From Tropicimonas isoalkanivorans (GTDB lineage Bacteria; Pseudomonadota; Alphaproteobacteria; Rhodobacterales; Rhodobacteraceae): a stretch of DNA of 64,000 nt. The notes under the pieces were generated by a model. That model saw only the letters and a list, made by a program, of their open reading frames with translations, was not told the DNA's origin and did not search any database. Shown piece by piece: positions 1 to 64,000 of the stretch. The stretch spans positions 186,001-250,000 of the forward strand of contig NZ_FOLG01000001.1 in NCBI RefSeq assembly GCF_900112335.1, in the 5' to 3' direction. The first letter of the stretch is position 1, and each line of letters opens with the position of its first letter. The position numbers and the translations under genes were made by a program.

Positions 1-584
1 GGATCAAGCTGATGACCGAGGGCAGCTACCGCGAGCGCATGGTCGAACATGCCGAGGCGAAGGCGGAAATCGGGAGAAAACTCTGCGAGCTCGTCGAGGA
101 CGGCGACACCATCTTCATGGACACCGGCACGACGACCCTCGCCTGCGCGGACGCCCTGGCCGCCCGTTCCGGGCTCACGGTCATCACAAATTCCCTCCAC
201 ATCGCGCAGCGGCTGGGCGAGCAACCGGCCGGCCACCGCCTGTTCCTGCTGGGCGGAGCCTATGGGGCGGACAACTCACAGACGGTGGGCTCGCTGACCA
301 TCGAGCAGGCGGAACGCTACCAGGCCGACCACGCCGTGCTCACTGTCGCGGCACTTGACGCGGAGGCAGGCGCGATGGACGCTGATTTCGACGAGGCACA
401 GGTTGCCCGCACGATGATCGAACACGCCAGAAACGCTATCGTTTTGGCCAATTCAGGAAAATTCGGCCGCCGCGCCGCCTTCAGGGTCTGTAGGCTCGAC
501 AGGATCGGTGTGCTTGTGTCCGAAAGACGGCCCGAAGGGCCGCTCGCGGACGCCCTCGGAACGGCGGGGGTGCGGGTGGCGTGA
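1..584 (+). CDS. DeoR-family transcriptional regulator, C-terminal part (5' end outside window)
   Basis: The reading frame is open from the left edge (codons begin at base 3) to the TGA at 582-584, so about 194 C-terminal residues are present and the N-terminal DNA-binding domain is missing. The visible part matches the DeoR sensor domain, a sugar-isomerase-like fold: the run DGDTIFMDTGTTT followed by LTVITNS is typical of the effector (phosphosugar) pocket. A further conserved section, VLTVAALDAE, lies downstream. The stop overlaps a possible GTG start of the next gene, so it is probably co-transcribed with the TRAP genes and regulates them. The family assignment is firm; the effector is unknown. 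Confidence 0.85.
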   Translation, partial: IKLMTEGSYRERMVEHAEAKAEIGRKLCELVEDGDTIFMDTGTTTLACADALAARSGLTVITNSLHIAQRLGEQPAGHRLFLLGGAYGADNSQTVGSLTIEQAERYQADHAVLTVAALDAEAGAMDADFDEAQVARTMIEHARNAIVLANSGKFGRRAAFRVCRLDRIGVLVSERRPEGPLADALGTAGVRVA

Positions 585-613
585 CAGAGGCCAGCACCAA
601 CAAGGGACAGACA

Positions 614-1132
614 ATGCCGAGAGCAATCAAGGCGTACGTGCGGGTGGCGGACCGACTTGCGGACTACACTGGCTATCTCGCGATGTATCTGATCTTCGTC
701 ATGATCGCAGTGCTGCTGCTCGACGCGGTCACCCGCAACCTGCTGCATATTCCGCTGCACTGGTGCGTCGAGTTCGCGCAATTCACGCTGGCCGCCTACT
801 ACTTCCTCGGTGGTCCAATGACGCTGAAGAACGACGATCACGTCCGGATGGACCTGTTCTATTCAAGCTTCAGCCGCTGGGGAAAACACCGGATGGACCT
901 CGCCACCCTGCCCTTCCTGCTGGTGTACCTTGTGGTGATGCTGATCGGGTCGTCGTCCTCCTTGATCTACGCCATCGAGACCAACGAAAAGCGGTTCTCC
1001 ATGTGGAACCCCAGCGTAATCCCGATCAAGGCGCTGATGCTGGTCTGCATTGTGCTGATGATCCTGCAAACGATCTCGCTCATCTTCAAACACGTGGAGG
1101 CGCTGCGCGCGCGGAAGGCGGCAGCCGAATGA
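614..1132 (+). CDS. TRAP transporter small permease (DctQ-type)
   Basis: A 172-residue membrane protein with about four hydrophobic segments, the usual size and layout of the TRAP small (Q) subunit. It joins the large permease in the inner membrane and couples sodium-driven uptake to the binding protein. I chose the ATG at 614 because AAGGGA lies just upstream. A GTG at 581, overlapping the regulator's stop, would give 183 residues but has no comparable ribosome site. The TGA at 1130-1132 overlaps the next ATG, showing translational coupling. The substrate cannot be read from this subunit. Confidence 0.88.
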   Translation: MPRAIKAYVRVADRLADYTGYLAMYLIFVMIAVLLLDAVTRNLLHIPLHWCVEFAQFTLAAYYFLGGPMTLKNDDHVRMDLFYSSFSRWGKHRMDLATLPFLLVYLVVMLIGSSSSLIYAIETNEKRFSMWNPSVIPIKALMLVCIVLMILQTISLIFKHVEALRARKAAAE

Positions 1133-2466
1133 GTTACGAGCTGATTGCGATCCTCATGTTCCTGTCGATGGTGCTTTTGCTCTCGACCGGGCAACGCGTC
1201 TTCGGCGCCATAGGCTTCGTCGCTTCGGCGGCGGCGCTCATGCTGTACGGCACCGGCGGGGTGGAAATGCCGTTCAGCCAGGCGTTCAAGCTGTTCAACT
1301 GGTTCCCCATGCTGACGCTGCCGCTGTTCATCTACATGGGCTACGTGCTGTCGGAATCCGGCATCGCCGAAGACCTCTACCGCATGTTCCACGTCTTCTT
1401 CGGGCGCATGTCGGGCGGTCTGGCCATCGGCACGATCTTCCTGATGGTGATCATCTCGGCGATGAACGGGCTGTCGGTCGCCGGCATGGCCATCGGCGCG
1501 ACCATCGCCCTGCCGGAGATGCTCCGGCGCGGCTATGACAAGGTGCTGATCTCCGGCGTCGTGCAGGGCGGCTCCTCGCTCGGAATCCTGATCCCGCCGT
1601 CGGTCGTTCTGGTGCTCTTCGGCATGATCGCCCGGGCACCGGTCAGCCAGCTCTGGCTGGCGGGCGTGTTCCCGGGGCTGATCATGGCGACGATGTTCGT
1701 TCTCTACATCTGGATCCGCTGCAAGCTGAACCCCGCGCTTGCGCCCGTCGTGAGCGACGACGACCTCAACCTGCCATTTCGGGAGAAGCTGAAACTCCTG
1801 CGCGCCGGGGTCATTCCGCTCCTGATCTTCTTCTTCATGACCGGCCTCTTCGTGATGGGCTACACCAGCCTGGTGGAGAGTTCCGCCGTCGGTGCGACCT
1901 GTGCGACGCTCGCCGCGCTCTACAAGCACCGCCTGAGCTGGCAGCTCTTTCACGAGACCGCACGCAGCACACTGGCCGTGTCCTGTATGTTCCTCTGGCT
2001 GATCCTGGCGGCACTCGCTTTCGGGGCCATCTTCGACGGCATCGGCGCCAGCCGCGCCATCGAGAGCCTGTTCATCACCCGCTGGGACCTGAACCCCTGG
2101 GCGATCATCATCATGATGCAGCTCAGCTTCATCATCATGGGAATGTTTCTGGACGACACCGCCATGCTGGTGATCGTGGCACCGCTCTACATCCCGCTGG
2201 TAAAGACGCTGGAGTTGGGCATCAACAACCAGATCGTCTGGTACGGAGTGCTTTACACGATCACCTGCCAGATCGCCTATATCACCCCGCCCTTCGGCTA
2301 TAACCTCTTCCTGATGCGCTCGCTCGCACCGAAAGAGATCTCGCTCGTCGACATTTATCGCTCGATCTGGCCATTCGCGCTTATGATGGCGATCACAATC
2401 GCCCTGTTGATGCTGTTCCCGCAGATCGCGCTGTGGCTGCCCTCCCAGATCCGCCTGCGCGGATAA
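1129..2466 (+). CDS. TRAP transporter large permease (DctM-type)
   Basis: A 445-residue protein with about twelve hydrophobic segments, beginning MSYELIAILMFL, typical of the TRAP large (M) subunit that forms the transport channel. Conserved family stretches include GIAEDLYRMFHVFFG near residue 75, the GSSLGILIPPS loop near residue 145 and the C-terminal ITPPFGYNLF near residue 385. The start ATG at 1129 overlaps the small permease stop by four bases. It acts with the genes on either side as a three-part importer, probably for an organic acid or related anion. That class of substrate is inferred from the family. Confidence 0.92.
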   Translation: MSYELIAILMFLSMVLLLSTGQRVFGAIGFVASAAALMLYGTGGVEMPFSQAFKLFNWFPMLTLPLFIYMGYVLSESGIAEDLYRMFHVFFGRMSGGLAIGTIFLMVIISAMNGLSVAGMAIGATIALPEMLRRGYDKVLISGVVQGGSSLGILIPPSVVLVLFGMIARAPVSQLWLAGVFPGLIMATMFVLYIWIRCKLNPALAPVVSDDDLNLPFREKLKLLRAGVIPLLIFFFMTGLFVMGYTSLVESSAVGATCATLAALYKHRLSWQLFHETARSTLAVSCMFLWLILAALAFGAIFDGIGASRAIESLFITRWDLNPWAIIIMMQLSFIIMGMFLDDTAMLVIVAPLYIPLVKTLELGINNQIVWYGVLYTITCQIAYITPPFGYNLFLMRSLAPKEISLVDIYRSIWPFALMMAITIALLMLFPQIALWLPSQIRLRG

Positions 2467-2529
2467 CCCTAAAACCGGCTCGCGAAAGAGGCCGGAGATC
2501 ACTTCGAAACCGACAAGGAGACTGACAAG

Positions 2530-3618
2530 ATGGCTAAGAAGACGACCCTGGCTTCCCCCTCCAAGACGATCCTTGCTTCCCGGCGCAAGTTTCTGAGAAC
2601 CGCCGGAGTAGGCGGTGCGGCGGTGGCGGCCTCGACCCTCTCCGCGCCCTACGTCAACGCCCAGGCGCCGATCCGCTGGCGGCTGCAAACCTATTCCGGT
2701 GCGCCCCTCGGCGCCCACGTGATCAAACCCCAGATCGACGCCTTCAACGCAGCCGCGAACGGCGAGATGGAGATCGAGCTCTATTATGCCGACCAGCTCG
2801 TGCCCACAGCCGAGCTGTTCCGCGCCCTCCAGAACGGCACGCTGGACGCCGTGCAATCGGACGAGGCGACCATGGCCTCCCCGGTCGATATCTCGGTGTT
2901 CGGCGGCTACTTCCCCTTCGCAACCCGCTACTCGCTCGATGTGACGGCGCTCTTCCGCTACTACGGCCTGCAGGAGATCTGGGAAGAGGCCTACAACGAG
3001 GTCGAGAACGTGACCTGGCTGAGCGCTGGCGCGTGGGACCCGCTCCACATTTTCACCGTGGACAAGCCGATCCGCTCGCTGGCGGACATGCAGGGCCTGC
3101 GCGTCTTCGGCGTACCGACGGCCGGCCGGTTCCTGTCCAAGTATGGCCTGATCCCGGTGACCGTGCCGTGGGACGACGTGGAAGTCGCCATGCAAACCGG
3201 CGAGCTTGACGGGGTCGCCTGGTGCGGCTTCACGGAGGCTTACGAGGTCGGCTGGGCCGACGTCTGCAACTACGCCCTGACCAACTCCGTGACCGGCGCG
3301 TGGTTCGGCTCCTATTTCGCCAACACCGAAAGCTGGGAAAAGGTGCCGCCGCATCTGCAGGAACTCTACAAGATCACCATCGACCAGTCGCATTACTACC
3401 GCCTCGGATGGTACTGGGGCGGCGAGGCCAAGTTGCGGGTCGAGGGCGAGAAGATGGAGCTCACCTCGATCCCGCCGGAGGAATGGGCCACCGTCGTCAA
3501 GGACGCGGAAGGCTTCTGGGACGAGGTCGCGTCGTCGTCGGAGCGTGCCGGAAAGGTGGTCGACGCATTCAAGCAGTACGCCGCCAACATGGAAAAGGCG
3601 GGCTACCCCTACCGTTGA
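2530..3618 (+). CDS. TRAP transporter substrate-binding protein (DctP-type), Tat-exported
   Basis: A 362-residue periplasmic receptor of the TRAP family. The N-terminus carries a twin-arginine signal (SRRKFLRTA, arginines at 18-19) followed by a hydrophobic run and a likely cut after NAQA near residue 45, so it is probably exported folded. The mature part has the family features: a substrate-contacting arginine region around MQGLRVFGVPTAGRF and VPWDDVEVAMQTGELDG. It starts 63 bases after the large permease with AAGGAGA upstream. A 9-bp hairpin follows it, as for other binding-protein genes in this window. Substrate not determinable from the sequence alone. Confidence 0.92.
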   Translation: MAKKTTLASPSKTILASRRKFLRTAGVGGAAVAASTLSAPYVNAQAPIRWRLQTYSGAPLGAHVIKPQIDAFNAAANGEMEIELYYADQLVPTAELFRALQNGTLDAVQSDEATMASPVDISVFGGYFPFATRYSLDVTALFRYYGLQEIWEEAYNEVENVTWLSAGAWDPLHIFTVDKPIRSLADMQGLRVFGVPTAGRFLSKYGLIPVTVPWDDVEVAMQTGELDGVAWCGFTEAYEVGWADVCNYALTNSVTGAWFGSYFANTESWEKVPPHLQELYKITIDQSHYYRLGWYWGGEAKLRVEGEKMELTSIPPEEWATVVKDAEGFWDEVASSSERAGKVVDAFKQYAANMEKAGYPYR

Positions 3619-3637
3619 TCCTGAAGAAAACCGGAGC

Positions 3638-3661
3638 CGGGGCGCATCGCGGTGCGCCCCG
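3638..3661 (+). terminator. intercistronic GC hairpin after TRAP binding-protein gene
   Basis: Perfect 9-bp inverted repeat, CGGGGCGCA (3638-3646) and TGCGCCCCG (3653-3661), with a 6-base loop and no T-run. It sits 20 bases after the dctP-type stop and before the ligase gene. It is more likely a partial terminator or mRNA-stabilising stem, giving excess binding protein, than a full stop. Confidence 0.55.
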
Positions 3662-3711
3662 CCCCTTGTTGAAAGACCTGCCGTGCGCGGCACAAAAAGA
3701 GGCCGGACCAG

Positions 3712-5076
3712 ATGCCCGCCAACATGACCTTCGAAAACCTCGAAGCCGCCGTCGCGGCCGGCGAGATCGACACCGTTCTGACCTGCGTACCGGACATGCA
3801 GGGGCGCCTGATGGGGAAGCGTTTCCACGCGGAGCACTTCGTCAACAGCGCCCATGAGGAGACGCACGGCTGCAACTACCTGCTCGCGACCGACATGGAT
3901 ATGTACACGGTCCCGGGATACAAGGCGACGAGCTGGAAGACGGGCTATGGCGACTACGTCCACAAGCCGGATCTGGCCACGCTCCGTCGGGTGCCCTGGC
4001 TGCCGGGCACCGCGATGGTGATGTGCGATGTGCTCGACCACCATACCCATGAAGAAGTTCCCCATGCGCCCCGAACCGTGCTCAAGCGCCAGATCGCCCG
4101 CGCGCGGGAACTCGGCTACGAGCCGATGTTCGCCACCGAACTGGAGTTCTTCCTGTTCGAACGGACGTTCAACGAGCTTTGCGACGACGGCTACACCAAC
4201 CTGCAAACGGTTGGGCGGCACAACCTCGATTACGCCATCATGGGCACCACCAAGGAGGAGGACGTGTTGCGGGCCATCCGCAACGGTCTGCACGGAGCGG
4301 GGGTGCCGGTGGAGAATTCCAAGGGCGAGGCTGAGATCGGGCAGGAGGAGATCAACGTCCGTTACTCGGATGCGCTCGACACTGCCGACAACCATTCCAT
4401 CGTGAAGAACGGCTGCAAGGAGATCGCGCATCTGCACGGCCGGTCCGTGACCTTCATGGCGAAATACGCCACGGATCGCGCGGGGTCGTCGAGCCATGTG
4501 CACCAGTCACTCTGGAAGGATGGCAAGCCCGCCTTCCTCGACGAGAGTGCCGAGCACGGAATGTCCAAGATCATGCGGCATTACGTTGCCGGCTTGCTCG
4601 AACATGCCTCCGAGGTGACCTATTTCCTTGCGCCCTACGTGAACAGCTACAAGCGGTTCTGCGTCGGCATGTTCGCGCCCACAAAGGCCGTCTGGTCCAC
4701 CGACAACCGCACGGCGGGCTACCGGGTTTGCGGCGCGGATACCAAGGGCGTGCGCGTGGAATGCCGCGTCGGCGGGGCCGATCTCAACCCCTACCTTGCA
4801 ATGGCTGCGCAACTGGCGGCCGGGCTCGACGGTATGGAGCGGGAGCTGGAGCTCGAGCCGGAACTGACCGGCGATATGTACAGCGCCGAGGGCATCCGCG
4901 AGGTCCCCAAGACCCTCCGCGCGGCGGCTGAGGCGATGCAGGGCTCCGAGATGCTCCGCGCGGCTTTTGGCGACGAGGTCATTGACCACTACCACCATGC
5001 CGCGCAATGGGAGATTTCAGAGCAGGACCGAGTCGTCACCGACTGGGACCTGAAGCGCGGATTCGAGCGCGCCTGA
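3712..5076 (+). CDS. glutamine-synthetase-like ligase (type I GS fold; possible gamma-glutamyl-amine synthetase)
   Basis: A 454-residue protein with the glutamine synthetase fold: N-terminal beta-grasp part (VPDMQGRLMGKRF near residue 25), metal-binding glutamates in ATELEFFLFE near residue 145 and GEAEIGQEEIN near residue 205, and the ATP/glutamate loop AGSSSHVHQSL at about 257-267. It is more like the catabolic gamma-glutamylating enzymes (PuuA, GlnT, IpuC types) than GlnA. Its place between a TRAP importer and aldehyde/alcohol dehydrogenases supports a role in attaching glutamate to an imported amine. The amine is unknown. It would ligate glutamate to an amine with ATP. Start ATG 3712 with AGAGG upstream; an alternative ATG is at 3724. 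Confidence 0.8.
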   Translation: MPANMTFENLEAAVAAGEIDTVLTCVPDMQGRLMGKRFHAEHFVNSAHEETHGCNYLLATDMDMYTVPGYKATSWKTGYGDYVHKPDLATLRRVPWLPGTAMVMCDVLDHHTHEEVPHAPRTVLKRQIARARELGYEPMFATELEFFLFERTFNELCDDGYTNLQTVGRHNLDYAIMGTTKEEDVLRAIRNGLHGAGVPVENSKGEAEIGQEEINVRYSDALDTADNHSIVKNGCKEIAHLHGRSVTFMAKYATDRAGSSSHVHQSLWKDGKPAFLDESAEHGMSKIMRHYVAGLLEHASEVTYFLAPYVNSYKRFCVGMFAPTKAVWSTDNRTAGYRVCGADTKGVRVECRVGGADLNPYLAMAAQLAAGLDGMERELELEPELTGDMYSAEGIREVPKTLRAAAEAMQGSEMLRAAFGDEVIDHYHHAAQWEISEQDRVVTDWDLKRGFERA

Positions 5077-5102
5077 GAGGCCGCGAACGTCGGAGAAGAA
5101 AC

Positions 5103-6491
5103 ATGACCAGTATGATCCAGTGCATCTCGCCCGTGGACGGGCGGGTCTATGCGGAGCGTGAGGCGCTCTCGCCGGATGCGGCCGCCAAAGCGGTTGCGCG
5201 CGCCCGGGCGGCGCAGGCCGGGTGGGCCGCCCTGTCCCTCGACGAGCGCATCGCGAAGGTGAAGGCCGGCATTGCCGCGCTCGACGGCATGAAGGAGCAG
5301 ATTGTCGAGGAACTTGCTTGGCAGATGGGGCGCCCGGTCCGCTTCGGCGGAGAATTCGGCGGCGTACACGAGCGGACAGAGTACATGGCCTCCATCGCGG
5401 CCGACGCGCTGGCGCCGACGATCGTGGAAAACTCCGAACATTTCGATCGCCGCATCGAACGCGAGCCGCAGGGTGTCGTGTTCGTCATCGCGCCGTGGAA
5501 CTACCCTTATCTCACGGCCGTCAACACCATCGTGCCGGCGCTGATCGCGGGCAATTCCGTGATTCTGAAACACGCCAGCCAGACGATCCTCGTCGGCGAG
5601 CGGCTGGCCGAGGCGTTGCACGCGGGCGGCGTGCCGGAGGACGTGTTCCAGAACGTCGTGCTGGACCATGCGGGCACGGAAGCGCTGATCGCCGCAAAGT
5701 CCTTCGGCTTCATCAACTTCACCGGCTCCGTTCCCGGCGGTCGCGCAATCGAACGCGCCGCCGCGGGCACCTTCACCGCGCTCGGGCTGGAACTCGGCGG
5801 AAAGGACCCGGCCTACGTGATGGAGGACGCGGACGTCGACTGGGCGGTCGACGTCCTGATGGACGGCGCGATGTACAACGCCGGCCAGTGCTGCTGCGGG
5901 ATCGAGCGGATCTACGTCCACCAGAAGCACTACGACACCTTCGTCGAAAAAGCTGCCGCATGGGTCAACGCCCTGCATCTGGGCGACCCGTTCGACCCGG
6001 AGACGACCCTCGGCCCGATGGCGAACGTCCGCTTCGCTCGGACCGTCCGGGAACAGACTGAGGAGGCGCTGGCCGCCGGCGCCAAGGCGCTGATCGAACG
6101 GCAGAACTTCCCGCAGGATGATGGCGGCGCCTATCTGATGCCGCAAATCCTGGTCAACGTGGACCACTCCATGCGCGTCATGCGCGAGGAAAGCTTCGGT
6201 CCTGTCGTGGGCATCATGCCGGTGAAGGACGACGAGGAAGCTCTCACCCTGATGAACGACTGCGATTTCGGGCTGACGGCATCGCTCTGGACCGCCGACC
6301 CCGAACGCGCCCTCGCGCTCGGCCGCCGGATCGAGACCGGCACCGTCTATCTCAACCGCGCCGACTATCTGGACCCGGCTATCTGCTGGACCGGCTGCAA
6401 GGACACTGGGCGCGGTGGCTCGCTGTCGGAGCTCGGCTACCACGCGGTCACGCGGCCGCGCTCCTACCACCTGAGAAAGGTCAAGGCATGA
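5103..6491 (+). CDS. NAD(P)-dependent aldehyde dehydrogenase
   Basis: A 462-residue member of the aldehyde dehydrogenase superfamily, oxidising an aldehyde to its acid in the cytoplasm. Visible motifs are the cofactor-side IAPWNYPY near residue 132, the general-base glutamate in LELGGKDPAY near residue 230, and the nucleophile loop NAGQCCCGIER near 260-270 with three consecutive cysteines. The C-terminal ESFGPVVGIMPV motif is also present. ATG 5103 follows GGAGAAG. Its TGA overlaps the next ATG. In context it probably oxidises the gamma-glutamyl-aldehyde or free aldehyde made in the same pathway; this is inferred from neighbours. Confidence 0.9.
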   Translation: MTSMIQCISPVDGRVYAEREALSPDAAAKAVARARAAQAGWAALSLDERIAKVKAGIAALDGMKEQIVEELAWQMGRPVRFGGEFGGVHERTEYMASIAADALAPTIVENSEHFDRRIEREPQGVVFVIAPWNYPYLTAVNTIVPALIAGNSVILKHASQTILVGERLAEALHAGGVPEDVFQNVVLDHAGTEALIAAKSFGFINFTGSVPGGRAIERAAAGTFTALGLELGGKDPAYVMEDADVDWAVDVLMDGAMYNAGQCCCGIERIYVHQKHYDTFVEKAAAWVNALHLGDPFDPETTLGPMANVRFARTVREQTEEALAAGAKALIERQNFPQDDGGAYLMPQILVNVDHSMRVMREESFGPVVGIMPVKDDEEALTLMNDCDFGLTASLWTADPERALALGRRIETGTVYLNRADYLDPAICWTGCKDTGRGGSLSELGYHAVTRPRSYHLRKVKA

Positions 6492-7633
6492 TCCCCACCG
6501 CCAACTGGTCCTATCCCACGGCCATCAAGTTCGGCCCGGGCCGTATCGCGGAGCTTCCGGACGCCTGCCGTCAGTCGGGGATCTCGCGCCCGCTTCTGGT
6601 GACCGACCGTGGGCTCGCCAGCCTGCCGATCACCACGCAGGCGCTCGACATTCTCGACGCTGCGGGTCTCGGCCGTTCGCTCTTTGCCGAGGTGGACCCC
6701 AACCCGAACGAAAAGAACCTCGATGCCGGAGTTGCGGCCTATCAGGCGGGCGGGCACGACGGCGTAGTTGCTTTCGGCGGCGGCTCTGGCCTCGACCTGG
6801 GCAAGATGGTTGCGTTCATGGCCGGGCAGAGCCGCCCGGTCTGGGATTTCGAGGACATCGGAGACTGGTGGACCCGTGCGGACGCGGCGAGCATCGCGCC
6901 GATCGTCGCCGTTCCTACCACCGCGGGGACCGGATCGGAGGTTGGCCGGGCGAGCGTCATCACTAATTCCGAAACCCATGTGAAGAAGATCATCTTCCAC
7001 CCGAAGGTCCTGCCCACCGTCGTTATATGCGACCCGGAACTGACGGTCGGGATGCCGCCTGCCATCACCGCCGGCACCGGCATGGACGCCTTCGCGCACT
7101 GTCTGGAGGCCTACTGCTCGCCGCACTACCACCCGATGAGCCAGGGCATCGCGCTCGAAGGGTTGCGGCTCGTCAACGACTACCTGCCCCGCGCATTCGC
7201 CGACGGCAGTGACCTGGAGGCGCGGGCTCACATGATGTCCGCCGCGGCGATGGGGGCGGTGGCGTTCCAGAAAGGCCTCGGCGCCATTCACGCCCTGTCC
7301 CACCCCGTCGGGGCTGTCTTCAATACCCACCACGGTACGACGAACGCGGCGGTGATGCTGGCGGTGCTGCGGTTCAATCGCCCTGCCATCGAAGACCGGC
7401 TTGGCGCGGCAGCCGCCTATCTCGGGCTCGGGACCGACTTCGACACCTTCTATTCGCGCGTGCAGGAGCTGAACGCGACCCTCGGTATCCCGGGCGGACT
7501 TGCCGCCATGGGCGTCGATGCCGACCGCATCGACGAGCTGACTGCGATGGCGTTGGAAGACCCGAGCACGGGGGGCAATCCGGTCGAGATGACGGCGGAA
7601 AATACCAAGGCCCTGTTCCTCGACGCGATGTAA
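6488..7633 (+). CDS. iron-containing (group III) alcohol dehydrogenase
   Basis: A 381-residue iron-type alcohol dehydrogenase. The NAD-binding glycine run FGGGSGLDLGKM lies near residue 97 and PTTAGTGSEVG near 140. The metal ligands are visible as Asp and His in GMDAFAHCLEAY (about 199 and 203), His in ALSHPVG (about 270) and His in NTHHGTTN (about 280). It interconverts an alcohol and an aldehyde; 4-hydroxybutyrate dehydrogenases belong to this family, which would suit the succinate-semialdehyde dehydrogenase downstream, but the substrate is not proven. It overlaps the aldehyde dehydrogenase stop by four bases and is the last gene before a strong hairpin. Confidence 0.9.
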   Translation: MIPTANWSYPTAIKFGPGRIAELPDACRQSGISRPLLVTDRGLASLPITTQALDILDAAGLGRSLFAEVDPNPNEKNLDAGVAAYQAGGHDGVVAFGGGSGLDLGKMVAFMAGQSRPVWDFEDIGDWWTRADAASIAPIVAVPTTAGTGSEVGRASVITNSETHVKKIIFHPKVLPTVVICDPELTVGMPPAITAGTGMDAFAHCLEAYCSPHYHPMSQGIALEGLRLVNDYLPRAFADGSDLEARAHMMSAAAMGAVAFQKGLGAIHALSHPVGAVFNTHHGTTNAAVMLAVLRFNRPAIEDRLGAAAAYLGLGTDFDTFYSRVQELNATLGIPGGLAAMGVDADRIDELTAMALEDPSTGGNPVEMTAENTKALFLDAM

Positions 7634-7639
7634 CGGGAA

Positions 7640-7668
7640 GGCGGCTCGAAGCGTGTCTTCGAGCCGCC
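7640..7668 (+). terminator. Rho-independent-like terminator after TRAP/dehydrogenase operon
   Basis: Perfect 11-bp inverted repeat, GGCGGCTCGAA (7640-7650) and TTCGAGCCGCC (7658-7668), with a 7-base loop, starting 6 bases after the alcohol dehydrogenase stop and followed by CCCCTTGT. It marks the likely end of the operon that begins upstream of the window. Confidence 0.75.
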
Positions 7669-7840
7669 CCTTGTGCCTTCCGGGGTCTTTGGCTCTGGTC
7701 CCTCTCGCTAGCGCGACGCGGAATGGCTTGTCGGGCGTCTTGCCCCCGCCCGGCATCCGCGCCATCTTTCCGGCCTTGAGGCAAGAGTGGTAGGCAAGCA
7801 TCAGCAATACCATGCGCGAGTCCGCCGAGGAGGGCGCCCG

Positions 7841-9169
7841 ATGTCCCATATCTTTCCCCGCCACACACGACAGCTGCCGCCACGCGCCGTGAGCGGCGAA
7901 GGCTGCTACCTGATCGACGAAACGGGAAAGCGGTATCTGGATGCCTCCGGCGGCGCGGCTGTGTCCTGCCTCGGCCACGGCGACCCGGAGATCATCGGAG
8001 CGATCAAGGCGCAACTGGACGACCTGGCCTTTGCCCACACCGGGTTTTTCACCTCCCAACCGGCCGAAGAGCTGGCGGACCTGCTGATTGCCAACGCGCC
8101 CAAAGGCCTCGACCGGGTCTACCTCGTCTCCGGCGGCTCAGAGGCCGCGGAAGCAGCGATCAAGCTGGCACGCCAATACTGGGTCGAGAAGGGCGAGCCG
8201 CAGCGGGGCAAGGTCATCGCGCGCAAGCAGAGCTACCACGGCAACACCATCGGCGCCCTCAGCGCCGGAGGAAACGAATGGCGCCGCGCGCAGTTCGGGC
8301 CGCTCCTGCTGGACATGAGCCACATTGACGCCTGCTACGAATATCGGCTCCGGCTTGACGGCGAGAGCCTGGAGGACTACGGCCGCCGCGCCGCCGACGC
8401 GCTTGAGGCGGAGATCCTGCGTCTCGGGCCGGAGACGGTCATGGCCTTCATGGCCGAACCCGTTGTTGGCGCAACGGCCGGCGCCCTCACCCCTGCCCCC
8501 GGATACTTCCGCCGCATCCGCGAGATCTGTGACACCTACGGCGTTCTGTTGATCCTCGACGAGGTGATGTGCGGCATGGGCCGGACCGGAACGCTCTTCG
8601 CCTGCGAGCAGGACGGTGTCTCCCCGGATATCGCCTGCATCGCCAAGGGCCTCGGCGCGGGCTACCAGCCGATCGGGGCGATGCTCTGCACGGGGGAGAT
8701 CTACGACGCTGTGGCGACTGGCTCGGGTTTCTTCCAGCACGGGCACACTTACATGGGGCACCCGACCGCCGCTGCGGCAGGGCGGGCCGTCGTCGGCGCC
8801 ATTCTCGAACGGGGCCTCCTCCCACGTGTGACAGCACAGGGCGAGAAGCTGGCGGAGCGCCTAACCGACCGTTTTGGCCAGCATCCGCATGTGGGGGACC
8901 TTCGGGGCCGCGGACTGTTCCGCGGTATCGAACTGGTTAGGGACCGCGAGACCAAGGACCCCTTCGACCCGTCGCAGGGAGTTGCGGGCAAGATCAAGAA
9001 GGCCGCCTTCGAGGCGGGGCTGATCTGCTACCCGATGGCCGGCACTATCGACGGGCGGCGGGGCGATCACGTGCTGCTGGCTCCGCCCTTCATCATCGAG
9101 GATACGCAGCTCGACGAACTGGTGGACAAGCTGGAACCAGCGATCGACGCTGCCACCCGGGCGGCGTGA
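7841..9169 (+). CDS. class III (PLP) aminotransferase
   Basis: A 442-residue pyridoxal-phosphate aminotransferase of the omega-amine/GABA type. Features: YLDASGGAAVSCLGHG near residue 30, the cofactor aspartate in LLILDEVMCGMGRTG near 238, and the Schiff-base lysine in IAKGLGAGYQ near 267. It moves an amino group from an amine or omega-amino acid to a 2-oxoacid, leaving an aldehyde. I chose ATG 7841 because GAGGAGGG precedes it; an upstream in-frame GTG at 7787 would add residues unlike the family. It stands about 200 bases beyond a terminator, so probably has its own promoter, but its function matches the amine/aldehyde theme on both sides. Confidence 0.9.
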   Translation: MSHIFPRHTRQLPPRAVSGEGCYLIDETGKRYLDASGGAAVSCLGHGDPEIIGAIKAQLDDLAFAHTGFFTSQPAEELADLLIANAPKGLDRVYLVSGGSEAAEAAIKLARQYWVEKGEPQRGKVIARKQSYHGNTIGALSAGGNEWRRAQFGPLLLDMSHIDACYEYRLRLDGESLEDYGRRAADALEAEILRLGPETVMAFMAEPVVGATAGALTPAPGYFRRIREICDTYGVLLILDEVMCGMGRTGTLFACEQDGVSPDIACIAKGLGAGYQPIGAMLCTGEIYDAVATGSGFFQHGHTYMGHPTAAAAGRAVVGAILERGLLPRVTAQGEKLAERLTDRFGQHPHVGDLRGRGLFRGIELVRDRETKDPFDPSQGVAGKIKKAAFEAGLICYPMAGTIDGRRGDHVLLAPPFIIEDTQLDELVDKLEPAIDAATRAA

Positions 9170-9495
9170 TGTACCACCTCGCGCCCTGTGACCCGGCGCT
9201 CGGGCACGCGCTTCCTGCCGCTGCTGGCTCTTGGTGTCAGAGTCCGCGCGAGATCGTGATCGGCGCCAGCCGCCTAACTGCCACATCACGCCATACGGCC
9301 CAGGAACGGTTTCCCGCGCGCAGCGTTTTCGAGGTGATGGCGGCGGGTGTCTGGTCCACGCCCGAATGTTCGTTCCCTGCGGACGGCCCGCCGCACGCGG
9401 CCTCCATGCGAGGCTGAGCCCCGCATCGGGCCACCCGAAACCAGACGCACGACGCTCTGAACATTATTGCGATCATCCCTTCGGAAGGACACTCC
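9170..9495. other. intergenic region, 326 bases
   Basis: Lies between the aminotransferase and the semialdehyde dehydrogenase genes. Short open frames here have no recognisable content. The last 15 bases hold GGAAGGACACTCC, the ribosome site of the downstream gene. No clear promoter, operator or strong hairpin was recognised. Confidence 0.5.
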
Positions 9496-10974
9496 ATGCT
9501 CGACACTCCCACCCGCCTTGCCGACCTTCTCGACGATCCCGATCTGCTCGTCTCCAAAGCCTACCTGGCCGGCGAATGGCAGGACGCCGACGACGGCGGG
9601 ACCTTCGCCGTGACCAACCCCGCTCGTGGCGACGTGCTTGCCGAAGTCGCCGACCTCGGGCGGGCCGAAACCGCCCGCGCCATCGACGCTGCCTACACCG
9701 CGCAGAAGGAGTGGGCGTCATGGACCGGCAAGGAGCGCGCGGCCGTGATGCGCCGCTGGTTCGACCTGATGGTGGAAAACGCCGACGACCTTGCGACGAT
9801 CCTGACCGCCGAACAGGGCAAGCCCCATTCGGAGGCGCGTGGAGAGATCCTCTACGGCGCGTCCTTCATCGAATGGTTCGGCGAGGAGGCCAAGCGGGTT
9901 TACGGCGAGACGATCCCCGGGCACCAGCGAGACAAGCGGATCACCGTTATCCGCCAACCCATCGGCGTTGCCGCCTCGATCACGCCCTGGAACTTCCCCA
10001 ACGCCATGATCACACGCAAGGTCGGCCCCGCGCTGGCCGCCGGCTGTGCCTTCATCGCCCGGCCTGCCGCCGAGACGCCGTTGTCGGCGCTGGCGATTGC
10101 CGTGCTCGCCGAACGTGCCGGCATTCCGCATGGCGTATTCTCGGTCATCCCCTCGTCACGGTCCTCCGACATCGGCAAGGAATTCTGCGAGAACCCGAAG
10201 GTACGCAAGCTGACCTTCACCGGGTCGACCGAGGTGGGCCGTATCCTGCTGAAGCAGGCGGCGGAGCAAGTGATGAAATGCTCCATGGAGCTTGGGGGCA
10301 ACGCGCCGTTCATCGTCTTCGACGACGCAGACCTCGACGCCGCCGTGGAGGGGGCAATGGTCTCCAAGTACCGCAATAACGGGCAGACCTGCGTCTGCGC
10401 CAACCGCCTTTATGTGCAAGCGGGCGTCTACGATGCCTTCGCTGAAAAACTGGCGGCGGCGGTCGAGAAGATGCAGGTGGGCGACGGGCTTTCCGAAGGC
10501 TCCCAACTCGGCCCGTTGATCAATGACTCCGCCGTGGAGAAGGTGGAGGAGCATATCGCCGATGCCGTCTCCAAGGGCGCCACGGTGGTGACGGGCGGCG
10601 CCCGCCACGAACTCGGTGGCACGTTCTTTCAGCCTACGATCCTAACCGGGGCGACCATGGATATGGCCTTTGCCCAGGAGGAAACCTTTGGCCCGCTCGC
10701 ACCGCTCTTCAAGTTCGAGACGGTAGACGAGGTGATCGATCTGGCGAACGACACGATCTTCGGCCTTGCCTCCTATTTCTATGCCAAGGACCTCAGTCGT
10801 GTGACGAAGGTCGCCGAAGCTCTGGAATACGGCATGGTTGGCGTCAACACCGGACTCATCTCCACCGAGGTCGCGCCGTTCGGCGGGGTCAAGCAGTCGG
10901 GCCTAGGTCGCGAAGGAAGCCGGCACGGCATGGACGAATTCCTCGAGATGAAATACGTGTGCCTGTCGGTCTGA
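9496..10974 (+). CDS. gabD: NAD(P)-dependent succinate-semialdehyde dehydrogenase (GabD-type)
   Basis: A 492-residue aldehyde dehydrogenase that closely follows the GabD pattern. It has ITPWNFPNAMITRKVGPAL near residue 160, the base glutamate in MELGGNAPFIVFDDAD near 270, and the active loop NNGQTCVCANRLY near 295 with the Cys-x-Cys pair seen in GabD proteins. The C-terminus has GVNTGLISTEVAPFGG, another GabD hallmark. It oxidises succinate semialdehyde to succinate for the TCA cycle. With the class III aminotransferase just upstream it makes a GABA-shunt-like pair, and it could finish the pathway begun by the TRAP operon. GGAAGG precedes the ATG. Confidence 0.9.
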   Translation: MLDTPTRLADLLDDPDLLVSKAYLAGEWQDADDGGTFAVTNPARGDVLAEVADLGRAETARAIDAAYTAQKEWASWTGKERAAVMRRWFDLMVENADDLATILTAEQGKPHSEARGEILYGASFIEWFGEEAKRVYGETIPGHQRDKRITVIRQPIGVAASITPWNFPNAMITRKVGPALAAGCAFIARPAAETPLSALAIAVLAERAGIPHGVFSVIPSSRSSDIGKEFCENPKVRKLTFTGSTEVGRILLKQAAEQVMKCSMELGGNAPFIVFDDADLDAAVEGAMVSKYRNNGQTCVCANRLYVQAGVYDAFAEKLAAAVEKMQVGDGLSEGSQLGPLINDSAVEKVEEHIADAVSKGATVVTGGARHELGGTFFQPTILTGATMDMAFAQEETFGPLAPLFKFETVDEVIDLANDTIFGLASYFYAKDLSRVTKVAEALEYGMVGVNTGLISTEVAPFGGVKQSGLGREGSRHGMDEFLEMKYVCLSV

Positions 10975-11104
10975 GCCGGACCTCTGCGAACTGCCCCTGC
11001 CGCCCGGCCCTCAGACGCGTCCCAGGGCGCGCCCAAACCGGCGGCGGGGATTGCAGCCAGCGATACGGGGTGTCTACACCTTACGGCCCAGCTCCGGTGT
11101 GGCG

Positions 11105-11695
11105 CTACATCCGGTCGGGCGGATAGGCCTGTTCCGGCCGGATGGAATAGGTCCAGGCCAGCCCGGCGTTCTTCCAGCCGTTCACCGTCCTGTGGCCTGC
11201 GGCCGGCCCATCCTTCGATGTGTCGCCCTCGAACCCGTCGATCACTGAATAAACGTGCTCGTACCCGAGATCGTAGAGGACGTTCGCCGCCTTCGCGCTG
11301 CGCGTCCCGGACCGGCACATGATGACAATCTGCGCCTCGTCCGACAGGCCCCTCTCCTCCGCGTAATTGAGAAAATCGAACTCGAAATCCTCATTCGCCT
11401 CGAGCCGATACCCTTGCGCCTCGGCATCGTAGTGCAGGCTCGAGGGCATGACCATGAACGGGATGTGGACGTCGACCCGTTCCGCGATGCCCACGAAGGT
11501 CACCTCCGGACGGCTTCGCACGTCCAGCAAAACGACGTCGCTGTCCTGAAGCATATCGGCGGCCGCCTGCGCCGTCAGATACAGCCCGGCCTTGGTCTGT
11601 TTCTTCTCCGGAACGGCCATCCGCTCCTCGGCCAATGCCGGAACCGCTACCGATATCGCCAGTAAGGCGTTGAAGGCGCGGGGAAACTCTCGCAT
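11105..11695 (-). CDS. exported rhodanese-like domain protein
   Basis: A 196-residue protein with an N-terminal signal peptide (hydrophobic run ALLAISVAVPALA) and a single rhodanese domain. The active loop CRSGTRS places the catalytic cysteine at about residue 127, followed by AANVLYDLGYEHVYSVIDGF, as in single-domain sulfurtransferases. A LDVRSRPEV stretch at 57-65 is the domain's first conserved motif. It probably acts in the periplasm in sulfur or redox chemistry; the acceptor is unknown. The region between the first motif and the loop is longer than in minimal rhodaneses (about 70 residues). No operon partner is evident; the next gene upstream on this strand is 123 bases away. Confidence 0.85.
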   Translation of the reverse strand: MREFPRAFNALLAISVAVPALAEERMAVPEKKQTKAGLYLTAQAAADMLQDSDVVLLDVRSRPEVTFVGIAERVDVHIPFMVMPSSLHYDAEAQGYRLEANEDFEFDFLNYAEERGLSDEAQIVIMCRSGTRSAKAANVLYDLGYEHVYSVIDGFEGDTSKDGPAAGHRTVNGWKNAGLAWTYSIRPEQAYPPDRM

Positions 11696-11818
11696 GGGTC
11701 TATCTCCTGAATAGGGAATGACGTCTGCCTGCGTGGCGCCACCTCCGATGGCTCCCGTACTACGATTGAAAGAGGGCCCGACGACGGGATTCTCCGGGCC
11801 CCCCGACGATTTGGCGGC

Positions 11819-12346
11819 TCAGTACCAGAGGTGTGAGCAGCTGGTCAGCACCTTGAGGGTGAGAGCATCCAGTCCGAAGGCCACGTGCAGATCCAGGTCC
11901 CGCCGTTCCAGCCAGGTCGCCTGCACGGCATAGGCTTCCTTTTCTCCGTCCTCGGCGCAGGTGAGGGTGCGGTTGCTGACGGTATGGGCGTGATGGACCA
12001 GTTCGTGGACAATAACTGACAACGAAGCCGGATCGTTTCCGCTCCAAGTCTCAGGGACGAGGATTTGCCTCCGCTTGCGATCATAGAGCGCCTCGATTTC
12101 AAGCGCGGGTCTGCCGTGCAGATCGTTCCCAAGCCGCCTCAGCTCCAACTCCTCTCGACTTACCGCGCAGACTGGCGGGGCCGGACCGCTCTCCGTGATG
12201 CCAAGTTCGTCCGTCACCCAGGCCCACAGATCGGCAATCTCCGAGACATCTATCGCAGGAGGTCCCGCGTTCTGGATGGCACATTCATCGGCCGCCGCCA
12301 GATGCGCCAGGGAGGCCGTCAGCCCCGCCACCATTAGTCCTTGCAT
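11819..12346 (-). CDS. hypothetical secreted protein with HExxH motif
   Basis: A 175-residue protein of unrecognised function. It has a short N-terminal signal-like segment (LMVAGLTASLAHLAAAD) and a HELVHHAH motif at residues 114-121, matching the zinc-metallopeptidase HExxH signature. A following segment rich in Glu (CAEDGEKEAYAVQATWLE) could hold a third metal ligand. Cysteines at about 22, 60, 130 and 169 could form disulfides in the periplasm. It may be a small zincin-like peptidase or an inactive relative; I do not know its substrate. GGGAGGAG lies upstream of the ATG. The coding pattern and ribosome site support a real gene. Confidence 0.7.
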   Translation of the reverse strand: MQGLMVAGLTASLAHLAAADECAIQNAGPPAIDVSEIADLWAWVTDELGITESGPAPPVCAVSREELELRRLGNDLHGRPALEIEALYDRKRRQILVPETWSGNDPASLSVIVHELVHHAHTVSNRTLTCAEDGEKEAYAVQATWLERRDLDLHVAFGLDALTLKVLTSCSHLWY

Positions 12347-12765
12347 GAGCCTCTCCTCCCAATGAATAGCGATGGAGACACAATCACACGGAACGCGTTA
12401 GTTGATCGTGAGAGGGAACTACCCTTGCGTGTGCCGACGCCTGCTTACCGACACGGCCATACCGGGCTTTCGCGGGAATTTGGCGGGCGTTACCTCATCG
12501 CGCCACTGGCGCGGACACTTGCAAAGACGATCTTCCAAGCCGCCCGAATTGTGGTTCGGGCGGTGCTGTTCGACGGCAGAAAAGTCCAGGATCAACGCCC
12601 TTTCAGCCTACCCCAATGGCCGAAAAATGCAACATACGGGGCACCAGAGGCGCCGCCGCCCTGCAGGCCATGTGGACACCAAGGAGAGAGGGCGTTTTCG
12701 GCATCTCTGGCTATGATTGCGCCCAGAGCCGGCACCCGCTCCGGCGCGTATCAAGGAAGCTTGTC
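12347..12765. other. divergent intergenic region, 419 bases
   Basis: Separates the HExxH gene (minus) from the four-helix membrane protein gene (plus). It must contain promoters in both directions. The only clear structure is a 9-bp perfect hairpin at 12540-12563, listed separately. No known operator was recognised; TTGAT at 12402 is only half of an FNR-type site. Confidence 0.5.
12540..12563. terminator. orphan GC-rich hairpin in a divergent intergenic region
   Basis: Perfect 9-bp inverted repeat CCGCCCGAA (12540-12548) and TTCGGGCGG (12555-12563) with a 6-base loop. It is not next to the end of any identified gene, being about 200 bases from each divergent start. It could end a short unannotated RNA or fold within a 5' leader. 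Confidence 0.4.
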
Positions 12766-13443
12766 ATGTCCGATCACTCTATCGCCGACCCCTTCGAGCG
12801 GAAATTCAACGCCGCCGAGATCGGGGCCCTCGCCCACCTCTACCGCGCGGAGGTCTACCGCAGCACCGTGTGGCGAACGCGGCTCGACACCACGACCAAC
12901 TGGTCCGTCGTCTCCCTCGGCGTCGCTCTATCGATCAGCTTTTCCAGCCCCGAAGCGTCGCCCCTGCCCCTGCTGATCGTTGGCACGCTGATCTGGACAC
13001 TGCTGCTGCTCGAAGCCCGGCGATACCGGTACTTCGACGTTTGGCGGCACCGGACGCGGTTTCTGGAGGTCCATCTCTACGCCCCCGTCCTGCGCAAAGG
13101 CGACCTCGACGCCGAATACGATGCGCTGACGGGGTTTGCCGACGATTACGAACACCCGAAATACCATGTCACCTTCCTGATTGCATTCGGCCGGCGTATT
13201 CGGCGCAACTACCTCTGGATTCTCGCGATCCAGTCCGCAGCCTATGTCGGAAAGCTGGTGATCCATCCGATCCCTGCGGCGTCCATCGGGCAGGTCATCG
13301 ACAGGGCCGACACCGGCCCGCTGCCGGGTGAAATCGTTCTGGCGTTTGGCGCACTCTACCTCGGACTATTCATTGCAGCCGCCTGGATCACGCGCCGGAT
13401 TGACAGGGAACGCACCGCCAGGCTCGGGCGTGCCTTCGGATGA
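12766..13443 (+). CDS. DUF2270-like integral membrane protein
   Basis: A 225-residue protein of unknown function with four predicted membrane segments: around VVSLGVALSISF (residue 48), LPLLIVGTLIWTLLLLEA (residue 68), YLWILAIQSAAYVGKL (residue 148) and VLAFGALYLGLFIAAAW (residue 190). The N-terminal ALAHLYRAEVYRSTVWRTRLDTTTNW segment and the EARRYRYFDVWRHRTRF motif after the second helix are what I recall of the DUF2270 family. The ATG at 12766 has AAGGAAG upstream and starts the conserved part; longer in-frame versions add no family sequence. It converges with the phosphoribosyltransferase gene, stops 19 bases apart. The function is unknown. Confidence 0.75.
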   Translation: MSDHSIADPFERKFNAAEIGALAHLYRAEVYRSTVWRTRLDTTTNWSVVSLGVALSISFSSPEASPLPLLIVGTLIWTLLLLEARRYRYFDVWRHRTRFLEVHLYAPVLRKGDLDAEYDALTGFADDYEHPKYHVTFLIAFGRRIRRNYLWILAIQSAAYVGKLVIHPIPAASIGQVIDRADTGPLPGEIVLAFGALYLGLFIAAAWITRRIDRERTARLGRAFG

Positions 13444-13462
13444 CGGGCCCGAGCGGAACCGC

Positions 13463-14134
13463 TTACGCTTCGCCTGTCGACTGGCGGAGGATCGCCACGA
13501 CCTCCGCGTCGCTGACCTGCGTGAAGTCCGCGTAGAACTGACCGATTGCGTAGAAGACGCGCGGGGTCTGCAGGCAGACGAGGTGATCGACCTCCCGGCG
13601 CAGTTTCGCGGCCGTGTCGGGCGGCGCAACCGGGACGGCGAGCGTCAGCGACCTGGGCCGACGCAGCCGCACCGCCTTCAGCACCGCGCGGGTCGTCGCG
13701 CCGGTAGCCACGCCATCGTCGATGACAATCGCATCCCGGCCTTCGACCGGAACCGGGGCGCGGCCCCGGAGATAAAGCTGCCGCCGGCGCCGGATCTCCT
13801 CGAGTTGCTGCGCCTTAGCCGCCTCAATCTCGTCCGCCGTCATGTTGGCCGATGCGACGACCTCATCGTTGATCACCAGCTGGGCGGTCTCGCCATCGAC
13901 GACCGCCGCGGCGGCCAGTTCCGGCTGCCATGGGACACCAATCTTTCGCACCATCACCAAGTCCAGTGGCGCCCCGATTGCGCGTGCCACTTCCCAGGCG
14001 ACAGGAACGCCGCCGCGCGGGAGCGCCAGAAGAACCGGGTCGTCGATGCCCGGGTGGCGCGCAAGCAGGCTGTTCACGGCCTCCGCGAGTTTCCTTCCGG
14101 CGTCGCGCCGGTCCGCGAAGATCATGTCGCTCAT
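13463..14134 (-). CDS. phosphoribosyltransferase-family protein
   Basis: A 223-residue protein with a type I phosphoribosyltransferase fold. The PRPP loop AIVIDDGVATGAT lies at 135-147 and the LPRGGVPVAWEVA segment at 38-50. Proteins of this subgroup are linked to stress responses, and their base substrate is usually unknown. The ATG at 14134 overlaps the hydrolase stop (ATGA), so the two are translationally coupled; in other bacteria these two domains can occur fused in one polypeptide, which supports a joint function. The pair lies downstream of an FNR-type site, hinting at induction under low oxygen. Nucleotide salvage is an alternative role. Confidence 0.85.
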   Translation of the reverse strand: MSDMIFADRRDAGRKLAEAVNSLLARHPGIDDPVLLALPRGGVPVAWEVARAIGAPLDLVMVRKIGVPWQPELAAAAVVDGETAQLVINDEVVASANMTADEIEAAKAQQLEEIRRRRQLYLRGRAPVPVEGRDAIVIDDGVATGATTRAVLKAVRLRRPRSLTLAVPVAPPDTAAKLRREVDHLVCLQTPRVFYAIGQFYADFTQVSDAEVVAILRQSTGEA

Positions 14135-14781
14135 GTCAGGCTCCCTTGCCCATGGCGGTGCAAATGGGCCTCGAACCAATCGGCCGCATGGTCGATCACA
14201 GCCTCCAGCGTGCCCGGTTCCTCGAACAGATGCGTGGCCCCCGGCACCACGGTCAGGCGCTTCTCGCAGTGAAGCTGGGCAAAGGCGCTTTCGTTCAATT
14301 CGATGACGCCCCAGTCCGCGCCCCCAACCAAAAGCAACGTCGGGGCACGTACGCGGTGCAGCGCCCCGGCCGCCAAATCGGGCCGCCCGCCGCGGGAAAC
14401 CACGGCAGCTATTGCCCCCGGCGCTTCGGCTGCGGCGACGAGGGCAGCAGCCGCGCCAGTGCTCGCTCCGAAGAGACCGATCGCAAGGTTTGCGACAGCC
14501 GGCTCCGTATGCGCCCAAAGGACCGCTTCGAGAACCCGTCGCCCAAGGAGCCGAATGTCGAAGACGTTGGCACAATCCTCCGCCTCCGACGTCGACAGAA
14601 GGTCGAAGAGGAGCGTGGCAAATCCTCGAGCTTGCAGCGCTTCGGCGACGTAGGTGTTGCGCGGGCTGAACCGGCTGCTGCCGCTGCCGTGGGCAAAGAT
14701 CACGAGGCCCCTGGGATCGGACGGACTGACGAGCCCGCCTTCCAGCCGGGTCGGCCCGATGATGGCAGTGCGCATCTGCAT
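14131..14781 (-). CDS. alpha/beta hydrolase (dienelactone-hydrolase-like)
   Basis: A 216-residue alpha/beta hydrolase. The oxyanion HGSGSS motif is at 31-36, the nucleophile serine at about 107 in GLFGASTGAAA, the acid Asp at about 156 in LLLVGGADWGV and the base His at about 184 in GATHLFEE, so the catalytic triad is intact. It probably cleaves an ester or lactone in the cytoplasm; the true substrate is unknown. GGAGG precedes the ATG. It is the first gene of a two-gene unit with the phosphoribosyltransferase and has a perfect FNR/FixK-type box 49 bases upstream. Confidence 0.85.
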   Translation of the reverse strand: MQMRTAIIGPTRLEGGLVSPSDPRGLVIFAHGSGSSRFSPRNTYVAEALQARGFATLLFDLLSTSEAEDCANVFDIRLLGRRVLEAVLWAHTEPAVANLAIGLFGASTGAAAALVAAAEAPGAIAAVVSRGGRPDLAAGALHRVRAPTLLLVGGADWGVIELNESAFAQLHCEKRLTVVPGATHLFEEPGTLEAVIDHAADWFEAHLHRHGQGSLT

Positions 14782-14829
14782 CGTACCACCTCCATTTGGT
14801 ACAGAATGGCACGTATCGCCGGATGTTCA

Positions 14830-14843
14830 TTGATCGGAATCAA
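14830..14843 (-). promoter_or_regulatory. FNR/FixK-type operator
   Basis: The 14 bases read TTGATCGGAATCAA, a perfect match to the TTGAT-N4-ATCAA consensus of FNR/FnrL/FixK-family regulators. Its centre is about 55 bases upstream of the hydrolase ATG on the minus strand, a distance that suits an activating site near -41.5 of a short-leader promoter. The box is symmetrical, so it could in principle also affect the plus-strand SIS gene, 164 bases away. Confidence 0.7.
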
Positions 14844-15006
14844 CGCGCGGTCGCGACCTGTATTCCGCGCCGGCCGCACACCCTTGGTGGGGTTTGGTTT
14901 TTCTTCACAAACGGAATACCCTGCGCCCGGGTCGCCAGTCCGGCGCCCCTCTGTCGCTGGCCCGTCCGCATCGGCAGGAGACTACGGACAATCAAAAGGG
15001 GCCACT

Positions 15007-16023
15007 GTGTCCTCATCGAACTGCACACCCCCTGGCCTCTCCGCGATCCGATCCGAAATGGCGCGCCAACACGCCGACGCCCTTGCCGCGTTTCAGACAG
15101 CGGGTGGTGTGGCAGACATGGTGGCGGCCAGCATCCGCGAAACAGGTCGGGTCCTTCTTCTCGGGATGGGTGCGTCCCATGCCGTCGGGCGTACGGTGGA
15201 GCCGTTCTATCGTGCCCTTGGCTACGATGCGGTTGCGCTCCCCTTGTCGGAGCACCTCGACCAGCCGTCGGCGTTTGCAGGATGGGCCGCTCTGCTGACG
15301 TCGCAGTCTGGTGAAAGCGCGGAGATCCTGCGGCACTTCCGGGCTGACCCCGCACCGGCTCACACCTATGGGGTGACGCTTGACCCGACCTCGAGCCTGG
15401 CGCGGTTGGTGCCGTGCCTCCTCGGCGCGGGCGGGATCGAGACGGCCTTCGCCGCGACACGCAGCCTGACCGTGACCCTTGCCTCGCACGCAGCCGTTCT
15501 GGCGCGCCTCGGCGCCCCGATGGACGACCTTGAAGACATCCTTTCCGACCCGCAGGTGCCCGACCTCTCCGCCGCGCTTGCCCGGTTCGTCGCGGTGGAG
15601 GCGGTCGTCACCAGCGGGCGGCGACTGCGCGGGCTGGCTGACGCGATGGCGCTCGGCTTGACCGAACTCTCCCGCCTGCCGGTCCTGTCGCTGGAGGGCG
15701 GCCAGTTGCGCCATGGTCCCCTTGAAATGCTCGGGTCCAGCGTGGGCGTTGTCATGGTCAGGGGACAGGATGAAACATCGGCCCTCGTTGCCTCCCTCGC
15801 CGAAGCCGTGATCGAAACCGGCGCCCCTCTGGTCGTCTTCGACGCGTCGGGGGATGCGCCCATCGACGGTGCGGAGACCGTGGTCGTGCCCGCCGCCACC
15901 GACATACCGGCCGTGTTCCGTTTGCTGCCGGCAGTACAAACGTTCATGGTCGCCTTCGCAACGTCACGGGTGGCCGATGTGGGAACGCCCCGCCATTCCC
16001 AGAAGATTACCAGGATCGAGTAA
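15007..16023 (+). CDS. SIS-domain sugar-phosphate isomerase/deglycase (AgaS/FrlB/GlmS-C-like)
   Basis: A 338-residue protein with two SIS (sugar isomerase) domains. The first has RVLLLGMGASHAVGRT near residue 48 and the phosphate-binding serines of LTSQSGESAEI near 98; the second ends in EGGQLRHGPLEML near 235, the equivalent of the catalytic E-x-KHGP motif. Relatives remove ammonia or an amine from amino-sugar or fructosamine phosphates. The next gene, 4 bases downstream, is a sugar kinase, the same pairing as fructosamine-phosphate deglycase plus kinase (FrlB/FrlD). I chose the GTG at 15007 because AAAAGGGG precedes it and the conserved LSAIRSEM region follows. The substrate is inferred only. 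Confidence 0.82.
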   Translation: MSSSNCTPPGLSAIRSEMARQHADALAAFQTAGGVADMVAASIRETGRVLLLGMGASHAVGRTVEPFYRALGYDAVALPLSEHLDQPSAFAGWAALLTSQSGESAEILRHFRADPAPAHTYGVTLDPTSSLARLVPCLLGAGGIETAFAATRSLTVTLASHAAVLARLGAPMDDLEDILSDPQVPDLSAALARFVAVEAVVTSGRRLRGLADAMALGLTELSRLPVLSLEGGQLRHGPLEMLGSSVGVVMVRGQDETSALVASLAEAVIETGAPLVVFDASGDAPIDGAETVVVPAATDIPAVFRLLPAVQTFMVAFATSRVADVGTPRHSQKITRIE

Positions 16024-16027
16024 CCCC

Positions 16028-16936
16028 ATGCAGCCGCTTGCCGTCGTCGGAAACGTGAATGTCGACATGATCCTCGGCCCCGCCGCGCCCTGGCCGCTCC
16101 CCGGCTCGGAGATCATGGTGGAGCATTCGGAGCTGCGCGTCGGCGGGTCGGCAGCGAATTCCGCGCTGACGTGGAAGGGCCTCGGGGCTGCGTTTCAGTT
16201 CGTGGCCAACACCGGCAACGATCTGTACGGCGCATGGATGCGGGACCAGCTCGTGCCGCAGTCCGAAGGCTGGACCGTGTCCGACGGGCCGTCGACCGTT
16301 TCCGTGGGGATCACTCATCCCGATGGCGAACGCACGTTCTTCACCAACACCGGCCACCTCCTCGACCTCGGCTGGCAGGAGGTTCGCGACGGAATCGATT
16401 GGCCAGCGCTGGCCGGCGGATGGCTGCTGCTCTGTGGCACGTTCCTGACGCCGAGGCTTGCTCGCGACCTCCCGGAGCTGTTCGCGCATTGCCAGGCTCG
16501 GAATGTGCGCGTGGCGCTGGATACTGGGTGGCCCCCGGAAGGCTGGGAGGGCGACACCCGGAGGCGCGCGGGTGACTGGTTGCGCGGGACGGATTGCCTT
16601 CTGGTGAACGAGGCCGAGGCCACCGCGCTGTCCGGGCAGCGGGATCCACGGCTTGCCGGGGAGGCGCTGCTGGACAAGCTTCGGCCCGACGGCATGGTCG
16701 TGGTAAAGATCGGCCCCGGGGGTGCGCTGGTCTTTCAGGGAGCGGCGGAGATCCGGGCGGCCGCGCCGGAGGTCCGGGTCGTCGACACTATCGGTGCCGG
16801 TGACGTGTTCAACGCGAGCTTCCTCAAGTCGCTGGCGGAGGGGCATTCGCTGGACGAGGCCGCGACGCAAGGCGTTCGCACCGCATCCTACGCGATCTCC
16901 ACTTTTCCGCGGAGCTACGACGCGGGTCCGGGCTAA
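16028..16936 (+). CDS. PfkB-family carbohydrate kinase
   Basis: A 302-residue ribokinase/PfkB-fold kinase. Signature one is ELRVGGSAANSALTWKGLG near residue 38 and signature two is VDTIGAGDVFNASFL near 254, which holds the catalytic Asp and the anion hole. It phosphorylates a sugar or amino-sugar with ATP. It starts 4 bases after the SIS gene, so the two are one unit; together they would phosphorylate and then deaminate or deglycate an imported compound. It converges with the SelA-like gene; the two stops are only 9 bases apart. Confidence 0.88.
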   Translation: MQPLAVVGNVNVDMILGPAAPWPLPGSEIMVEHSELRVGGSAANSALTWKGLGAAFQFVANTGNDLYGAWMRDQLVPQSEGWTVSDGPSTVSVGITHPDGERTFFTNTGHLLDLGWQEVRDGIDWPALAGGWLLLCGTFLTPRLARDLPELFAHCQARNVRVALDTGWPPEGWEGDTRRRAGDWLRGTDCLLVNEAEATALSGQRDPRLAGEALLDKLRPDGMVVVKIGPGGALVFQGAAEIRAAAPEVRVVDTIGAGDVFNASFLKSLAEGHSLDEAATQGVRTASYAISTFPRSYDAGPG

Positions 16937-16951
16937 GCGATGCGCTCAGCC
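16931..16951. terminator. bidirectional hairpin between convergent genes
   Basis: GGCTAAGCG (16931-16939) and CGCTCAGCC (16943-16951) form a 9-bp stem with one mismatch and a 3-base loop. It contains the kinase stop codon and spans the 9-base gap between convergent genes, so it could serve both strands. There is no T-run and confidence is limited. Confidence 0.35.
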
Positions 16952-18142
16952 TGACAGCGCCGCGATGACCGTCGGGATCTCCCGCGGGCGGAGGCAGACC
17001 GGGTTCACCATGAGGCATCTTGGCCGGAACGGGTCTATGCCCGTATGCACCGGCTCGTCCCAGCCCACGAGGGCGGCGCGCAATTGTGCGGCCGCATTGG
17101 CATTTTCGCAGGAGAGCACCACGACCGGGATTGCGCCGGTATCGTCCGCACCCTCAATTGTGGCCTCGCACCCCGGCGGCAGAGTGCTTCCGACGACGAT
17201 CTGCTCGCAGACCGCGAGCCAGTGCGCGTGGCGCACCGCATCGCCTTCGGCGACGAAATGGTCAAGCGCGGCCAAAAGCCCGAAGACCTCGTGCTTGCCG
17301 ACCTTGCAGCACCGCCCGATTCCCTGACGTGGCAGGCCGGGGAGTGTCGCCTTGTCTATGAAGTCGGCCGGAGGATGCCAACTCGACCAGTCGACATCCA
17401 TGTCGAGCATTTGCAGTGCCGCCGAGGCCACAAGGTCCCGCCGCCCGCAAAGAATACCGGTTCCGGCCGGTCCGCCGAGGACCTTCCCGCCGGAATAGAC
17501 GACAAGGTCCGCGCCTTCTGCGATGAAGCGCCTGAGATTGTCAGCCGGTGGCAGTTCAGCCGCGGCATCGACGATCAAGGGCAGGCCATGCCGCTTCGCG
17601 ACGTCCGCAACCGCCGCGAGGGCCGGCCGCGTCTGGTCGCTCTGGACGTAGTGGATGGCGGCGGTGTGCGGGCCGATGGCACTTTCGTACTCCCAAGGCT
17701 CGGCATCGCGGATCCCCGCCCCGGCGAGCGCCTCGGGCAGTCCGATCTCGATCAGGCGCGCGCCCGACGTGCGAAGGGCATGGTCGTAGCCATTGCGCTG
17801 GCCTCGGGCGACGACGATCTCCGAACGGTCCCCCGGCTCCGGCAGCGCGTTCATGCGCGCAACGTCGAACCCGGCGAGACACGCAGCCGCGGCGAGTAGC
17901 AGGCCGGACGACGCGCCTGCCGTGACCAGGCCCGCTTCCGCGCCCGTCGCCGCCGCGATGGCCCGGGAGGCGTGGGCCTGCACCTCGAACATGTCCGCCG
18001 AAACGGCATCCGCCTCCGCCATCGCCTCCAGAACACCGGGCGCGAGCGGCCCGCCGGAGAGGCGTGTCAACGTTCCTGCGGCATTGATGATGGTTGGACA
18101 GCCTCGCAAGGCCGCCTGCCGGGGGTCGGACCGCACTGCCAC
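16946..18142 (-). CDS. SelA-like PLP-dependent enzyme (ammonia-lyase/aminotransferase class)
   Basis: A 398-residue fold-type I PLP enzyme of the SelA/DgaE/YhfS group. It has the start motif PTIINAAGTLTRLSGGPL near residue 16, the pocket GLVTAGASSGLLLAAAACLAG near 71, the cofactor Asp in LIVDAAAELPP at about 192 and the Schiff-base lysine in VVYSGGKVLGGPAGTG at about 220. Family members include D-glucosaminate-6-phosphate ammonia-lyase and selenocysteine synthase; no tRNA-binding context is present, so a catabolic lyase is more likely. It is the last gene of the ROK/ABC operon, 6 bases after the aldolase-like gene. Its exact substrate is unknown. Confidence 0.78.
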   Translation of the reverse strand: MAVRSDPRQAALRGCPTIINAAGTLTRLSGGPLAPGVLEAMAEADAVSADMFEVQAHASRAIAAATGAEAGLVTAGASSGLLLAAAACLAGFDVARMNALPEPGDRSEIVVARGQRNGYDHALRTSGARLIEIGLPEALAGAGIRDAEPWEYESAIGPHTAAIHYVQSDQTRPALAAVADVAKRHGLPLIVDAAAELPPADNLRRFIAEGADLVVYSGGKVLGGPAGTGILCGRRDLVASAALQMLDMDVDWSSWHPPADFIDKATLPGLPRQGIGRCCKVGKHEVFGLLAALDHFVAEGDAVRHAHWLAVCEQIVVGSTLPPGCEATIEGADDTGAIPVVVLSCENANAAAQLRAALVGWDEPVHTGIDPFRPRCLMVNPVCLRPREIPTVIAALSG

Positions 18143-18148
18143 CCTGCC

Positions 18149-19249
18149 CTACCAGACCAGCCCGCGCGCATCGACGCGGGTCAGGCCGAGGAGCTTGCCG
18201 CCCTGGCTCAGCGCGACCCGGTCGAATAGATTGCTCACCGGGCAGGCGTGGTTCGGCAGCACGTCGAGCACATCGCCAACTTTCGGCTTTCGGTCGGTGC
18301 CGGAGATGTCGAGGTAGCCATGCTCCTCGTTGAGCTTGTAGACCCGCGCATCCTCCAGATCTGGCACGCAGCCGAAGTCCTGCAGCCCGATCAGGTCGCT
18401 CGTCAGGGCCTTGGAACCGGCATCAAGGATGGCGCGGTCCTCCGTCGGCACGCTCACCACCGTCGTTCGCACCATCAGGGCGCAGTCCGAATGCGTGCAG
18501 GCACCCGTCGCAATCAGCGAGCGGTCGAAGTAGACGTAGGTGCCAGCCCGGTATTCGGTCGCCACGCCGAGCCCCTCATCGCTCCACATCTCCGGCGAGC
18601 CGCCCGTGCTGACCACGTGCGTTTCGAGCCCGGCGTCGGCGATAAGGTCCCGCGCCTCGGTCAGAATGGCGGCGGCCGCTGTCCGGGTGCCCGTGGCCGG
18701 ATAGGTCATGAGTCCGCTGTAGCGGGCCCCCTCGGTGCGGTCGATCAGCAACGCCAATTCGCGCGCCTTCAGCGGGCTCTGCACCCCGTTGCGGCCAGCG
18801 CCAGTCTCGCATTCGACCAGAATGTCGATCTCCCGCCCCGCGCTCCGCCCGGCCGCGCCGATTCCCGCGACGACCTCGGCATTGTCGGCCACCAGAGAGA
18901 TGCTGGTCCGCCTTGCCAAAGCCGCAAGGCGCTTGAGCTTGGGCGCGCCGACCACGTTGAATGTCATCAGGATGTCGGATATGCCGGCATCCGCCATAAC
19001 CTCGGCCTCCCCCAGCTTCTGAACGCAGATACCCCGCGCCCCGACGTCCATTTGGAACCGCGCCAGTCCGGTCAGCTTGTGGGTCTTGACATGCGGCCGA
19101 TTGGCGAGCCCGAGCTGGTCGCACCGCGCCTGCCAGCGGCGGATATTCCTCTCGGCCACGTCGAGATCCACCACCGGAACCGGCGTTTCGAGCATAGCAT
19201 CCTCGACCGGCTCGATGTCGAAATAGGTTTCGATTCCGCGCGCGGTCAT
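18149..19249 (-). CDS. D-threonine aldolase / D-serine dehydratase-like (DSD1) PLP enzyme
   Basis: A 366-residue fold-type III PLP enzyme with an alanine-racemase-like barrel. The Schiff-base lysine is in RPHVKTHK at about residue 55, and the C-terminal domain ends in VLPNHACPVSNL, where the His-x-Cys pair matches the metal ligands of D-serine dehydratase relatives. Such enzymes cleave or dehydrate D-beta-hydroxy amino acids, giving an aldehyde plus amino acid or an enamine. ATGA overlap with the upstream SDR gene shows tight coupling. With the SelA-like enzyme it suggests breakdown of an unusual D-amino compound brought in by the operon's ABC importer. Confidence 0.85.
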   Translation of the reverse strand: MTARGIETYFDIEPVEDAMLETPVPVVDLDVAERNIRRWQARCDQLGLANRPHVKTHKLTGLARFQMDVGARGICVQKLGEAEVMADAGISDILMTFNVVGAPKLKRLAALARRTSISLVADNAEVVAGIGAAGRSAGREIDILVECETGAGRNGVQSPLKARELALLIDRTEGARYSGLMTYPATGTRTAAAAILTEARDLIADAGLETHVVSTGGSPEMWSDEGLGVATEYRAGTYVYFDRSLIATGACTHSDCALMVRTTVVSVPTEDRAILDAGSKALTSDLIGLQDFGCVPDLEDARVYKLNEEHGYLDISGTDRKPKVGDVLDVLPNHACPVSNLFDRVALSQGGKLLGLTRVDARGLVW

Positions 19250-20016
19250 GACGGGGTGATCCGGAAGTCGCTGCCCTCCGGGAGCAGCTGCCCGCCGTCG
19301 ACGACGATGGTCGTTCCGGTGACATAGGCCGCGTCGTCGGATGCCAGGTAGAGAAACGCGTTCGCGACGTCTTCCGGCGTCCCCATTCGGCCGAGCGGGA
19401 TCGACCGCGCCATGCCTTCGATGAATTCGGGGCTGCGATGCGACTTCATCCCGTCGGTCAGGATGTTGCCGGGCTCCACCCCGTTGACGGTGATGCCGTA
19501 CCCCGCGAACTCCAGCGCCGCCGCCCGGATGAACCCGTTGATCCCGGCCTTGCTGGCCGAGTAGTGGCCGTGACCGGGGCTGGTGACGTGTGGCCCGGTG
19601 ATCGACGAGGTAAAGATCATGCGCCCCGACCCTTGTGCCTTCATCGGGGGCAGCGCGGCCCGTGCGGCAAGGAAACAGCCGCCGAGATTGACCGCCATCA
19701 CCTTCGCCCACTCCTCCGGGCTGGTGTTTTCGATCAGCGTCCAGGGATAGATCCCGGCGTTCTGGACCAGGATGTCGAGACGGCCGAACTTGTCCACCGC
19801 CGCAGCAACGGCGCGTTCCGCCTCCTCGGCATCGGAGATGTCGGTGCGAATGTAGAGGCCACCGAGACTGTCGGCGAGGGCCGTGCCCGCGTCGTCCTCC
19901 AGATCGGCGATCACGACTCCGGCCCCTTCGGCGGCGAAGCGCACGGCGATTCCGCCGCCGATGCCCCGCGCCCCACCGACAACCAGTGCAACTTTTCCGT
20001 TCAGCCGTCCGTTCAC
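19246..20016 (-). CDS. SDR-family oxidoreductase
   Basis: A 256-residue classical short-chain dehydrogenase. NAD-binding GGARGIGGGIA near residue 14, NAG in VQNAGIYPW near 87, catalytic Ser in FTSSITGPH near 140 and the YxxxK pair in YSASKAG near 153. It oxidises or reduces a hydroxyl group; the C-terminal VVDGGQLLPEG is typical. The start is GTG at 20016 with GAGGGAGAAA upstream and overlaps the permease stop by four bases, so expression depends on the transporter gene. A dehydrogenase between the importer and two PLP enzymes suggests oxidation of the imported alcohol before cleavage. Confidence 0.88.
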   Translation of the reverse strand: MNGRLNGKVALVVGGARGIGGGIAVRFAAEGAGVVIADLEDDAGTALADSLGGLYIRTDISDAEEAERAVAAAVDKFGRLDILVQNAGIYPWTLIENTSPEEWAKVMAVNLGGCFLAARAALPPMKAQGSGRMIFTSSITGPHVTSPGHGHYSASKAGINGFIRAAALEFAGYGITVNGVEPGNILTDGMKSHRSPEFIEGMARSIPLGRMGTPEDVANAFLYLASDDAAYVTGTTIVVDGGQLLPEGSDFRITPS

Positions 20017-21008
20017 AGCAGTTTCTCCCTCAGCCGCAGCTTGAAAGTGTCGAGCAGCACCGCCGCCAGCACAAGGCCACCGAGGATCATCTGCGTAAAA
20101 TGCGCCGGCAGGCCCATGAGGTTGATGGCGGTGTGTATGGAATAAAGCAACAGGACCCCGGCATAGACGCCGGGTAACTTGCCGATGCCGCCCTTCAGGC
20201 TGACGCCGCCGATCACGACGGCTGCGAAGGCGTTGAAGAGCATTCCCACGCCAAGGTTCGCCGTAGCGCCCGAGGTGCGGATCGCCAGCAGCCAGCCTGC
20301 CAAACCGGCCAGAACCCCGGCGACGATGAAGCTCGACCACAGGATCCGGTCGCTGTTGATACCGGCGCGGAATGTGGCGTCCTTGTTGCCACCCACCAGC
20401 GTGATGTACCGGCCGAAAGTCGTCTTTGCCATGACGAAGGCGAAGATCGCGAAGCAGAGGACGGAGATCCAGGCCAGAAGCGGCACGCCGAGGATATCTT
20501 CCATCCCGATGATGCGGATCGACGGCGCAAGATTTTGGGCGCTGCGCCCGCCCGAAATCGCCACGACGAGGCCGCGCACCCAGATGAAGGACGCCAGGGT
20601 CACGATGAAGGCGGACATGCCGACCCGGATCACGAAGAACCCGTTCAGAAACCCGATGATGCCGCCGACGGCCAGGGCAATCAGGAGCGAGACAACCGGC
20701 ATCAGCCAGGCCGGGGAAAACGAGATCCCCATGCCGACGCCGCTCGAAGCGAAGAGCATGCCCGTCACCATGGCCGAGAGGGCCGCGGTCGACTCCACGG
20801 AAAGGTCGAGGTTGCCGGCGATGATCACGATGGCAAGGCCGATCGCCATCACCCCGACGAATGTGGATTGCTCGAAAATGTTCGCGAAGATTCCGAACTG
20901 GAAATAGTTCGGGATTGTCGCCGAGAACACGGCAAGGACGACGATGAGCATCAGCCAGACCAGGTTGTCGAGCAGAAATTCAATGGTGGCGCGGCGCGCT
21001 GGTGACAT
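20013..21008 (-). CDS. ribose-type ABC transporter permease (RbsC family)
   Basis: A 331-residue inner-membrane permease with about nine hydrophobic segments. Family motifs are AIGLAIVIIAGNLDLSVES near residue 55, the coupling-helix region LVGGNKDATFRAGIN near 205 and VVIGGVSLKGGIGKLPGVYAG near 270. It forms the translocation pore of the carbohydrate-uptake (CUT2) importer with the ATPase and binding protein encoded upstream. It starts after the hairpin that follows the binding-protein gene and its stop overlaps the SDR start. Confidence 0.92.
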   Translation of the reverse strand: MSPARRATIEFLLDNLVWLMLIVVLAVFSATIPNYFQFGIFANIFEQSTFVGVMAIGLAIVIIAGNLDLSVESTAALSAMVTGMLFASSGVGMGISFSPAWLMPVVSLLIALAVGGIIGFLNGFFVIRVGMSAFIVTLASFIWVRGLVVAISGGRSAQNLAPSIRIIGMEDILGVPLLAWISVLCFAIFAFVMAKTTFGRYITLVGGNKDATFRAGINSDRILWSSFIVAGVLAGLAGWLLAIRTSGATANLGVGMLFNAFAAVVIGGVSLKGGIGKLPGVYAGVLLLYSIHTAINLMGLPAHFTQMILGGLVLAAVLLDTFKLRLREKLL

Positions 21009-21030
21009 GGAATGGCCCTTGTTCGAAGTG

Positions 21031-21059
21031 CCGCCGGGCCACGCGATGCAGCCCGGCGG
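21031..21059 (-). terminator. intercistronic hairpin after ABC binding-protein gene
   Basis: Perfect 9-bp inverted repeat CCGCCGGGC (21031-21039) and GCCCGGCGG (21051-21059) with an 11-base loop, 15 bases after the binding-protein stop (minus strand) and before the permease ATG. No T-run, so probably a partial terminator or 3'-protecting stem. Confidence 0.55.
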
Positions 21060-21074
21060 ATGGCGTTCGTTGTG

Positions 21075-22115
21075 TTACTTGACCGGTTCGATCGGGCCTT
21101 CGGGCGCCTTCAGGTTCCCCCAGAAGCGGGCCTCGTCCACGTTTTCGGGCGTGATTGCGGCGCCGGGGATCTTGAGATCCGGGCCCCAGTCTTCGATCGT
21201 CAGTTCCGACTCAAGGCCGAGCACCTCATACATGCCGGGCTCCAGCTCCTCGCCGTTCGCGACCTTGTCAGCGAACATCGCCAAAGCCGCGGCCTGGGCA
21301 TAGAGCGGCTGCTCGACTTCGACTTGCTCCCAACCCTGCCGGATCAGGTCGAGGCCCACGGGCGCGCCGTTGGAGGACACCAGCATCACGTCGCCCGGCT
21401 GCTTGCCAGCGGACTCGAGCGAGGCGACCGCGGCCACCGCCAAGTGCGCCGCATGCACGAAGATCAGGTCGATATCGGGGTTCGCCAGCAGTTGATCTGC
21501 CACGATAGAGCCGGCGTTGGAGGCTTCCCACTGCATCGCCGGTTTGGTGATAATCTCGACATCCGGGTAGTCGGCCATCAATTCCTCGAACCCCTTCTGG
21601 ATATCGAGCGTGTACGGGTCGCCGGGATCGCCGAGAACCTGCAGGACCTTGCCTTTGACCTCGCCATTCTTCTCCTCAAGGAGCCGCTGGATTTCGCCGG
21701 CGGCAACGTGACCGATCTCGACCGTTCCCGCGACCGAGGTGAAGTCCGACTCCGTCGAGGTGATCTGCCGGTCGAAGATCATCACCGGCACGCCGGCTTC
21801 CCGCGCCTTGTCGATGTAGGGCGCCAGCGCGTTGAAATCGACGGCCGCAAGGATGATGGCCTTGGGATTGGTCAGGATGGCCGTGTCCATCTGCCCTTGC
21901 TGGACGTCGGTCTTGTTGTCGGCGTTCAGCGTTTCCACCTCATAGCCGACCTGCCCCATGAAGCTCTCGATCGCACTGACGGATTCTGTCTGGAACTCGT
22001 CCAGCAGCGTCGGAACCATGTAGTAGATCTTGCCCTTGTCCTGGGCAAAAGCGGCGGATGCGAGCGCCAGGCCCGCGACTGCGGCGCCGATGGCCGTTTT
22101 CAGAATACTTCTCAT
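21075..22115 (-). CDS. ribose-type ABC transporter substrate-binding protein
   Basis: A 346-residue periplasmic binding protein of the RbsB type. It has a cleavable signal peptide ([20 protein letters not shown], cut after AFA near residue 24) and the fold's repeated motifs, such as [20 protein letters not shown] near residue 68 and [11 protein letters not shown] near 110. It captures the ligand for the permease and ATPase of this operon. The ATG at 22115 overlaps the ATPase stop by four bases. The ligand is not readable from sequence; sugars, polyols or derivatives are usual for the family. A strong hairpin follows the gene. Confidence 0.9.
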
Positions 22116-22930
22116 AGCCTGGTCTTCTCCCGTTGATATGCCGGGTCGGAATTGCCCCCATCCCCGTCCGTCCCGGCATCGGACAGGGTTCCACCGGTGA
22201 TCAGGTCGATCACCTTTTCGGGGGTCGTCTCTTCGCGCTTCAGATCGCCCGCGACCGCGCCCTGCCGAATGACGACGAGACGGTCCGCGACCTGGAAGGC
22301 CTGTTCCATGATGTGCGTGATGACGATGACGCCGATGCCGCCGGCGGCGACGCGGCGGATCATCTCCAGCCCGCGGCGCGTCTGCTCCACCCCGAGCGCC
22401 GCGAAAGGCTCGTCGAGCACAACGAGCTTGCCGCCCCAATGCACGAACCGGTTGAGCTCGATCGCCTGACGCTGGCCGCCCGACAGGTTCTCCACATTCA
22501 CCCGCAGCGATGGAATTTTGGTGCCGGCATTCCGCATGGCTTCGGCGACCACCTTCTCCATCTCGCGCTCCTGAAGAACCGGGATGCCGAGGTAGCGCTT
22601 GGTTATCTCGCGCCCCATGAAGAAGTTCGCGACAACGTCGGCGTTCGTGCAGAGCGACAGGTCCTGGTAGACGGTTTCGATTCCTGCCGCCTTGGCTTCC
22701 TTCGGCGAAGCGAAGTACCGTTCCTCGCCTTCGAACATGAGCCGTCCCGAAGATGGCGGATAGGTTCCGGCGATGATCTTCACCAGCGTAGACTTGCCCG
22801 CACCGTTGTCTCCAAGCAGCGCCACCACCTCACCCCTGGACACTGTCATATCGACGCCGCGCAGGGCCTCGATCGCACCGAAGTGCTTCTTGATCCGTTC
22901 CAGCTTCAGCAACGGCTCACCGTCGGTCAT
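22112..22930 (-). CDS. ABC transporter ATPase, single-domain CUT2 type
   Basis: A 272-residue ATPase with one nucleotide-binding domain: Walker [10 protein letters not shown] at 40-48, signature [11 protein letters not shown] near 150 and Walker [14 protein letters not shown] near 170. Most ribose-type importers use a double-domain ATPase of about 500 residues, so this short, FrcA-like form must act as a homodimer. The Walker B aspartate-glutamate pair and a downstream His (VIVITHI) are intact, so it should be active. It overlaps both neighbours by four bases in the ROK operon. Confidence 0.9.
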
Positions 22931-24102
22931 GCGGCACTCTCCTTTTCGCGGGAGCGATCGAGGGGATCGCCGATGTCGTCTTTCGGCTCGTTTGCCGGCG
23001 GCGGTTCCGGCGAGAAGACGCGGGAGACCGCAAGAGACGCGGCCCCTAGCAGGACAGCATCCGCGCCGCCGTCGGACAGCACAACGCGCGGGACCGTCCG
23101 ATCCTGGCGCGCTGCAAGGGAATTGGGCAGGTCGTCAGCAAGCTCGAGCAACTTCCGACGCAATTCGACCGGGGCAACGCCGCCGAGAACGACGGTTTCA
23201 GGGTCGAAGAGGTTCTCGATGGTGACGATGGCCGCACGGAAGATCGGCGCGATCTCCTCCAGCCAGGCCTCCTCCCCGATCTCCGCGACCCGCCGGTCGT
23301 ACGCTTCCAGTGAGACGTAGCGTTCCAGGCAGCCCCGGTTGCCACACGCGCACAGCTCGCCGCCGGGAACGAGCGGGACGTGGCCGATCTCACCGGCGTT
23401 TCCCCATGCGCCGCGCATCACGCGACTGTTGTAGATGATGGAACCGCCCAGCCCCACGCCGAGGAAAAGGTAGTAGAAATTATCCAGCCGGTCGCCGAGC
23501 CCATAGAGCCGTTCGCCATGAGCCGCCGCAGCGCTGTCCACGTCCACGAAGACCGGGAACGGGACCGCCGCCTTCAGGCGGTCGTACACGTCCACGCCGC
23601 CCCAGGTCTGCATCGTGGTCGGCCCGACGAAACTCATGGATTCGATGTCGAAGGGACCCGGAAGGGCCAGTCCGACGCCGATCACCCGGTCTGGCGACCA
23701 GCCGTCTACAAGTTCGGAGACCATGTCCGAGATCCATGCGAAGGCCCGGTCGGCTGAGATCTGGGTTTCTTGCAATACGCGCCGGCCGAGGAGCCGGCCG
23801 GACAGGTTGATGACCCCCGCTTCGATGCCGCGCGGCGTTACGTAGATGCCGCAGGCGCAGCCGCCGTCGGGGTTGACCTGAAGGGACGGCGCAGGAAATC
23901 CGCGGCCCTTCGGCTTGCCGGGCGTCAGGGAGACAAACCCACCCTCGTGAAGTTCGGCGGTGATGGTGGACACGGTCTGGACCGTCAGCCCGATCCGGCG
24001 TGCAATCTCGGCGCGGGAGATCGGCCCATGCTGGCGGATCGCCTCCAGGACAATCCTCCGATTGTGCGGTCGCCCCAGCTCCTGATTGGTCCCTTTAAGC
24101 AT
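22927..24102 (-). CDS. ROK-family transcriptional regulator (NagC/XylR type)
   Basis: A 391-residue regulator with an N-terminal winged helix (HGPISRAEIARRIGLTVQTV near residue 24) and a ROK sugar-kinase-like domain. The zinc motif CACGNRGCLE near 260 and GEIGHVPLVPGG near 245 are present, but the ATP-binding glycine motif near residue 85 is degenerate, consistent with a regulator and not a kinase. I chose ATG 24102 with GGAGAGGA upstream over a GTG four codons earlier. It is the first gene of the importer operon and so probably autoregulates it, responding to a sugar or sugar phosphate. Confidence 0.88.
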   Translation of the reverse strand: MLKGTNQELGRPHNRRIVLEAIRQHGPISRAEIARRIGLTVQTVSTITAELHEGGFVSLTPGKPKGRGFPAPSLQVNPDGGCACGIYVTPRGIEAGVINLSGRLLGRRVLQETQISADRAFAWISDMVSELVDGWSPDRVIGVGLALPGPFDIESMSFVGPTTMQTWGGVDVYDRLKAAVPFPVFVDVDSAAAAHGERLYGLGDRLDNFYYLFLGVGLGGSIIYNSRVMRGAWGNAGEIGHVPLVPGGELCACGNRGCLERYVSLEAYDRRVAEIGEEAWLEEIAPIFRAAIVTIENLFDPETVVLGGVAPVELRRKLLELADDLPNSLAARQDRTVPRVVLSDGGADAVLLGAASLAVSRVFSPEPPPANEPKDDIGDPLDRSREKESAA

Positions 24103-24124
24103 CGTCCTCTCCACGCGTGAATCG

Positions 24125-24154
24125 AGGATAGGGACAAATCCGTCTTTCAGTCAA
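24125..24154 (-). promoter_or_regulatory. sigma70-type promoter for ROK/ABC operon
   Basis: On the minus strand, TTGACT (24154-24149) and TATCCT (24130-24125) are separated by 18 bases and lie 22-52 bases upstream of the ROK ATG. An AT-rich inverted repeat GAATT-AAA-AATTC at 24162-24174 abuts the upstream side and could be the ROK operator. Both are pattern matches only. Confidence 0.45.
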
Positions 24155-24260
24155 ATGATCTGAATTAAAAATTCGGGCAGCGCAAACTCAACGCGCGCTT
24201 GCACGGAACGCTGCCAATTGGCGGTCACGAAAGATTGGAAAGTGGGCGGTTCGTGGCGCC

Positions 24261-25070
24261 CTATTCGGCGGCAAGCCCGTTCCTGCCGGCCTCGCGGCTG
24301 TCGAGACGCCGGGAAAGTTCACGCCCGGCTTCGACGAGCGCGGCGCGATAGTCGGCGTAATGCGCCATGGCGTCCTCTTTGGGCGCCACGATGCAGACCG
24401 TGCTTTGGCACAGGCCGTCGGCATCGAGGACAGGGGCGGCAAAGCAGTGGGTGAAGTTGTCGGCAACACTGTCGAACGAAAAGAACTTCTCCGCCCACGC
24501 CTTACGCACGCTGGCGATGAAGTCTCGCGGCGCGATGGAGCCGCCATTGGAATACGTGAAGTCGTCCGGCGGAATCAGATCGAGGATCTCGTCATCGGAG
24601 AGGTGACCGAGCAACAGCCTGCCAGAGGCCGTCCATGGGATCGGGGTGCGTTCGCCGACGTCCGAACTGATGCGGAACGGGCGGCTGCCCTCGTTCATCA
24701 TGGCGACGTAGTACTTGTCGCCATCCAGCATGCAGAGCTGCGAAGTCTCCCGTGTTTTCGCGGTGATCCCCTCCAGCACCGGGCGCGCGTGTCGCGTGAC
24801 GTCGAACCCCTTGAGATAGTTCACGCCCCAGAAATGGAGTTTGCGCCCCAAGAAGACACGTCCCTCGGCATCCGTCCGTTCCAGCACGCCAGCCGTCGTC
24901 AGCAAACCGACGAGTTCGTAGATCGACGATTTGGGCGCCCCCATACCGGTCGCAATCTCGATCGGGCGCTGCGGTGCTCCCGCAGCGCACAGGTAATCGA
25001 GCAGGAGAAAGGCGCGTTCCAGGCCGCGTTCTTTGGTCCTTGTCTGCGGTTTCGGTGTCGACTGGCTCAT
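24261..25070 (-). CDS. IclR-family transcriptional regulator
   Basis: A 269-residue IclR-type regulator. The N-terminal winged helix spans RAFLLLDYLCAAG to LERTDAEGRVFLG (residues 18-75), with recognition helix APKSSIYELVGLL. The C-terminal effector domain has ETSQLCMLDGDKYYVAMMN near 108 and IPWTASGRLLLGHLSD near 145. It most likely controls the amino-acid importer/RidA operon of which it is the last gene, 52 bases after ridA. The start at 25070 has only a weak ribosome site, so the true start could differ. The effector is unknown. Confidence 0.85.
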   Translation of the reverse strand: MSQSTPKPQTRTKERGLERAFLLLDYLCAAGAPQRPIEIATGMGAPKSSIYELVGLLTTAGVLERTDAEGRVFLGRKLHFWGVNYLKGFDVTRHARPVLEGITAKTRETSQLCMLDGDKYYVAMMNEGSRPFRISSDVGERTPIPWTASGRLLLGHLSDDEILDLIPPDDFTYSNGGSIAPRDFIASVRKAWAEKFFSFDSVADNFTHCFAAPVLDADGLCQSTVCIVAPKEDAMAHYADYRAALVEAGRELSRRLDSREAGRNGLAAE

Positions 25071-25122
25071 CCCAAAGCAGATCCGTTTCCTCGGTCGGTC
25101 CACTTCACTTAGTGCATCCGGG

Positions 25123-25512
25123 TCAGGTTGTCTTGCGATAAGCGATACAGTCGAGTTCCACCTTGCAGTCCACAACCATCGACGACTGGACGCAGGCGCG
25201 CGCCGGCGGATGCTCCCCGAAATACTCTGCGAAGACCTTGTTGAAGCTCCAGAAGTCGCGGGCATCGTCCAGCCAGACCCCGATGCGCACGATGTCGGCG
25301 GCGCTGTAGCCCGCGTCTTCCACGATGGCGAGCATGTTGCGGATCGCTTGATGGGCCTGAACCACGATACCCCCGTCGATCACTTCGCCGTCCACCATGG
25401 GCGTCTGGCCCGACACATAGAGCCAGCCGTCGGCTTCGGTCGCCTTTGCAAAGGGAAGGGCCTGTTTTCCCGAGCCCTTTGATTCGTTCACACCATGTCT
25501 CTTGATCGTCAT
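25123..25512 (-). CDS. RidA-family enamine/imine deaminase
   Basis: A 129-residue RidA-family protein that hydrolyses reactive enamines and imines released by PLP enzymes to 2-oxoacids and ammonia. The substrate-binding arginine is in PPARACVQSSMVVDCKVELDC near residue 105, and GWLYVSGQTPMVDG near residue 30 is the conserved first strand. It lies 13 bases downstream of the ATPase gene in an amino-acid importer operon, which suggests it processes an intermediate of the imported amino acid. It may also protect against the enamines made by the neighbouring SelA-like and DSD1-like enzymes. Confidence 0.88.
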   Translation of the reverse strand: MTIKRHGVNESKGSGKQALPFAKATEADGWLYVSGQTPMVDGEVIDGGIVVQAHQAIRNMLAIVEDAGYSAADIVRIGVWLDDARDFWSFNKVFAEYFGEHPPARACVQSSMVVDCKVELDCIAYRKTT

Positions 25513-25525
25513 TGTCGGATCCTTC

Positions 25526-26293
25526 TCAGAATTTGGAGTTTTTCAGGAAGGCCGCGAGGCGTTCCGATTTCGGGTGGTAGAAAAGCTGGTCGGGCGAACC
25601 TTCCTCGGCGATGCGGCCATCCTGCATGAAGACGACCTTGTTCGACACGTCATGGGCGAACTGCATCTCGTGGGTCACCAGCAGCATGGTCATGCCGTCG
25701 GCTGCAAGCCCCTTGATCACCGACAGGACCTCGCCCACCAGTTCCGGGTCGAGTGCGGAGGTGACCTCGTCAAACAGCATGAGTTGCGGGTTCATGGCGA
25801 TGGCGCGGGCAATCGCCACCCGCTGCTGCTGCCCGCCGGAGAGTTGGCCGGGATAGTGATCCTTCCGATCCGCCATGCCCACGCGCTCCAGCCAGGATTC
25901 CGCGGTGGCATAGGCTTCGTCTTTGGACATCTTGCGGGTTTTGACCAGACCCAGCATGACGTTGCGGATCGCGCTCATGTGGGGGAAGAGGTTGAACTGC
26001 TGGAACGCCATGCCGGTCATCGCGCGCTGGCGGGCAATCTCGCGCTCTCGCAGGCGTACCCGCTTGCCATTCCGCTCGACATAGCCGATCTGCTCGCCGG
26101 CCACCGCGACGACGCCCTCCTCGTAATCCTCCAGCAGGTTCACGCAACGCAGCAGCGTGGTCTTCCCCGACCCGCTCGCCCCGATCAGGCTGACAACGTC
26201 GCTCTTCTGCATTGTCAGGTCGATGCCCTTCAGCACCTCGACCGAGCCGAAGCGCTTGTGCAGGTTCCTGATCTCGAGAACGGGGACAGTCAT
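25526..26293 (-). CDS. polar amino-acid ABC transporter ATPase (GlnQ/HisP family)
   Basis: A 255-residue ATPase of the polar amino-acid uptake family: Walker [10 protein letters not shown] near residue 38, signature [15 protein letters not shown] near 145 and Walker [16 protein letters not shown] near 167, with the family-specific [17 protein letters not shown] afterwards. It powers uptake through the two permeases upstream. The gene is 9 bases after the proximal permease gene and 13 bases before ridA. Confidence 0.93.
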
Positions 26294-26302
26294 GGGCGGA
26301 CC

Positions 26303-26965
26303 TCAGGTGGGCAGAGCAACCTTGCGCTCGACAAAACGGCCGACCTTTTCGATCGTGAAATTGACCAGAAAGAAGACGAAACCGGCAAAGAAGTAGAGTT
26401 CTAGGCTCAGGTAGGTGCGGGAGATAACCTGCTGAACCGACAGCAGCAACTCGACCACCCCGATGATGGACAGCAGCGTCGAGGCCTTTACGATCTCCGT
26501 CGCCGTGTTGACCCAGGTCGGCAGGATCATCCGTAGCGCCTGCGGCAGCAGGACGGAAAAGAACGTGCCGAAGAACGTGAGACCGATCGATTTCGCGGCC
26601 TCCGTCTGACCGGCGGGGATGGCCTGTAGCGAGCCCCGAACGATCTCCCCCACATGCGAGCTGCAGAACAGCGTGAGGGCGAAGACGCCGGCCTGGAAGG
26701 CAGTGAGCTGAATGCCCACAACCGACAGGATGTAGAAGCAGGCAAGGATCAGCACGAAGACGGGCGTGCCGCGCAGAAAGTCGGAATAGAGCCGGACGAT
26801 CAGCCGGACGAACCAGTTTCCGTAGGTCAACAGAAGCCCCACCACCACGCCAAGGATCGTTCCCATGACGATGGACAGGAGCGAAATCAGGATGGTGTTG
26901 CCAAGCCCGTGCAAGATCGGCACGCGGGCGGACCAGATGGCGTCGAGGGTTTGCAGAACGTCCAT
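26303..26965 (-). CDS. amino-acid ABC transporter permease (HisM/GlnP family)
   Basis: A 220-residue inner-membrane permease with about five hydrophobic segments. The coupling motif is QAIPAGQTEAAKSIGLTFF near residue 125, the family EAA loop, and LRGTPVFVLILACFYIL near 75 is typical. The start at 26965 has ATG with TAAGTG upstream. It pairs with the other permease as a heterodimer. Eight bases separate it from the upstream permease. Confidence 0.92.
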   Translation of the reverse strand: MDVLQTLDAIWSARVPILHGLGNTILISLLSIVMGTILGVVVGLLLTYGNWFVRLIVRLYSDFLRGTPVFVLILACFYILSVVGIQLTAFQAGVFALTLFCSSHVGEIVRGSLQAIPAGQTEAAKSIGLTFFGTFFSVLLPQALRMILPTWVNTATEIVKASTLLSIIGVVELLLSVQQVISRTYLSLELYFFAGFVFFLVNFTIEKVGRFVERKVALPT

Positions 26966-26973
26966 GCTGGCAC

Positions 26974-27636
26974 TTACCGCGGGATCGCCAGCCGTGCCTC
27001 GACCTGTCGCAGCAGCGCTGCGATGATCGAACAGGCCAGGACGTACATCAGGCTCGCCACCAGCCAGGTCTCGATCACGCGGAAGGTCTCCACGTTGATC
27101 TTGCGGGCATAGAAGGTGAGTTCCGGCACCGCGATGGCAGCCGCGAGCGAGGTGTCCTTGAAGAGCGAAATGAAGTTGTTGCCCAGGGCCGGAAGCACGT
27201 TCCGGAACATCACCGGGATGGTGATGAGGATCTTGGTTCGGAATTCGGTGAGGCCGATGGTCAGCCCGGCCTCCCGCAAACCGGGCGGAAGCGAGACGAG
27301 ACCGGAGCGGAACACTTCGGTCAGGTACGCGCCCGAGTAGATCGCCAGGGTGACGATGAAGCTCTCGATCTTGCCGAGCCGCACGCCGAGTTGCGGCAGG
27401 GCGAAATAGGTGAAGAGGATCAGGACGAGGATCGGCGTATTCCGGATCGCGGAGACATAGGCCGTGGACACCCATCGAACCGGCGCGTGCCGGGAGAGCA
27501 TTCCAAAGGCGGCCAGCAGACCGATCAGACATCCAATCGCGATGGAGACCACGGCCAGCACAAGGCCAAGCCCCAGTCCGGAAAGCAGCAGGTCGAAGTC
27601 CCGCCACACCGCCGCGAAGTTGAAGTCGTAGTCCAC
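26974..27636 (-). CDS. amino-acid ABC transporter permease (HisQ/GlnP family)
   Basis: A 220-residue permease, partner of the next one. It has about five membrane segments, the segment AIRNTPILVLILFTYFALP near residue 63 and the EAA loop GLREAGLTIGLTEFRTK near 125. Its start is 25 bases after the binding-protein gene. No hairpin follows the binding-protein gene here, unlike the other importers of the window. Confidence 0.92.
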   Translation of the reverse strand: MDYDFNFAAVWRDFDLLLSGLGLGLVLAVVSIAIGCLIGLLAAFGMLSRHAPVRWVSTAYVSAIRNTPILVLILFTYFALPQLGVRLGKIESFIVTLAIYSGAYLTEVFRSGLVSLPPGLREAGLTIGLTEFRTKILITIPVMFRNVLPALGNNFISLFKDTSLAAAIAVPELTFYARKINVETFRVIETWLVASLMYVLACSIIAALLRQVEARLAIPR

Positions 27637-27661
27637 TGACCGCCCTCGGGAGTGCGCTTGT

Positions 27662-28495
27662 CTACTTGAATTCGACCGGGAAACCGATTTGCGGCGGGTC
27701 CAGCTTCACGCCGAACCACTCCTCGAAGGACGCGGCGTAGGTGTTGAACTCGACACCCGTCATCGCCTCGTGCAGGACCGCGTTTACAAAATTCAGCCAG
27801 CGCTGGTCGCCCGGCTTCACCGCGCAGCTATAGCTCTGCGGGTTCCAGCCATAGCCGGCGTCGGCGTAGCGGTCCGGATTCTGCTTCATGAACCAGCTCA
27901 GGGAGGACTGGTCGGTCGCCGCTGCATCTGCGCGGCCGGAATTCAGCGCTTGGTAGATCAGATCGACGCTCTCGTACTGGTCGACCTTGGCGTCGGGCAG
28001 CGCCTCATGCACCATGTCCTCGGCATAGACGTTCTGAAGCACCGAAACGGTCACGTCGGAGCCCGCCCCTTTCAGCGCTTCGTAATCGGCATAGTCGCCG
28101 TCGGCCATCATCATCAGGCCCACGCCTTCCCGGTAGTACGGAACGGTGAATTCGACCTGCTGGGCACGACCGGCGGTTACGGTCATGAACTGGCAGGTCA
28201 CGTCGACCTTGTCGGTCGCAAGGTTCGGGATGCGGGCATCGCCCGACTGGTTGACGAATTCGATGGCGTCCGGGTCGTCGAACAGACCCTTGGCGATCAG
28301 ACGAAGCATGTCGACGTCGAAGCCAACCAGTTCGTTGCTGTCGTTCATGAAATGCCAGGGCGCGTTCGTGCTGCCCGTGCCGGCGATCAGACGCCCGCGG
28401 TCGAGCACATCCTGAAGTTTGTCAGCATGAGCGGCACTTGCAAGGACGCCGCAGACGAAAGCGGTCGACCCATATCGGACCAGAGTAGTGAGCAT
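27662..28495 (-). CDS. amino-acid ABC transporter substrate-binding protein (SBP_bac_3)
   Basis: A 277-residue periplasmic receptor of the family-3 type. The signal peptide is short (YGSTAFVCGVLASAAHA), and the mature protein has the amino-acid site motifs GTGSTNAPWHFMNDSNELVGFDVD near residue 40 and FVNQSGDARIPNL near 75. I chose ATG 28495 because GGAGG lies 6 bases upstream; a GTG at 28507 is also possible. It is the first gene of an operon of transporter, RidA and IclR genes. A polar amino acid or opine-like ligand is expected from the family, not proven. Confidence 0.9.
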   Translation of the reverse strand: MLTTLVRYGSTAFVCGVLASAAHADKLQDVLDRGRLIAGTGSTNAPWHFMNDSNELVGFDVDMLRLIAKGLFDDPDAIEFVNQSGDARIPNLATDKVDVTCQFMTVTAGRAQQVEFTVPYYREGVGLMMMADGDYADYEALKGAGSDVTVSVLQNVYAEDMVHEALPDAKVDQYESVDLIYQALNSGRADAAATDQSSLSWFMKQNPDRYADAGYGWNPQSYSCAVKPGDQRWLNFVNAVLHEAMTGVEFNTYAASFEEWFGVKLDPPQIGFPVEFK

Positions 28496-29027
28496 GGGAG
28501 CCTCCACGTTGGGTGTTCCATTATACCGGAATGGATTGTGCTATTATGGAATGATGGTCCTTCCCTGCCCCGTCACTTGTCAACTGGAAATTGAGTGCAC
28601 TGGGCTCGCAACGATTTTGCGTCCGGACGTTCGAGCAGTCCCCGCCGACCAGAGCTTGGCCGGTACAGGAGAGGCCACCCGCGCCCCAGACGGACTCTGA
28701 CACAGCTTGGCAACTGTCACCTGAAACGAGATCTGCGGGAGAGCTGCGGACGATATTGCTGAAGGAATTAGCACAGGCGACGACACCGCTCGGACTTACG
28801 CGGGGACCGGGTGTCTCTCTGCTGGCGGGGTCCGTCAACGAGCGGCGCGCTGCATGAATTGCGCCTGCCGCCCATGAGGTTGCCACCCCGGAATCCAGGG
28901 TGTGTCAGACCATTTTGGATGGTTGGGAACGCCTAATTGGTCTCGCCCCGCATCATCAGAAACGACGACGCGGGACGAGTAAGCGAGCTCTAGCCGCTTG
29001 CCCTTGGCAGCAGGCCCCTAAATAGCC
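28496..29027. other. intergenic region, 532 bases, with candidate operator
   Basis: Between the amino-acid binding-protein gene and the end of araB, both on the minus strand. Near the start of the binding-protein gene, an inverted repeat TTCCATTATA (28516-28525) / TATTATGGAA (28542-28551) overlaps a perfect minus-strand TATAAT (28525-28520). The remainder holds no recognisable gene. CTGACACA at 28697 and TGTGTCAG at 28901 form a short widely spaced inverted repeat of uncertain meaning. Confidence 0.5.
28516..28551 (-). promoter_or_regulatory. candidate IclR-type operator over -10 region
   Basis: Arms TTCCATTATA and TATTATGGAA match as an inverted repeat at 9 of 10 positions with a 16-base spacer. 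The right-hand arm in the minus-strand sense contains TATAAT, a consensus -10 box 25-30 bases upstream of the binding-protein ATG. IclR operators often contain TGGAA/TTCCA half-sites, and an IclR gene closes this operon. No good -35 was seen. Confidence 0.4.
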
Positions 29028-30728
29028 TCAGGCGACTTCCATAGAGCGGGACGGCGCATCCTGTGCGGTCGCGGTTTTCAGGTCTATCAGGTCCTTCATG
29101 ACACGCGACAGGTCCGCGGCCTGGGTCACGCCGCCGAAGGCATCGTGAACCTGCCGATACAGGGCAAAGAGCTTGTCGTAGATCGCAGCCCGGGCCGGAT
29201 CGGGCGTGTAGGTCGTATCTCTCAGGCTGGTCATCGCCGCGACGGCGTCATCGAGGCTGCTATGCGGCCCACCGACAAAGGCGGCCCCGATGGCAGCCCC
29301 GAGCGCGCAGGTCTGCTGCGAGGTCGACACCCGGATCGGCGTCTGCATGACATCCGCATAGATCTGCATCAGCATCGGGTTCTTTTCCGCGATGCCGCCC
29401 GCGGCAATGATCGTGTCCACCCGCGTGCCGCACTCCCTCAGCCGCTCGAGTATCACCCGCGCGCCAAAGGCGGTGGCCTCGATCAGCGCTCGATAGATTT
29501 CGGCGCGGCTGGTGTGCAGGGTCTGGCCCAGGATCACGCCCGTCAGGCGCTGGTCGACCAGAACCGTGCGGTTGCCGTTATTCCAGTCCAGCGCCAGCAG
29601 GCCCGACTGGCCCGGCGCCAATTTCGCAGCCTCGTCGGTCAGCGTGCCATGCAGGGCGCCGTCCCCCTGGCAGATACCCTCGACCCACCATTTGAAAAGA
29701 TCGCCGACGGCCGACTGACCGGCTTCGATACCGTAGACCCCGGGCAGGATCGACCCTTCGACAATCCCGCAAACGCCCGGAATCGTTCCGGGGTTGTTTT
29801 CCGGAGACACGATCGCGCAGTCACAAGTGGACGTGCCGATCACCTTGACGAGCGCACCCTCCTGGATGCCGCACCCGATCGAGCCGTAGTGGTTGTCGAA
29901 GGCGCCGATGGCGATGGCGATGCCTTCCGGCAGGCCAAGCCGCTCCGCCCATTCTGCGCTCAGAGCGCCCGCCGGGGTGTCCAGATCGTAGGCCGTGTCG
30001 TAAAGGCGCTCCCGCAAGTCCGCGAGTGCCGGATCGAGCTTGGCGAGGAATTCGGCGGCCGGCAGCCCACCCCAGGCCGGATTGTAGAGGCCCTTGTGAC
30101 CCGCCGCGCACACACCACGCACCACCTCCGACGGCTTGGACCGCCCGGCCAGGACGGACGGAACCCAATCGGCGAGTTCGACCCAGGATGCCGCTGCGTC
30201 GAAAACGTCCGGCGCGACATTCTTGCAGTGCCAGATCTTCGCCCACCACCATTCCGACGAATACGTGCCGCCACATATGTCGAGGTACTCAGGACGCTCC
30301 TTTTGCGCGATGCGCGTAAATTCCTCTGCCTCGCGCCAGCTCGTATGGTCTTTCCAGAGCCAGCACATCGCCGCCAGGTTGTCCCTGAAGTCGGGCGTCA
30401 TGGAAAGGGCACGGTTGTTGCCATCGACCGGGAGGGGACTGGAGCCAGTGGAATCGACACCGATGCCGACGATTTTGGACCGGTCGAAATCGGTGTGCTC
30501 CGCCGCTTCCTCCAGCGCGCCGGCAACCGCGTGTTCAAGACCGTAAAGGTAGTCCGCCGGATTCTGGCGGGCGAGGTTGTGGTCCGTCGGGTCAAGCAGA
30601 ATGCCCTGATGGCCCGAGGGATAGTTGACGACGGCCGATCCGATAATCGACCCGTCGCTGCAATCGACCACGACCGCCCGCACAGAGTTGGTCCCGTAGT
30701 CCAGGCCGATGGAATAGGATTGTGCCAT
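29028..30728 (-). CDS. araB: L-ribulokinase
   Basis: A 566-residue FGGY-family kinase, the usual AraB length. It phosphorylates L-ribulose at O-5 with ATP, the second step of the L-arabinose isomerase pathway. The N-terminal LDYGTNSVRAVVVDC phosphate loop and C-terminal AAGGIAEKNPMLMQIYADVM segment are characteristic of AraB. ATG 30728 is preferred with GGAAGG 7 bases upstream; an in-frame ATG at 30761 adds eleven residues unlike the family. It is separate from araD-araA, downstream of its own AraC-type site with a leader of over 350 bases. Confidence 0.93.
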   Translation of the reverse strand: MAQSYSIGLDYGTNSVRAVVVDCSDGSIIGSAVVNYPSGHQGILLDPTDHNLARQNPADYLYGLEHAVAGALEEAAEHTDFDRSKIVGIGVDSTGSSPLPVDGNNRALSMTPDFRDNLAAMCWLWKDHTSWREAEEFTRIAQKERPEYLDICGGTYSSEWWWAKIWHCKNVAPDVFDAAASWVELADWVPSVLAGRSKPSEVVRGVCAAGHKGLYNPAWGGLPAAEFLAKLDPALADLRERLYDTAYDLDTPAGALSAEWAERLGLPEGIAIAIGAFDNHYGSIGCGIQEGALVKVIGTSTCDCAIVSPENNPGTIPGVCGIVEGSILPGVYGIEAGQSAVGDLFKWWVEGICQGDGALHGTLTDEAAKLAPGQSGLLALDWNNGNRTVLVDQRLTGVILGQTLHTSRAEIYRALIEATAFGARVILERLRECGTRVDTIIAAGGIAEKNPMLMQIYADVMQTPIRVSTSQQTCALGAAIGAAFVGGPHSSLDDAVAAMTSLRDTTYTPDPARAAIYDKLFALYRQVHDAFGGVTQAADLSRVMKDLIDLKTATAQDAPSRSMEVA

Positions 30729-31015
30729 GTTGTGACCTTCCACTTTTCGCTTTGGGGTCATCCTCGCGCGCCTCGTATCAAAGTCAGTCGCAAGAGACCT
30801 TTCTGATGCAGTTCCGGTGCTTTGCACTCTTTCGATCTTTGACGGCCCATTCGGGACGATGCACGCGCCCGGACAGCGTGACCGGACGCCATTCAATGGT
30901 TGGGAGCCGCTTTCGGTCAAGCATCGCGGGGGCCATCCGTGCGAACGGCGTTCACATCTCGTCAGAGCGCGACGAACGGCTCCAACGGATCGATTGACCG
31001 GATACCCTCCCTTTC

Positions 31016-31045
31016 AGCGCCCCGTCAGGCGGGATACAGCGCGCT
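31016..31045 (-). other. leader hairpin of araB transcript
   Basis: In the minus-strand sense AGCGC pairs with GCGCT and, after a 7-base bulge, CCCG pairs with CGGG around a 5-base loop. It begins 49 bases after the AraC-type site. The same outer-stem/bulge/inner-stem plan and near-identical distance occur in the chvE leader at 32846-32879, which suggests a shared function. Confidence 0.45.
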
Positions 31046-31094
31046 TTCTGACTTCTCCTCCGTTTCCCATTGTGCAGGTTTCCACGGATGCGCA

Positions 31095-31132
31095 CAGACG
31101 CCAAACGGCCATTGATATGGACAATTCTCCTT
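31095..31132 (-). promoter_or_regulatory. AraC-type double operator upstream of araB
   Basis: Read on the minus strand, two 17-base half-sites are separated by 4 bases: AAGG-N7-TCCATA, then TCAA, then TGGC-N7-CGTCTG. The layout and the TCCATA block match the Escherichia coli araI1-I2 plan (TAGC-N7-TCCATA half-sites in direct repeat). It differs from the chvE copy at only 2 of 38 positions. An AraC orthologue is encoded at 39453-40466. Confidence 0.75.
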
Positions 31133-31265
31133 TTATCCGCCGAGCCAAATCGCGTTGGTTATCCATGGCGTGTGCGAGCGTCGGTTTAGAAGGGGCCACG
31201 TCGCGGCCGCCCTCATCCATGACCATCCTGTTCCCTCTCGGGCCTAGGCTCGTTGGGTGCCGCAT

Positions 31266-32663
31266 CTAGTCCGCCATCAGTTGCGGGATGCCACGGGCCT
31301 GAAGCAGCGCGACCACCGCGTCCGGCGATCTTCCAAACGACTGGTCTATGGCGTGCTTCTCGAATTGGAGCGTGAGCGAATACATCGCCCCCTCCCTCTC
31401 GCCCGTTGGTGTCAGACTGTAGCCCGTCATCCGCGCAAACGGCAGGAACAGCTCGCTCGAGGCATAGGCAGAATCGTGGTGCCCGCTCGGGTCCGTGTCG
31501 CGGCTTACCAGGACCAGTTCGTGCGGCGTCTCCAGAACCATCATCCCATTTGCCGCGCCTTCCCCCTCGCCCGCCGAGCCGAGGTGCGTGCTCCGCGGCT
31601 CGAAGTGGATGGCGGTCACAAGGCCCGGACCCCGAAGCTGGATCTCGTGCAGGACCGAGCCGAAAAACACTTCCGTCGCCGGTATCTCCACGGCATGCTC
31701 CGTGGCCCTTTCCGCGTGGGTGGGATCGACGTCGGGTCCGTTCAGATGCTCTCGCACGAAGTCCGTCGCCGTGTTGATCGTGTCGACCGACACCCGGTTG
31801 TACTCGAGGTCGACCCGGGAGCCGTCGGCGGCGTAGATTGTCCAGACGCCCTTCAGAAGGTCACTTTCGCAGCCGATGGCCGCAATTCGGTCCCACGGGA
31901 ACTCGAGCGTATAGATGCCGTCAGGACCGAGCCGCCGAAGCGTGAGGCCGCGCCCAAAGAGCGCGATTACGTCCCGGTAGAGGTCCATGCCCGGTCGCAA
32001 CTCCCGGCGATCCTCCTTCCGCGGCACCTTGAGCAGGATGCGCGCATCCTTGTCGGCCGCGTAAAACGGACGGAAGCGGGGCGGCATATCCTCTTCCGAC
32101 GCCACCTTCACGATCCAGGGGCCGTAGGCGTTGTATTCCTCCCGATCCTCGGGGCTGGCGGCATGATACCAGTGCAGCGGCTTCTGCCTCGTTTCCAGGT
32201 CTTGTTCCATCGTCTCCTCCTCCAGCATTTCGAGATGCTCGGCGATCAGGCCAAGCCCGTGTGCTGCCTCCGCGATTTTATCGGGCGCCATCGTCGCAAA
32301 CAGGGCATCGAGTCCCCTACGTCGCTGCCGGGCCAGGTGCTCGGCAAAAGCCTGTCCGGCCGGAGTCAGGCGCACATGGTACCGGCGCCCGCCTCGCGCC
32401 ATGTCACGACGCATGACAAACCCAAGGCGCTCCAATCGGCGCAGAACCGACGTCAGGCTCCCTTTCTGCATGTTGAGGTGCCGGCTGAGCTGCGTCGGTG
32501 ATAGCTCCTCCCGCTGCGCCAGGACAGTCGCCACCTTGATCTCGCTTTCGAGAAAGCCTCGTCCCTGGAAGCGCGTCCGGTGCAGGATCGGATCGATGTG
32601 GATTCGAAAGAACAGCATGAACGCGTCCATGTTCCGATCCAGATCTTCGTTGGGAAAGGTCAT
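31266..32663 (-). CDS. MarR-type regulator fused to a ~300-residue C-terminal domain of unknown type
   Basis: A 465-residue protein. Residues about 15-140 form a MarR-like winged helix: ELSPTQLSRHLNMQKGSLTS (recognition helix), LERLGFVMRRDMARGGRRYH (wing). MarR proteins are usually about 150 residues, so the 300-residue extension is unusual. Part of it (residues about 225-305) alternates short strands ending in an amphipathic helix, as in PH-like domains; this is my reading of the pattern and is weak. A 14-bp perfect palindrome lies 15 bases upstream of the ATG, probably its operator. It sits between araB and chvE in the arabinose locus but the ligand is not known. No transmembrane segment is seen. 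Confidence 0.75.
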   Translation of the reverse strand: MTFPNEDLDRNMDAFMLFFRIHIDPILHRTRFQGRGFLESEIKVATVLAQREELSPTQLSRHLNMQKGSLTSVLRRLERLGFVMRRDMARGGRRYHVRLTPAGQAFAEHLARQRRRGLDALFATMAPDKIAEAAHGLGLIAEHLEMLEEETMEQDLETRQKPLHWYHAASPEDREEYNAYGPWIVKVASEEDMPPRFRPFYAADKDARILLKVPRKEDRRELRPGMDLYRDVIALFGRGLTLRRLGPDGIYTLEFPWDRIAAIGCESDLLKGVWTIYAADGSRVDLEYNRVSVDTINTATDFVREHLNGPDVDPTHAERATEHAVEIPATEVFFGSVLHEIQLRGPGLVTAIHFEPRSTHLGSAGEGEGAANGMMVLETPHELVLVSRDTDPSGHHDSAYASSELFLPFARMTGYSLTPTGEREGAMYSLTLQFEKHAIDQSFGRSPDAVVALLQARGIPQLMAD

Positions 32664-32677
32664 GAGGTCATCGCTCT

Positions 32678-32691
32678 GTTAGATATCTAAC
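32678..32691. promoter_or_regulatory. MarR-type palindromic operator
   Basis: GTTAGATATCTAAC is a perfect 14-bp palindrome, similar in form to TTAG-N4-CTAA operators of MarR/SlyA proteins. It is 15-28 bases upstream of the MarR-fusion ATG, where binding would block its own transcription. It lies 70 bases from the AraC site and so might also influence chvE. Confidence 0.7.
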
Positions 32692-32759
32692 TTACGCTAT
32701 TGCTGGGTTTCGTCAAGAATCCCGTTGGCTGGCCCCGGCTGATCGGCATGCACCGAAAA

Positions 32760-32797
32760 AAGGAGAATCGTCCATATCAATGGCCGTTTGGCGACTG
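32760..32797 (+). promoter_or_regulatory. AraC-type double operator upstream of chvE
   Basis: AAGG-N7-TCCATA (32760-32776), 4-base spacer TCAA, TGGC-N7-CGACTG (32781-32797): two 17-base half-sites with 21-base period, the same geometry as araI1-I2. It matches the araB copy at 36 of 38 positions, and both copies are oriented the same way relative to their genes. AraC bound here would contact polymerase near a -35 at about 32795. Confidence 0.75.
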
Positions 32798-32845
32798 TCG
32801 TGTCTGGTATTTTCCTGAAAGAGTAGATCCCGGAGGACAGAACAG

Positions 32846-32879
32846 ACAGCGTTTTGGACCCCGCATGGCGGGACGCTGT
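32846..32879 (+). other. leader hairpin of chvE transcript
   Basis: ACAGCGT pairs with ACGCTGT; inside, after a 7-base bulge on the 5' side, CCCGC pairs with GCGGG around an ATG loop. It begins 48 bases after the AraC site and is followed by AAGGGAGG, matching the plan in the araB leader. It is close to the expected transcript 5' end. Confidence 0.5.
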
Positions 32880-33066
32880 TCCAAGGGAGGTCATCGGAGA
32901 AAACGGTTGCGGCCGGGCGAGTTCGACACTCGACCCTACGGCACAGCGCTCTACGGCGAACGCCACACGCAGCCCCACCCCCGAATTGCTTTCCATCGCG
33001 AACGGCGCTCCGAAGTGTAACGTCAACAGCGTGCCTGACGGTGCGCATGTTCGGGAGGAAGACTTG

Positions 33067-34134
33067 ATGAGAAAGTACAACTGGACATCGGCTCTGGCCA
33101 TCGGCGCCTTGGCCTTCGCGGTCGGCACCGCCGCGGCGAATGCCGAAGGGTTCGTCGGAATCTCCATGCCGACGCAATCGTCCGCGCGGTGGATCGCCGA
33201 CGGCGAGAACATGGTGAAGCAGTTCGAAGAGGCCGGCTACACCACTGACCTGCAGTACGCTGAGGACGACATCGCCAACCAACTTCAGCAGATCGAGACG
33301 ATGATGCTGAAGGGGGTGAACGTGCTGGTCATTGGTGCAATCGACGGCACCACGCTGTCGGCCGCGCTCGAGAATGCCGCCGCCTCCGACATCAAGGTCG
33401 TGGCCTATGACCGGCTCATCCGGGATTCCGGCAACGTCGACTACTACGCGACCTTCGACAACTTCCAGGTCGGCGTCATCCAGGGCACCTCGCTCGTCGA
33501 CGGCCTGAAGGAGCGCTTCCCGGACGAAGAGGTCTGGAACATCGAGGTCTTCGGCGGCAGCCCGGACGACAACAACGCCTACTTCTTCTACGACGGCGCA
33601 ATGAGCGTGCTTCAGCCGCTGATCGACGAAGGCAAGATCAACATCGTGTCCGGCCAGACCGGCATGGATACAGTTGGCACGCTCCGTTGGGACGGCGCCG
33701 TCGCGCAAGCGCGCATGGATAACCTGCTTTCCGCCAACTACACCGACACGCAACTTCACGGCGTGCTGTCGCCCTATGACGGCCTGTCCATCGGCATCCT
33801 CTCCTCGGTCAAAGGCGTGGGCTACGGCTCCGGCGACCTGCCGATGCCGATCGTGACCGGCCAGGACGCCGAGATCCCCTCGATCAAGTCGATCATTGCC
33901 GGCGAGCAATACTCGACGGTCTACAAGGACACCCGTGAACTGGCGCGCGTGACCGTGGGCATGGTCGATGCGCTGCTTGCGGGCGGCGAGCCGGAAATAA
34001 ATGACACCGAGACCTACGACAACGGTGTCAAGGTCGTCCCCTCCTACCTTCTGAAACCCGTGCCGGTGGATGCGACCAACTGGGAAGATATCCTGATTGG
34101 CAGCGGCTACTACAGCAAGGATCAGATCGAGTGA
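33067..34134 (+). CDS. chvE: multiple-sugar-binding periplasmic protein ChvE
   Basis: A 355-residue periplasmic sugar-binding protein with a signal peptide cut after ANA near residue 26. The mature sequence ([39 protein letters not shown]) matches the ChvE/XylF-like group that binds arabinose, glucose, galactose and xylose and passes them to GguA-GguB. Start ATG 33067 follows GGGAGGAAG. It heads the arabinose operon under the AraC-type site. In Agrobacterium ChvE also signals to VirA, but no vir genes are seen here. A stable hairpin follows it. Confidence 0.9.
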
Positions 34135-34143
34135 GGTCCTCCC

Positions 34144-34169
34144 GGGGCGGCGCCTTTGGGCGCTGCCCC
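34144..34169 (+). terminator. intercistronic hairpin after chvE
   Basis: GGGGCGGCGCC (34144-34154) pairs with GGCGCTGCCCC (34159-34169) as an 11-bp stem with one G-U pair and a 4-base loop. It lies 10 bases after the chvE stop and before gguA, probably giving more binding protein than ATPase. Confidence 0.55.
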
Positions 34170-34210
34170 ACCCCCGGCAAGAAAGCCATCATAAGGCTCC
34201 GGAGATTCCG

Positions 34211-35737
34211 ATGAACGCTATCCTGGAAATGCGGAACATCACCAAGACGTTCCCGGGCGTGAAAGCTTTGAGCGACGTCAACCTGTCGGTGAAGAAGGGC
34301 GAGATCCATGCCCTCGTCGGCGAAAACGGCGCCGGCAAATCGACCCTCATGAAGGTGTTGAGCGGCGTGTACCCGCACCACCAGTTCGAGGGCGATATCT
34401 ATTACAAAGGCGAGCCGCAGAAGTTCGCCAAGATCTCCGACAGCGAGGAAAAGGGGATCATCATCATCCATCAGGAACTCGCGCTGGTTCCGATGTTGTC
34501 GATCGCCGAGAACATCTTTCTCGGCAACGAGACCGCCAAGAAAGGCGTCATCGACTGGCACGAGGCGCATCAGCGGGCCAAGGAAGTGACGGCCAAGGTG
34601 GGCCTGCGGGAACCGACCACCACCAAGATCACGAACCTCGGCACCGGCAAGCAACAGCTCGTGGAGATCGCCAAGGCGCTGTCGAAACGGGTGGAATTGC
34701 TGATCCTGGACGAGCCGACCTCCTCTCTCAACGAGACCGACAGCGAGGCACTCCTGGATCTGCTGCGCGAGTTCCGGGCGCAGGGCATCACCTCCATCAT
34801 CATATCGCACAAACTCAACGAGGTTGCCGAGGTCGCCGACACGATCACCGTGCTCCGCGACGGCCTGACGGTCAGTTCGTTCCCCTGTGACAAGTCCGTC
34901 GAGATCGAAAACCGGATCATCAAGGAGATGGTCGGCCGGGAGCTGACCAACCGCTACCCGCCCCGCGACGTCGCCATCGGCGACATGATGTTGGAGGTCA
35001 GGAACTGGAACGTCTACCACCATCTCCACTCCGACAGGCACCTGATCCGCAACGTGAACTTCAATGTCCGGGCGGGCGAGATCGTCGGCATTGCCGGGTT
35101 GATGGGCGCGGGCCGGACCGAACTTGCCATGAGCATCTTCGGCCGTTCCTACGGTCAGAAAATCTCCGGCGAAGTGCTTCTCAAGGGGCAGCCCGTCGAC
35201 GTGAGCGACATCAAGAAAGCCGTCGCGCTCGGCATTGCCTACGTAACCGAGGACCGCAAGGAACTGGGTCTGGTTCTGGACAATTCCATCAAGCACAACC
35301 TGACGCTTGCCAACCTCGACGGGGTCGCCAAGGGGCTCGTGCTGGATGATATCGAAGAGCGTAACGTCGGCCGGGAATACATCGAGAAGCTCAACATCCG
35401 CTGCTCATCGATGCTGCAAGAGGTCGTCAACCTCTCCGGTGGCAACCAGCAAAAGGTGGTGCTCGGGAAGTGGCTCTATTCGCATCCCGAAGTGCTGATC
35501 CTGGATGAGCCGACACGCGGCATCGACGTCAACGCCAAATTCGAAATCTACTCGATCATCAATGATTTGGCGGCGGAAGGTAAAGCGATCGTCTTTATCT
35601 CCTCCGAGATGCCGGAACTGCTCGGAATGTGCGACCGGATCTATGTCATGAGCGAGGGCCGCATGGCGGGCGAACTGCCCGTAGCGGAAGCTTCGCAAGA
35701 AAAGATCATGCGAATGATCGTCAAGAACGATGGGTGA
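34211..35737 (+). CDS. gguA: sugar ABC transporter ATPase GguA
   Basis: A 508-residue double ATPase of the CUT2 type. Domain one has Walker [10 protein letters not shown] near residue 38, signature [15 protein letters not shown] and Walker [14 protein letters not shown]. Domain two has a degenerate Walker A (GLMGAGRTE) but signature [15 protein letters not shown]. This asymmetry is normal in RbsA/GguA proteins. It powers uptake of sugars bound by ChvE. The 3' end overlaps gguB by eight bases. Confidence 0.92.
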
Positions 35738-36953
35738 AGAAATGCAACAAGTTGCAAGCGGCCCGGCCGCGACGATGGAGCCGGAGAACAAAAACACCAT
35801 CGCAAGCTATCTGAAGTCCAACCTTAGGGAATACGGCCTGCTTCTGGCGCTGATCGTAGTCATGGTTTCGTTCCAGATCATGACCGACGGCATCCTGATG
35901 AAACCGCTCAACATCACCAACCTGGTGCTGCAGAACAGCTACATCGTCATCATGGCGGTCGGTATGTTGCTGGTGATCGTCTCCGGCAACATCGACCTTT
36001 CCGTGGGGTCGGTCGTGGGCTTCATCGGCGCGCTGGCAGCGGTGCTGATGGTCAACTACGGGATGAACTTCATTCTCGCGTCCGCCATTTGCCTGGTCAC
36101 CGGCGCGGCAATCGGCGCCGCTCAGGGGTATTGGATCGCCTATCACAAGATCCCATCGTTCATCGTGACCCTGGCGGGCATGCTCGTGTTTCGCGGCCTG
36201 ACCCTGGCTCTGCTTGCCGGACAATCGATCGGCCCGTTCCCCGTGTCGTTCCAACGACTGAGCTCCGGCTTCATCCCGGACCTTCTGGGCTCCGGCAAGC
36301 CGCATATGCTGACGCTCGTGCTCGGCGCGGCGATCAGCCTTTACCTGGTTTACGCCAATGTCCGCCAACGGATGGCCGAGCAAAAGATCGCCAGACCCGA
36401 GGAGCCTTTCGCGATCTTCGTCGGCAAGAACGCCCTCATTCTGATCGCGATCAACTATCTGGCCTTCCTGATGGCCGGCTATCGCGGCCTTCCGAACGTG
36501 CTGATCGTCATGGCGCTGCTGATCTCCATCTACAGCTTCCTGACCTCTCGGACGACCCTTGGGCGGCGGATCTACGCGCTCGGCGGCAATGAGAAGGCGG
36601 CGAAGCTCTCAGGCGTGAACACCGAGAAGCTGACGTTCCTGACCTTCGCCAATATGGGGATGCTGGCCGCGCTCGCTGGCCTGGTCTTCGCCGCGCGTCT
36701 GAATTCGGCCTCGCCCAAAGCCGGCGTCGCGTTCGAACTGGACGTCATCGCGGCGGTCTTCATTGGCGGTGCCTCCATGTCGGGCGGGGTCGGCACGGTG
36801 GTCGGCGCGGTGATCGGTGCATTCCTGATGGGCGTTATGAACAACGGCATGTCGATCATGTCCGTCGGCATCGACTACCAGCAGGTCATCAAGGGCCTGG
36901 TCCTGTTGGCCGCCGTGATCTTCGACGTCTACAACAAGAAGAAGGCCGGCTAA
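35730..36953 (+). CDS. gguB: sugar ABC transporter permease GguB
   Basis: A 407-residue permease, longer than RbsC (about 320) but normal for GguB/XylH-type proteins. It has a hydrophilic N-terminal stretch then about ten membrane segments, with [19 protein letters not shown] near residue 80 and [16 protein letters not shown] near 282. It may start at ATG 35730, inside gguA, or at 35742 with GGGTGAAG upstream. It works with ChvE and GguA. A hairpin follows it before araD. Confidence 0.92.
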
Positions 36954-36964
36954 GCCCTCTTCTC

Positions 36965-37001
36965 GCCCGGGCCGAGCGCACCCCTCCCCGCTGGCCCGGG
37001 C
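36965..37001 (+). terminator. intercistronic hairpin between gguB and araD
   Basis: GCCCGGGCC (36965-36973) and GGCCCGGGC (36993-37001) form a perfect 9-bp stem with a 19-base loop, 11 bases after the gguB stop. It separates transport from enzyme genes and may reduce readthrough, but no promoter was recognised in the 142-base gap. Confidence 0.45.
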
Positions 37002-37095
37002 ATCTTCCGGCCTCTGAGCCACCCTCCTTTCCACCCCCGCCGCGGCCATACCGCAGCAGACCCCCGACATTTGCCTGACGAAAGGAACCTGTTCG

Positions 37096-37788
37096 ATGCT
37101 GAAGGACCTTCGCGACGCCGTGCTGGACGCCAACCTGGAGCTGAACCGGCGCGGGGTCGTGCTCTACACCTGGGGAAATGTCAGCGCGATCGACCGCGAT
37201 AGCGGACTGATCGTCATCAAACCTTCCGGCGTGGCCTACGACGCGATGACGGCCGATGACATGGTCGTTGTCTCCCTGGACAACGAGGTCGTTTGGGGCA
37301 GCAACAAGCCTTCGTCCGATACCCGCACCCACACGGCGCTCTATCGCGCCTTCCCGGAGATCGGCGGCGTTGCCCACACACACTCCACCCACGCTGTAGC
37401 CTGGGCACAGGCCCGCCGTGCGATCCCCTGCCTCGGCACCACGCAGGCCGACTACTGCGCGGGCGAAGTGCCGTGCACCGCACCGCTCCCGCCCGACGAA
37501 GTGCAGCGCGATTACGAAACCGCCACGGGCGACGCGATCATACGGCGCTTTCAGGGTCTGGACCCGGTGGCGGTGCCGATGGTGCTGGTCGCGGGCCACG
37601 GCCCGTTCACCTGGGGCAAGGATGCGGACGACGCGGTCCACAACGCGGTGGTGCTGGAGGAGTCGGCGAAGATGGCCACGCTTACCGTCACCGTGTCCGG
37701 GCCCAATCCACAACCGCTGGAGGATTACGTGCTCGACTACCACTACCAGCGAAAGCACGGAAAAAACGCCTGGTACGGCCAGAACTGA
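37096..37788 (+). CDS. araD: L-ribulose-5-phosphate 4-epimerase
   Basis: A 230-residue class II aldolase-fold epimerase of AraD size. It converts L-ribulose-5-phosphate to D-xylulose-5-phosphate, the exit of the arabinose pathway. The zinc histidines are in GGVAHTHSTHAVAW at about 96 and 98, and the third in VLVAGHGPFTWG near 172. The conserved ALYRAFPEI precedes them. AAAGGAACC lies upstream of the ATG. It is followed by araA after 61 bases. Confidence 0.93.
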   Translation: MLKDLRDAVLDANLELNRRGVVLYTWGNVSAIDRDSGLIVIKPSGVAYDAMTADDMVVVSLDNEVVWGSNKPSSDTRTHTALYRAFPEIGGVAHTHSTHAVAWAQARRAIPCLGTTQADYCAGEVPCTAPLPPDEVQRDYETATGDAIIRRFQGLDPVAVPMVLVAGHGPFTWGKDADDAVHNAVVLEESAKMATLTVTVSGPNPQPLEDYVLDYHYQRKHGKNAWYGQN

Positions 37789-37849
37789 GCTGGACCGCGG
37801 CGGAGAATATGGCGCGGTCCCTCCGCGCGAAGGATAGAGAGGAAGAGAC

Positions 37850-39358
37850 ATGATCGGGTTGAAACCGCTGAAATTCTGGTTCGTTTGCGGATCGCAGCAC
37901 CTCTATGGGCCGGAAACGCTGGCGCAGGTCGGCGATGGGGCCAAAACGGTGGTCGAGGGGCTGACGAAGGGCGACCGCCTGGCCCTGCCCATCGAGTTTG
38001 CCGGCGTCGTCACGACCGCTGACGAGATTGCCGACGTCTGCCGCCGCGCCTCCGCCGACCCCGAATGTGGCGGCCTGATCATCTGGATGCACACCTTCTC
38101 GCCTGCGAAAATGTGGATCCGCGGTCTCAGCCAACTGACCAAGCCGCTCCTCCACCTCCACACCCAGCTTTTGGCGGAGCTCCCGTGGGACTCCATCGAC
38201 ATGGACTACATGAACCTCCACCAGGCCGCCCATGGCGACCGGGAGGCAGGGTTCATGCACACCCGGATGCGGCTGGGTCGTAAGGTGGCGGCCGGCCATT
38301 GGTCCGACCCGGAAACGCAGGACCGGATCGACGCCTGGATGCGCGCCGCCCGCGCCTGGGACGACTGGCAAGGCGCGAAGTTCTGCCGGTTCGGCGACAA
38401 TATGCGGAACGTTGCGGTGACCGAAGGCGACAAAGTCGGGGCCGAAATGGCGTTCGGTTTCGCGGTGCACGGCTACGGGATCATGGACCTCGCCGATCGT
38501 ATGGCCGAGATTTCGGACGCGGAGGTCGAGGCGCTGGCGACCGAGTACATGGATCTATACGACGTTGATCCCGTGTTGGCGCCCGGTGGCGAGCGGCACG
38601 CGGCACTGCTCTACAACGCCAAACAGGAACTCGGCCTCGGGGCCTTCCTCGCCGAAGGCGGCTTCAAGGGGTTCACTCACACCTTCGAAGATCTCCACGG
38701 CCTCTCCCAGCTTCCCGGCATCGCCACGCAACGCCTGATGGCGCAGGGCTATGGGTTCGCGGGCGAAGGCGACTGGAAGACACCGGCCCTCGTGCGGGCG
38801 ATGAAGGTGATGGGCCACGGCATGAGCGGCGCGACCTCCTTCATGGAGGATTACACGTACGACCTGACGCCCGGGAAGGAAAAGGTGCTCGGATCGCACA
38901 TGTTGGAAGTGTGCCCGACGATCGCCGAAGGAAAGATCCGGGTGGAAATCCATCCGCTTGGCATCGGCGGCAAGGACGATCCGGTGCGGCTCGTCTTCAA
39001 CTCGAAGAAGGGTCCGGCAATCAACGCGAGCCTGGTGGATATCGGAAACCGATTCCGGCTTGTGGCCAACACGGTAACATCGGTCGACCATCCCGACCTG
39101 CCGAAACTGCCGGTGGCGCGGGCCGTCTGGGAATGCCATCCGGACTTCAAGACGGCGGTGAGCGCATGGATCCTCGCCGGCGGCGCGCATCACACCGCCT
39201 ACAGCAACGACGTGACGGCAGAAATGCTGGAAGACTTCGCGACCATCGCCGGCATTGAGCTGGCCCTGATCGACGACGAAACCACGTTGTCCGCCTTCAA
39301 GCAGACCCTGCGCAGCAACGAGGTCTATTGGCATATTGCGAAAGGCTTTTATGCCTGA
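37850..39358 (+). CDS. araA: L-arabinose isomerase
   Basis: A 502-residue L-arabinose isomerase (500 in Escherichia coli) that interconverts L-arabinose and L-ribulose. [16 protein letters not shown] at the N-terminus is characteristic. The metal site glutamates (near 306 and 333, the second in [10 protein letters not shown]) and histidine in [15 protein letters not shown] near 350 are intact, as is the C-terminal [15 protein letters not shown] containing the last His. GGAAGAGAC precedes the ATG. It is the last gene of the operon, and a hairpin follows. Confidence 0.95.
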
Positions 39359-39381
39359 GGCGAATTCTTCGTCCAAATGAC

Positions 39382-39404
39382 AGTGGGCCCGATTTGGGCC
39401 CACT
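39382..39404. terminator. bidirectional terminator between araA and araC
   Basis: AGTGGGCCC (39382-39390) and GGGCCCACT (39396-39404) form a perfect 9-bp stem with a 5-base loop, midway in the gap between the convergent araA and araC genes. Only a short T-containing tail follows, but the place and stability fit a terminator for both genes. Confidence 0.65.
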
Positions 39405-39452
39405 TACTCAACACAACGCAATTGCCAAAGCCGCCCGCGGCGGCTCTCGATC

Positions 39453-40466
39453 TCAGCGGTCGTTCAGCGGCGGAGCTGCTGGCCGCGGCAGAGCCGAAGA
39501 CACAGCGACTGCATCGGAATTTGACGAATCCCGCCAGCGGGCCCGGAACGCCCGCGGCCCCATTCCCGTGTGCTTGCGGAATACACGCGAGAAATAAAGC
39601 GGATCGTCATACCCCACCATCGGCGACAGCGACTTGATGGGAACATTTGTGTTCTGAAGAATCTGCATCGCATACTGAACGCGCTGTGCGTCCCGCCACT
39701 GAATCACGCCAATGCCCACGCTCTGGCGGAACAGGTTCGAGAGGCGCGACGGGGAAAGGCACACATGTTTGCAGATCTCATTGATTCCGAGCGGCTTGTC
39801 CAAATTCTCGGTAATCAGCTTGCAGGCAGCCAGCACACGCTCATCCACCAAAACGGACCCGGTCTTTGCCGGGCGATCCAGCCGGGCGCAGGTCAGCAGG
39901 ATCTGTTCGAGGCGGTTGAACGCGAGGTCCGTCGATAGCGCGTCTTCGAGATTTGCCGATTTCTCCACTTCGACGAACAGGTTGAACAACTCGCTGAACG
40001 TGCTCTCGTCTCGGTGGCGGAGGACGTATACCCCGTCGACCGTCCGCTTCCACTCCAACCACGGCTTCCAGAAGGCACGCGGGTGGAAATAGATCCAACG
40101 GTGCCACCATTTCTCGGCCGACGGCGCCCGCCCATAATAATGCCGCACGCGCGGGGGAAAGAGCAGCACGTCACCCGCGGTCACGTCAAAGCGTTGATCG
40201 CCGTCGAACACCTGACCGGTCCCTTCGATCGTCAGGTTGACGATCCATCCCCGCATCCCGTTTGGCCGATCGATGAAGAAGTCCAATCGCCCGCCTTCCT
40301 CAATCGGCGTAATTCCCGCCACGAGGCGCAGGTCGAAACTGTACCCGGGAAAGAGCGGTGCCATTTGTTCGTCATCCAGCACCATCCCAGTCGCAAGGCT
40401 CAGCTTGCGACTTACCCTGTGAATTTCAGGGTCTTGCGAGGGGTCAAAGGCAGAGCGATCATCCAT
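39453..40466 (-). CDS. araC: arabinose operon regulator AraC
   Basis: A 337-residue AraC orthologue. The N-terminal cupin has the PGYSFDLRLVAGITPIEEGG segment and FFIDRPNGMRG, matching the sugar pocket of Escherichia coli AraC, which has Arg38 here. HTH one (KHVCLSPSRLSNLFRQS near 245) and HTH two (VGYDDPLYFSRVFRKHTG near 290) closely follow the E. coli protein, so DNA recognition is probably similar. It has a longer N-terminus and C-terminal tail than the 292-residue E. coli protein. ATG 40466 is preferred over an in-frame GTG at 40514. It probably binds the two sites upstream of araB and chvE. Confidence 0.9.
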   Translation of the reverse strand: MDDRSAFDPSQDPEIHRVSRKLSLATGMVLDDEQMAPLFPGYSFDLRLVAGITPIEEGGRLDFFIDRPNGMRGWIVNLTIEGTGQVFDGDQRFDVTAGDVLLFPPRVRHYYGRAPSAEKWWHRWIYFHPRAFWKPWLEWKRTVDGVYVLRHRDESTFSELFNLFVEVEKSANLEDALSTDLAFNRLEQILLTCARLDRPAKTGSVLVDERVLAACKLITENLDKPLGINEICKHVCLSPSRLSNLFRQSVGIGVIQWRDAQRVQYAMQILQNTNVPIKSLSPMVGYDDPLYFSRVFRKHTGMGPRAFRARWRDSSNSDAVAVSSALPRPAAPPLNDR

Positions 40467-40963
40467 TTCCCGGTGATTTTCTCCTGTACCGCCATCAGAG
40501 GCGCGTCCTGGCACACTCCGAAAGAGCTGAAGAGCTCAGGTCGTCGGGTCAGCCCGTCGGAGAGTGGCGCTGGCGTGCCTCGGTATATCGGACGCAAACG
40601 AACGTTGGAAAGAATGTGTTAAATGCTGGAAACCGAATTCTTTTTCCCCGAAGGACTCGTCGCCTACATGTTACCGAGTTTTCCTGCCGTTGGCTGCCCC
40701 GCTTGGCCGAGGCGCGACACTGTGCGACAGGCGCTTTCTCCATGACAAAAGAGAGCGCCCTCTTTCCGTCGCCACGATTCTGTTCACACGTCACCATCCG
40801 TATCGATGGCCCTGCCGACTCTCCTTGATTGCCTGAAGCGTGGGACCCAAGCTGGCGTAATTACCTGGGGTTTGTGACGATCCGCACTTCAGAGGGCGAC
40901 GTCAATCGTTGCGCCAGATCCATTACATTGGCGTAGTGAGAGGAAAGGCAGCGAGGCCAAAAG
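40467..40963. other. divergent intergenic region upstream of araC and the PerM-like gene
   Basis: 497 bases. No AraC-type site like those at araB and chvE was recognised, so araC may not share their operator. No recognisable gene or hairpin. AGAGGAAAGG near 40940 is the likely ribosome site of the plus-strand gene. Confidence 0.5.
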
Positions 40964-42073
40964 ATGCAGGATCGTATCCGTCACACCACTTTCGGAACAC
41001 TCGTGCTCATACTGGCAACGATCGGGATGTCGATCGTTCTGTTCCCATTCTGGAAATCCATTTTCTGGGCAGTGGTGCTGGCGATTCTGTTCTGGCCTGT
41101 ACGGCAGGTCGTCGTTCGCCGACTGCGAGGACGAAAGACTATCGCGTCGATCCTGATCGTTTTGCTGGTCATGATCTTCGTTCTCATTCCCGCAATTCTG
41201 ATCGCGGGTCTTATTGTGGATGGCGCCGCCACGATCGTCGAAGATATCCGGTCGGGTGCGTTCCGGCCAGGCGAGTTCTTCTCGACCGTCGAGGACCGGC
41301 TGCCCCGGACGACGGACTTCCTGAAGAGGACCGGGGTAGATTTCGAGGCCGTCAAGAAACTGTCAGGACAGGCCTTTTTCTCGGTTGCTCAATTTGCGGC
41401 CAGCCACGTTGCGGTCATCGGCCAGAGCGCGTCGGTCTTCGTGTTCCACGTCGTTCTCACGCTCTACATTCTCTTTGCCCTTCTTCAACAGGGCGACAAC
41501 ATCTACGGGGTGATCTTCAGCCGCTTTCCTGCATCGCGCCACGCCAAGGAGAAGTTCTTTGCCGCCTTCTCAGGGATGGCGGTCGCAACCATCAAGGGCA
41601 TGGTCTCCGTCGGAATCGTCCAGGCCGTCCTGGGGGGCGCGATATTCGCCGTTCTCGGGATCAACAGCGCTGTCTTCTGGGGCGCGCTGATGGGGCTGCT
41701 TTCCGTCGTCCCCCCGTTCGGAGCCAGCGTCATTTGGGCACCGGCCGCTCTCGTGATGGTGCTGCACGGAGACACGTCAGGCGGGCTCATCCTGTTGGCC
41801 TACGGCGTGGCCGTAGTCAGCATGTCCGACAATGTCGTGCGCCCGATTGTCGTCGGGCGCGCAAGCAGTGTGCCTGGGTACATGGTGCTGGTTACGACAC
41901 TGGGCGGGCTCGCGATGTTCGGCCTGACCGGCCTGGTTCTCGGGCCGGTCATCGCGTCGCTGTTCCTGTCGGCCTGGCAGTGGTTCGACGAGTCGGAAAG
42001 GCAGACCTCACTGGGAGAACCGACAGAGGCAGACGTGCGGCCCGCGGCAGTCGAGCATGGACCCACGACGTGA
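40964..42073 (+). CDS. AI-2E (PerM) family membrane protein
   Basis: A 369-residue inner-membrane protein of the AI-2E/PerM family with about eight hydrophobic segments. Two lie near the N-terminus (VLILATIGMSIVLFPFW; FWAVVLAILFWPV), one at ILIVLLVMIFVLIPAILIAG, and a cluster at VGIVQAVLGGAIFAVLGI, ALMGLLSVVPPFG and VVTTLGGLAMFGLTGLVLGPV, the last being family-typical. Members export AI-2 or act as sodium/proton antiporters; function cannot be decided here. It stands alone between araC and the E2 gene and has no obvious link to either. Confidence 0.85.
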   Translation: MQDRIRHTTFGTLVLILATIGMSIVLFPFWKSIFWAVVLAILFWPVRQVVVRRLRGRKTIASILIVLLVMIFVLIPAILIAGLIVDGAATIVEDIRSGAFRPGEFFSTVEDRLPRTTDFLKRTGVDFEAVKKLSGQAFFSVAQFAASHVAVIGQSASVFVFHVVLTLYILFALLQQGDNIYGVIFSRFPASRHAKEKFFAAFSGMAVATIKGMVSVGIVQAVLGGAIFAVLGINSAVFWGALMGLLSVVPPFGASVIWAPAALVMVLHGDTSGGLILLAYGVAVVSMSDNVVRPIVVGRASSVPGYMVLVTTLGGLAMFGLTGLVLGPVIASLFLSAWQWFDESERQTSLGEPTEADVRPAAVEHGPTT

Positions 42074-42109
42074 TCCTGCGCATTCGGTCTGCCAAAGAGG
42101 CTCTCGCTT

Positions 42110-42988
42110 TTACACCATCATCCGGCGGGGATCTGCCAGCAGGCCACAGAGGTACGTCATGAACCGCGCAGCGTCAGCGCCGTTGATCACCCGGTGATCG
42201 TAGCTCAGGTCCAGCGGCAGCATTGGCACCGGCTTGGGTATATCCCCCTCCCAAACCGTGAAAATCTCCGTCCGCGTGATGCCAAGGATGGCAAGCTCGG
42301 GCGGGTTGACGATGGGGGTAAAGGCCGTTCCACCGATGCCGCCGAGCGATGAGATGGTCATCGACGCGCCGCCCATGTCCTCGGGCCCGACCTTTCGCTC
42401 CTGGGCGCGGGAGGCCAGGTCGCCGATGTCGGAAGCGATCTGCCAGAGCCCCTTTCGGTCCGCGTCGCGGATCACCGGAACCATCAATCCATGGGGTGTG
42501 TCGACGGCGATCCCGATGTGGACGTAGTCCTTGAGGATCAGCGTATTGCCGTCCGGACTGAGCGAGGCATTGAACCGCGGAAACGCCCGCAAGGCCCGCG
42601 CCAAAGCTTGCACGTGAAAGGCCAGCGCGGTGAGTTTGACGCCGCGCGCCTCCGCCTCGGGTTTCAGCGCTTTGCGAAAGGCTTCAATGGCGCGAATATC
42701 GGCGCGATCGTGGTGGGTCACTTGCGGGATCAGCGCGTTCGCCGCCCCCAGGTTGGCCGCAGCCACCTTCGCGAAACGGCTCATGGGTTCTTCGGTCACC
42801 GGCCCGAAGAGGCTGTGGTCCACCTCCCAATAGGAGGTGTCCCCCTTGGCGGCGCCGGACGGCGCACCGCGTTCCAGATCCTCGCGGGCGATGGTCGTCC
42901 GGCCAAGATCTTTCGCGAGTTTCGCGATATCGATGTCCATACGACCGGCGAGCGCGCGGACGGACGGAGACGCGATAACCTCTGTCAT
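42110..42988 (-). CDS. 2-oxoacid dehydrogenase E2 core acyltransferase lacking lipoyl domain
   Basis: A 292-residue protein that begins with a short peripheral-subunit-binding segment (SPSVRALAGRMDIDIAKL, residues 7-24) followed by a full chloramphenicol-acetyltransferase-like E2 catalytic domain. The acyltransfer motif is SYDHRVINGADAARF near 265, with catalytic His and, in place of the more usual Asp, an Asn that also occurs in some bacterial E2p. No lipoyl domain is present, unlike normal E2 proteins of 400-600 residues; the lipoyl carrier is a separate gene two upstream (44441-45724). It is the last gene of the operon. ATG 42988 follows GTAGGGGG. Confidence 0.85.
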   Translation of the reverse strand: MTEVIASPSVRALAGRMDIDIAKLAKDLGRTTIAREDLERGAPSGAAKGDTSYWEVDHSLFGPVTEEPMSRFAKVAAANLGAANALIPQVTHHDRADIRAIEAFRKALKPEAEARGVKLTALAFHVQALARALRAFPRFNASLSPDGNTLILKDYVHIGIAVDTPHGLMVPVIRDADRKGLWQIASDIGDLASRAQERKVGPEDMGGASMTISSLGGIGGTAFTPIVNPPELAILGITRTEIFTVWEGDIPKPVPMLPLDLSYDHRVINGADAARFMTYLCGLLADPRRMMV

Positions 42989-42999
42989 AAGCTTTCCCC

Positions 43000-44430
43000 C
43001 TACCAACTCGCCGATATGTATTGGGTTTCCATGAATTCGAGCATACCCTCGTGCCCGCCTTCGCGCCCAAGTCCGGACTGCTTCATGCCGCCGAATGGCG
43101 CCGCAGGATCGCTGACGAGACCGCGATTCAGGCCGACCATGCCATAGTCGAGCGCCTCGCAGACCTGCAGGCCACGCTTCATGTCCTCCGTGAAGACATA
43201 GGCCACAAGGCCGTACTCCGTGGCATTCGCACGGCGGACAACGTCCTGCTGATCGGAGAACGTCTGCAGGGCGGCTACCGGTCCGAAGATCTCGTCATGG
43301 ACGCACTCCGCCGTCTCGGGCACGTTGGTCAGCACCGTTGGCGGGTAGAAATAGCCCCTGCACTCCGGCACGTCGCCGCCGGTCTCGATCTTGGCGCCCT
43401 TGGCAACGGCATCTTTCACGAAGGCGGCGACCTTGTCTCGCGTGTCGGCATTGACCAGCGCCCCTACGTCGACCGACGGGTCGGTGCCGTCGCCGACCTT
43501 GAGACCGGCCATCTTCTCGGTGAGCTTCTTGGTAAAGTCCGCAGCCACGGCCTCGTGGACGTAGATCCGGTTGGCCGCCGTGCAGGCCGAGCCGAGGTTT
43601 CGCATTTTGGCGACCATCGTACCTTCGACGGCAACGTCGAGGTCCGCATCATCGAAGACGATGAGCGGCGCGTTGCCGCCAAGCTCCATCGCCGGTTTCA
43701 GGACCTGGTCCGCTGCGCCACGCAGCAGCTTGCGGCCAACGGCCGTGGACCCTGTGAAGGAGATCACCCGCACGCGCGGATCTTCCATCATGTGGCTCAC
43801 CAGCGGTCCGGCACTGCGGGTCGGCAGAACGTTGACCAGGCCCGGCGGCACCCCGGCCTCCTCCAAAAGCGGCATTAGCGCCAGCATGGTAAGCGGCGTC
43901 TCCGCGGCGGGCTTGATGATCACGGCGCAGCCGGCGGCAAGCGCTGGCGCGATCTTCCGGGTGCCCATTGCGGCTGGGTAGTTCCACGGCGTGACCAGCA
44001 CGGCGAGGCCGGCGGGCTTGTGTTGCACCACGATCCGGGCACCCGATGCCGGTGCATGGGTGATCATCCCATCGGCCCGGACCGCTTCTTCGGCGAACCA
44101 GCGGAAGAACTCGGCGGCATAGGTGGCTTCCCCCCGCGCATCCGCGCCAGCCTTTCCGTTCTCCAGCGTGATAAGGTGCGCAAAATGGTCGAGCCGCTCG
44201 GTCATGAGTTGCCATGCCTTGCGAAGCACCTCGGAGCGATCACGCGGGGTGCGCGCGGCCCAGTCCTTCATCGCCGCGTCGGCGGCGTCCAGCGCGGCAT
44301 CGGCATCGGCGATTGAGGCGTCCGCCACGGACGCGATCACCTCCTCATTTGCCGGATTCAGGACGTCGAACCGCTCCCCGGAGGTACTCTCGCGCCAAGA
44401 GCCGTTGATGTAGAGATCGGTGAATTCCAT
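43000..44430 (-). CDS. aldehyde dehydrogenase, succinate-semialdehyde dehydrogenase-like
   Basis: A 476-residue aldehyde dehydrogenase. It has VTPWNYPAAMGTRKIAPAL near residue 145, the base Glu in MELGGNAPLIVFDDAD near 250 and the nucleophile in NLGSACTAANRIY near 282; the usual Gln two residues before Cys is replaced by Ser-Ala. The end NRGLVSDPAAPFGGMKQSGLG is GabD-like. It lies inside the 2-oxoacid dehydrogenase operon between the lipoyl carrier and E2 core (10 and 11 bases away), so its aldehyde substrate may arise in the same pathway, for example acetaldehyde or a semialdehyde. The substrate is uncertain. Confidence 0.88.
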   Translation of the reverse strand: MEFTDLYINGSWRESTSGERFDVLNPANEEVIASVADASIADADAALDAADAAMKDWAARTPRDRSEVLRKAWQLMTERLDHFAHLITLENGKAGADARGEATYAAEFFRWFAEEAVRADGMITHAPASGARIVVQHKPAGLAVLVTPWNYPAAMGTRKIAPALAAGCAVIIKPAAETPLTMLALMPLLEEAGVPPGLVNVLPTRSAGPLVSHMMEDPRVRVISFTGSTAVGRKLLRGAADQVLKPAMELGGNAPLIVFDDADLDVAVEGTMVAKMRNLGSACTAANRIYVHEAVAADFTKKLTEKMAGLKVGDGTDPSVDVGALVNADTRDKVAAFVKDAVAKGAKIETGGDVPECRGYFYPPTVLTNVPETAECVHDEIFGPVAALQTFSDQQDVVRRANATEYGLVAYVFTEDMKRGLQVCEALDYGMVGLNRGLVSDPAAPFGGMKQSGLGREGGHEGMLEFMETQYISASW

Positions 44431-44440
44431 GTTGGTCTCC

Positions 44441-45724
44441 TCAGAGCAGGTGGCGGAGCGGCTGCTCCATCCGGCCCGCGAAATTGGATAGAAGGGCGAC
44501 GGCTTCCAACGCCGACAGATGGTGGCCGGCGCATTCGAGCGTGACGGAGAGACCGGCGGCCGATGTGGCAAGCGTCAGAACCGGGCAGTCCTCCGCGCCG
44601 AGCTCCACGCTGGTGATCCGGGTGTCGCGCAGGTCACGCAGGACTAGGTCTGCGGGAGCGTCAGCCTCGCTTTCGACGACCTCCCCAATACGGCGGCCCG
44701 GAACACGATAGTGACGGGTCCGGCCGAGCGCCTCGAGCGCAACCACGGTGTCATCCAGATCCAGGCTCGCACCGGCGAGGCCCGCGAGGAGCGCCCCGGT
44801 ATCCTTCAGCCCCGCATGCTCCGCAGCCCATGCCGCGAACTCCGCGAACCCGTCGGACGGCACTTCGGCCGCGATCCGTCGAGACGGGGCAGAGGAAACA
44901 GGTGTGGCCTCCGTCGGCAGGGACTTGAGAACTTCCAGATCCTTCACGTGGTATGGCTGCGGGTGACCCTCGCGGACCAGCCGGCTCAGATCGAGCCCCT
45001 GCTCCTCCGCCAGGCGCCGGGCTTTGGGAGAGGCGAGGATGCGGCCACCTTCTGCGTGCGTGGCTGGTTTTGGCGGTGCCTCTGGGTTTTTCTTGGCTTT
45101 AGGGGCTGGCGCCGCAGCTTCGGGTTCCGGCTCCGCCTCGGCAGGCGTTCGTTTCCGGCCACGTTGCAGGGGCGCGTCAGGCTTTTCGTCCGAAATGACG
45201 GCGATGACCTCGCCAACCGGCACGTCCTCTCCGGCCTCGGCCAGAAGCGCGGCGAAAAAGCCATCGTGGCCGGCCTCGACCTCAACCGTGGATTTGTCGG
45301 TTTCCACTTCAAAGAGAATGTCGGTTGCGGCGACAGCGTCGCCCGGAGCCTTGTGCCACGCGACGAGCAGGCCGCTATCCTGAGCCATGCCAAGAGTTGG
45401 CATGATGACGTCACGGCCTTCCGGCAGATCCGTCGCTTCCGGCGCCGTATCCTCAGTGGGGCTTTCCTCGGTTTCCACCGCCTCGGGGCTCTCGCCGATC
45501 AGTGCGATCACGTCGCCGACGGGCACGTCGTCACCAGCGTGCCGGCGGATCTGGGAAAGGAACCCAGCTGCCTGGGCCTCGACCTCCATCGTCGCCTTGT
45601 CGGTTTCAACTTCGAACAGCAGATCCCCCTCGGCAACGGCGTCGCCCGGGCTTTTGTGCCAGGCGACGATCAGGCCGGTGTCCTGCGCCATGCCCAAGGC
45701 GGGCATGATCACCTCATGCGGCAT
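44441..45724 (-). CDS. two-lipoyl-domain carrier protein with subunit-binding domain and degenerate E2 core
   Basis: A 427-residue protein with two lipoyl domains (lysines at about 43 in EVETDKATM and 144 in EVETDKSTV), Pro/Ala-rich linker, a subunit-binding domain at about 228-262 (ILASPKARRLAEEQGLDLS), and a C-terminal part that resembles the end of an E2 core but lacks the DHRxxxG catalytic motif. It would carry acyl groups between E1 and the separate E2 core. It overlaps the E1-beta gene by eleven bases. The degenerate C-terminus may still join the E2 core assembly. Biotin carrier function is unlikely given the ETDKAT motif. Confidence 0.85.
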   Translation of the reverse strand: MPHEVIMPALGMAQDTGLIVAWHKSPGDAVAEGDLLFEVETDKATMEVEAQAAGFLSQIRRHAGDDVPVGDVIALIGESPEAVETEESPTEDTAPEATDLPEGRDVIMPTLGMAQDSGLLVAWHKAPGDAVAATDILFEVETDKSTVEVEAGHDGFFAALLAEAGEDVPVGEVIAVISDEKPDAPLQRGRKRTPAEAEPEPEAAAPAPKAKKNPEAPPKPATHAEGGRILASPKARRLAEEQGLDLSRLVREGHPQPYHVKDLEVLKSLPTEATPVSSAPSRRIAAEVPSDGFAEFAAWAAEHAGLKDTGALLAGLAGASLDLDDTVVALEALGRTRHYRVPGRRIGEVVESEADAPADLVLRDLRDTRITSVELGAEDCPVLTLATSAAGLSVTLECAGHHLSALEAVALLSNFAGRMEQPLRHLL

Positions 45725-46709
45725 GGATCATCTCCCCGCGCACCAATCGGCGCGCATTCTCCACCACGCCCTCCGGGGTCGGAACGGTGATGTCCTCAAG
45801 CGCCGGACTGAAGGGGACCGGCACGTCCATCGCCCCCATGCGCAGCACGGGCGCATCGAGGTGGTAGAACGCCTTCTCGTTGATCCGGCTCGCAATTTCT
45901 CCGGTGACGCCGAAGCTCTGGTGCCCCTCGTCCACCACGATCACCCGGCTGGTTTTCTTCGCGGATGCCAGAAGCGTCGCCTCGTCGAGCGGGACGATTG
46001 TCCGCGGGTCTATGACCTCTGCGAAGATGCCCTCGGCCTCCAGCGCCTCAGCAGCCTTCTGGCAGACCTGCACCATGGAGGAGGTGCCGATCAGCGTGAT
46101 GTCACTGCCCTCGCGTAGCACCTTGGCCTCCCCGAAGGGGATCAGGTATTCCTCCTCCGGCACCGGGGCCTTGTCCTGGTACATCAGCTTGTCTTCAAAG
46201 ATCACGACCGGGTTGTCGTCGCGGATCGCGGTCTTCATCAGCCCCTTTGCCTCGTAGGCGGAACTGGGCAGCGCCACTTTCAGACCCGGGATATGCGCCA
46301 CGAGCGCGTGCAAGGACTGCGAGTGCTGCGCCGCGGAGCGCCGGGTGGCGCCGAGGTTCGTCCGGAGCACGAGAGGCACGTTCAGCTTGCCACCGGACAT
46401 GTAATGGGTCTTGGCCGCCTGATTACAGAGCTGATCCATAATCAGGTAGATGAAATCGCCGAACATCAGGTCGACGACCGGACGCGTGCCGGTCATGGCC
46501 GCGCCCACGGCGATCCCCATGAAACCGGGCTCGGCGATGGGCGTATCGACGACGCGGCTTGTGCCGAATTCCTCGACGAGACCGCTCAGAACCTTGAAGG
46601 GCGTACCGGCTTCGGCCACATCCTCGCCGATGATGAACACCGTTTCGTCCCTGCGCATCTCCTCGGCAAGGGCTTCGTTGACGGCCTGGGACAGGGTAAT
46701 TTCTCGCAT
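45714..46709 (-). CDS. thiamine-dependent 2-oxoacid/acetoin dehydrogenase E1 beta subunit
   Basis: A 331-residue E1-beta protein. Motifs: VFIIGEDVAEAGTPFKVLSGL near residue 25, DTPIAEPGFMGIAVGAAMTG near 55 and HSQSLHALVAHIPGLKV near 130. It forms an alpha2beta2 TPP enzyme with the upstream E1-alpha. ATG 46709 has GGAGAACACC upstream. It resembles PDH and acetoin dehydrogenase (AcoB) proteins; which of the two cannot be decided from sequence by eye. The 3' end overlaps the lipoyl-carrier gene. Confidence 0.9.
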   Translation of the reverse strand: MREITLSQAVNEALAEEMRRDETVFIIGEDVAEAGTPFKVLSGLVEEFGTSRVVDTPIAEPGFMGIAVGAAMTGTRPVVDLMFGDFIYLIMDQLCNQAAKTHYMSGGKLNVPLVLRTNLGATRRSAAQHSQSLHALVAHIPGLKVALPSSAYEAKGLMKTAIRDDNPVVIFEDKLMYQDKAPVPEEEYLIPFGEAKVLREGSDITLIGTSSMVQVCQKAAEALEAEGIFAEVIDPRTIVPLDEATLLASAKKTSRVIVVDEGHQSFGVTGEIASRINEKAFYHLDAPVLRMGAMDVPVPFSPALEDITVPTPEGVVENARRLVRGEMIHAA

Positions 46710-46720
46710 CGGTGTTCTCC

Positions 46721-47719
46721 TCAAGCCAGCGCGTGCGTCACGTCGGTGAACACATGCATGTCCACCTCGCTTTGGTCGGGGTATTTGGCGCTGAGCGCGT
46801 AATCGACGGCGGCTTTCGCATCGTCCTTGATCTCGGCGTTCATCGCCTCGACCTCCTCTTCGGACGCGATGCCTTCCGCAACCAGCCAGGACCGGAAGCG
46901 GATGATCGGGTCGCGGTTCTCCTTCCAGTCCTTCTCCTCGTCCTTTGAGCGGTAGTATTCGCGGTTGATATCGCCGACGTGGTGACCGTGGTACCGGTAC
47001 GTCATAAGCTCCATAAAGAACGGCCCCTCTCCCTTCCGGGCGCGTTCGACAAGCTTTTCAGTCAGCGCGTTGACGGCCAGAACGTCCTGCCCGTCGACCT
47101 GATGGCTTTCGATGCCGAAGGCCTCCGCCCGGGCCATGATCGAGCCCGCTGCTATCTCGTCAGTCTTCGTGTATTCCGAATAGCCGTTGTTCTCGCAGGC
47201 GTAGATGACGGGCAGCTTCCACAGCGCCGCCATGTTCATCACCTCGTACCAGAGGCCCTGCGCCGTGGCCCCGTCGCCGAAGAAGCAGACGGTCACGTCA
47301 TCCTTGCCGAGCAACTTGGCGGTGAACGCCGCGCCGGTGGCGATCCCCATTGAGCCGCCAACGATGGCATTGGCGCCGAGGTTGCCGTTCGACTGGTCGG
47401 CGATGTGCATCGACCCGCCCTTGCCGCGGCAGTAGCCCTCTTCCTTGCCGAGAAGCTCGCAGAACATTTCCTTGAATTCCGCGCCCTTGGCGACGCAATG
47501 GCCATGGCCGCGGTGGGTGGAAGTGATCTTGTCCGTGGTGCGCAGCGCCTCGCAGATCCCCACGGCCACCGCTTCCTCGCCCGAGTACATGTGCGTCAGC
47601 CCGGGCATCTTGGCGGACAGGTAAAGTTGGTTTGCGTTGTCCTCGAAAGTGCGGATACGAACCATCTGGCGATACATGCGCAGATAGTCCTCGGCATTGT
47701 GCTTCGGCGCGTCGGCCAT
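46721..47719 (-). CDS. thiamine-dependent 2-oxoacid/acetoin dehydrogenase E1 alpha subunit
   Basis: A 332-residue E1-alpha protein. The TPP motif is FFGDGATAQGL through ACENNGYSEYT (GDG-N~25-NN) near residues 160-195. STHRGHGHCVAKGAEF near 75 and YCRGKGGSMHI near 105 are shared with acetoin dehydrogenase AcoA and PDH E1-alpha. It oxidatively decarboxylates (or cleaves) a 2-oxo substrate and passes the acyl or acetyl group to lipoyl. I chose ATG 47719 with GGAGG 6 bases upstream over the ATG at 47731. It is 11 bases before E1-beta. Confidence 0.9.
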   Translation of the reverse strand: MADAPKHNAEDYLRMYRQMVRIRTFEDNANQLYLSAKMPGLTHMYSGEEAVAVGICEALRTTDKITSTHRGHGHCVAKGAEFKEMFCELLGKEEGYCRGKGGSMHIADQSNGNLGANAIVGGSMGIATGAAFTAKLLGKDDVTVCFFGDGATAQGLWYEVMNMAALWKLPVIYACENNGYSEYTKTDEIAAGSIMARAEAFGIESHQVDGQDVLAVNALTEKLVERARKGEGPFFMELMTYRYHGHHVGDINREYYRSKDEEKDWKENRDPIIRFRSWLVAEGIASEEEVEAMNAEIKDDAKAAVDYALSAKYPDQSEVDMHVFTDVTHALA

Positions 47720-47775
47720 ACGGTCCTCCATCGGGGGTAATTCCCCGGAATTGGCAGTTGCTCGGTCGTGGGGTT

Positions 47776-47795
47776 CCGGGGCGCGCGCGCCCCGG
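47776..47795 (-). terminator. perfect 20-bp palindromic hairpin between M24 and E1-alpha genes
   Basis: CCGGGGCGCGCGCGCCCCGG is a perfect palindrome; as RNA it makes an 8-bp stem with CGCG loop. It follows the M24 gene by 12 bases and precedes E1-alpha by about 56. No T-run. Possible partial terminator splitting the operon, or an mRNA processing site. Confidence 0.5.
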
Positions 47796-47807
47796 TGCGG
47801 CCACGTC

Positions 47808-49106
47808 TCAGTACCGGTTCGCGATTGGCAGTTCCTCAGCCGGGAAGAGCGAGATGACCTCGCAGCCGGTGTCAGTAACGACCACTTCCTCCTCGATGCG
47901 GGCCGCCGAAAAACCGTCTGCGGCGGGGCAGTACGTCTCCAGGGCGAACACCATCCCGGTCTGGATCTCCATCGGGTTCTCCAGGCTCACCGCACGGCTG
48001 ATGATGGGGCGTTCGTGCAGCGCCAGCCCGAGCCCGTGGCCAAACTGCAGGCCGAAGGCGGACAGCTCATCGGGGAAGCCGAACTCCTCCGCCTTTGGCC
48101 AAGCCTGCGCCACGGTGTCGGTGGTCACGCCGGGCCGGATCAGGTCGATCGAGGCATCGATCCATTCCCGCGCCTTCACATAGGCGTCGTGCTGCGCGGA
48201 CGTTGCGCGGCCGATGTTGAAAGTGCGATAGTAGCAGGTGCGATAGCCTTGATAGGATTGCAGGATGTCGAAAAAGGCCTGATCGCCCGGGCGGAACAGC
48301 CGATCCGTAAAGTTGTGCGGATGCGGGTTGCAGCGCTCGCCCGAGATGGCGTTGATCGCCTCGACGTCGTCGCTGCCCATCTCATAGAGCATCTTGTTGG
48401 ACAGAGCGACGATGTCGTTCTCGCGGATACCCGGCTTCAGCTCCTCATAGATCATGTGGTAGACGCCATCGACCATGCTGGCGGCCTGCGTCAGCAACTG
48501 GATCTCGTCCCAGTTCTTGATCTCCCGCGCCGACAGCATGATCTGCTGACCGTCAACGATGTTGAGCCCGGCCTGCTTCAGGGCTTCGAACATTGCCGTC
48601 TCTGCGTAGTCCACGCCCACCGGCATGTCGGCCATGCCCGCGTCCCGGATCAGGCCGGCGATATCCTCGGCGTACTTCTTCATCAGCCCGAAGCTCGGCG
48701 GAATGGTGCCGCGCATCCCGACCACGCCGGCGTGACAATGATCGGGGACCAGCCAGTCGGAGTACTTCCGGTGATGCACGGCGGCGGAGCCGAAGTCCCA
48801 GACGTGGGGTGCGTCATCGCCAGTCAGCAGGCAGAAGCGGCACATCTTGTCCCGCTCCCACTCGCCGATCTTGGTCGCGGAGACATAGCGGATGTTGTTC
48901 ACGTCGAAGAGCAGCAGCGACCCCGCGTCGCTCTGCTTCAACGCCTGTCGCGCGCGGCTTAGGCGATAGCGGCGCAGGCGATCGTGGTCGATCCGGCGTT
49001 CGAAGTCGACTGACAGGAAGCCGAATGCAGGCAATCGGCCTTCCCATCTCCAATTGGGTTCCAGGTCGGCCGGTGTGAGGACGTTCGGTGTGAGTGCGCA
49101 GGACAT
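47808..49106 (-). CDS. M24 (pita-bread fold) hydrolase with a missing metal ligand
   Basis: A 432-residue protein of the aminopeptidase P/creatinase/DddP superfamily. Metal-ligand positions: first Asp at about 280 (QAFFDILQSY), His at about 357 (LQFGHGLGLALH), Glu at about 390 (GMVFALETYC) and Glu at about 405. The second Asp position (SD-x-TRT in peptidases) is Cys291 here (YRTCYYRTFNI). Loss of one Asp suggests altered metal use or a creatinase/lyase-like role, not a standard peptidase. Its N-terminal domain has FDVNNIRYVSATKIG, also seen in creatinase and DddP relatives. It sits between an SDR and the E1 genes. Confidence 0.8.
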   Translation of the reverse strand: MSCALTPNVLTPADLEPNWRWEGRLPAFGFLSVDFERRIDHDRLRRYRLSRARQALKQSDAGSLLLFDVNNIRYVSATKIGEWERDKMCRFCLLTGDDAPHVWDFGSAAVHHRKYSDWLVPDHCHAGVVGMRGTIPPSFGLMKKYAEDIAGLIRDAGMADMPVGVDYAETAMFEALKQAGLNIVDGQQIMLSAREIKNWDEIQLLTQAASMVDGVYHMIYEELKPGIRENDIVALSNKMLYEMGSDDVEAINAISGERCNPHPHNFTDRLFRPGDQAFFDILQSYQGYRTCYYRTFNIGRATSAQHDAYVKAREWIDASIDLIRPGVTTDTVAQAWPKAEEFGFPDELSAFGLQFGHGLGLALHERPIISRAVSLENPMEIQTGMVFALETYCPAADGFSAARIEEEVVVTDTGCEVISLFPAEELPIANRY

Positions 49107-49170
49107 GGTTTCCTCCTTCAGGCGGAGAAAGCCCCGCCCGTTATGCGTTCATTTTCAGTGGGATGGCGCG

Positions 49171-49977
49171 TTACTGGATGCACCATCCGCCGTCGATGTG
49201 GATCATCTGGCCGGTCATGTAGTCGCTGTCGGAACTCGCGAGATAAGCCGCGGTCCCCTTGATGTCGTCGGGATAGGAAACGCGCTTGATCTGGAGCGCA
49301 TCGCGAACGATGTCGTCGTAGGCCTGCCCCTCCTTCTCCTTGAACCCGATGTCGACCAGGTCCTTGTCGAGCTGCTCCCAGAGCGGCGTGACCACGACAC
49401 CCGGGGCGTAGCCGTTGACGGTGATGTTGTGCTCGGAGAGCGCGATGGCGCCGCAATGTGTCAGCGCGAGGCAGCCATACTTCGACGTGCAATAGACAGT
49501 GACGTCGACCAGCGGCTTGCGGGATGCGATGGAGCCGACGTTGATCAGCTTGTAGGGATAGTCCTGCTTGCCCTGCGCGATCATCTGCCGGGCGGTTTCC
49601 TGCATTCCGAGCCACATCGCCTTGGTGTTCACGTTCATGATGAGGTCCCAGTTGTCCTCGTCGATGTCCATGAAGAAGCGCGGCTTGTTGAGCCCGGCAT
49701 TAAAGAGCCCGACGTTGATCATACCGTAGGCGTCCACCGTGGCGGCCACGGCGGCGGCGTTGTCCTCCCGCTTGGTCACATCCATCTTCACCGCGATGGC
49801 CTCCCCGTTGCCGCGCGCGTTGATGCGATCAGCAACGGACTGAGCTTCCTCGAGGTTGAGGTCACCCAGGCAGACATTCGCACCCAATTCCGCGAAGTGC
49901 TCGGCATTGGTGGCTCCCATGCCGCGAGCTGCGCCGGTAATCAGGATGTTTTTGCCTTTGAGGCGATTGGGATCCAT
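49171..49977 (-). CDS. SDR-family oxidoreductase
   Basis: A 268-residue short-chain dehydrogenase. Cofactor motif ITGAARGMGATN near residue 14, NAG in LFNAGLNKPRF near 93, catalytic Ser in NVGSIASRKP near 148, YxxxK in VYCTSKYG near 163. The segments GLNKP, PGVV-x-TPLWEQLDKDL and DSDYMTGQ are shared with the SDR at 53088, which marks the two as close paralogues in divergent arms. It lies 30 bases after the fusion regulator gene and 64 bases before the M24 gene. It probably oxidises a secondary alcohol. Confidence 0.88.
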   Translation of the reverse strand: MDPNRLKGKNILITGAARGMGATNAEHFAELGANVCLGDLNLEEAQSVADRINARGNGEAIAVKMDVTKREDNAAAVAATVDAYGMINVGLFNAGLNKPRFFMDIDEDNWDLIMNVNTKAMWLGMQETARQMIAQGKQDYPYKLINVGSIASRKPLVDVTVYCTSKYGCLALTHCGAIALSEHNITVNGYAPGVVVTPLWEQLDKDLVDIGFKEKEGQAYDDIVRDALQIKRVSYPDDIKGTAAYLASSDSDYMTGQMIHIDGGWCIQ

Positions 49978-50007
49978 GGGGTGTCCTCCGAATTAAGTGG
50001 TGTGACT

Positions 50008-51825
50008 TTAGTGGTCGAACATTTTGTCGACGCGGGACTGGGTCCGCTGAATGGCCTCCCGCGGTGTCAGGACGCCCCGCAGCATGTCGTGGAATTCCTC
50101 GCCACAGATCTTGAAGATGTCGCAGATCTCCGGCACCGGCGGGCGCGGCCAGAATTGGAGCTCGTCGCGCCAGGACATCTCGTCGACCGCTTCAAAGATC
50201 GTGGAGGCGCTGCGCACGTCAGGGTCGGATGCCACCGAATACCTCGGGTTCGTCCGACTTCCGTTCTGGATGTAGAGTTTCTGGGCCTCCGGCGAGGTGA
50301 AGACGATCAGCGCCTCGACAGCCGCCTGAATGCGATCTTTCGGCAGGTTTGCCGGGATGCCCATGGCATAGCCGCCGACCGTCGCCACGGGTTGCGCATC
50401 CGGGCCTGCCGGATGCGGCAGGAACCCGGTCTGGCCACGGGCCGGAGACGACTCATCCAGCTCGAAATAGGGGGCGAGCAGCGTGTATCCGTATGCAATC
50501 GCAACTTTGCCCGACGCATAGGGGCGAACACGTTCGTACCACGACATGGACAGGATGTCGGGCGGCGAATAATACAGCAGCTCCTTGAGATACTCTGCCG
50601 CTTGCAGGCCGCGCTCCGTGTCGAAGGTGGGACGGTAGCCGCCCTCCGCCAAGGCGTCCGCGTCGAACCCACCGGCAATTTTCGGTAGATCCAAAATCGG
50701 CTGGCCGAAATCCGCCATTGTCATCAGCACAGTATGCCCGAGGGCCGTACCGCGGGCCGCGTTCCACGCGATCCCATACCGGCCACGCTTCGGATCGTGA
50801 AAATGGCGGGCCGCTTCCAGAAGTCTGTCCGTCGTCGCCGGAGGTTCCAACCCCGCCGCCGCAAACAGATCCTTGCGGTAGAACAGGAGTTCCGGCGTCG
50901 TCTGCGCCGGCACGCCGAAGGGCCGGCCACCCCAGTGTGCAGCTTTCCACCCGGCAGTATGAAAATCGGCCGGATCGAGCCGGGCGACATCCATGGCCTC
51001 GTCGAGAGGCATGAGTATCCGGCGCTCGGCGAATTCGCCCACCCAGGGCAAATCGAATGCCAGGATGTCGTAGCGGCTGGAGGATCGTTCCGCGTTGCGG
51101 ATGGCTTCGTCCCGCAGTCGATCGATGGAGAAGGCGCGCTGGTGGATCTCCGTGCCGATCACCTGCTCGAAATGGCGCTTGAGGTTCTCCATGACCATGA
51201 ACGTCGGATCGCCATGCACCAGCACCCGGATGCCTCCGGGAACGGTCAACGGCTGCGGCAACACCTGCAGCGGCGGAATTGCCTGGGCGGCCATGTAAGA
51301 CCCACCGAAGAAGTAATCGCGATCCGCCTTGCTTTGCGTGCCGACGAAGTGGGCTTCTGCCAGCCGCCGGGTCCGCTCGGAAAACTGCAGCCATTGCTCC
51401 AGCAGCGTCTCGCTGGGGTGCAGGGAAAAGGTTCTGCCGGTCTTGGTGCGCGGGCGCTGCTCGATTAGCCCCGCTTCGATCATGTCCTTTATGCGCCGGT
51501 TGGCGGTCGCGTAAGGAACGTGGCTGGCGCCTATGAGAGACGTCGGTGTCACGACTTTGCCCTCAAGATGCGCGCGGACCAGATGCAGGGCCATCCGGAC
51601 GACCGGATTGGGCGCGAACAACTCGATTGACCCCTCTAGCTCATCACCGAACTTCTCCAGAAACGATATCGTTTGGAGAACCTCGCTGTTTGCCTGGGGG
51701 GAGGTCAGCTGTCCCTTCAAATGTTGTGCGCCCATGACATTCATCAGGTGGTCCTGCGCCCTTCTCTCCTTGCTCGACGGCGTGTCCGCCAAACTGTCCG
51801 GATTGGGTTTTCTTGGTTTCGGCAT
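50008..51825 (-). CDS. winged-helix regulator fused to an extracellular-type solute-binding domain (SBP_bac_1)
   Basis: A 605-residue protein without a signal peptide or membrane segment. Residues about 60-165 contain a winged-helix domain (LIGASHVPYATANRRIKDM, LIEQRPRTKTGRTFSLH). From about 200 to 590 it is a family-1 solute-binding (MalE-like) fold: IRVLVHGDPTFMVMENLKRHF, YDILAFDLPWVGEFAERRIL, RGQTGFLPHPAGPDAQ, YAMGIPANLPKDRIQAAVE. Such domains are normally periplasmic; here one would sense a ligand in the cytoplasm. SgrR is a precedent but uses a different SBP family. The gene is divergent from a ribose-type importer and first in the 2-oxoacid dehydrogenase arm. The start is ATG 51825 with GGAGG upstream. 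Confidence 0.82.
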   Translation of the reverse strand: MPKPRKPNPDSLADTPSSKERRAQDHLMNVMGAQHLKGQLTSPQANSEVLQTISFLEKFGDELEGSIELFAPNPVVRMALHLVRAHLEGKVVTPTSLIGASHVPYATANRRIKDMIEAGLIEQRPRTKTGRTFSLHPSETLLEQWLQFSERTRRLAEAHFVGTQSKADRDYFFGGSYMAAQAIPPLQVLPQPLTVPGGIRVLVHGDPTFMVMENLKRHFEQVIGTEIHQRAFSIDRLRDEAIRNAERSSSRYDILAFDLPWVGEFAERRILMPLDEAMDVARLDPADFHTAGWKAAHWGGRPFGVPAQTTPELLFYRKDLFAAAGLEPPATTDRLLEAARHFHDPKRGRYGIAWNAARGTALGHTVLMTMADFGQPILDLPKIAGGFDADALAEGGYRPTFDTERGLQAAEYLKELLYYSPPDILSMSWYERVRPYASGKVAIAYGYTLLAPYFELDESSPARGQTGFLPHPAGPDAQPVATVGGYAMGIPANLPKDRIQAAVEALIVFTSPEAQKLYIQNGSRTNPRYSVASDPDVRSASTIFEAVDEMSWRDELQFWPRPPVPEICDIFKICGEEFHDMLRGVLTPREAIQRTQSRVDKMFDH

Positions 51826-51889
51826 CGCGCCGGCCTCCTCCAAAATCGCCGATCTGACGTGGCCACCACATCTCAAAAATTCTCATTAT

Positions 51890-51905
51890 GGATATCAAAG
51901 TATCC
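51890..51905. promoter_or_regulatory. candidate operator of the fusion regulator
   Basis: GGATA (51890-51894) and TATCC (51901-51905) form a perfect inverted repeat with a 6-base spacer in the divergent region, 65 bases from the fusion regulator ATG and 145 from the importer's first gene. A second short palindrome, GCGGG-AA-CCCGC, lies at 51937-51948. Either might be the operator. Confidence 0.35.
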
Positions 51906-52049
51906 GAACTGGTGATTTTTTGTGCGACTTTTGAACGCGGGAACCCGCATCGTCTTTGCATTCGTCCGCACGCCGGATGGAAACGCAGCGACGCTACCGT
52001 CGTTTTACTCAGGACTGGAAAACCGGACTGACCGGGAGGAGACCAAGAG

Positions 52050-53006
52050 ATGAAGATCCGCAATGCACTGGTTGTGACCACTGCTGTCGGCACGCTGGCC
52101 GTCGCCGGCGCCGCATCCGCCGAGACCTACAAGATCGGAATTACCCAGAACAACGTTGGCGTCGACAGCTATCAGACCACGTATGAGCAGGCGTTCATTG
52201 CGGCGGCAGACGCCAATGAGAACGTCGAAACTGTCGTGCTCGACGCCGGCGGCGACGTGGCCCGCCAGATCGCCCAAATGGAAGATCTGATCCAGCAGGA
52301 AGTGGACGCGATCATCATTTGGCCGACCAACGGCGAGGCCGTGATCCCGGCCGTGAGAAAGGCGCACAGCGCGGGTATCCCGGTCATCGTCACGAATTCC
52401 AACATCGCCGAGCCGGGCTTCGAGTTCGTCGCGTCGTTCTCGGGGCCGGACAACATCACCCAGGGCGCGCGGTCGGCCGAGATCATGTGCGACAAGTTCA
52501 AGGAGATGGGCATCGACGGCGAAGCGAAGATCGTTCAGATCTCGGGCCAGCCGGGCTACACGACCGCCATCGAGCGCCAGAAGGGCTTCGATGACCGGCT
52601 GCCGGAGGTCTGCCCCGACGTGGAACTGGTAGAGACCCAGCCGGGCGACTGGAACCGCGAAAAGTCGCAAAAGGTCATGGAGGCCTTTCTGGTCAAGTAC
52701 GACGATATCGACGGCGTCTATGCCGGCGACGACAACATGGGCGTTGGTGCGCTGAACGCCGCCAAGGCGGCCGGTCGCGACGGTATCATCTTCGTCGGCG
52801 CCACGAACTTCGCGGTCGGCTACGAGGCCATGGAAAAAGGCGAGTACTGGGGGTCCATCTACCAGTCGCCCGTGGATGACGCCGAAGCCGCCCTGCAAAC
52901 GGCGATCGATGTTCTCGACGGCAAGGACGTGCCGTTCCTGAACTACTTCGACACGCCGAAGATCACTCAGGACAACATGAGCGAATACACCAAGCCCGTG
53001 TTCTGA
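52050..53006 (+). CDS. ribose-type ABC transporter substrate-binding protein
   Basis: A 318-residue periplasmic receptor with signal peptide (MKIRNALVVTTAVGTLAVAG, cut after ASA near residue 24). The mature part has RbsB-type motifs: ARQIAQMEDLIQQEVDAIIIWPT near residue 70, GIPVIVTNSNI near 110 and DGVYAGDDNMGVGALNAAKAAG near 220. It begins the plus arm of the divergent locus and is followed by a strong hairpin, then an SDR, two permeases and the ATPase. GGGAGGAGACC precedes the ATG. The ligand is unknown. Confidence 0.9.
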   Translation: MKIRNALVVTTAVGTLAVAGAASAETYKIGITQNNVGVDSYQTTYEQAFIAAADANENVETVVLDAGGDVARQIAQMEDLIQQEVDAIIIWPTNGEAVIPAVRKAHSAGIPVIVTNSNIAEPGFEFVASFSGPDNITQGARSAEIMCDKFKEMGIDGEAKIVQISGQPGYTTAIERQKGFDDRLPEVCPDVELVETQPGDWNREKSQKVMEAFLVKYDDIDGVYAGDDNMGVGALNAAKAAGRDGIIFVGATNFAVGYEAMEKGEYWGSIYQSPVDDAEAALQTAIDVLDGKDVPFLNYFDTPKITQDNMSEYTKPVF

Positions 53007-53019
53007 GGCATCCATTGGT

Positions 53020-53047
53020 GACGCGGGGGCACAGACGCCCCCGCGTC
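53020..53047 (+). terminator. intercistronic hairpin after ABC binding-protein gene
   Basis: GACGCGGGGGC (53020-53030) and GCCCCCGCGTC (53037-53047) form a perfect 11-bp stem with a 6-base loop followed by TTCC, 13 bases after the binding-protein stop. Likely a partial terminator giving excess binding protein. Confidence 0.65.
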
Positions 53048-53087
53048 TTCCAAATCCATCGACATCATTTGAACGGGGGGAGACACC

Positions 53088-53885
53088 ATGGGCCGGGTCT
53101 CTGATCGCTCCTGCATCGTCACGGGCGCTGCGCAGGGTATAGGCCGCGCGATCGGCGAGGCGCTTCTGGACGAAGGCGCGGACGTCTGCTTCGCCGATAT
53201 CAACGGCGCGAAGGTAGCGGAGGTCGCCCAGGCGAACCAGGCGCGCGCAGAAAGGTCCGGGGCCCGGGTGGCCCATGCGCCCGTCGATGTAACCAACCGG
53301 GATCAGGTACGGGCCATGATCGCCCATACGGTCGAAACGTTCGGCAAGCTGGACGTCAAGTTCAACAACGCCGGCGTCAACAAGCCGATGAACTTTCTTG
53401 ATGTGACAGAGAACAACTGGAACTTCATCATGGGGGTCAACGGACTTGGCTGCATGATCGGGATGCAGGAGGCGGCGAAGCAGATGATCGCACAAGGCAC
53501 CGGCGGCAAGATCATCAACACCGCATCCATCGCGAGCCGGCAGGGGTTCGACAATGTTGCGCCCTACTGCGCATCGAAATGGGCGGTGGTCTCGCTGACG
53601 CAGTCGGCCGCGCGGGATCTGGCCAAGCACGACATCACGGTCACGGGGTTCGCGCCGGGCGTCGTGGCGACCGAAATGTGGGAGCAGGTCGACCAGGATC
53701 TGATGGAAATCGGCGCAGCGGACCGCCCCGGTCAGGCGATGGAGGAGTTCTCCGCCGAAATCCTCAAGGGACGTGTGGCGACGCCGGCGGACATTACCGG
53801 AACCACCACGTTCCTGGCGTCCAAGGACAGCGACTACATGACGGGCCAGATCGTCATGATCGACGGCGGCATGACATTGATCTGA
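53088..53885 (+). CDS. SDR-family oxidoreductase
   Basis: A 265-residue short-chain dehydrogenase with TGAAQGIGRAI near residue 13, NNAGVNKPMNF near 96, Ser in NTASIASRQG near 147 and YCASK near 163. It shares the GVNKP, PGVVATEMWEQVDQDLMEIG and DSDYMTGQ segments with the SDR at 49171. Residue choices at the substrate loop differ, as for two enzymes acting on related or mirror-image alcohols. It lies between the binding-protein and permease genes of a sugar-type importer, so its substrate is probably the imported compound. AACGGGGGGAGA precedes the ATG. Confidence 0.9.
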   Translation: MGRVSDRSCIVTGAAQGIGRAIGEALLDEGADVCFADINGAKVAEVAQANQARAERSGARVAHAPVDVTNRDQVRAMIAHTVETFGKLDVKFNNAGVNKPMNFLDVTENNWNFIMGVNGLGCMIGMQEAAKQMIAQGTGGKIINTASIASRQGFDNVAPYCASKWAVVSLTQSAARDLAKHDITVTGFAPGVVATEMWEQVDQDLMEIGAADRPGQAMEEFSAEILKGRVATPADITGTTTFLASKDSDYMTGQIVMIDGGMTLI

Positions 53886-53939
53886 CGGTCATGCCCGGAA
53901 GGAGACGGACCGACGACGAAGATCAGATGCAGGACATTC

Positions 53940-53957
53940 GGGCCGCCGAAGCGGCCC
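53940..53957 (+). other. intercistronic tetraloop hairpin
   Basis: GGGCCGC (53940-53946), CGAA loop, GCGGCCC (53951-53957): a perfect 7-bp stem immediately before the ribosome site GGGGAGG of the permease gene. It could affect translation initiation or be a processing site. Confidence 0.4.
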
Positions 53958-53970
53958 TGGGGAGGACATG

Positions 53971-54945
53971 ATGGGAGCTTTGTCGAAATTCGAGATCGGA
54001 GGCGTGCTTGCCCGACAGGGCATTTTGATCGCATTCGTTCTCTTCATGATCGCGTTCACGATCGCCAATCAGCGTTTTCTGGATCCGGACAACATTCTTG
54101 GGGTCATCCGCTCCTCCGCTATCCTGGGGGTCATGGCCCTTGGCGTGACGTTCGTCGTCATCAGCGGAAATCTGGATCTTTCGGTGGGGTCCATGATGTC
54201 TTTCTCCACCATCGTCGTGCTCGATCTTCACGACAAGATAGGTCCGGCCCTGGCAATACCAGCCATGTTCATCATGACGCTGGCCCTGGGCGCCTTGATC
54301 GGATTTCTCGTGGGGTACCTGAAGCTCAACTCGCTGATCGTCACGCTGGGTATGCTCTCGGCGATCCACGGGCTCACCCTGACATATTCCGGCGGCAAGA
54401 ACATGGATATCGCCGACAAGGCGGGCACCTGGTTCAGCGTTTTCGGGCAAGGCTCGATCCTGGGCATTCCCGTTCCGATCCTGATCTTCGCCCTGCTCGC
54501 GGCCGTGCTCGGCACGATGCTCGCCAAGACACCCTTCGGGCGCAAGGTCTATGCCGTCGGTGGTAATGGAGTGGCTGCGACCTTCTCCGGCATCCGGCGG
54601 GCGCGGGTCGTGTTCATGTGCTACCTGCTTTCCTCTTTCTGTGTCGCGACAGCGGGCCTGATCCAGGCCAGCCGGTCGCTCGGTTCCCAGAACACCGTGG
54701 GTCAGGGACTGGAGTTGGAAGTCCTTGCGGCCGTCATCCTTGGCGGGGCCTCGCTGATGGGCGGCTCGGGGACAATCTTCAAGACGGTGATCGGCGTTCT
54801 GATCCTCGGCTTCATCCAGAACGGATTGCTGCTCGTGGGCCTTCAGTTCTACGCGCAATACGTCGTCACCTGGATCATCATCATCCTCGCCGTCTGGCTG
54901 GACATTGCCGCCAAACGTGGCCGGCTCTGGTCCCCGATCGCCTGA
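53971..54945 (+). CDS. ribose-type ABC transporter permease (RbsC family)
   Basis: A 324-residue permease with about nine membrane segments, VMALGVTFVVISGNLDLSVGS near residue 50 and VYAVGGNGVAATFSGIRRARV near 193. Two adjacent ATGs occur at 53968 and 53971; the second is better spaced from GGAGG. It pairs with the next permease as a probable heterodimer, a less common arrangement than the usual homodimer for ribose-type importers. Confidence 0.92.
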   Translation: MGALSKFEIGGVLARQGILIAFVLFMIAFTIANQRFLDPDNILGVIRSSAILGVMALGVTFVVISGNLDLSVGSMMSFSTIVVLDLHDKIGPALAIPAMFIMTLALGALIGFLVGYLKLNSLIVTLGMLSAIHGLTLTYSGGKNMDIADKAGTWFSVFGQGSILGIPVPILIFALLAAVLGTMLAKTPFGRKVYAVGGNGVAATFSGIRRARVVFMCYLLSSFCVATAGLIQASRSLGSQNTVGQGLELEVLAAVILGGASLMGGSGTIFKTVIGVLILGFIQNGLLLVGLQFYAQYVVTWIIIILAVWLDIAAKRGRLWSPIA

Positions 54946-54958
54946 ACAGGAGACAGAC

Positions 54959-55956
54959 ATGGCACCTGGAACACTGAGCAACTACCTCAAGAGCGGCGCG
55001 ATCTGGGCCTTCATTGTGCTCGAACTGGCCTTCTTTTCCATCGCCGGCGAGTATTTCTCGCTCTCGGACAAGGCCTTTATGGATTTCGATAACATGCTGC
55101 TGCTCTTCAAGCAGTCGGCGCCAATCGGGATCATCGCCATGGGCATGACCATCATCATGGTCAACGGGAACATCGACCTGAGCGTCGGCGCCACCTACGC
55201 CCTGTGCGCCATCGTCCTGCTCGACAGCATGACGTGGCCGATCTTCGCCGGCCTTGGTGACGCCGTGATCCCTATCTCCTGGGCGCTGGCGTTGCTGACT
55301 GGCGTTCTGCTGGGCGCGTTGAACGGACTGATCGTCTGGAAGACCGGTGTCGATGCCTTCATCGTCACGCTCGGGTCCATGCTCGGCTACCGCGGCCTCG
55401 TCTTCATGTACAACGGCGAGCAGCCGACGTCGCATCTCAACTGGACGCTGGTCGACTTCGCCGAGGCGCAGTTTCTCGGCCTGCACACGGCGACGTGGTT
55501 CCTCCTGGCCGTGACCGTGGCGATCTGGTTCCTGATGAACCGCACCGTCCACGGGCGCAATGCCTATGCCATCGGCGACAACCGGTCCGCAGCGGTGAAC
55601 GCCGGTATTCGCGTCGGTCCGCACATGATGATCAACTTCATGATTATCGGATTTCTGGCCGCGCTTTCGGCGGTGGTGTTTTACTCTGAATCCGGCTCCG
55701 TGAACCCGAATGACGGGGAGCTTTACGAGCTCTGGATCATCACCGCGGTCGTTCTGGGCGGCACCAAACTCACCGGCGGCTCCGGCTCGATCGTGTCGAC
55801 CTTCGGCGGCGTTCTGGCGATCCAACTTCTCCGCAAGGGGCTCGCGCATATCGGCGCCGATACGTCGACGGTCAATCTGGTCATCGGCCTGATCCTGATC
55901 GCCGTGCTGTTCCTCGACCGGCAACTGAACCTCAAAGGCAAAGAGGAGTTGAGAGT

Positions 55957-55960
<4 letters not shown>
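54959..55960 (+). CDS. ribose-type ABC transporter permease (RbsC family), second
   Basis: A 333-residue permease with about nine hydrophobic segments, including [21 protein letters not shown] near residue 60 and YAIGDNRSAAVNAGIRVG near 200. AGGAGACAG lies upstream of the ATG, 13 bases after the first permease. The TGA overlaps the ATPase ATG by four bases. A predicted partner of the previous permease. Confidence 0.92.
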
Positions 55961-57480
<1,520 letters not shown>

Positions 57481-57563
57481 CAAACGGCGGCAGGTCTTGG
57501 GCGGAAGGGGGAGTGACTGTTGCTTTCGCGCGGCTCACGCCCCTGCCCTCCAAACCGCACGGA

Positions 57564-58577
57564 TCAAGCGAGGCCAGTCGGATGGGGACCATCCAGCGGG
57601 TAGTGACATGCCACCGCCCGGCCATCGGCCGCCTTGACCAGCGCCGGGCGCTGGACCTCGCGTCTCTCCTTGGCAAAGGCGCACCGGGTGTGGAACGGGC
57701 AGCCCGGCGGCGGCGAGAAGGGGCTTGGCAGGTCGCCCTTGACCTGTGCCCGCTCCGGCCGCTTCGCGTGCAGCCGCGGCTCCGGCATCGCCTCCCGAAG
57801 GACACGCGTATACGGGTGGCGGGGGGTGGAGAACACCTCGTCGGCGTCCCCGACTTCGACAATCGCGCCGAGGTACATGACCGCGACACGGTTGGAGATC
57901 TGTCGAACAACGGCGAGATCGTGGGCGATAAAGACGTAGGTCAGGCCAAACTCTTCACGGAGTTCCGCCAACAAGTTGATGATCTGCGCCTGGATGGAGA
58001 CATCGAGCGCGGAGACCGGCTCGTCGGCCACCAGCAGCTTTGGATGAAGGGCAAGCGCCCTGGCGATGCCGATGCGCTGCTTCTGTCCGCCGGAGAACTC
58101 GTGGGGGAACCGTAAGGCGTGCTCCGACCGCAGGCCCACGCGGCGCAGCAATTCGCTCACCCGATCCTCGATTTCTGAGCGCGCCCCGATGCCGTGGATG
58201 CGGAACGGTTCCGCCAGCAGGTCACCGACCCGGCGGCGGGCGTTCAGCGATGCCGCAGGGTCCTGGAACACCATCTGCATCTCCCGCCGGAGCGGCCGTA
58301 TCTGCCGCAGGCTGAGATCCGTGATATCGCGACCGTCGAACTCCAGCCGGCCGGAGCTGATGTCCTGCAACCGGGTCAGGCAACGCCCCAAGGAGGACTT
58401 GCCGCAGCCGGACTCGCCGACGATCCCAAGCGTCTCGCCGGGCATGACCTCGAGCGAGACCTCGTTGACCGCATGCACCTGCTGCCGACGCGACGGCAGG
58501 AGCGACCGGCCAGACTTGTAGATCTTGCTGAGCTTCGTCGCCCTGAGCAACGGTTTCTGAGCGGTGGCCATGGTCAT
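57564..58577 (-). CDS. dipeptide/oligopeptide ABC transporter ATPase (DppF/OppF type)
   Basis: A 337-residue ATPase with Walker A GESGCGKSS near residue 55, signature FSGGQKQRIGIARAL near 165 and Walker B LLVADEPVSALDVS near 185. The C-terminal oligopeptide-transporter extension with PPGCPFHTRCAFA near 295 has three cysteines probably binding an iron-sulfur cluster or metal. ATGA overlap with the upstream ATPase shows coupling. It works with the second ATPase in a heterodimer. Confidence 0.93.
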   Translation of the reverse strand: MTMATAQKPLLRATKLSKIYKSGRSLLPSRRQQVHAVNEVSLEVMPGETLGIVGESGCGKSSLGRCLTRLQDISSGRLEFDGRDITDLSLRQIRPLRREMQMVFQDPAASLNARRRVGDLLAEPFRIHGIGARSEIEDRVSELLRRVGLRSEHALRFPHEFSGGQKQRIGIARALALHPKLLVADEPVSALDVSIQAQIINLLAELREEFGLTYVFIAHDLAVVRQISNRVAVMYLGAIVEVGDADEVFSTPRHPYTRVLREAMPEPRLHAKRPERAQVKGDLPSPFSPPPGCPFHTRCAFAKERREVQRPALVKAADGRAVACHYPLDGPHPTGLA

Positions 58578-59581
58578 GCAGCCCCCTCCTGCCTGGGCGC
58601 CAGTTCCTCAATCGCTGCATCGGGCAGCACGCAAGCGCTGCGGTGCCCGACCGGACCGGCAAGAGGCGGCTCCTGCAGGCACGCGTCATGCGCATGCGGG
58701 CAGCGGGGCCGGAAGGAGCAGCCCTTTGGCAGCGCCGAAAGCTTGGGGGGCGCTCCGGGTATGGCACTGAGCCGCGCGGGCCGCGGTCCGTCGAAGGGCG
58801 GGATGGACCCGAACAGGCCCCAGGAATACGGGTGGCGCGGCTGAAGAAAGACAGCCTCCTTCGGCCCTTCCTCCACGATCCGGCCCGCGTACATCACGTT
58901 CACCTTGTCCGCCGTCTCTGCCACCACGCCGAGGTCGTGCGTGACGAGGATAACGGACGAACCGAAATCCTCCCGCAGCTTTCCGATCAGATCGAGGATC
59001 TGCGCCTGCACCGTCACGTCGAGCGCCGTGGTAGGCTCGTCGGCCAGCAGCAGCGCCGGATTGCAGGACATCGCCATGGCAATCACCGCCCGCTGCCGCA
59101 TCCCGCCGGAGAGTTGGTGCGGGTAGCGGTCGGCCACCGAACGCGGCGCGGGAATACCAACCGCATCGATCAATTCCACGGCACGGTCCTTCGCGGCCTT
59201 GCGGCCGATCTGCTCGTGGGCGCGCAACGTCTCGACGATCTGTGCGCCGATGGTGTGGACGGGGGTGAGCGAAGTCATCGGGTCCTGAAAGATCATCCCG
59301 ATCTTCTTGCCGCGAATCCGGTCGAGTGCCCGACGCGGTAGCCCCATAAGCTCCTGTCCCTCAAACCGGATCGAACCAGAGAGAACAGCATTCGGGCTGT
59401 CGATAAGGCCCATGATGGCAAGGAGCGTCTGGCTTTTGCCCGAACCGCTCTCGCCCACCAGGCCGAGAATCTCATTGCGGCCGACGTTGAACGAGACGCC
59501 GCGCACGGCCTCCACCAGCCCCTCCTCGGAGCGAAAATGAACGGTCAGGTCCTTGACCTCCAGAAGCGGCTCAAAACGCAT
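58574..59581 (-). CDS. dipeptide/oligopeptide ABC transporter ATPase (DppD/OppD type)
   Basis: A 335-residue ATPase: Walker A GESGSGKSQ near residue 42, signature LSGGMRQRAVIAMAM near 160, Walker B LLLADEPTTALDVT near 180 and the C-terminal KGCSFRPRCPHAHDACL cysteine motif near 290. Gln follows the Walker A Ser-Lys-Ser in place of Thr/Ser. Its start overlaps the permease stop by eleven bases. Confidence 0.93.
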   Translation of the reverse strand: MRFEPLLEVKDLTVHFRSEEGLVEAVRGVSFNVGRNEILGLVGESGSGKSQTLLAIMGLIDSPNAVLSGSIRFEGQELMGLPRRALDRIRGKKIGMIFQDPMTSLTPVHTIGAQIVETLRAHEQIGRKAAKDRAVELIDAVGIPAPRSVADRYPHQLSGGMRQRAVIAMAMSCNPALLLADEPTTALDVTVQAQILDLIGKLREDFGSSVILVTHDLGVVAETADKVNVMYAGRIVEEGPKEAVFLQPRHPYSWGLFGSIPPFDGPRPARLSAIPGAPPKLSALPKGCSFRPRCPHAHDACLQEPPLAGPVGHRSACVLPDAAIEELAPRQEGAA

Positions 59582-60545
59582 CGCGCACCCTCGGGTCCAG
59601 GAACATATGCACCACGTCGACCACGAAGTTCGCCATCACCACAAAGAAGGAGGCGTAAATCACGGTCGCCATGATCATCGGCAGGTCCAGCGTCTGCAGT
59701 GCGTCATAGGTGAGCTTTCCCACACCCTGCAGGCCGAAGACCACCTCGGTCAGCAGCGCGCCGCCGCCCACCAAAGCGCCGAAATCCAGACCGAACATGG
59801 TGACGAAGGCCACCAGCGACGTGCGCAGCCCGTGCCGCAGAAGCACCTGGCGTTCACCGATACCTTTGGCGCGGGCCATTCGGATGAAATCTTCCTGCAT
59901 GGTCTCGATCAGACTGGCGCGCAGCACCCGGCCGTAAAGTCCGACGTAAAGCGTGGCGAGCACGATCCACGGAATGACCAGCGCCTGGAACCAGCCCAAC
60001 GGGTCCCTCCCGAAGGGCACGTAGCCAAGCGCCGGGACCCAGGAAAAAGCCCAGCTGTCGTGGAACCGGCTCTGGGTGATGAGGTTGGCGACCTCGCCCA
60101 GCCAGAAGACAGGCATCGAGACCCCAGCCAGTGAGATCATCATCAGCGTCCTGTCGAGCCAGCTCCCCTTGGTGGCGCCAGCAATCAGCCCGACGATCAG
60201 CCCGCCGATCAGCCATAGCAGAGCGGCGCCTATCACCAGCGACAGCGTGATCGGGATGGCGCGAGTGACCGTGGGGATGACTTTCTGGCCGCGGTTCACG
60301 AAGGAGGTCAGGTCGCGGGTGACAAAGAGCTTCTTCATCATCAGTGCGTATTGAACCGGCAACGGCCGATCGAGGCCGAAGTCGTGCCGCACCTGTTGCA
60401 GCGTCTCCTGGCTGGCATTCCGTCCGGCGATGCGGGCCGAGGGGTCCGAGCCGGGGGTGGCAAAGAAGATCAGGAAGACGACGACGGAGATCCCGAACAT
60501 GACGAGGGCCATCTGACCGAGACGGGCGGCAAGTGCATAGATCAT
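59571..60545 (-). CDS. dipeptide/oligopeptide ABC transporter permease (DppB/OppB type)
   Basis: A 324-residue permease with N-terminal MIYALAARLGQMALVMFGIS and about six membrane segments. The coupling loop near residue 235 contains YGRVLRASLIETMQEDFIRMARAKG, the DppB hallmark. ATG 60545 shares one base with the upstream permease stop. It forms the pore with the DppC-type protein. Confidence 0.92.
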   Translation of the reverse strand: MIYALAARLGQMALVMFGISVVVFLIFFATPGSDPSARIAGRNASQETLQQVRHDFGLDRPLPVQYALMMKKLFVTRDLTSFVNRGQKVIPTVTRAIPITLSLVIGAALLWLIGGLIVGLIAGATKGSWLDRTLMMISLAGVSMPVFWLGEVANLITQSRFHDSWAFSWVPALGYVPFGRDPLGWFQALVIPWIVLATLYVGLYGRVLRASLIETMQEDFIRMARAKGIGERQVLLRHGLRTSLVAFVTMFGLDFGALVGGGALLTEVVFGLQGVGKLTYDALQTLDLPMIMATVIYASFFVVMANFVVDVVHMFLDPRVRDAF

Positions 60546-61585
60546 CAGCCGATCCTCATGGCAGACTTCGGATCGAGCGCATCCCGCACCCCGTCGCCCA
60601 GAATGTTCAGCGCCAGCACGGTGACGGCGATGGCGATGCCCGGAACGAGCGCCACGGCCGGCCTGGAATAGAGCAGCCCCTGCCCGTCCTGAATGATGGT
60701 GCCCCAGCTCGCACCCGGCGGCTGAACCCCGATGGACAGGAACGACAAAGCGGACTCGATGATCATCGACAGCGCGAGGATCAGCGGGACGAAGACGACG
60801 ATCCGGGGAACCACGTTCGGCAGGATGTCCTTGATGAGAATACGCCACGGCGAGGCACCCAGACCCACGGCGGCCGTCACGAACTCAGCCCCCATGAGGG
60901 TCTGGACATGGCCGCGGATCGGGCGGGCGACGTAGGGAACATAGACGATACCGATGATGAAGATCGGCAGCGCAAGCGAGCCGGAGGTGATCCGCCACGG
61001 ACCGATGGTGAGTGTCTGGTTGAGCAGCACGATGGACAGCGAGATAGCGAGCAGGAAGATGGGAAACGCCCAGAGCACATCGAGGATGCGCGACAGGATC
61101 GTGTCGGAAATGCCGCCGAAGAAGCCGGCAGTGGTGCCGACGAGCGTCGCCAGGACCAGGCAAAGCAACGTCGAGGCGAAAGCGATGAAGAGCGAATTGC
61201 GCCCGCCATAGAGCATACGCGCCGCCACGTCCCGACCCTGGTTGTCAGCGCCCAGCATGAACGGGCCGAATTCCCACGTGGGCCCGATCGGGGTCAGCCC
61301 AAGCCCCAGGCCGGTGGTGGAGGGCTCCAGCACAGGACGCTCTTCCCCCGCGATCATGACGGTGCCGTTCAGATTGGTCACGAAGGGGTCGGTCATGGCC
61401 ACGTGGCGGGCGTACAATGGCGCCATCAGGCAGACCACGACGATCGCCACCAGAACCGCCAGCGCCACTATCGCCGCGCGATCGCGCCGGAGCTTGCGGA
61501 ACGCGGTGGCCCAAGGGCTCTCGGTGGCCTTTGCCTGACCCTGACGGGACGCCGCCGGGGCATCGGTTTCTTCGACTGAACTCAT
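60545..61585 (-). CDS. dipeptide/oligopeptide ABC transporter permease (DppC/OppC type)
   Basis: A 346-residue permease with a hydrophilic N-terminal tail, a membrane segment at AIVALAVLVAIVVVCLMAPL near residue 40, a roughly 60-residue periplasmic loop, and then the pore domain with LGADNQGRDVAARMLYGGR near 110 and the coupling loop PIRGHVQTLMGAEFVTAA near 230. The gene order here is binding protein, C, B, D, F, unlike the usual A-B-C-D-F. Confidence 0.92.
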   Translation of the reverse strand: MSSVEETDAPAASRQGQAKATESPWATAFRKLRRDRAAIVALAVLVAIVVVCLMAPLYARHVAMTDPFVTNLNGTVMIAGEERPVLEPSTTGLGLGLTPIGPTWEFGPFMLGADNQGRDVAARMLYGGRNSLFIAFASTLLCLVLATLVGTTAGFFGGISDTILSRILDVLWAFPIFLLAISLSIVLLNQTLTIGPWRITSGSLALPIFIIGIVYVPYVARPIRGHVQTLMGAEFVTAAVGLGASPWRILIKDILPNVVPRIVVFVPLILALSMIIESALSFLSIGVQPPGASWGTIIQDGQGLLYSRPAVALVPGIAIAVTVLALNILGDGVRDALDPKSAMRIG

Positions 61586-61609
61586 AGGTGCCTTTGCCTC
61601 AGAAGGAAC

Positions 61610-61632
61610 GGCGGCGCCACGGGGGCACCGCC
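61610..61632 (-). terminator. intercistronic hairpin after dipeptide binding-protein gene
   Basis: GGCGGCGCC (61610-61618) and GGCACCGCC (61624-61632) pair over 9 bp with one wobble on the minus-strand transcript and a 5-base loop. It lies 23 bases after the binding-protein stop and upstream of the DppC-type gene. Confidence 0.55.
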
Positions 61633-61655
61633 GTCCATGGTCAACTCCGCGGGCG

Positions 61656-63317
61656 TTACTCGACCCAGGACTGGGACATGATCCAGTAGAACTGGGGTGA
61701 GAAGGTGAAGTTTTTCACTCGGGACGAGATGAAGTCCACGCGCTTCGGCGTGAACAGCACCGCTGCGGGGGCGGCATCGGTCACGGCCTTGTCCACCTCG
61801 GTCCAGAGTTCTGCGGACTTCTCCGGGTCCGTCAGCGTCAGCGACGCAGCTTCGGCCATCTTGGCGTCGATCGACTCGTCGCAGAAGCCCGAAATGTTCA
61901 CCGAGGCGTCAGAACCCGGGTTGAACGACGCGCAGCTAAAGAGGACCTGCAGGAAGTTCGAGGGCGACGGATAGTCCTGGAACCACTGCGAGATGGAGAT
62001 CTGCACGTTGTTGTTGGTGTTCTGGATGTAGGTGAACTGGATGTTCTGCGAGATCGCCTGAACCTTGGCCTCATAGCCGAGCTCGTTCAGGACGTCTTGC
62101 AGGTACACCCCGATCGCACGCGAGACGGTGTTGTCTTCGGCAATGATCGTCACTTCCTGCCCGGCCGTGCCGGATTCGGCCACCAGCGCCTTGGCCTTCT
62201 CCATGTCCGGCGCGGACCAGGTGTCGCCCCCGCCTGCGGTATAAGGGCAGTAGGGCTCGTAGGAGGGGAACCCCGGCGGCAGGATCTGGCAAGCCGGCTG
62301 GGCGAGGTTGCTACCGCCGAAGAGCTTCACGACGGCAGAACGGTCGATGGCATAGTTCACCGCCTGACGCACGCGGACGTCGTCGAAGGGCGCCAGGTTG
62401 GTGTTCATCGGCGCGTACCACATCGCCGTCAGTGGATGCACGGACGCCTGGTCGGCGTACGTCGTCCCAATCTCGGCCAGACGGTCCGGCGGGGGCGGGT
62501 CGAACATCCAGTCCGCCTGCCCGTTCTGGATCGCCGTGACGGCCGCCTCTTCGGTCAGGCCGAAGTCGTAGTCGATCTCGTCGGGGTATCCGGCCGGCTG
62601 TGCCTCGGCGCTCCATTCCTCGAAGTGCGGGTTGCGGACCATCTTGAGCCGCTCGTTGGGATTGTAGCTCTCGATCATGTAGGGCCCCGTGCCCGGAACC
62701 GGTTCGGTGCCCATATCCTTGATCGGGGTCTCGGCGGGCAGGATCGCGGCATGCGGAATCGCGATCTTCTGCAGGAATTCGCCGTCCGGCTCGGTCAAAT
62801 TGATGGTAATCGTGAAGGCTTCCTCGTCGATCACCACGCCGCCGTCGAGCGTGCAGTCCGCAGGCGCGGCGAGACATTCATCCGCCCCCACGATCCCGTT
62901 GTAGAAGGTGCCGGCAGTGGGGCCGGAGACCTTGAAGATCCGCTGGAACGAGGCAAGCACGTCTTCCGGCGTCACGTCGGACCCGTCGGCGAACTTCAGA
63001 CCCTTGCGAAGTTGGAAGGTATAGGTCTTCCCGCCATCCTCGGGCTCCGGAAGCGTTTCCGCGAGGTCGGCGACCACGTCGAAACCGGTCTCGTCCCCTG
63101 CCTTCTTGAAGGTCACGAGGCCGTCGTAGAGGATGTAGTTGATCTGAAAATACTGCAGTGTGTAGTTGATGTGCGGGTCGATCGTTCCCGCCGCGGCCTT
63201 GGCCAGCAGGCGGAGCGTGCCTCCCGGCGTGCCCTGTGCCCCGGCTGGCGCAGCAGTCGCGAAGACCGCCAGCGCGATGCCGGATGTGAGGGCGGCGAAA
63301 GATGTCCTGTTCTTCAT
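61656..63317 (-). CDS. dipeptide/oligopeptide ABC transporter substrate-binding protein (SBP_bac_5)
   Basis: A 553-residue periplasmic receptor with signal peptide (MKNRTSFAALTSGIALAVFA, cut after GAQ near residue 28). The mature part starts TPGGTLRLLAKAAAGTIDPH and has LRKGLKFADGSDVTPEDVLAS near 118 and VRQAVNYAIDRSAVVKLFG near 320, typical of the family-5 receptors. I chose ATG 63317; a second ATG at 63323 is also possible. It heads the dipeptide-type importer operon. The ligand may be a peptide, but other compounds (opines, glycosides) also use this class. Confidence 0.92.
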   Translation of the reverse strand: MKNRTSFAALTSGIALAVFATAAPAGAQGTPGGTLRLLAKAAAGTIDPHINYTLQYFQINYILYDGLVTFKKAGDETGFDVVADLAETLPEPEDGGKTYTFQLRKGLKFADGSDVTPEDVLASFQRIFKVSGPTAGTFYNGIVGADECLAAPADCTLDGGVVIDEEAFTITINLTEPDGEFLQKIAIPHAAILPAETPIKDMGTEPVPGTGPYMIESYNPNERLKMVRNPHFEEWSAEAQPAGYPDEIDYDFGLTEEAAVTAIQNGQADWMFDPPPPDRLAEIGTTYADQASVHPLTAMWYAPMNTNLAPFDDVRVRQAVNYAIDRSAVVKLFGGSNLAQPACQILPPGFPSYEPYCPYTAGGGDTWSAPDMEKAKALVAESGTAGQEVTIIAEDNTVSRAIGVYLQDVLNELGYEAKVQAISQNIQFTYIQNTNNNVQISISQWFQDYPSPSNFLQVLFSCASFNPGSDASVNISGFCDESIDAKMAEAASLTLTDPEKSAELWTEVDKAVTDAAPAAVLFTPKRVDFISSRVKNFTFSPQFYWIMSQSWVE

Positions 63318-63639
63318 TCCCATTCCCCTGTTGATGTGCGTGCGCCGCGCGTTCTTTCCCGGCGCGGCTTCATTGTCGTGTCCCGTCAGCGCGAGCAAAG
63401 GCAACTCGGAGCACCGCGAGTGCCGCACCCGCCTTTCACAGACCGCGCGACTACCTTGAAGGTATCGGTGCGCCTTTCGGGCTGTATAGCTATGGATTGT
63501 TATAGGTCCGGACAGCCCGTGTGCCGGGACCGCGCCCGTCGTCTGTTTATTGCGCATATGCGGGATCTCTGAGCAGAAATGCCGGGCCACAGGGGTCCTG
63601 TGAATTGACAAACGCGCTGACGTCCCGAAACCTGTCTGC
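63318..63639. promoter_or_regulatory. divergent region between dipeptide importer and LuxR-type gene
   Basis: 322 bases between two divergent starts. A 13-bp perfect palindrome TACCTTGAAGGTA lies at 63452-63464, about 135 bases from the importer start and 175 from the LuxR-type start. TTGACA at 63605-63610 is a good -35 match for the LuxR-type gene but no fitting -10 was found. No gene content was recognised. Confidence 0.5.
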
Positions 63640-64000
63640 ATGGTTCAGGCTGAGATCATCAGGGAAGAAGCGTTCCATCCGGGCATGGCTCTGGAGGAGG
63701 CAATGGACGTCGCGCACCGACTACTGGGGCCGGCTGGCTTCGACATCGCCACCTATGACTATTCCCCCGTTCCGCTGACTCACGATGGGGAGTTCATCCT
63801 GCCGACCGTCTTCAGCCTGAGGGAAACGCCGCGGGACATGGAGCCGCTCTGGTGCAACAGCGGCTATTACAGCCGCGATCCGGTGATGGAGGCCGCGCGC
63901 GAAGTCACACGGCCCTTCACCTGGTCGCACGACGGTCGCCAGAGTGCCGTCATGCAGAAGATCTTGTCCGACCGCCACGCCCCGGTTGTGGAGTATCTTC
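63640..64000 (+). CDS. LuxR-type autoinducer-binding regulator, N-terminal part (3' end outside window)
   Basis: From ATG 63640 the frame is open to the right edge: about 120 codons. The sequence fits the autoinducer-binding domain of LuxR-family regulators: GFDIATYDYSPVP near residue 33, WCNSGYYSRDPVMEAAREV near 71-89 (the Tyr and Asp-Pro positions that contact acyl-homoserine lactone) and FTWSHDG near 93 (conserved Trp). The helix-turn-helix half is outside. No luxI-type synthase is visible in the window, so it may be a solo receptor. There is no clear ribosome site before the ATG. Confidence 0.72.
   Translation, partial: MVQAEIIREEAFHPGMALEEAMDVAHRLLGPAGFDIATYDYSPVPLTHDGEFILPTVFSLRETPRDMEPLWCNSGYYSRDPVMEAAREVTRPFTWSHDGRQSAVMQKILSDRHAPVVEYL

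Follow-up and report, generated by a model that had tools for sequence, protein, structure and literature searches.

The stretch of DNA analysed here is 64,000 nucleotides long and comes from Tropicimonas isoalkanivorans (assembly GCF_900112335.1, contig NZ_FOLG01000001.1, positions 186,001 to 250,000 of the forward strand); this whole stretch is referred to as the window. It encodes a protein of 605 residues that joins a MarR-like winged helix to a family-1 solute-binding domain, and this protein represents a regulator family that is real, conserved and largely unrecognised, with an operator that could be computed. The protein probably acts in the cytoplasm as a one-component transcription regulator that represses the operon of its own and the adjoining catabolic genes by binding to palindromes, and that is released by a ligand. 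The general design of one-component regulators fused to a binding protein was known already, and what is new here is the likely cognate operator, TATCCA-N3-TGGATA. The label 'extracellular solute-binding protein' seems to conceal regulators of this type. If they are recognised together with their operator, direct, testable regulons would become available for uncharacterised pathways, mostly in marine bacteria, and each pathway's substrate could be disclosed by what the sensor domain binds. The family also offers a sensor module that is built on a sugar-type binding protein and that is distinct from SgrR by its domain content.

The reading frame of the regulator is open throughout from the ATG at 51825, with a good ribosome-binding site, GGAGGAGG, 5' of it at 51834-51841. 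The original prediction of a DNA-binding head and a family-1 solute-binding domain in one chain is confirmed by Pfam, AlphaFold and Foldseek, although the domain limits that it gave (about residues 60-165 and 200-590) are best placed at 74-137 and 198-604 (Table 1). A Pfam scan of the regulator (E<=0.01) found SBP_bac_1 (PF01547; residues 244-516, E 2.5e-24, 87.3 bits against a curated cut-off of 26) as well as SBP_bac_8 (PF13416). In the N-terminal part of the full regulator MarR_2 matched weakly (E 0.0029, 18.2 bits, under the cut-off of 27). When N-terminal pieces alone were scanned at E<=0.1, 32 of the 35 gave a MarR_2 match (best E 6.8e-05), the piece from the window scoring 20.6 bits, which is also under the curated cut-off of 27. 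The AlphaFold model of the full regulator, made with 35 sequences, had a mean pLDDT of 71.5 and a pTM of 0.64, and when the N-terminal part was modelled alone the block pLDDT was 87-97 across the winged helix. Its predicted elements follow the winged-helix order (helices 74-88, 94-101 and 105-117, strands 121-125 and 133-137), flanked by helices 43-66 and 139-160. Both the prediction and Foldseek give a winged helix with flanking, putative dimerisation helices, as in the MarR family. In the recognition helix (105-117), R110 is kept in every row of three alignments (A1 with 15, A2 with 35 and A5 with 13 rows); the structure alignments drew on 34 of the 80 orthologues described below.

A separate search of the two halves, as proposed with the original prediction, gave a family-1 fold for one and a MarR-like winged helix for the other. 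The solute-binding part retrieved family-1 binding proteins in Foldseek, with 5iai (E 3.7e-25, TM 0.83 by target) ranking first and the trehalose/maltose-binding protein 1eu8 second; structure prediction thus yielded the bilobal solute-binding fold in residues 200-590 on which the original prediction had staked its reading. The N-terminal part matched mainly MarR-family proteins (PefR 7dvr, E 2.7e-5), though over the whole chain the agreement was modest, with a large rmsd and a TM of about 0.45-0.5. Since the highest 15-residue hydropathy mean within the first 70 amino acids is 0.39 and the highest 19-residue mean over the entire chain is 0.93, neither a signal peptide nor a membrane segment is indicated by hydropathy, in agreement with what had been predicted, and the regulator apparently stays in the cytoplasm. 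Ordinary solute-binding proteins of the same genome reached 1.67-1.68 (two loci) and 0.74 (one locus) by the same method, which is a thin comparison of only three proteins.

Table 1 Features of the regulator locus and its surroundings (positions are those of the window)
Feature	Position	Strand	Basis
Separate E2 acyltransferase core	42110..43006	-	
Succinate-semialdehyde-type aldehyde dehydrogenase, true start probably within the ORF	43000..44571	-	
Lipoyl-domain protein (E2 N-terminal part)	44441..45724	-	
2-Oxoacid dehydrogenase E1 beta	45714..46724	-	
2-Oxoacid dehydrogenase E1 alpha	46721..47731	-	
M24 (creatinase/prolidase-type) metallohydrolase	47808..49106	-	family models
SDR dehydrogenase, 30 bp downstream of regulator, same operon inferred	49171..49977	-	family models
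Regulator ORF, 605 aa, MarR-like winged helix + family-1 solute-binding domain	50008..51825	-	translation, Pfam, AlphaFold, Foldseek
Family-1 solute-binding domain, residues 198-604	50014..51234	-	Pfam, AlphaFold, Foldseek
Linker, residues 161-197, mostly low confidence	51235..51345	-	AlphaFold
Winged helix, residues 74-137	51415..51606	-	AlphaFold, Foldseek, alignments
Possible third operator copy in first codons of regulator, 4 mismatches, 85 bp away from copy 2; weak, ranking fifth among window sites	51795..51809	.	motif scan
Inferred -10, regulator/catabolic operon, TGTGGT; TAcgnT at conserved position in orthologues, poor in window	51865..51870	-	inference
Candidate operator copy 2, proximal to regulator, 3 mismatches, at 21-bp spacing to copy 1	51880..51894	.	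motif scan
Candidate operator copy 1, distal to regulator, TATCCGAACTGGTGA on +, 3 mismatches to TATCCANNNTGGATA	51901..51915	.	motif scan
Inferred -10, transporter operon, CATCGT	51948..51953	+	inference
Candidate leader hairpin, transporter transcript, compensatory changes in orthologues	51962..51979	+	leader alignment
Type-I periplasmic binding protein, ribose-type ABC importer	52050..53006	+	family models
SDR dehydrogenase; best models acetoin reductase and L-iditol dehydrogenase, both under cut-offs	53088..53885	+	family models
ABC permease	53968..54945	+	family models
ABC permease	54905..55960	+	family models
ABC sugar ATPase	55957..57480	+	family models

Both the architecture predicted for a binding-protein-fused one-component regulator and a candidate operator are present in the window, and it is useful to compare the protein with known systems. 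In SgrR of E. coli and its relative DsvR (Vca0578) of V. cholerae, an N-terminal HTH and a C-terminal SBP_bac_5 domain are combined in one chain, according to preprint PMC13060122. The one-component design with an N-terminal HTH and a C-terminal solute-binding domain is the same, whereas the binding domain there is SBP_bac_5 instead of SBP_bac_1/8 and the gene context differs. SBP_bac_5 was found neither in the regulator (Pfam, E<=0.01) nor among the families matched by the 15 A1 members, and SgrR_N, the Pfam family of the N-terminal domain of SgrR, is absent from the 11 families matched by the 35 N-terminal pieces (E<=0.1). The analogy to SgrR that was drawn originally therefore stands for the design and falls for homology, and an SgrR homologue was rejected because the domain families differ.

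The nearest solved structures for the N-terminal part are of the MarR family (PefR, HcaR, MexR), which shares the winged helix with flanking helices. The matched MarR chains are about 110-166 residues long and bind their ligand within that fold, whereas here sensing would take place in a clamshell of 400 residues; the Pfam score of the regulator is also under the family cut-off. The whole C-terminal domain resembles family-1 binding proteins (5iai, 1eu8, MalE3 6dtq and the sorbitol-labelled 4rya) in sequence and fold, but the regulator is without a leader, is fused to a DNA-binding domain and is not the binding protein of the importer. LacI/GalR regulators likewise combine a DNA-binding head with a binding-protein-like sensor, but they use a type-I periplasmic fold and a lambda-repressor-like HTH in place of the family-1 (type-II) fold and winged helix found here. 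Full-text searches of open-licence papers gave no description of a family-1 (SBP_bac_1) version of such regulators.

The gene order of the window is shared with six plasmid loci of Rhodobacterales, in which the regulator is likewise transcribed away from a ribose-type importer that has an SDR gene among its own, and is followed by a run of genes for an SDR, an M24 hydrolase, E1 alpha, E1 beta, a lipoyl protein, an aldehyde dehydrogenase and an E2 core. A search for the same architecture beside ABC and 2-oxoacid dehydrogenase loci had been proposed with the original prediction, and these six loci show it. The E2 component of the 2-oxoacid dehydrogenase (42110-45724) is split into a lipoyl-domain protein and an acyltransferase core, with the aldehyde dehydrogenase gene between them. 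For the M24 hydrolase all NCBIfam models stayed under their cut-offs, and its identification as DddP was rejected (113 bits against a cut-off of 600); family models gave no identification of the substrate of the adjoining pathway. More distant relatives occur in other contexts, such as hydroxyquinol-type and inositol-dehydrogenase-like genes. The M24 hydrolase recurs beside four of these, namely with an SDR next to a different importer (L141, L142), with an SDR and E1 genes next to a different importer (L146), and with an E1-like gene (L160). L141 and L142 (G065, G294) are from genomes of 1.4 Mb, with identities of 33-34% for the regulator, 56% for the SDR and 65-66% for M24.

The palindrome TATCCA-N3-TGGATA was noticed as a repeated element on reading the upstream regions of orthologues, and it was counted in 81 regions (80 orthologues and the window). 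With at most two mismatches it is present in 76 of the 81 regions (141 sites, against an average of 0.9 in 20 Markov-shuffled sets), and with at most three it is present in all of them (shuffles 10.7), 76 regions having at least two copies (shuffles 0.9). Two copies are exactly 21 bp apart in 68 of the 81 regions if three mismatches are allowed in each, and in 45 if two are allowed. A third copy lies within the first codons of the regulator in 37 of the 81 regions, in 36 cases at 82-86 bp further, which is a raw count made without shuffles. A matrix derived from half of the loci gave all 40 held-out regions a higher score than any of 192 360-mers drawn at random from these loci. The 21-bp pair in the window scores 19.9, whereas the next best such pair in the 64 kb scores -16 and the highest value from 50 shuffles is -7. 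At 54813-54827, within the first permease gene, a single operator-like sequence reaches 10.7, equal to copy 2, and may be due to chance or be an internal site. Scanning the window's own genome gave 38 places with at most two mismatches versus 20 for the reversed pattern, and the sites of the window itself are absent from this list, so a wider regulon in this genome is not supported and none is claimed. The two sites with a single mismatch in this genome have no clear operon promoter, one being inside a long ORF (L129) and the other near an ORF start (L128).

Alignment of the orthologues revealed conserved -10-like elements on both sides of the divergent region, the transporter element reading CAnnnT. 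Counted from the predicted -10 elements, the centre of copy 2 is at about -29 of the regulator-catabolic promoter, which is a repressing position, while the copies are at about -52 and -73 of the transporter promoter, from where they could activate. For this reason ligand-released repression of the catabolic arm is favoured. A dimer would bind the palindromes through its MarR-like winged helices, using two copies in the region between the divergent arms, spaced by two turns of the helix (21 bp), and, where it is present, a third copy about eight turns further inside the first codons of the regulator. The clamshell domain, kin of exported ABC binding proteins, would no longer serve a transporter and may sense a cytoplasmic solute or an early product. 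In the absence of ligand the bound protein would cover the regulator-catabolic promoter at copy 2 and keep expression of the operon low, and closure of the clamshell on its ligand would alter the dimer and cause release from the operator; for the transporter arm such a mechanism allows activation as well as repression. The solved binding proteins closest to it carry labels for the binding of sugar, trehalose/maltose or sorbitol, hence the first guess that the ligand may be a small sugar or a polyol.

It is conceivable, but in our view rather unlikely, that the protein activates the transporter operon in response to its ligand while repressing its own operon with or without ligand, like SgrR. 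Such ligand-independent repression of the own operon is also a property of LysR-type regulators, and the sites near the transporter promoter are at activator-like positions. Furthermore, preprint PMC13060122 reports that SgrR represses itself, and a title in its reference list names a 'novel transcriptional activator'. However, the catabolic genes follow only 30 bp behind the regulator, so constant autorepression would lower their expression as well, and the activator-like positions are reckoned from -10 elements and start sites that are themselves predicted.

The transporter transcript may start with a hairpin (Table 1) of which the letters vary and the pairing is mostly kept in 46 aligned loci (45 of the 75 loci with a transporter start and palindrome found, plus the window). 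Two of the five predicted pairs show 11 and 10 double changes, and the consensus energy is only -0.59 kcal/mol. A second hairpin, seen by eye at about 51988-52003 and often having a GGAGG-like loop, is absent from the consensus fold prediction, and no Rfam RNA reached the gathering score in the window.

More distant members of the family allow a further comparison. A matrix built from the 80 close orthologues was used to score 20 further loci (13 + 7), with 100 shuffles for each; six distant loci had been inspected with the consensus before they were scored. The best site exceeded all 100 shuffles in 14 of the 20 loci. Seven of these sites are clearly intergenic at operon starts (L042, L043, L044, L046, L141, L146, L147), five coincide with the 5' end of an ORF that was extended mechanically to its longest form and of which the true start is uncertain (L142, L144, L155, L157, L159), and two are within genes (L143, in a permease, with a second site that is intergenic; L158, in the regulator itself). 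One or two of the 100 shuffles reached the best site in L156, L160 and L161, and the best site was within chance in L145 (8 shuffles), L047 (29) and L045 (41). In reading these counts, L144 is a close orthologue and three groups of loci are related (L141 and L142; L155 and L156; L044, L147, L159 and L161). The site at 10816 in L044 adjoins the hydroxyquinol-type genes, and L141 has a second site directly 5' of its SDR-M24 genes. In the 1.4-Mb genomes (L141, L142) the half-sites are AT-shifted to TATTCA/TGAATA and occur near the gap between regulator and transporter and again just before SDR-M24.

The palindrome thus recurs at promoters beside relatives that are only 31-35% identical and that accompany other pathways. 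This association of the palindrome with the protein family gives good comparative evidence of a one-component regulator that binds DNA and acts on both divergent arms, and together with the conserved gene order it argues for the control of both arms that was predicted originally. The operator role of the palindrome is derived from sequence comparison, and the palindrome could in principle belong to another regulator, with the fused protein being, for example, a cytoplasmic solute buffer or an enzyme partner. We consider this very improbable, as the palindrome follows the fused protein across operons with different transporters and pathways, and the fused protein itself has a winged helix that is predicted with confidence and in which one arginine is invariant.

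Regarding distribution, nine others of 60 genomes near the window's own have a match that begins no later than residue 47 and ends no earlier than residue 599, with 34-80% identity, and one of these (G021) has a second copy plus a shorter relative; the remaining matches in the 60 genomes begin from residue 175 onwards. A place that covers at least 80% of the regulator query is present in 34 records of the plasmid collection. Of 12 plasmid relatives whose annotation was examined, ten are called 'extracellular solute-binding protein', while L039 is labelled an ABC periplasmic component and L047 a hypothetical protein. Among 526 candidate stretches in the genome collection 499 were confirmed as relatives, and the best 80 of the 499 were analysed; these are 67-80% identical, and it is for these 80 that a match reaching into the N-terminal half was seen. 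Strong matches, counting the window's own genome, are present in 36 of 198 genomes of a family sample (E<=1e-80), in 7 of 289 of a class sample (E<=1e-40; the match in G100 covers the solute-binding part only) and in 6 of 398 of a phylum sample (E<=1e-60). The regulator family is accessory and patchy in Proteobacteria.

In a tree of solute-binding domains, made with 14 of 15 ordinary solute-binding proteins after a length filter (L016 and L150 being the same protein), all 18 regulators fall in one clade with a support of 1.000, together with the exported protein L148, of which the placement within the clade has a support of only 0.12-0.23. The regulators are separate from the SBP_1 proteins that neighbour them in L043 and L046, and a recent duplicate of the binding protein of a local importer was rejected on this ground and because the importer in the window uses a type-I protein. 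The database label, which together with the solute-binding fold would make the protein an ordinary exported binding protein with an over-long N-terminus, can hardly be correct, since a hydrophobic leader is missing, the winged helix is conserved across the family, the adjoining importer has its own type-I binding protein and the tree separates the regulator from these SBP_1 neighbours. L148 (6743-8092) is an exported family-1 binding protein that has a hydrophobic leader by eye, adjoins ABC permease and ATPase genes, and is 40% identical to the sensor domain of the regulator, which is closer than several true regulators. It is possible that an exported protein of this type was the source or is a spin-off of the fusion.

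A broader reading, for which we see the chances as evenly balanced, is that these proteins form a widespread and so far undescribed regulator family, mostly labelled as extracellular solute-binding proteins, in which an importer binding protein would have moved into the cytoplasm to become the sensor of a MarR-like repressor. The family would act on a helically phased array of three operators (21 bp and about 84 bp, the last in its own reading frame), suggesting cooperative or looped binding, and would have been re-used for sugar, hydroxyquinol and other pathways. In a genome of the same phylum and another class (L157, G613), the regulator is 53% identical and both operators are present with the 21-bp spacing; the conservation of these operators and the identity of 78-84% of the importer suggest recent horizontal transfer of the regulator, operator and importer as a unit. 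In yet another genome, two members of the regulator family flank a single importer locus (L155 and L156), with operator-like sites near each.
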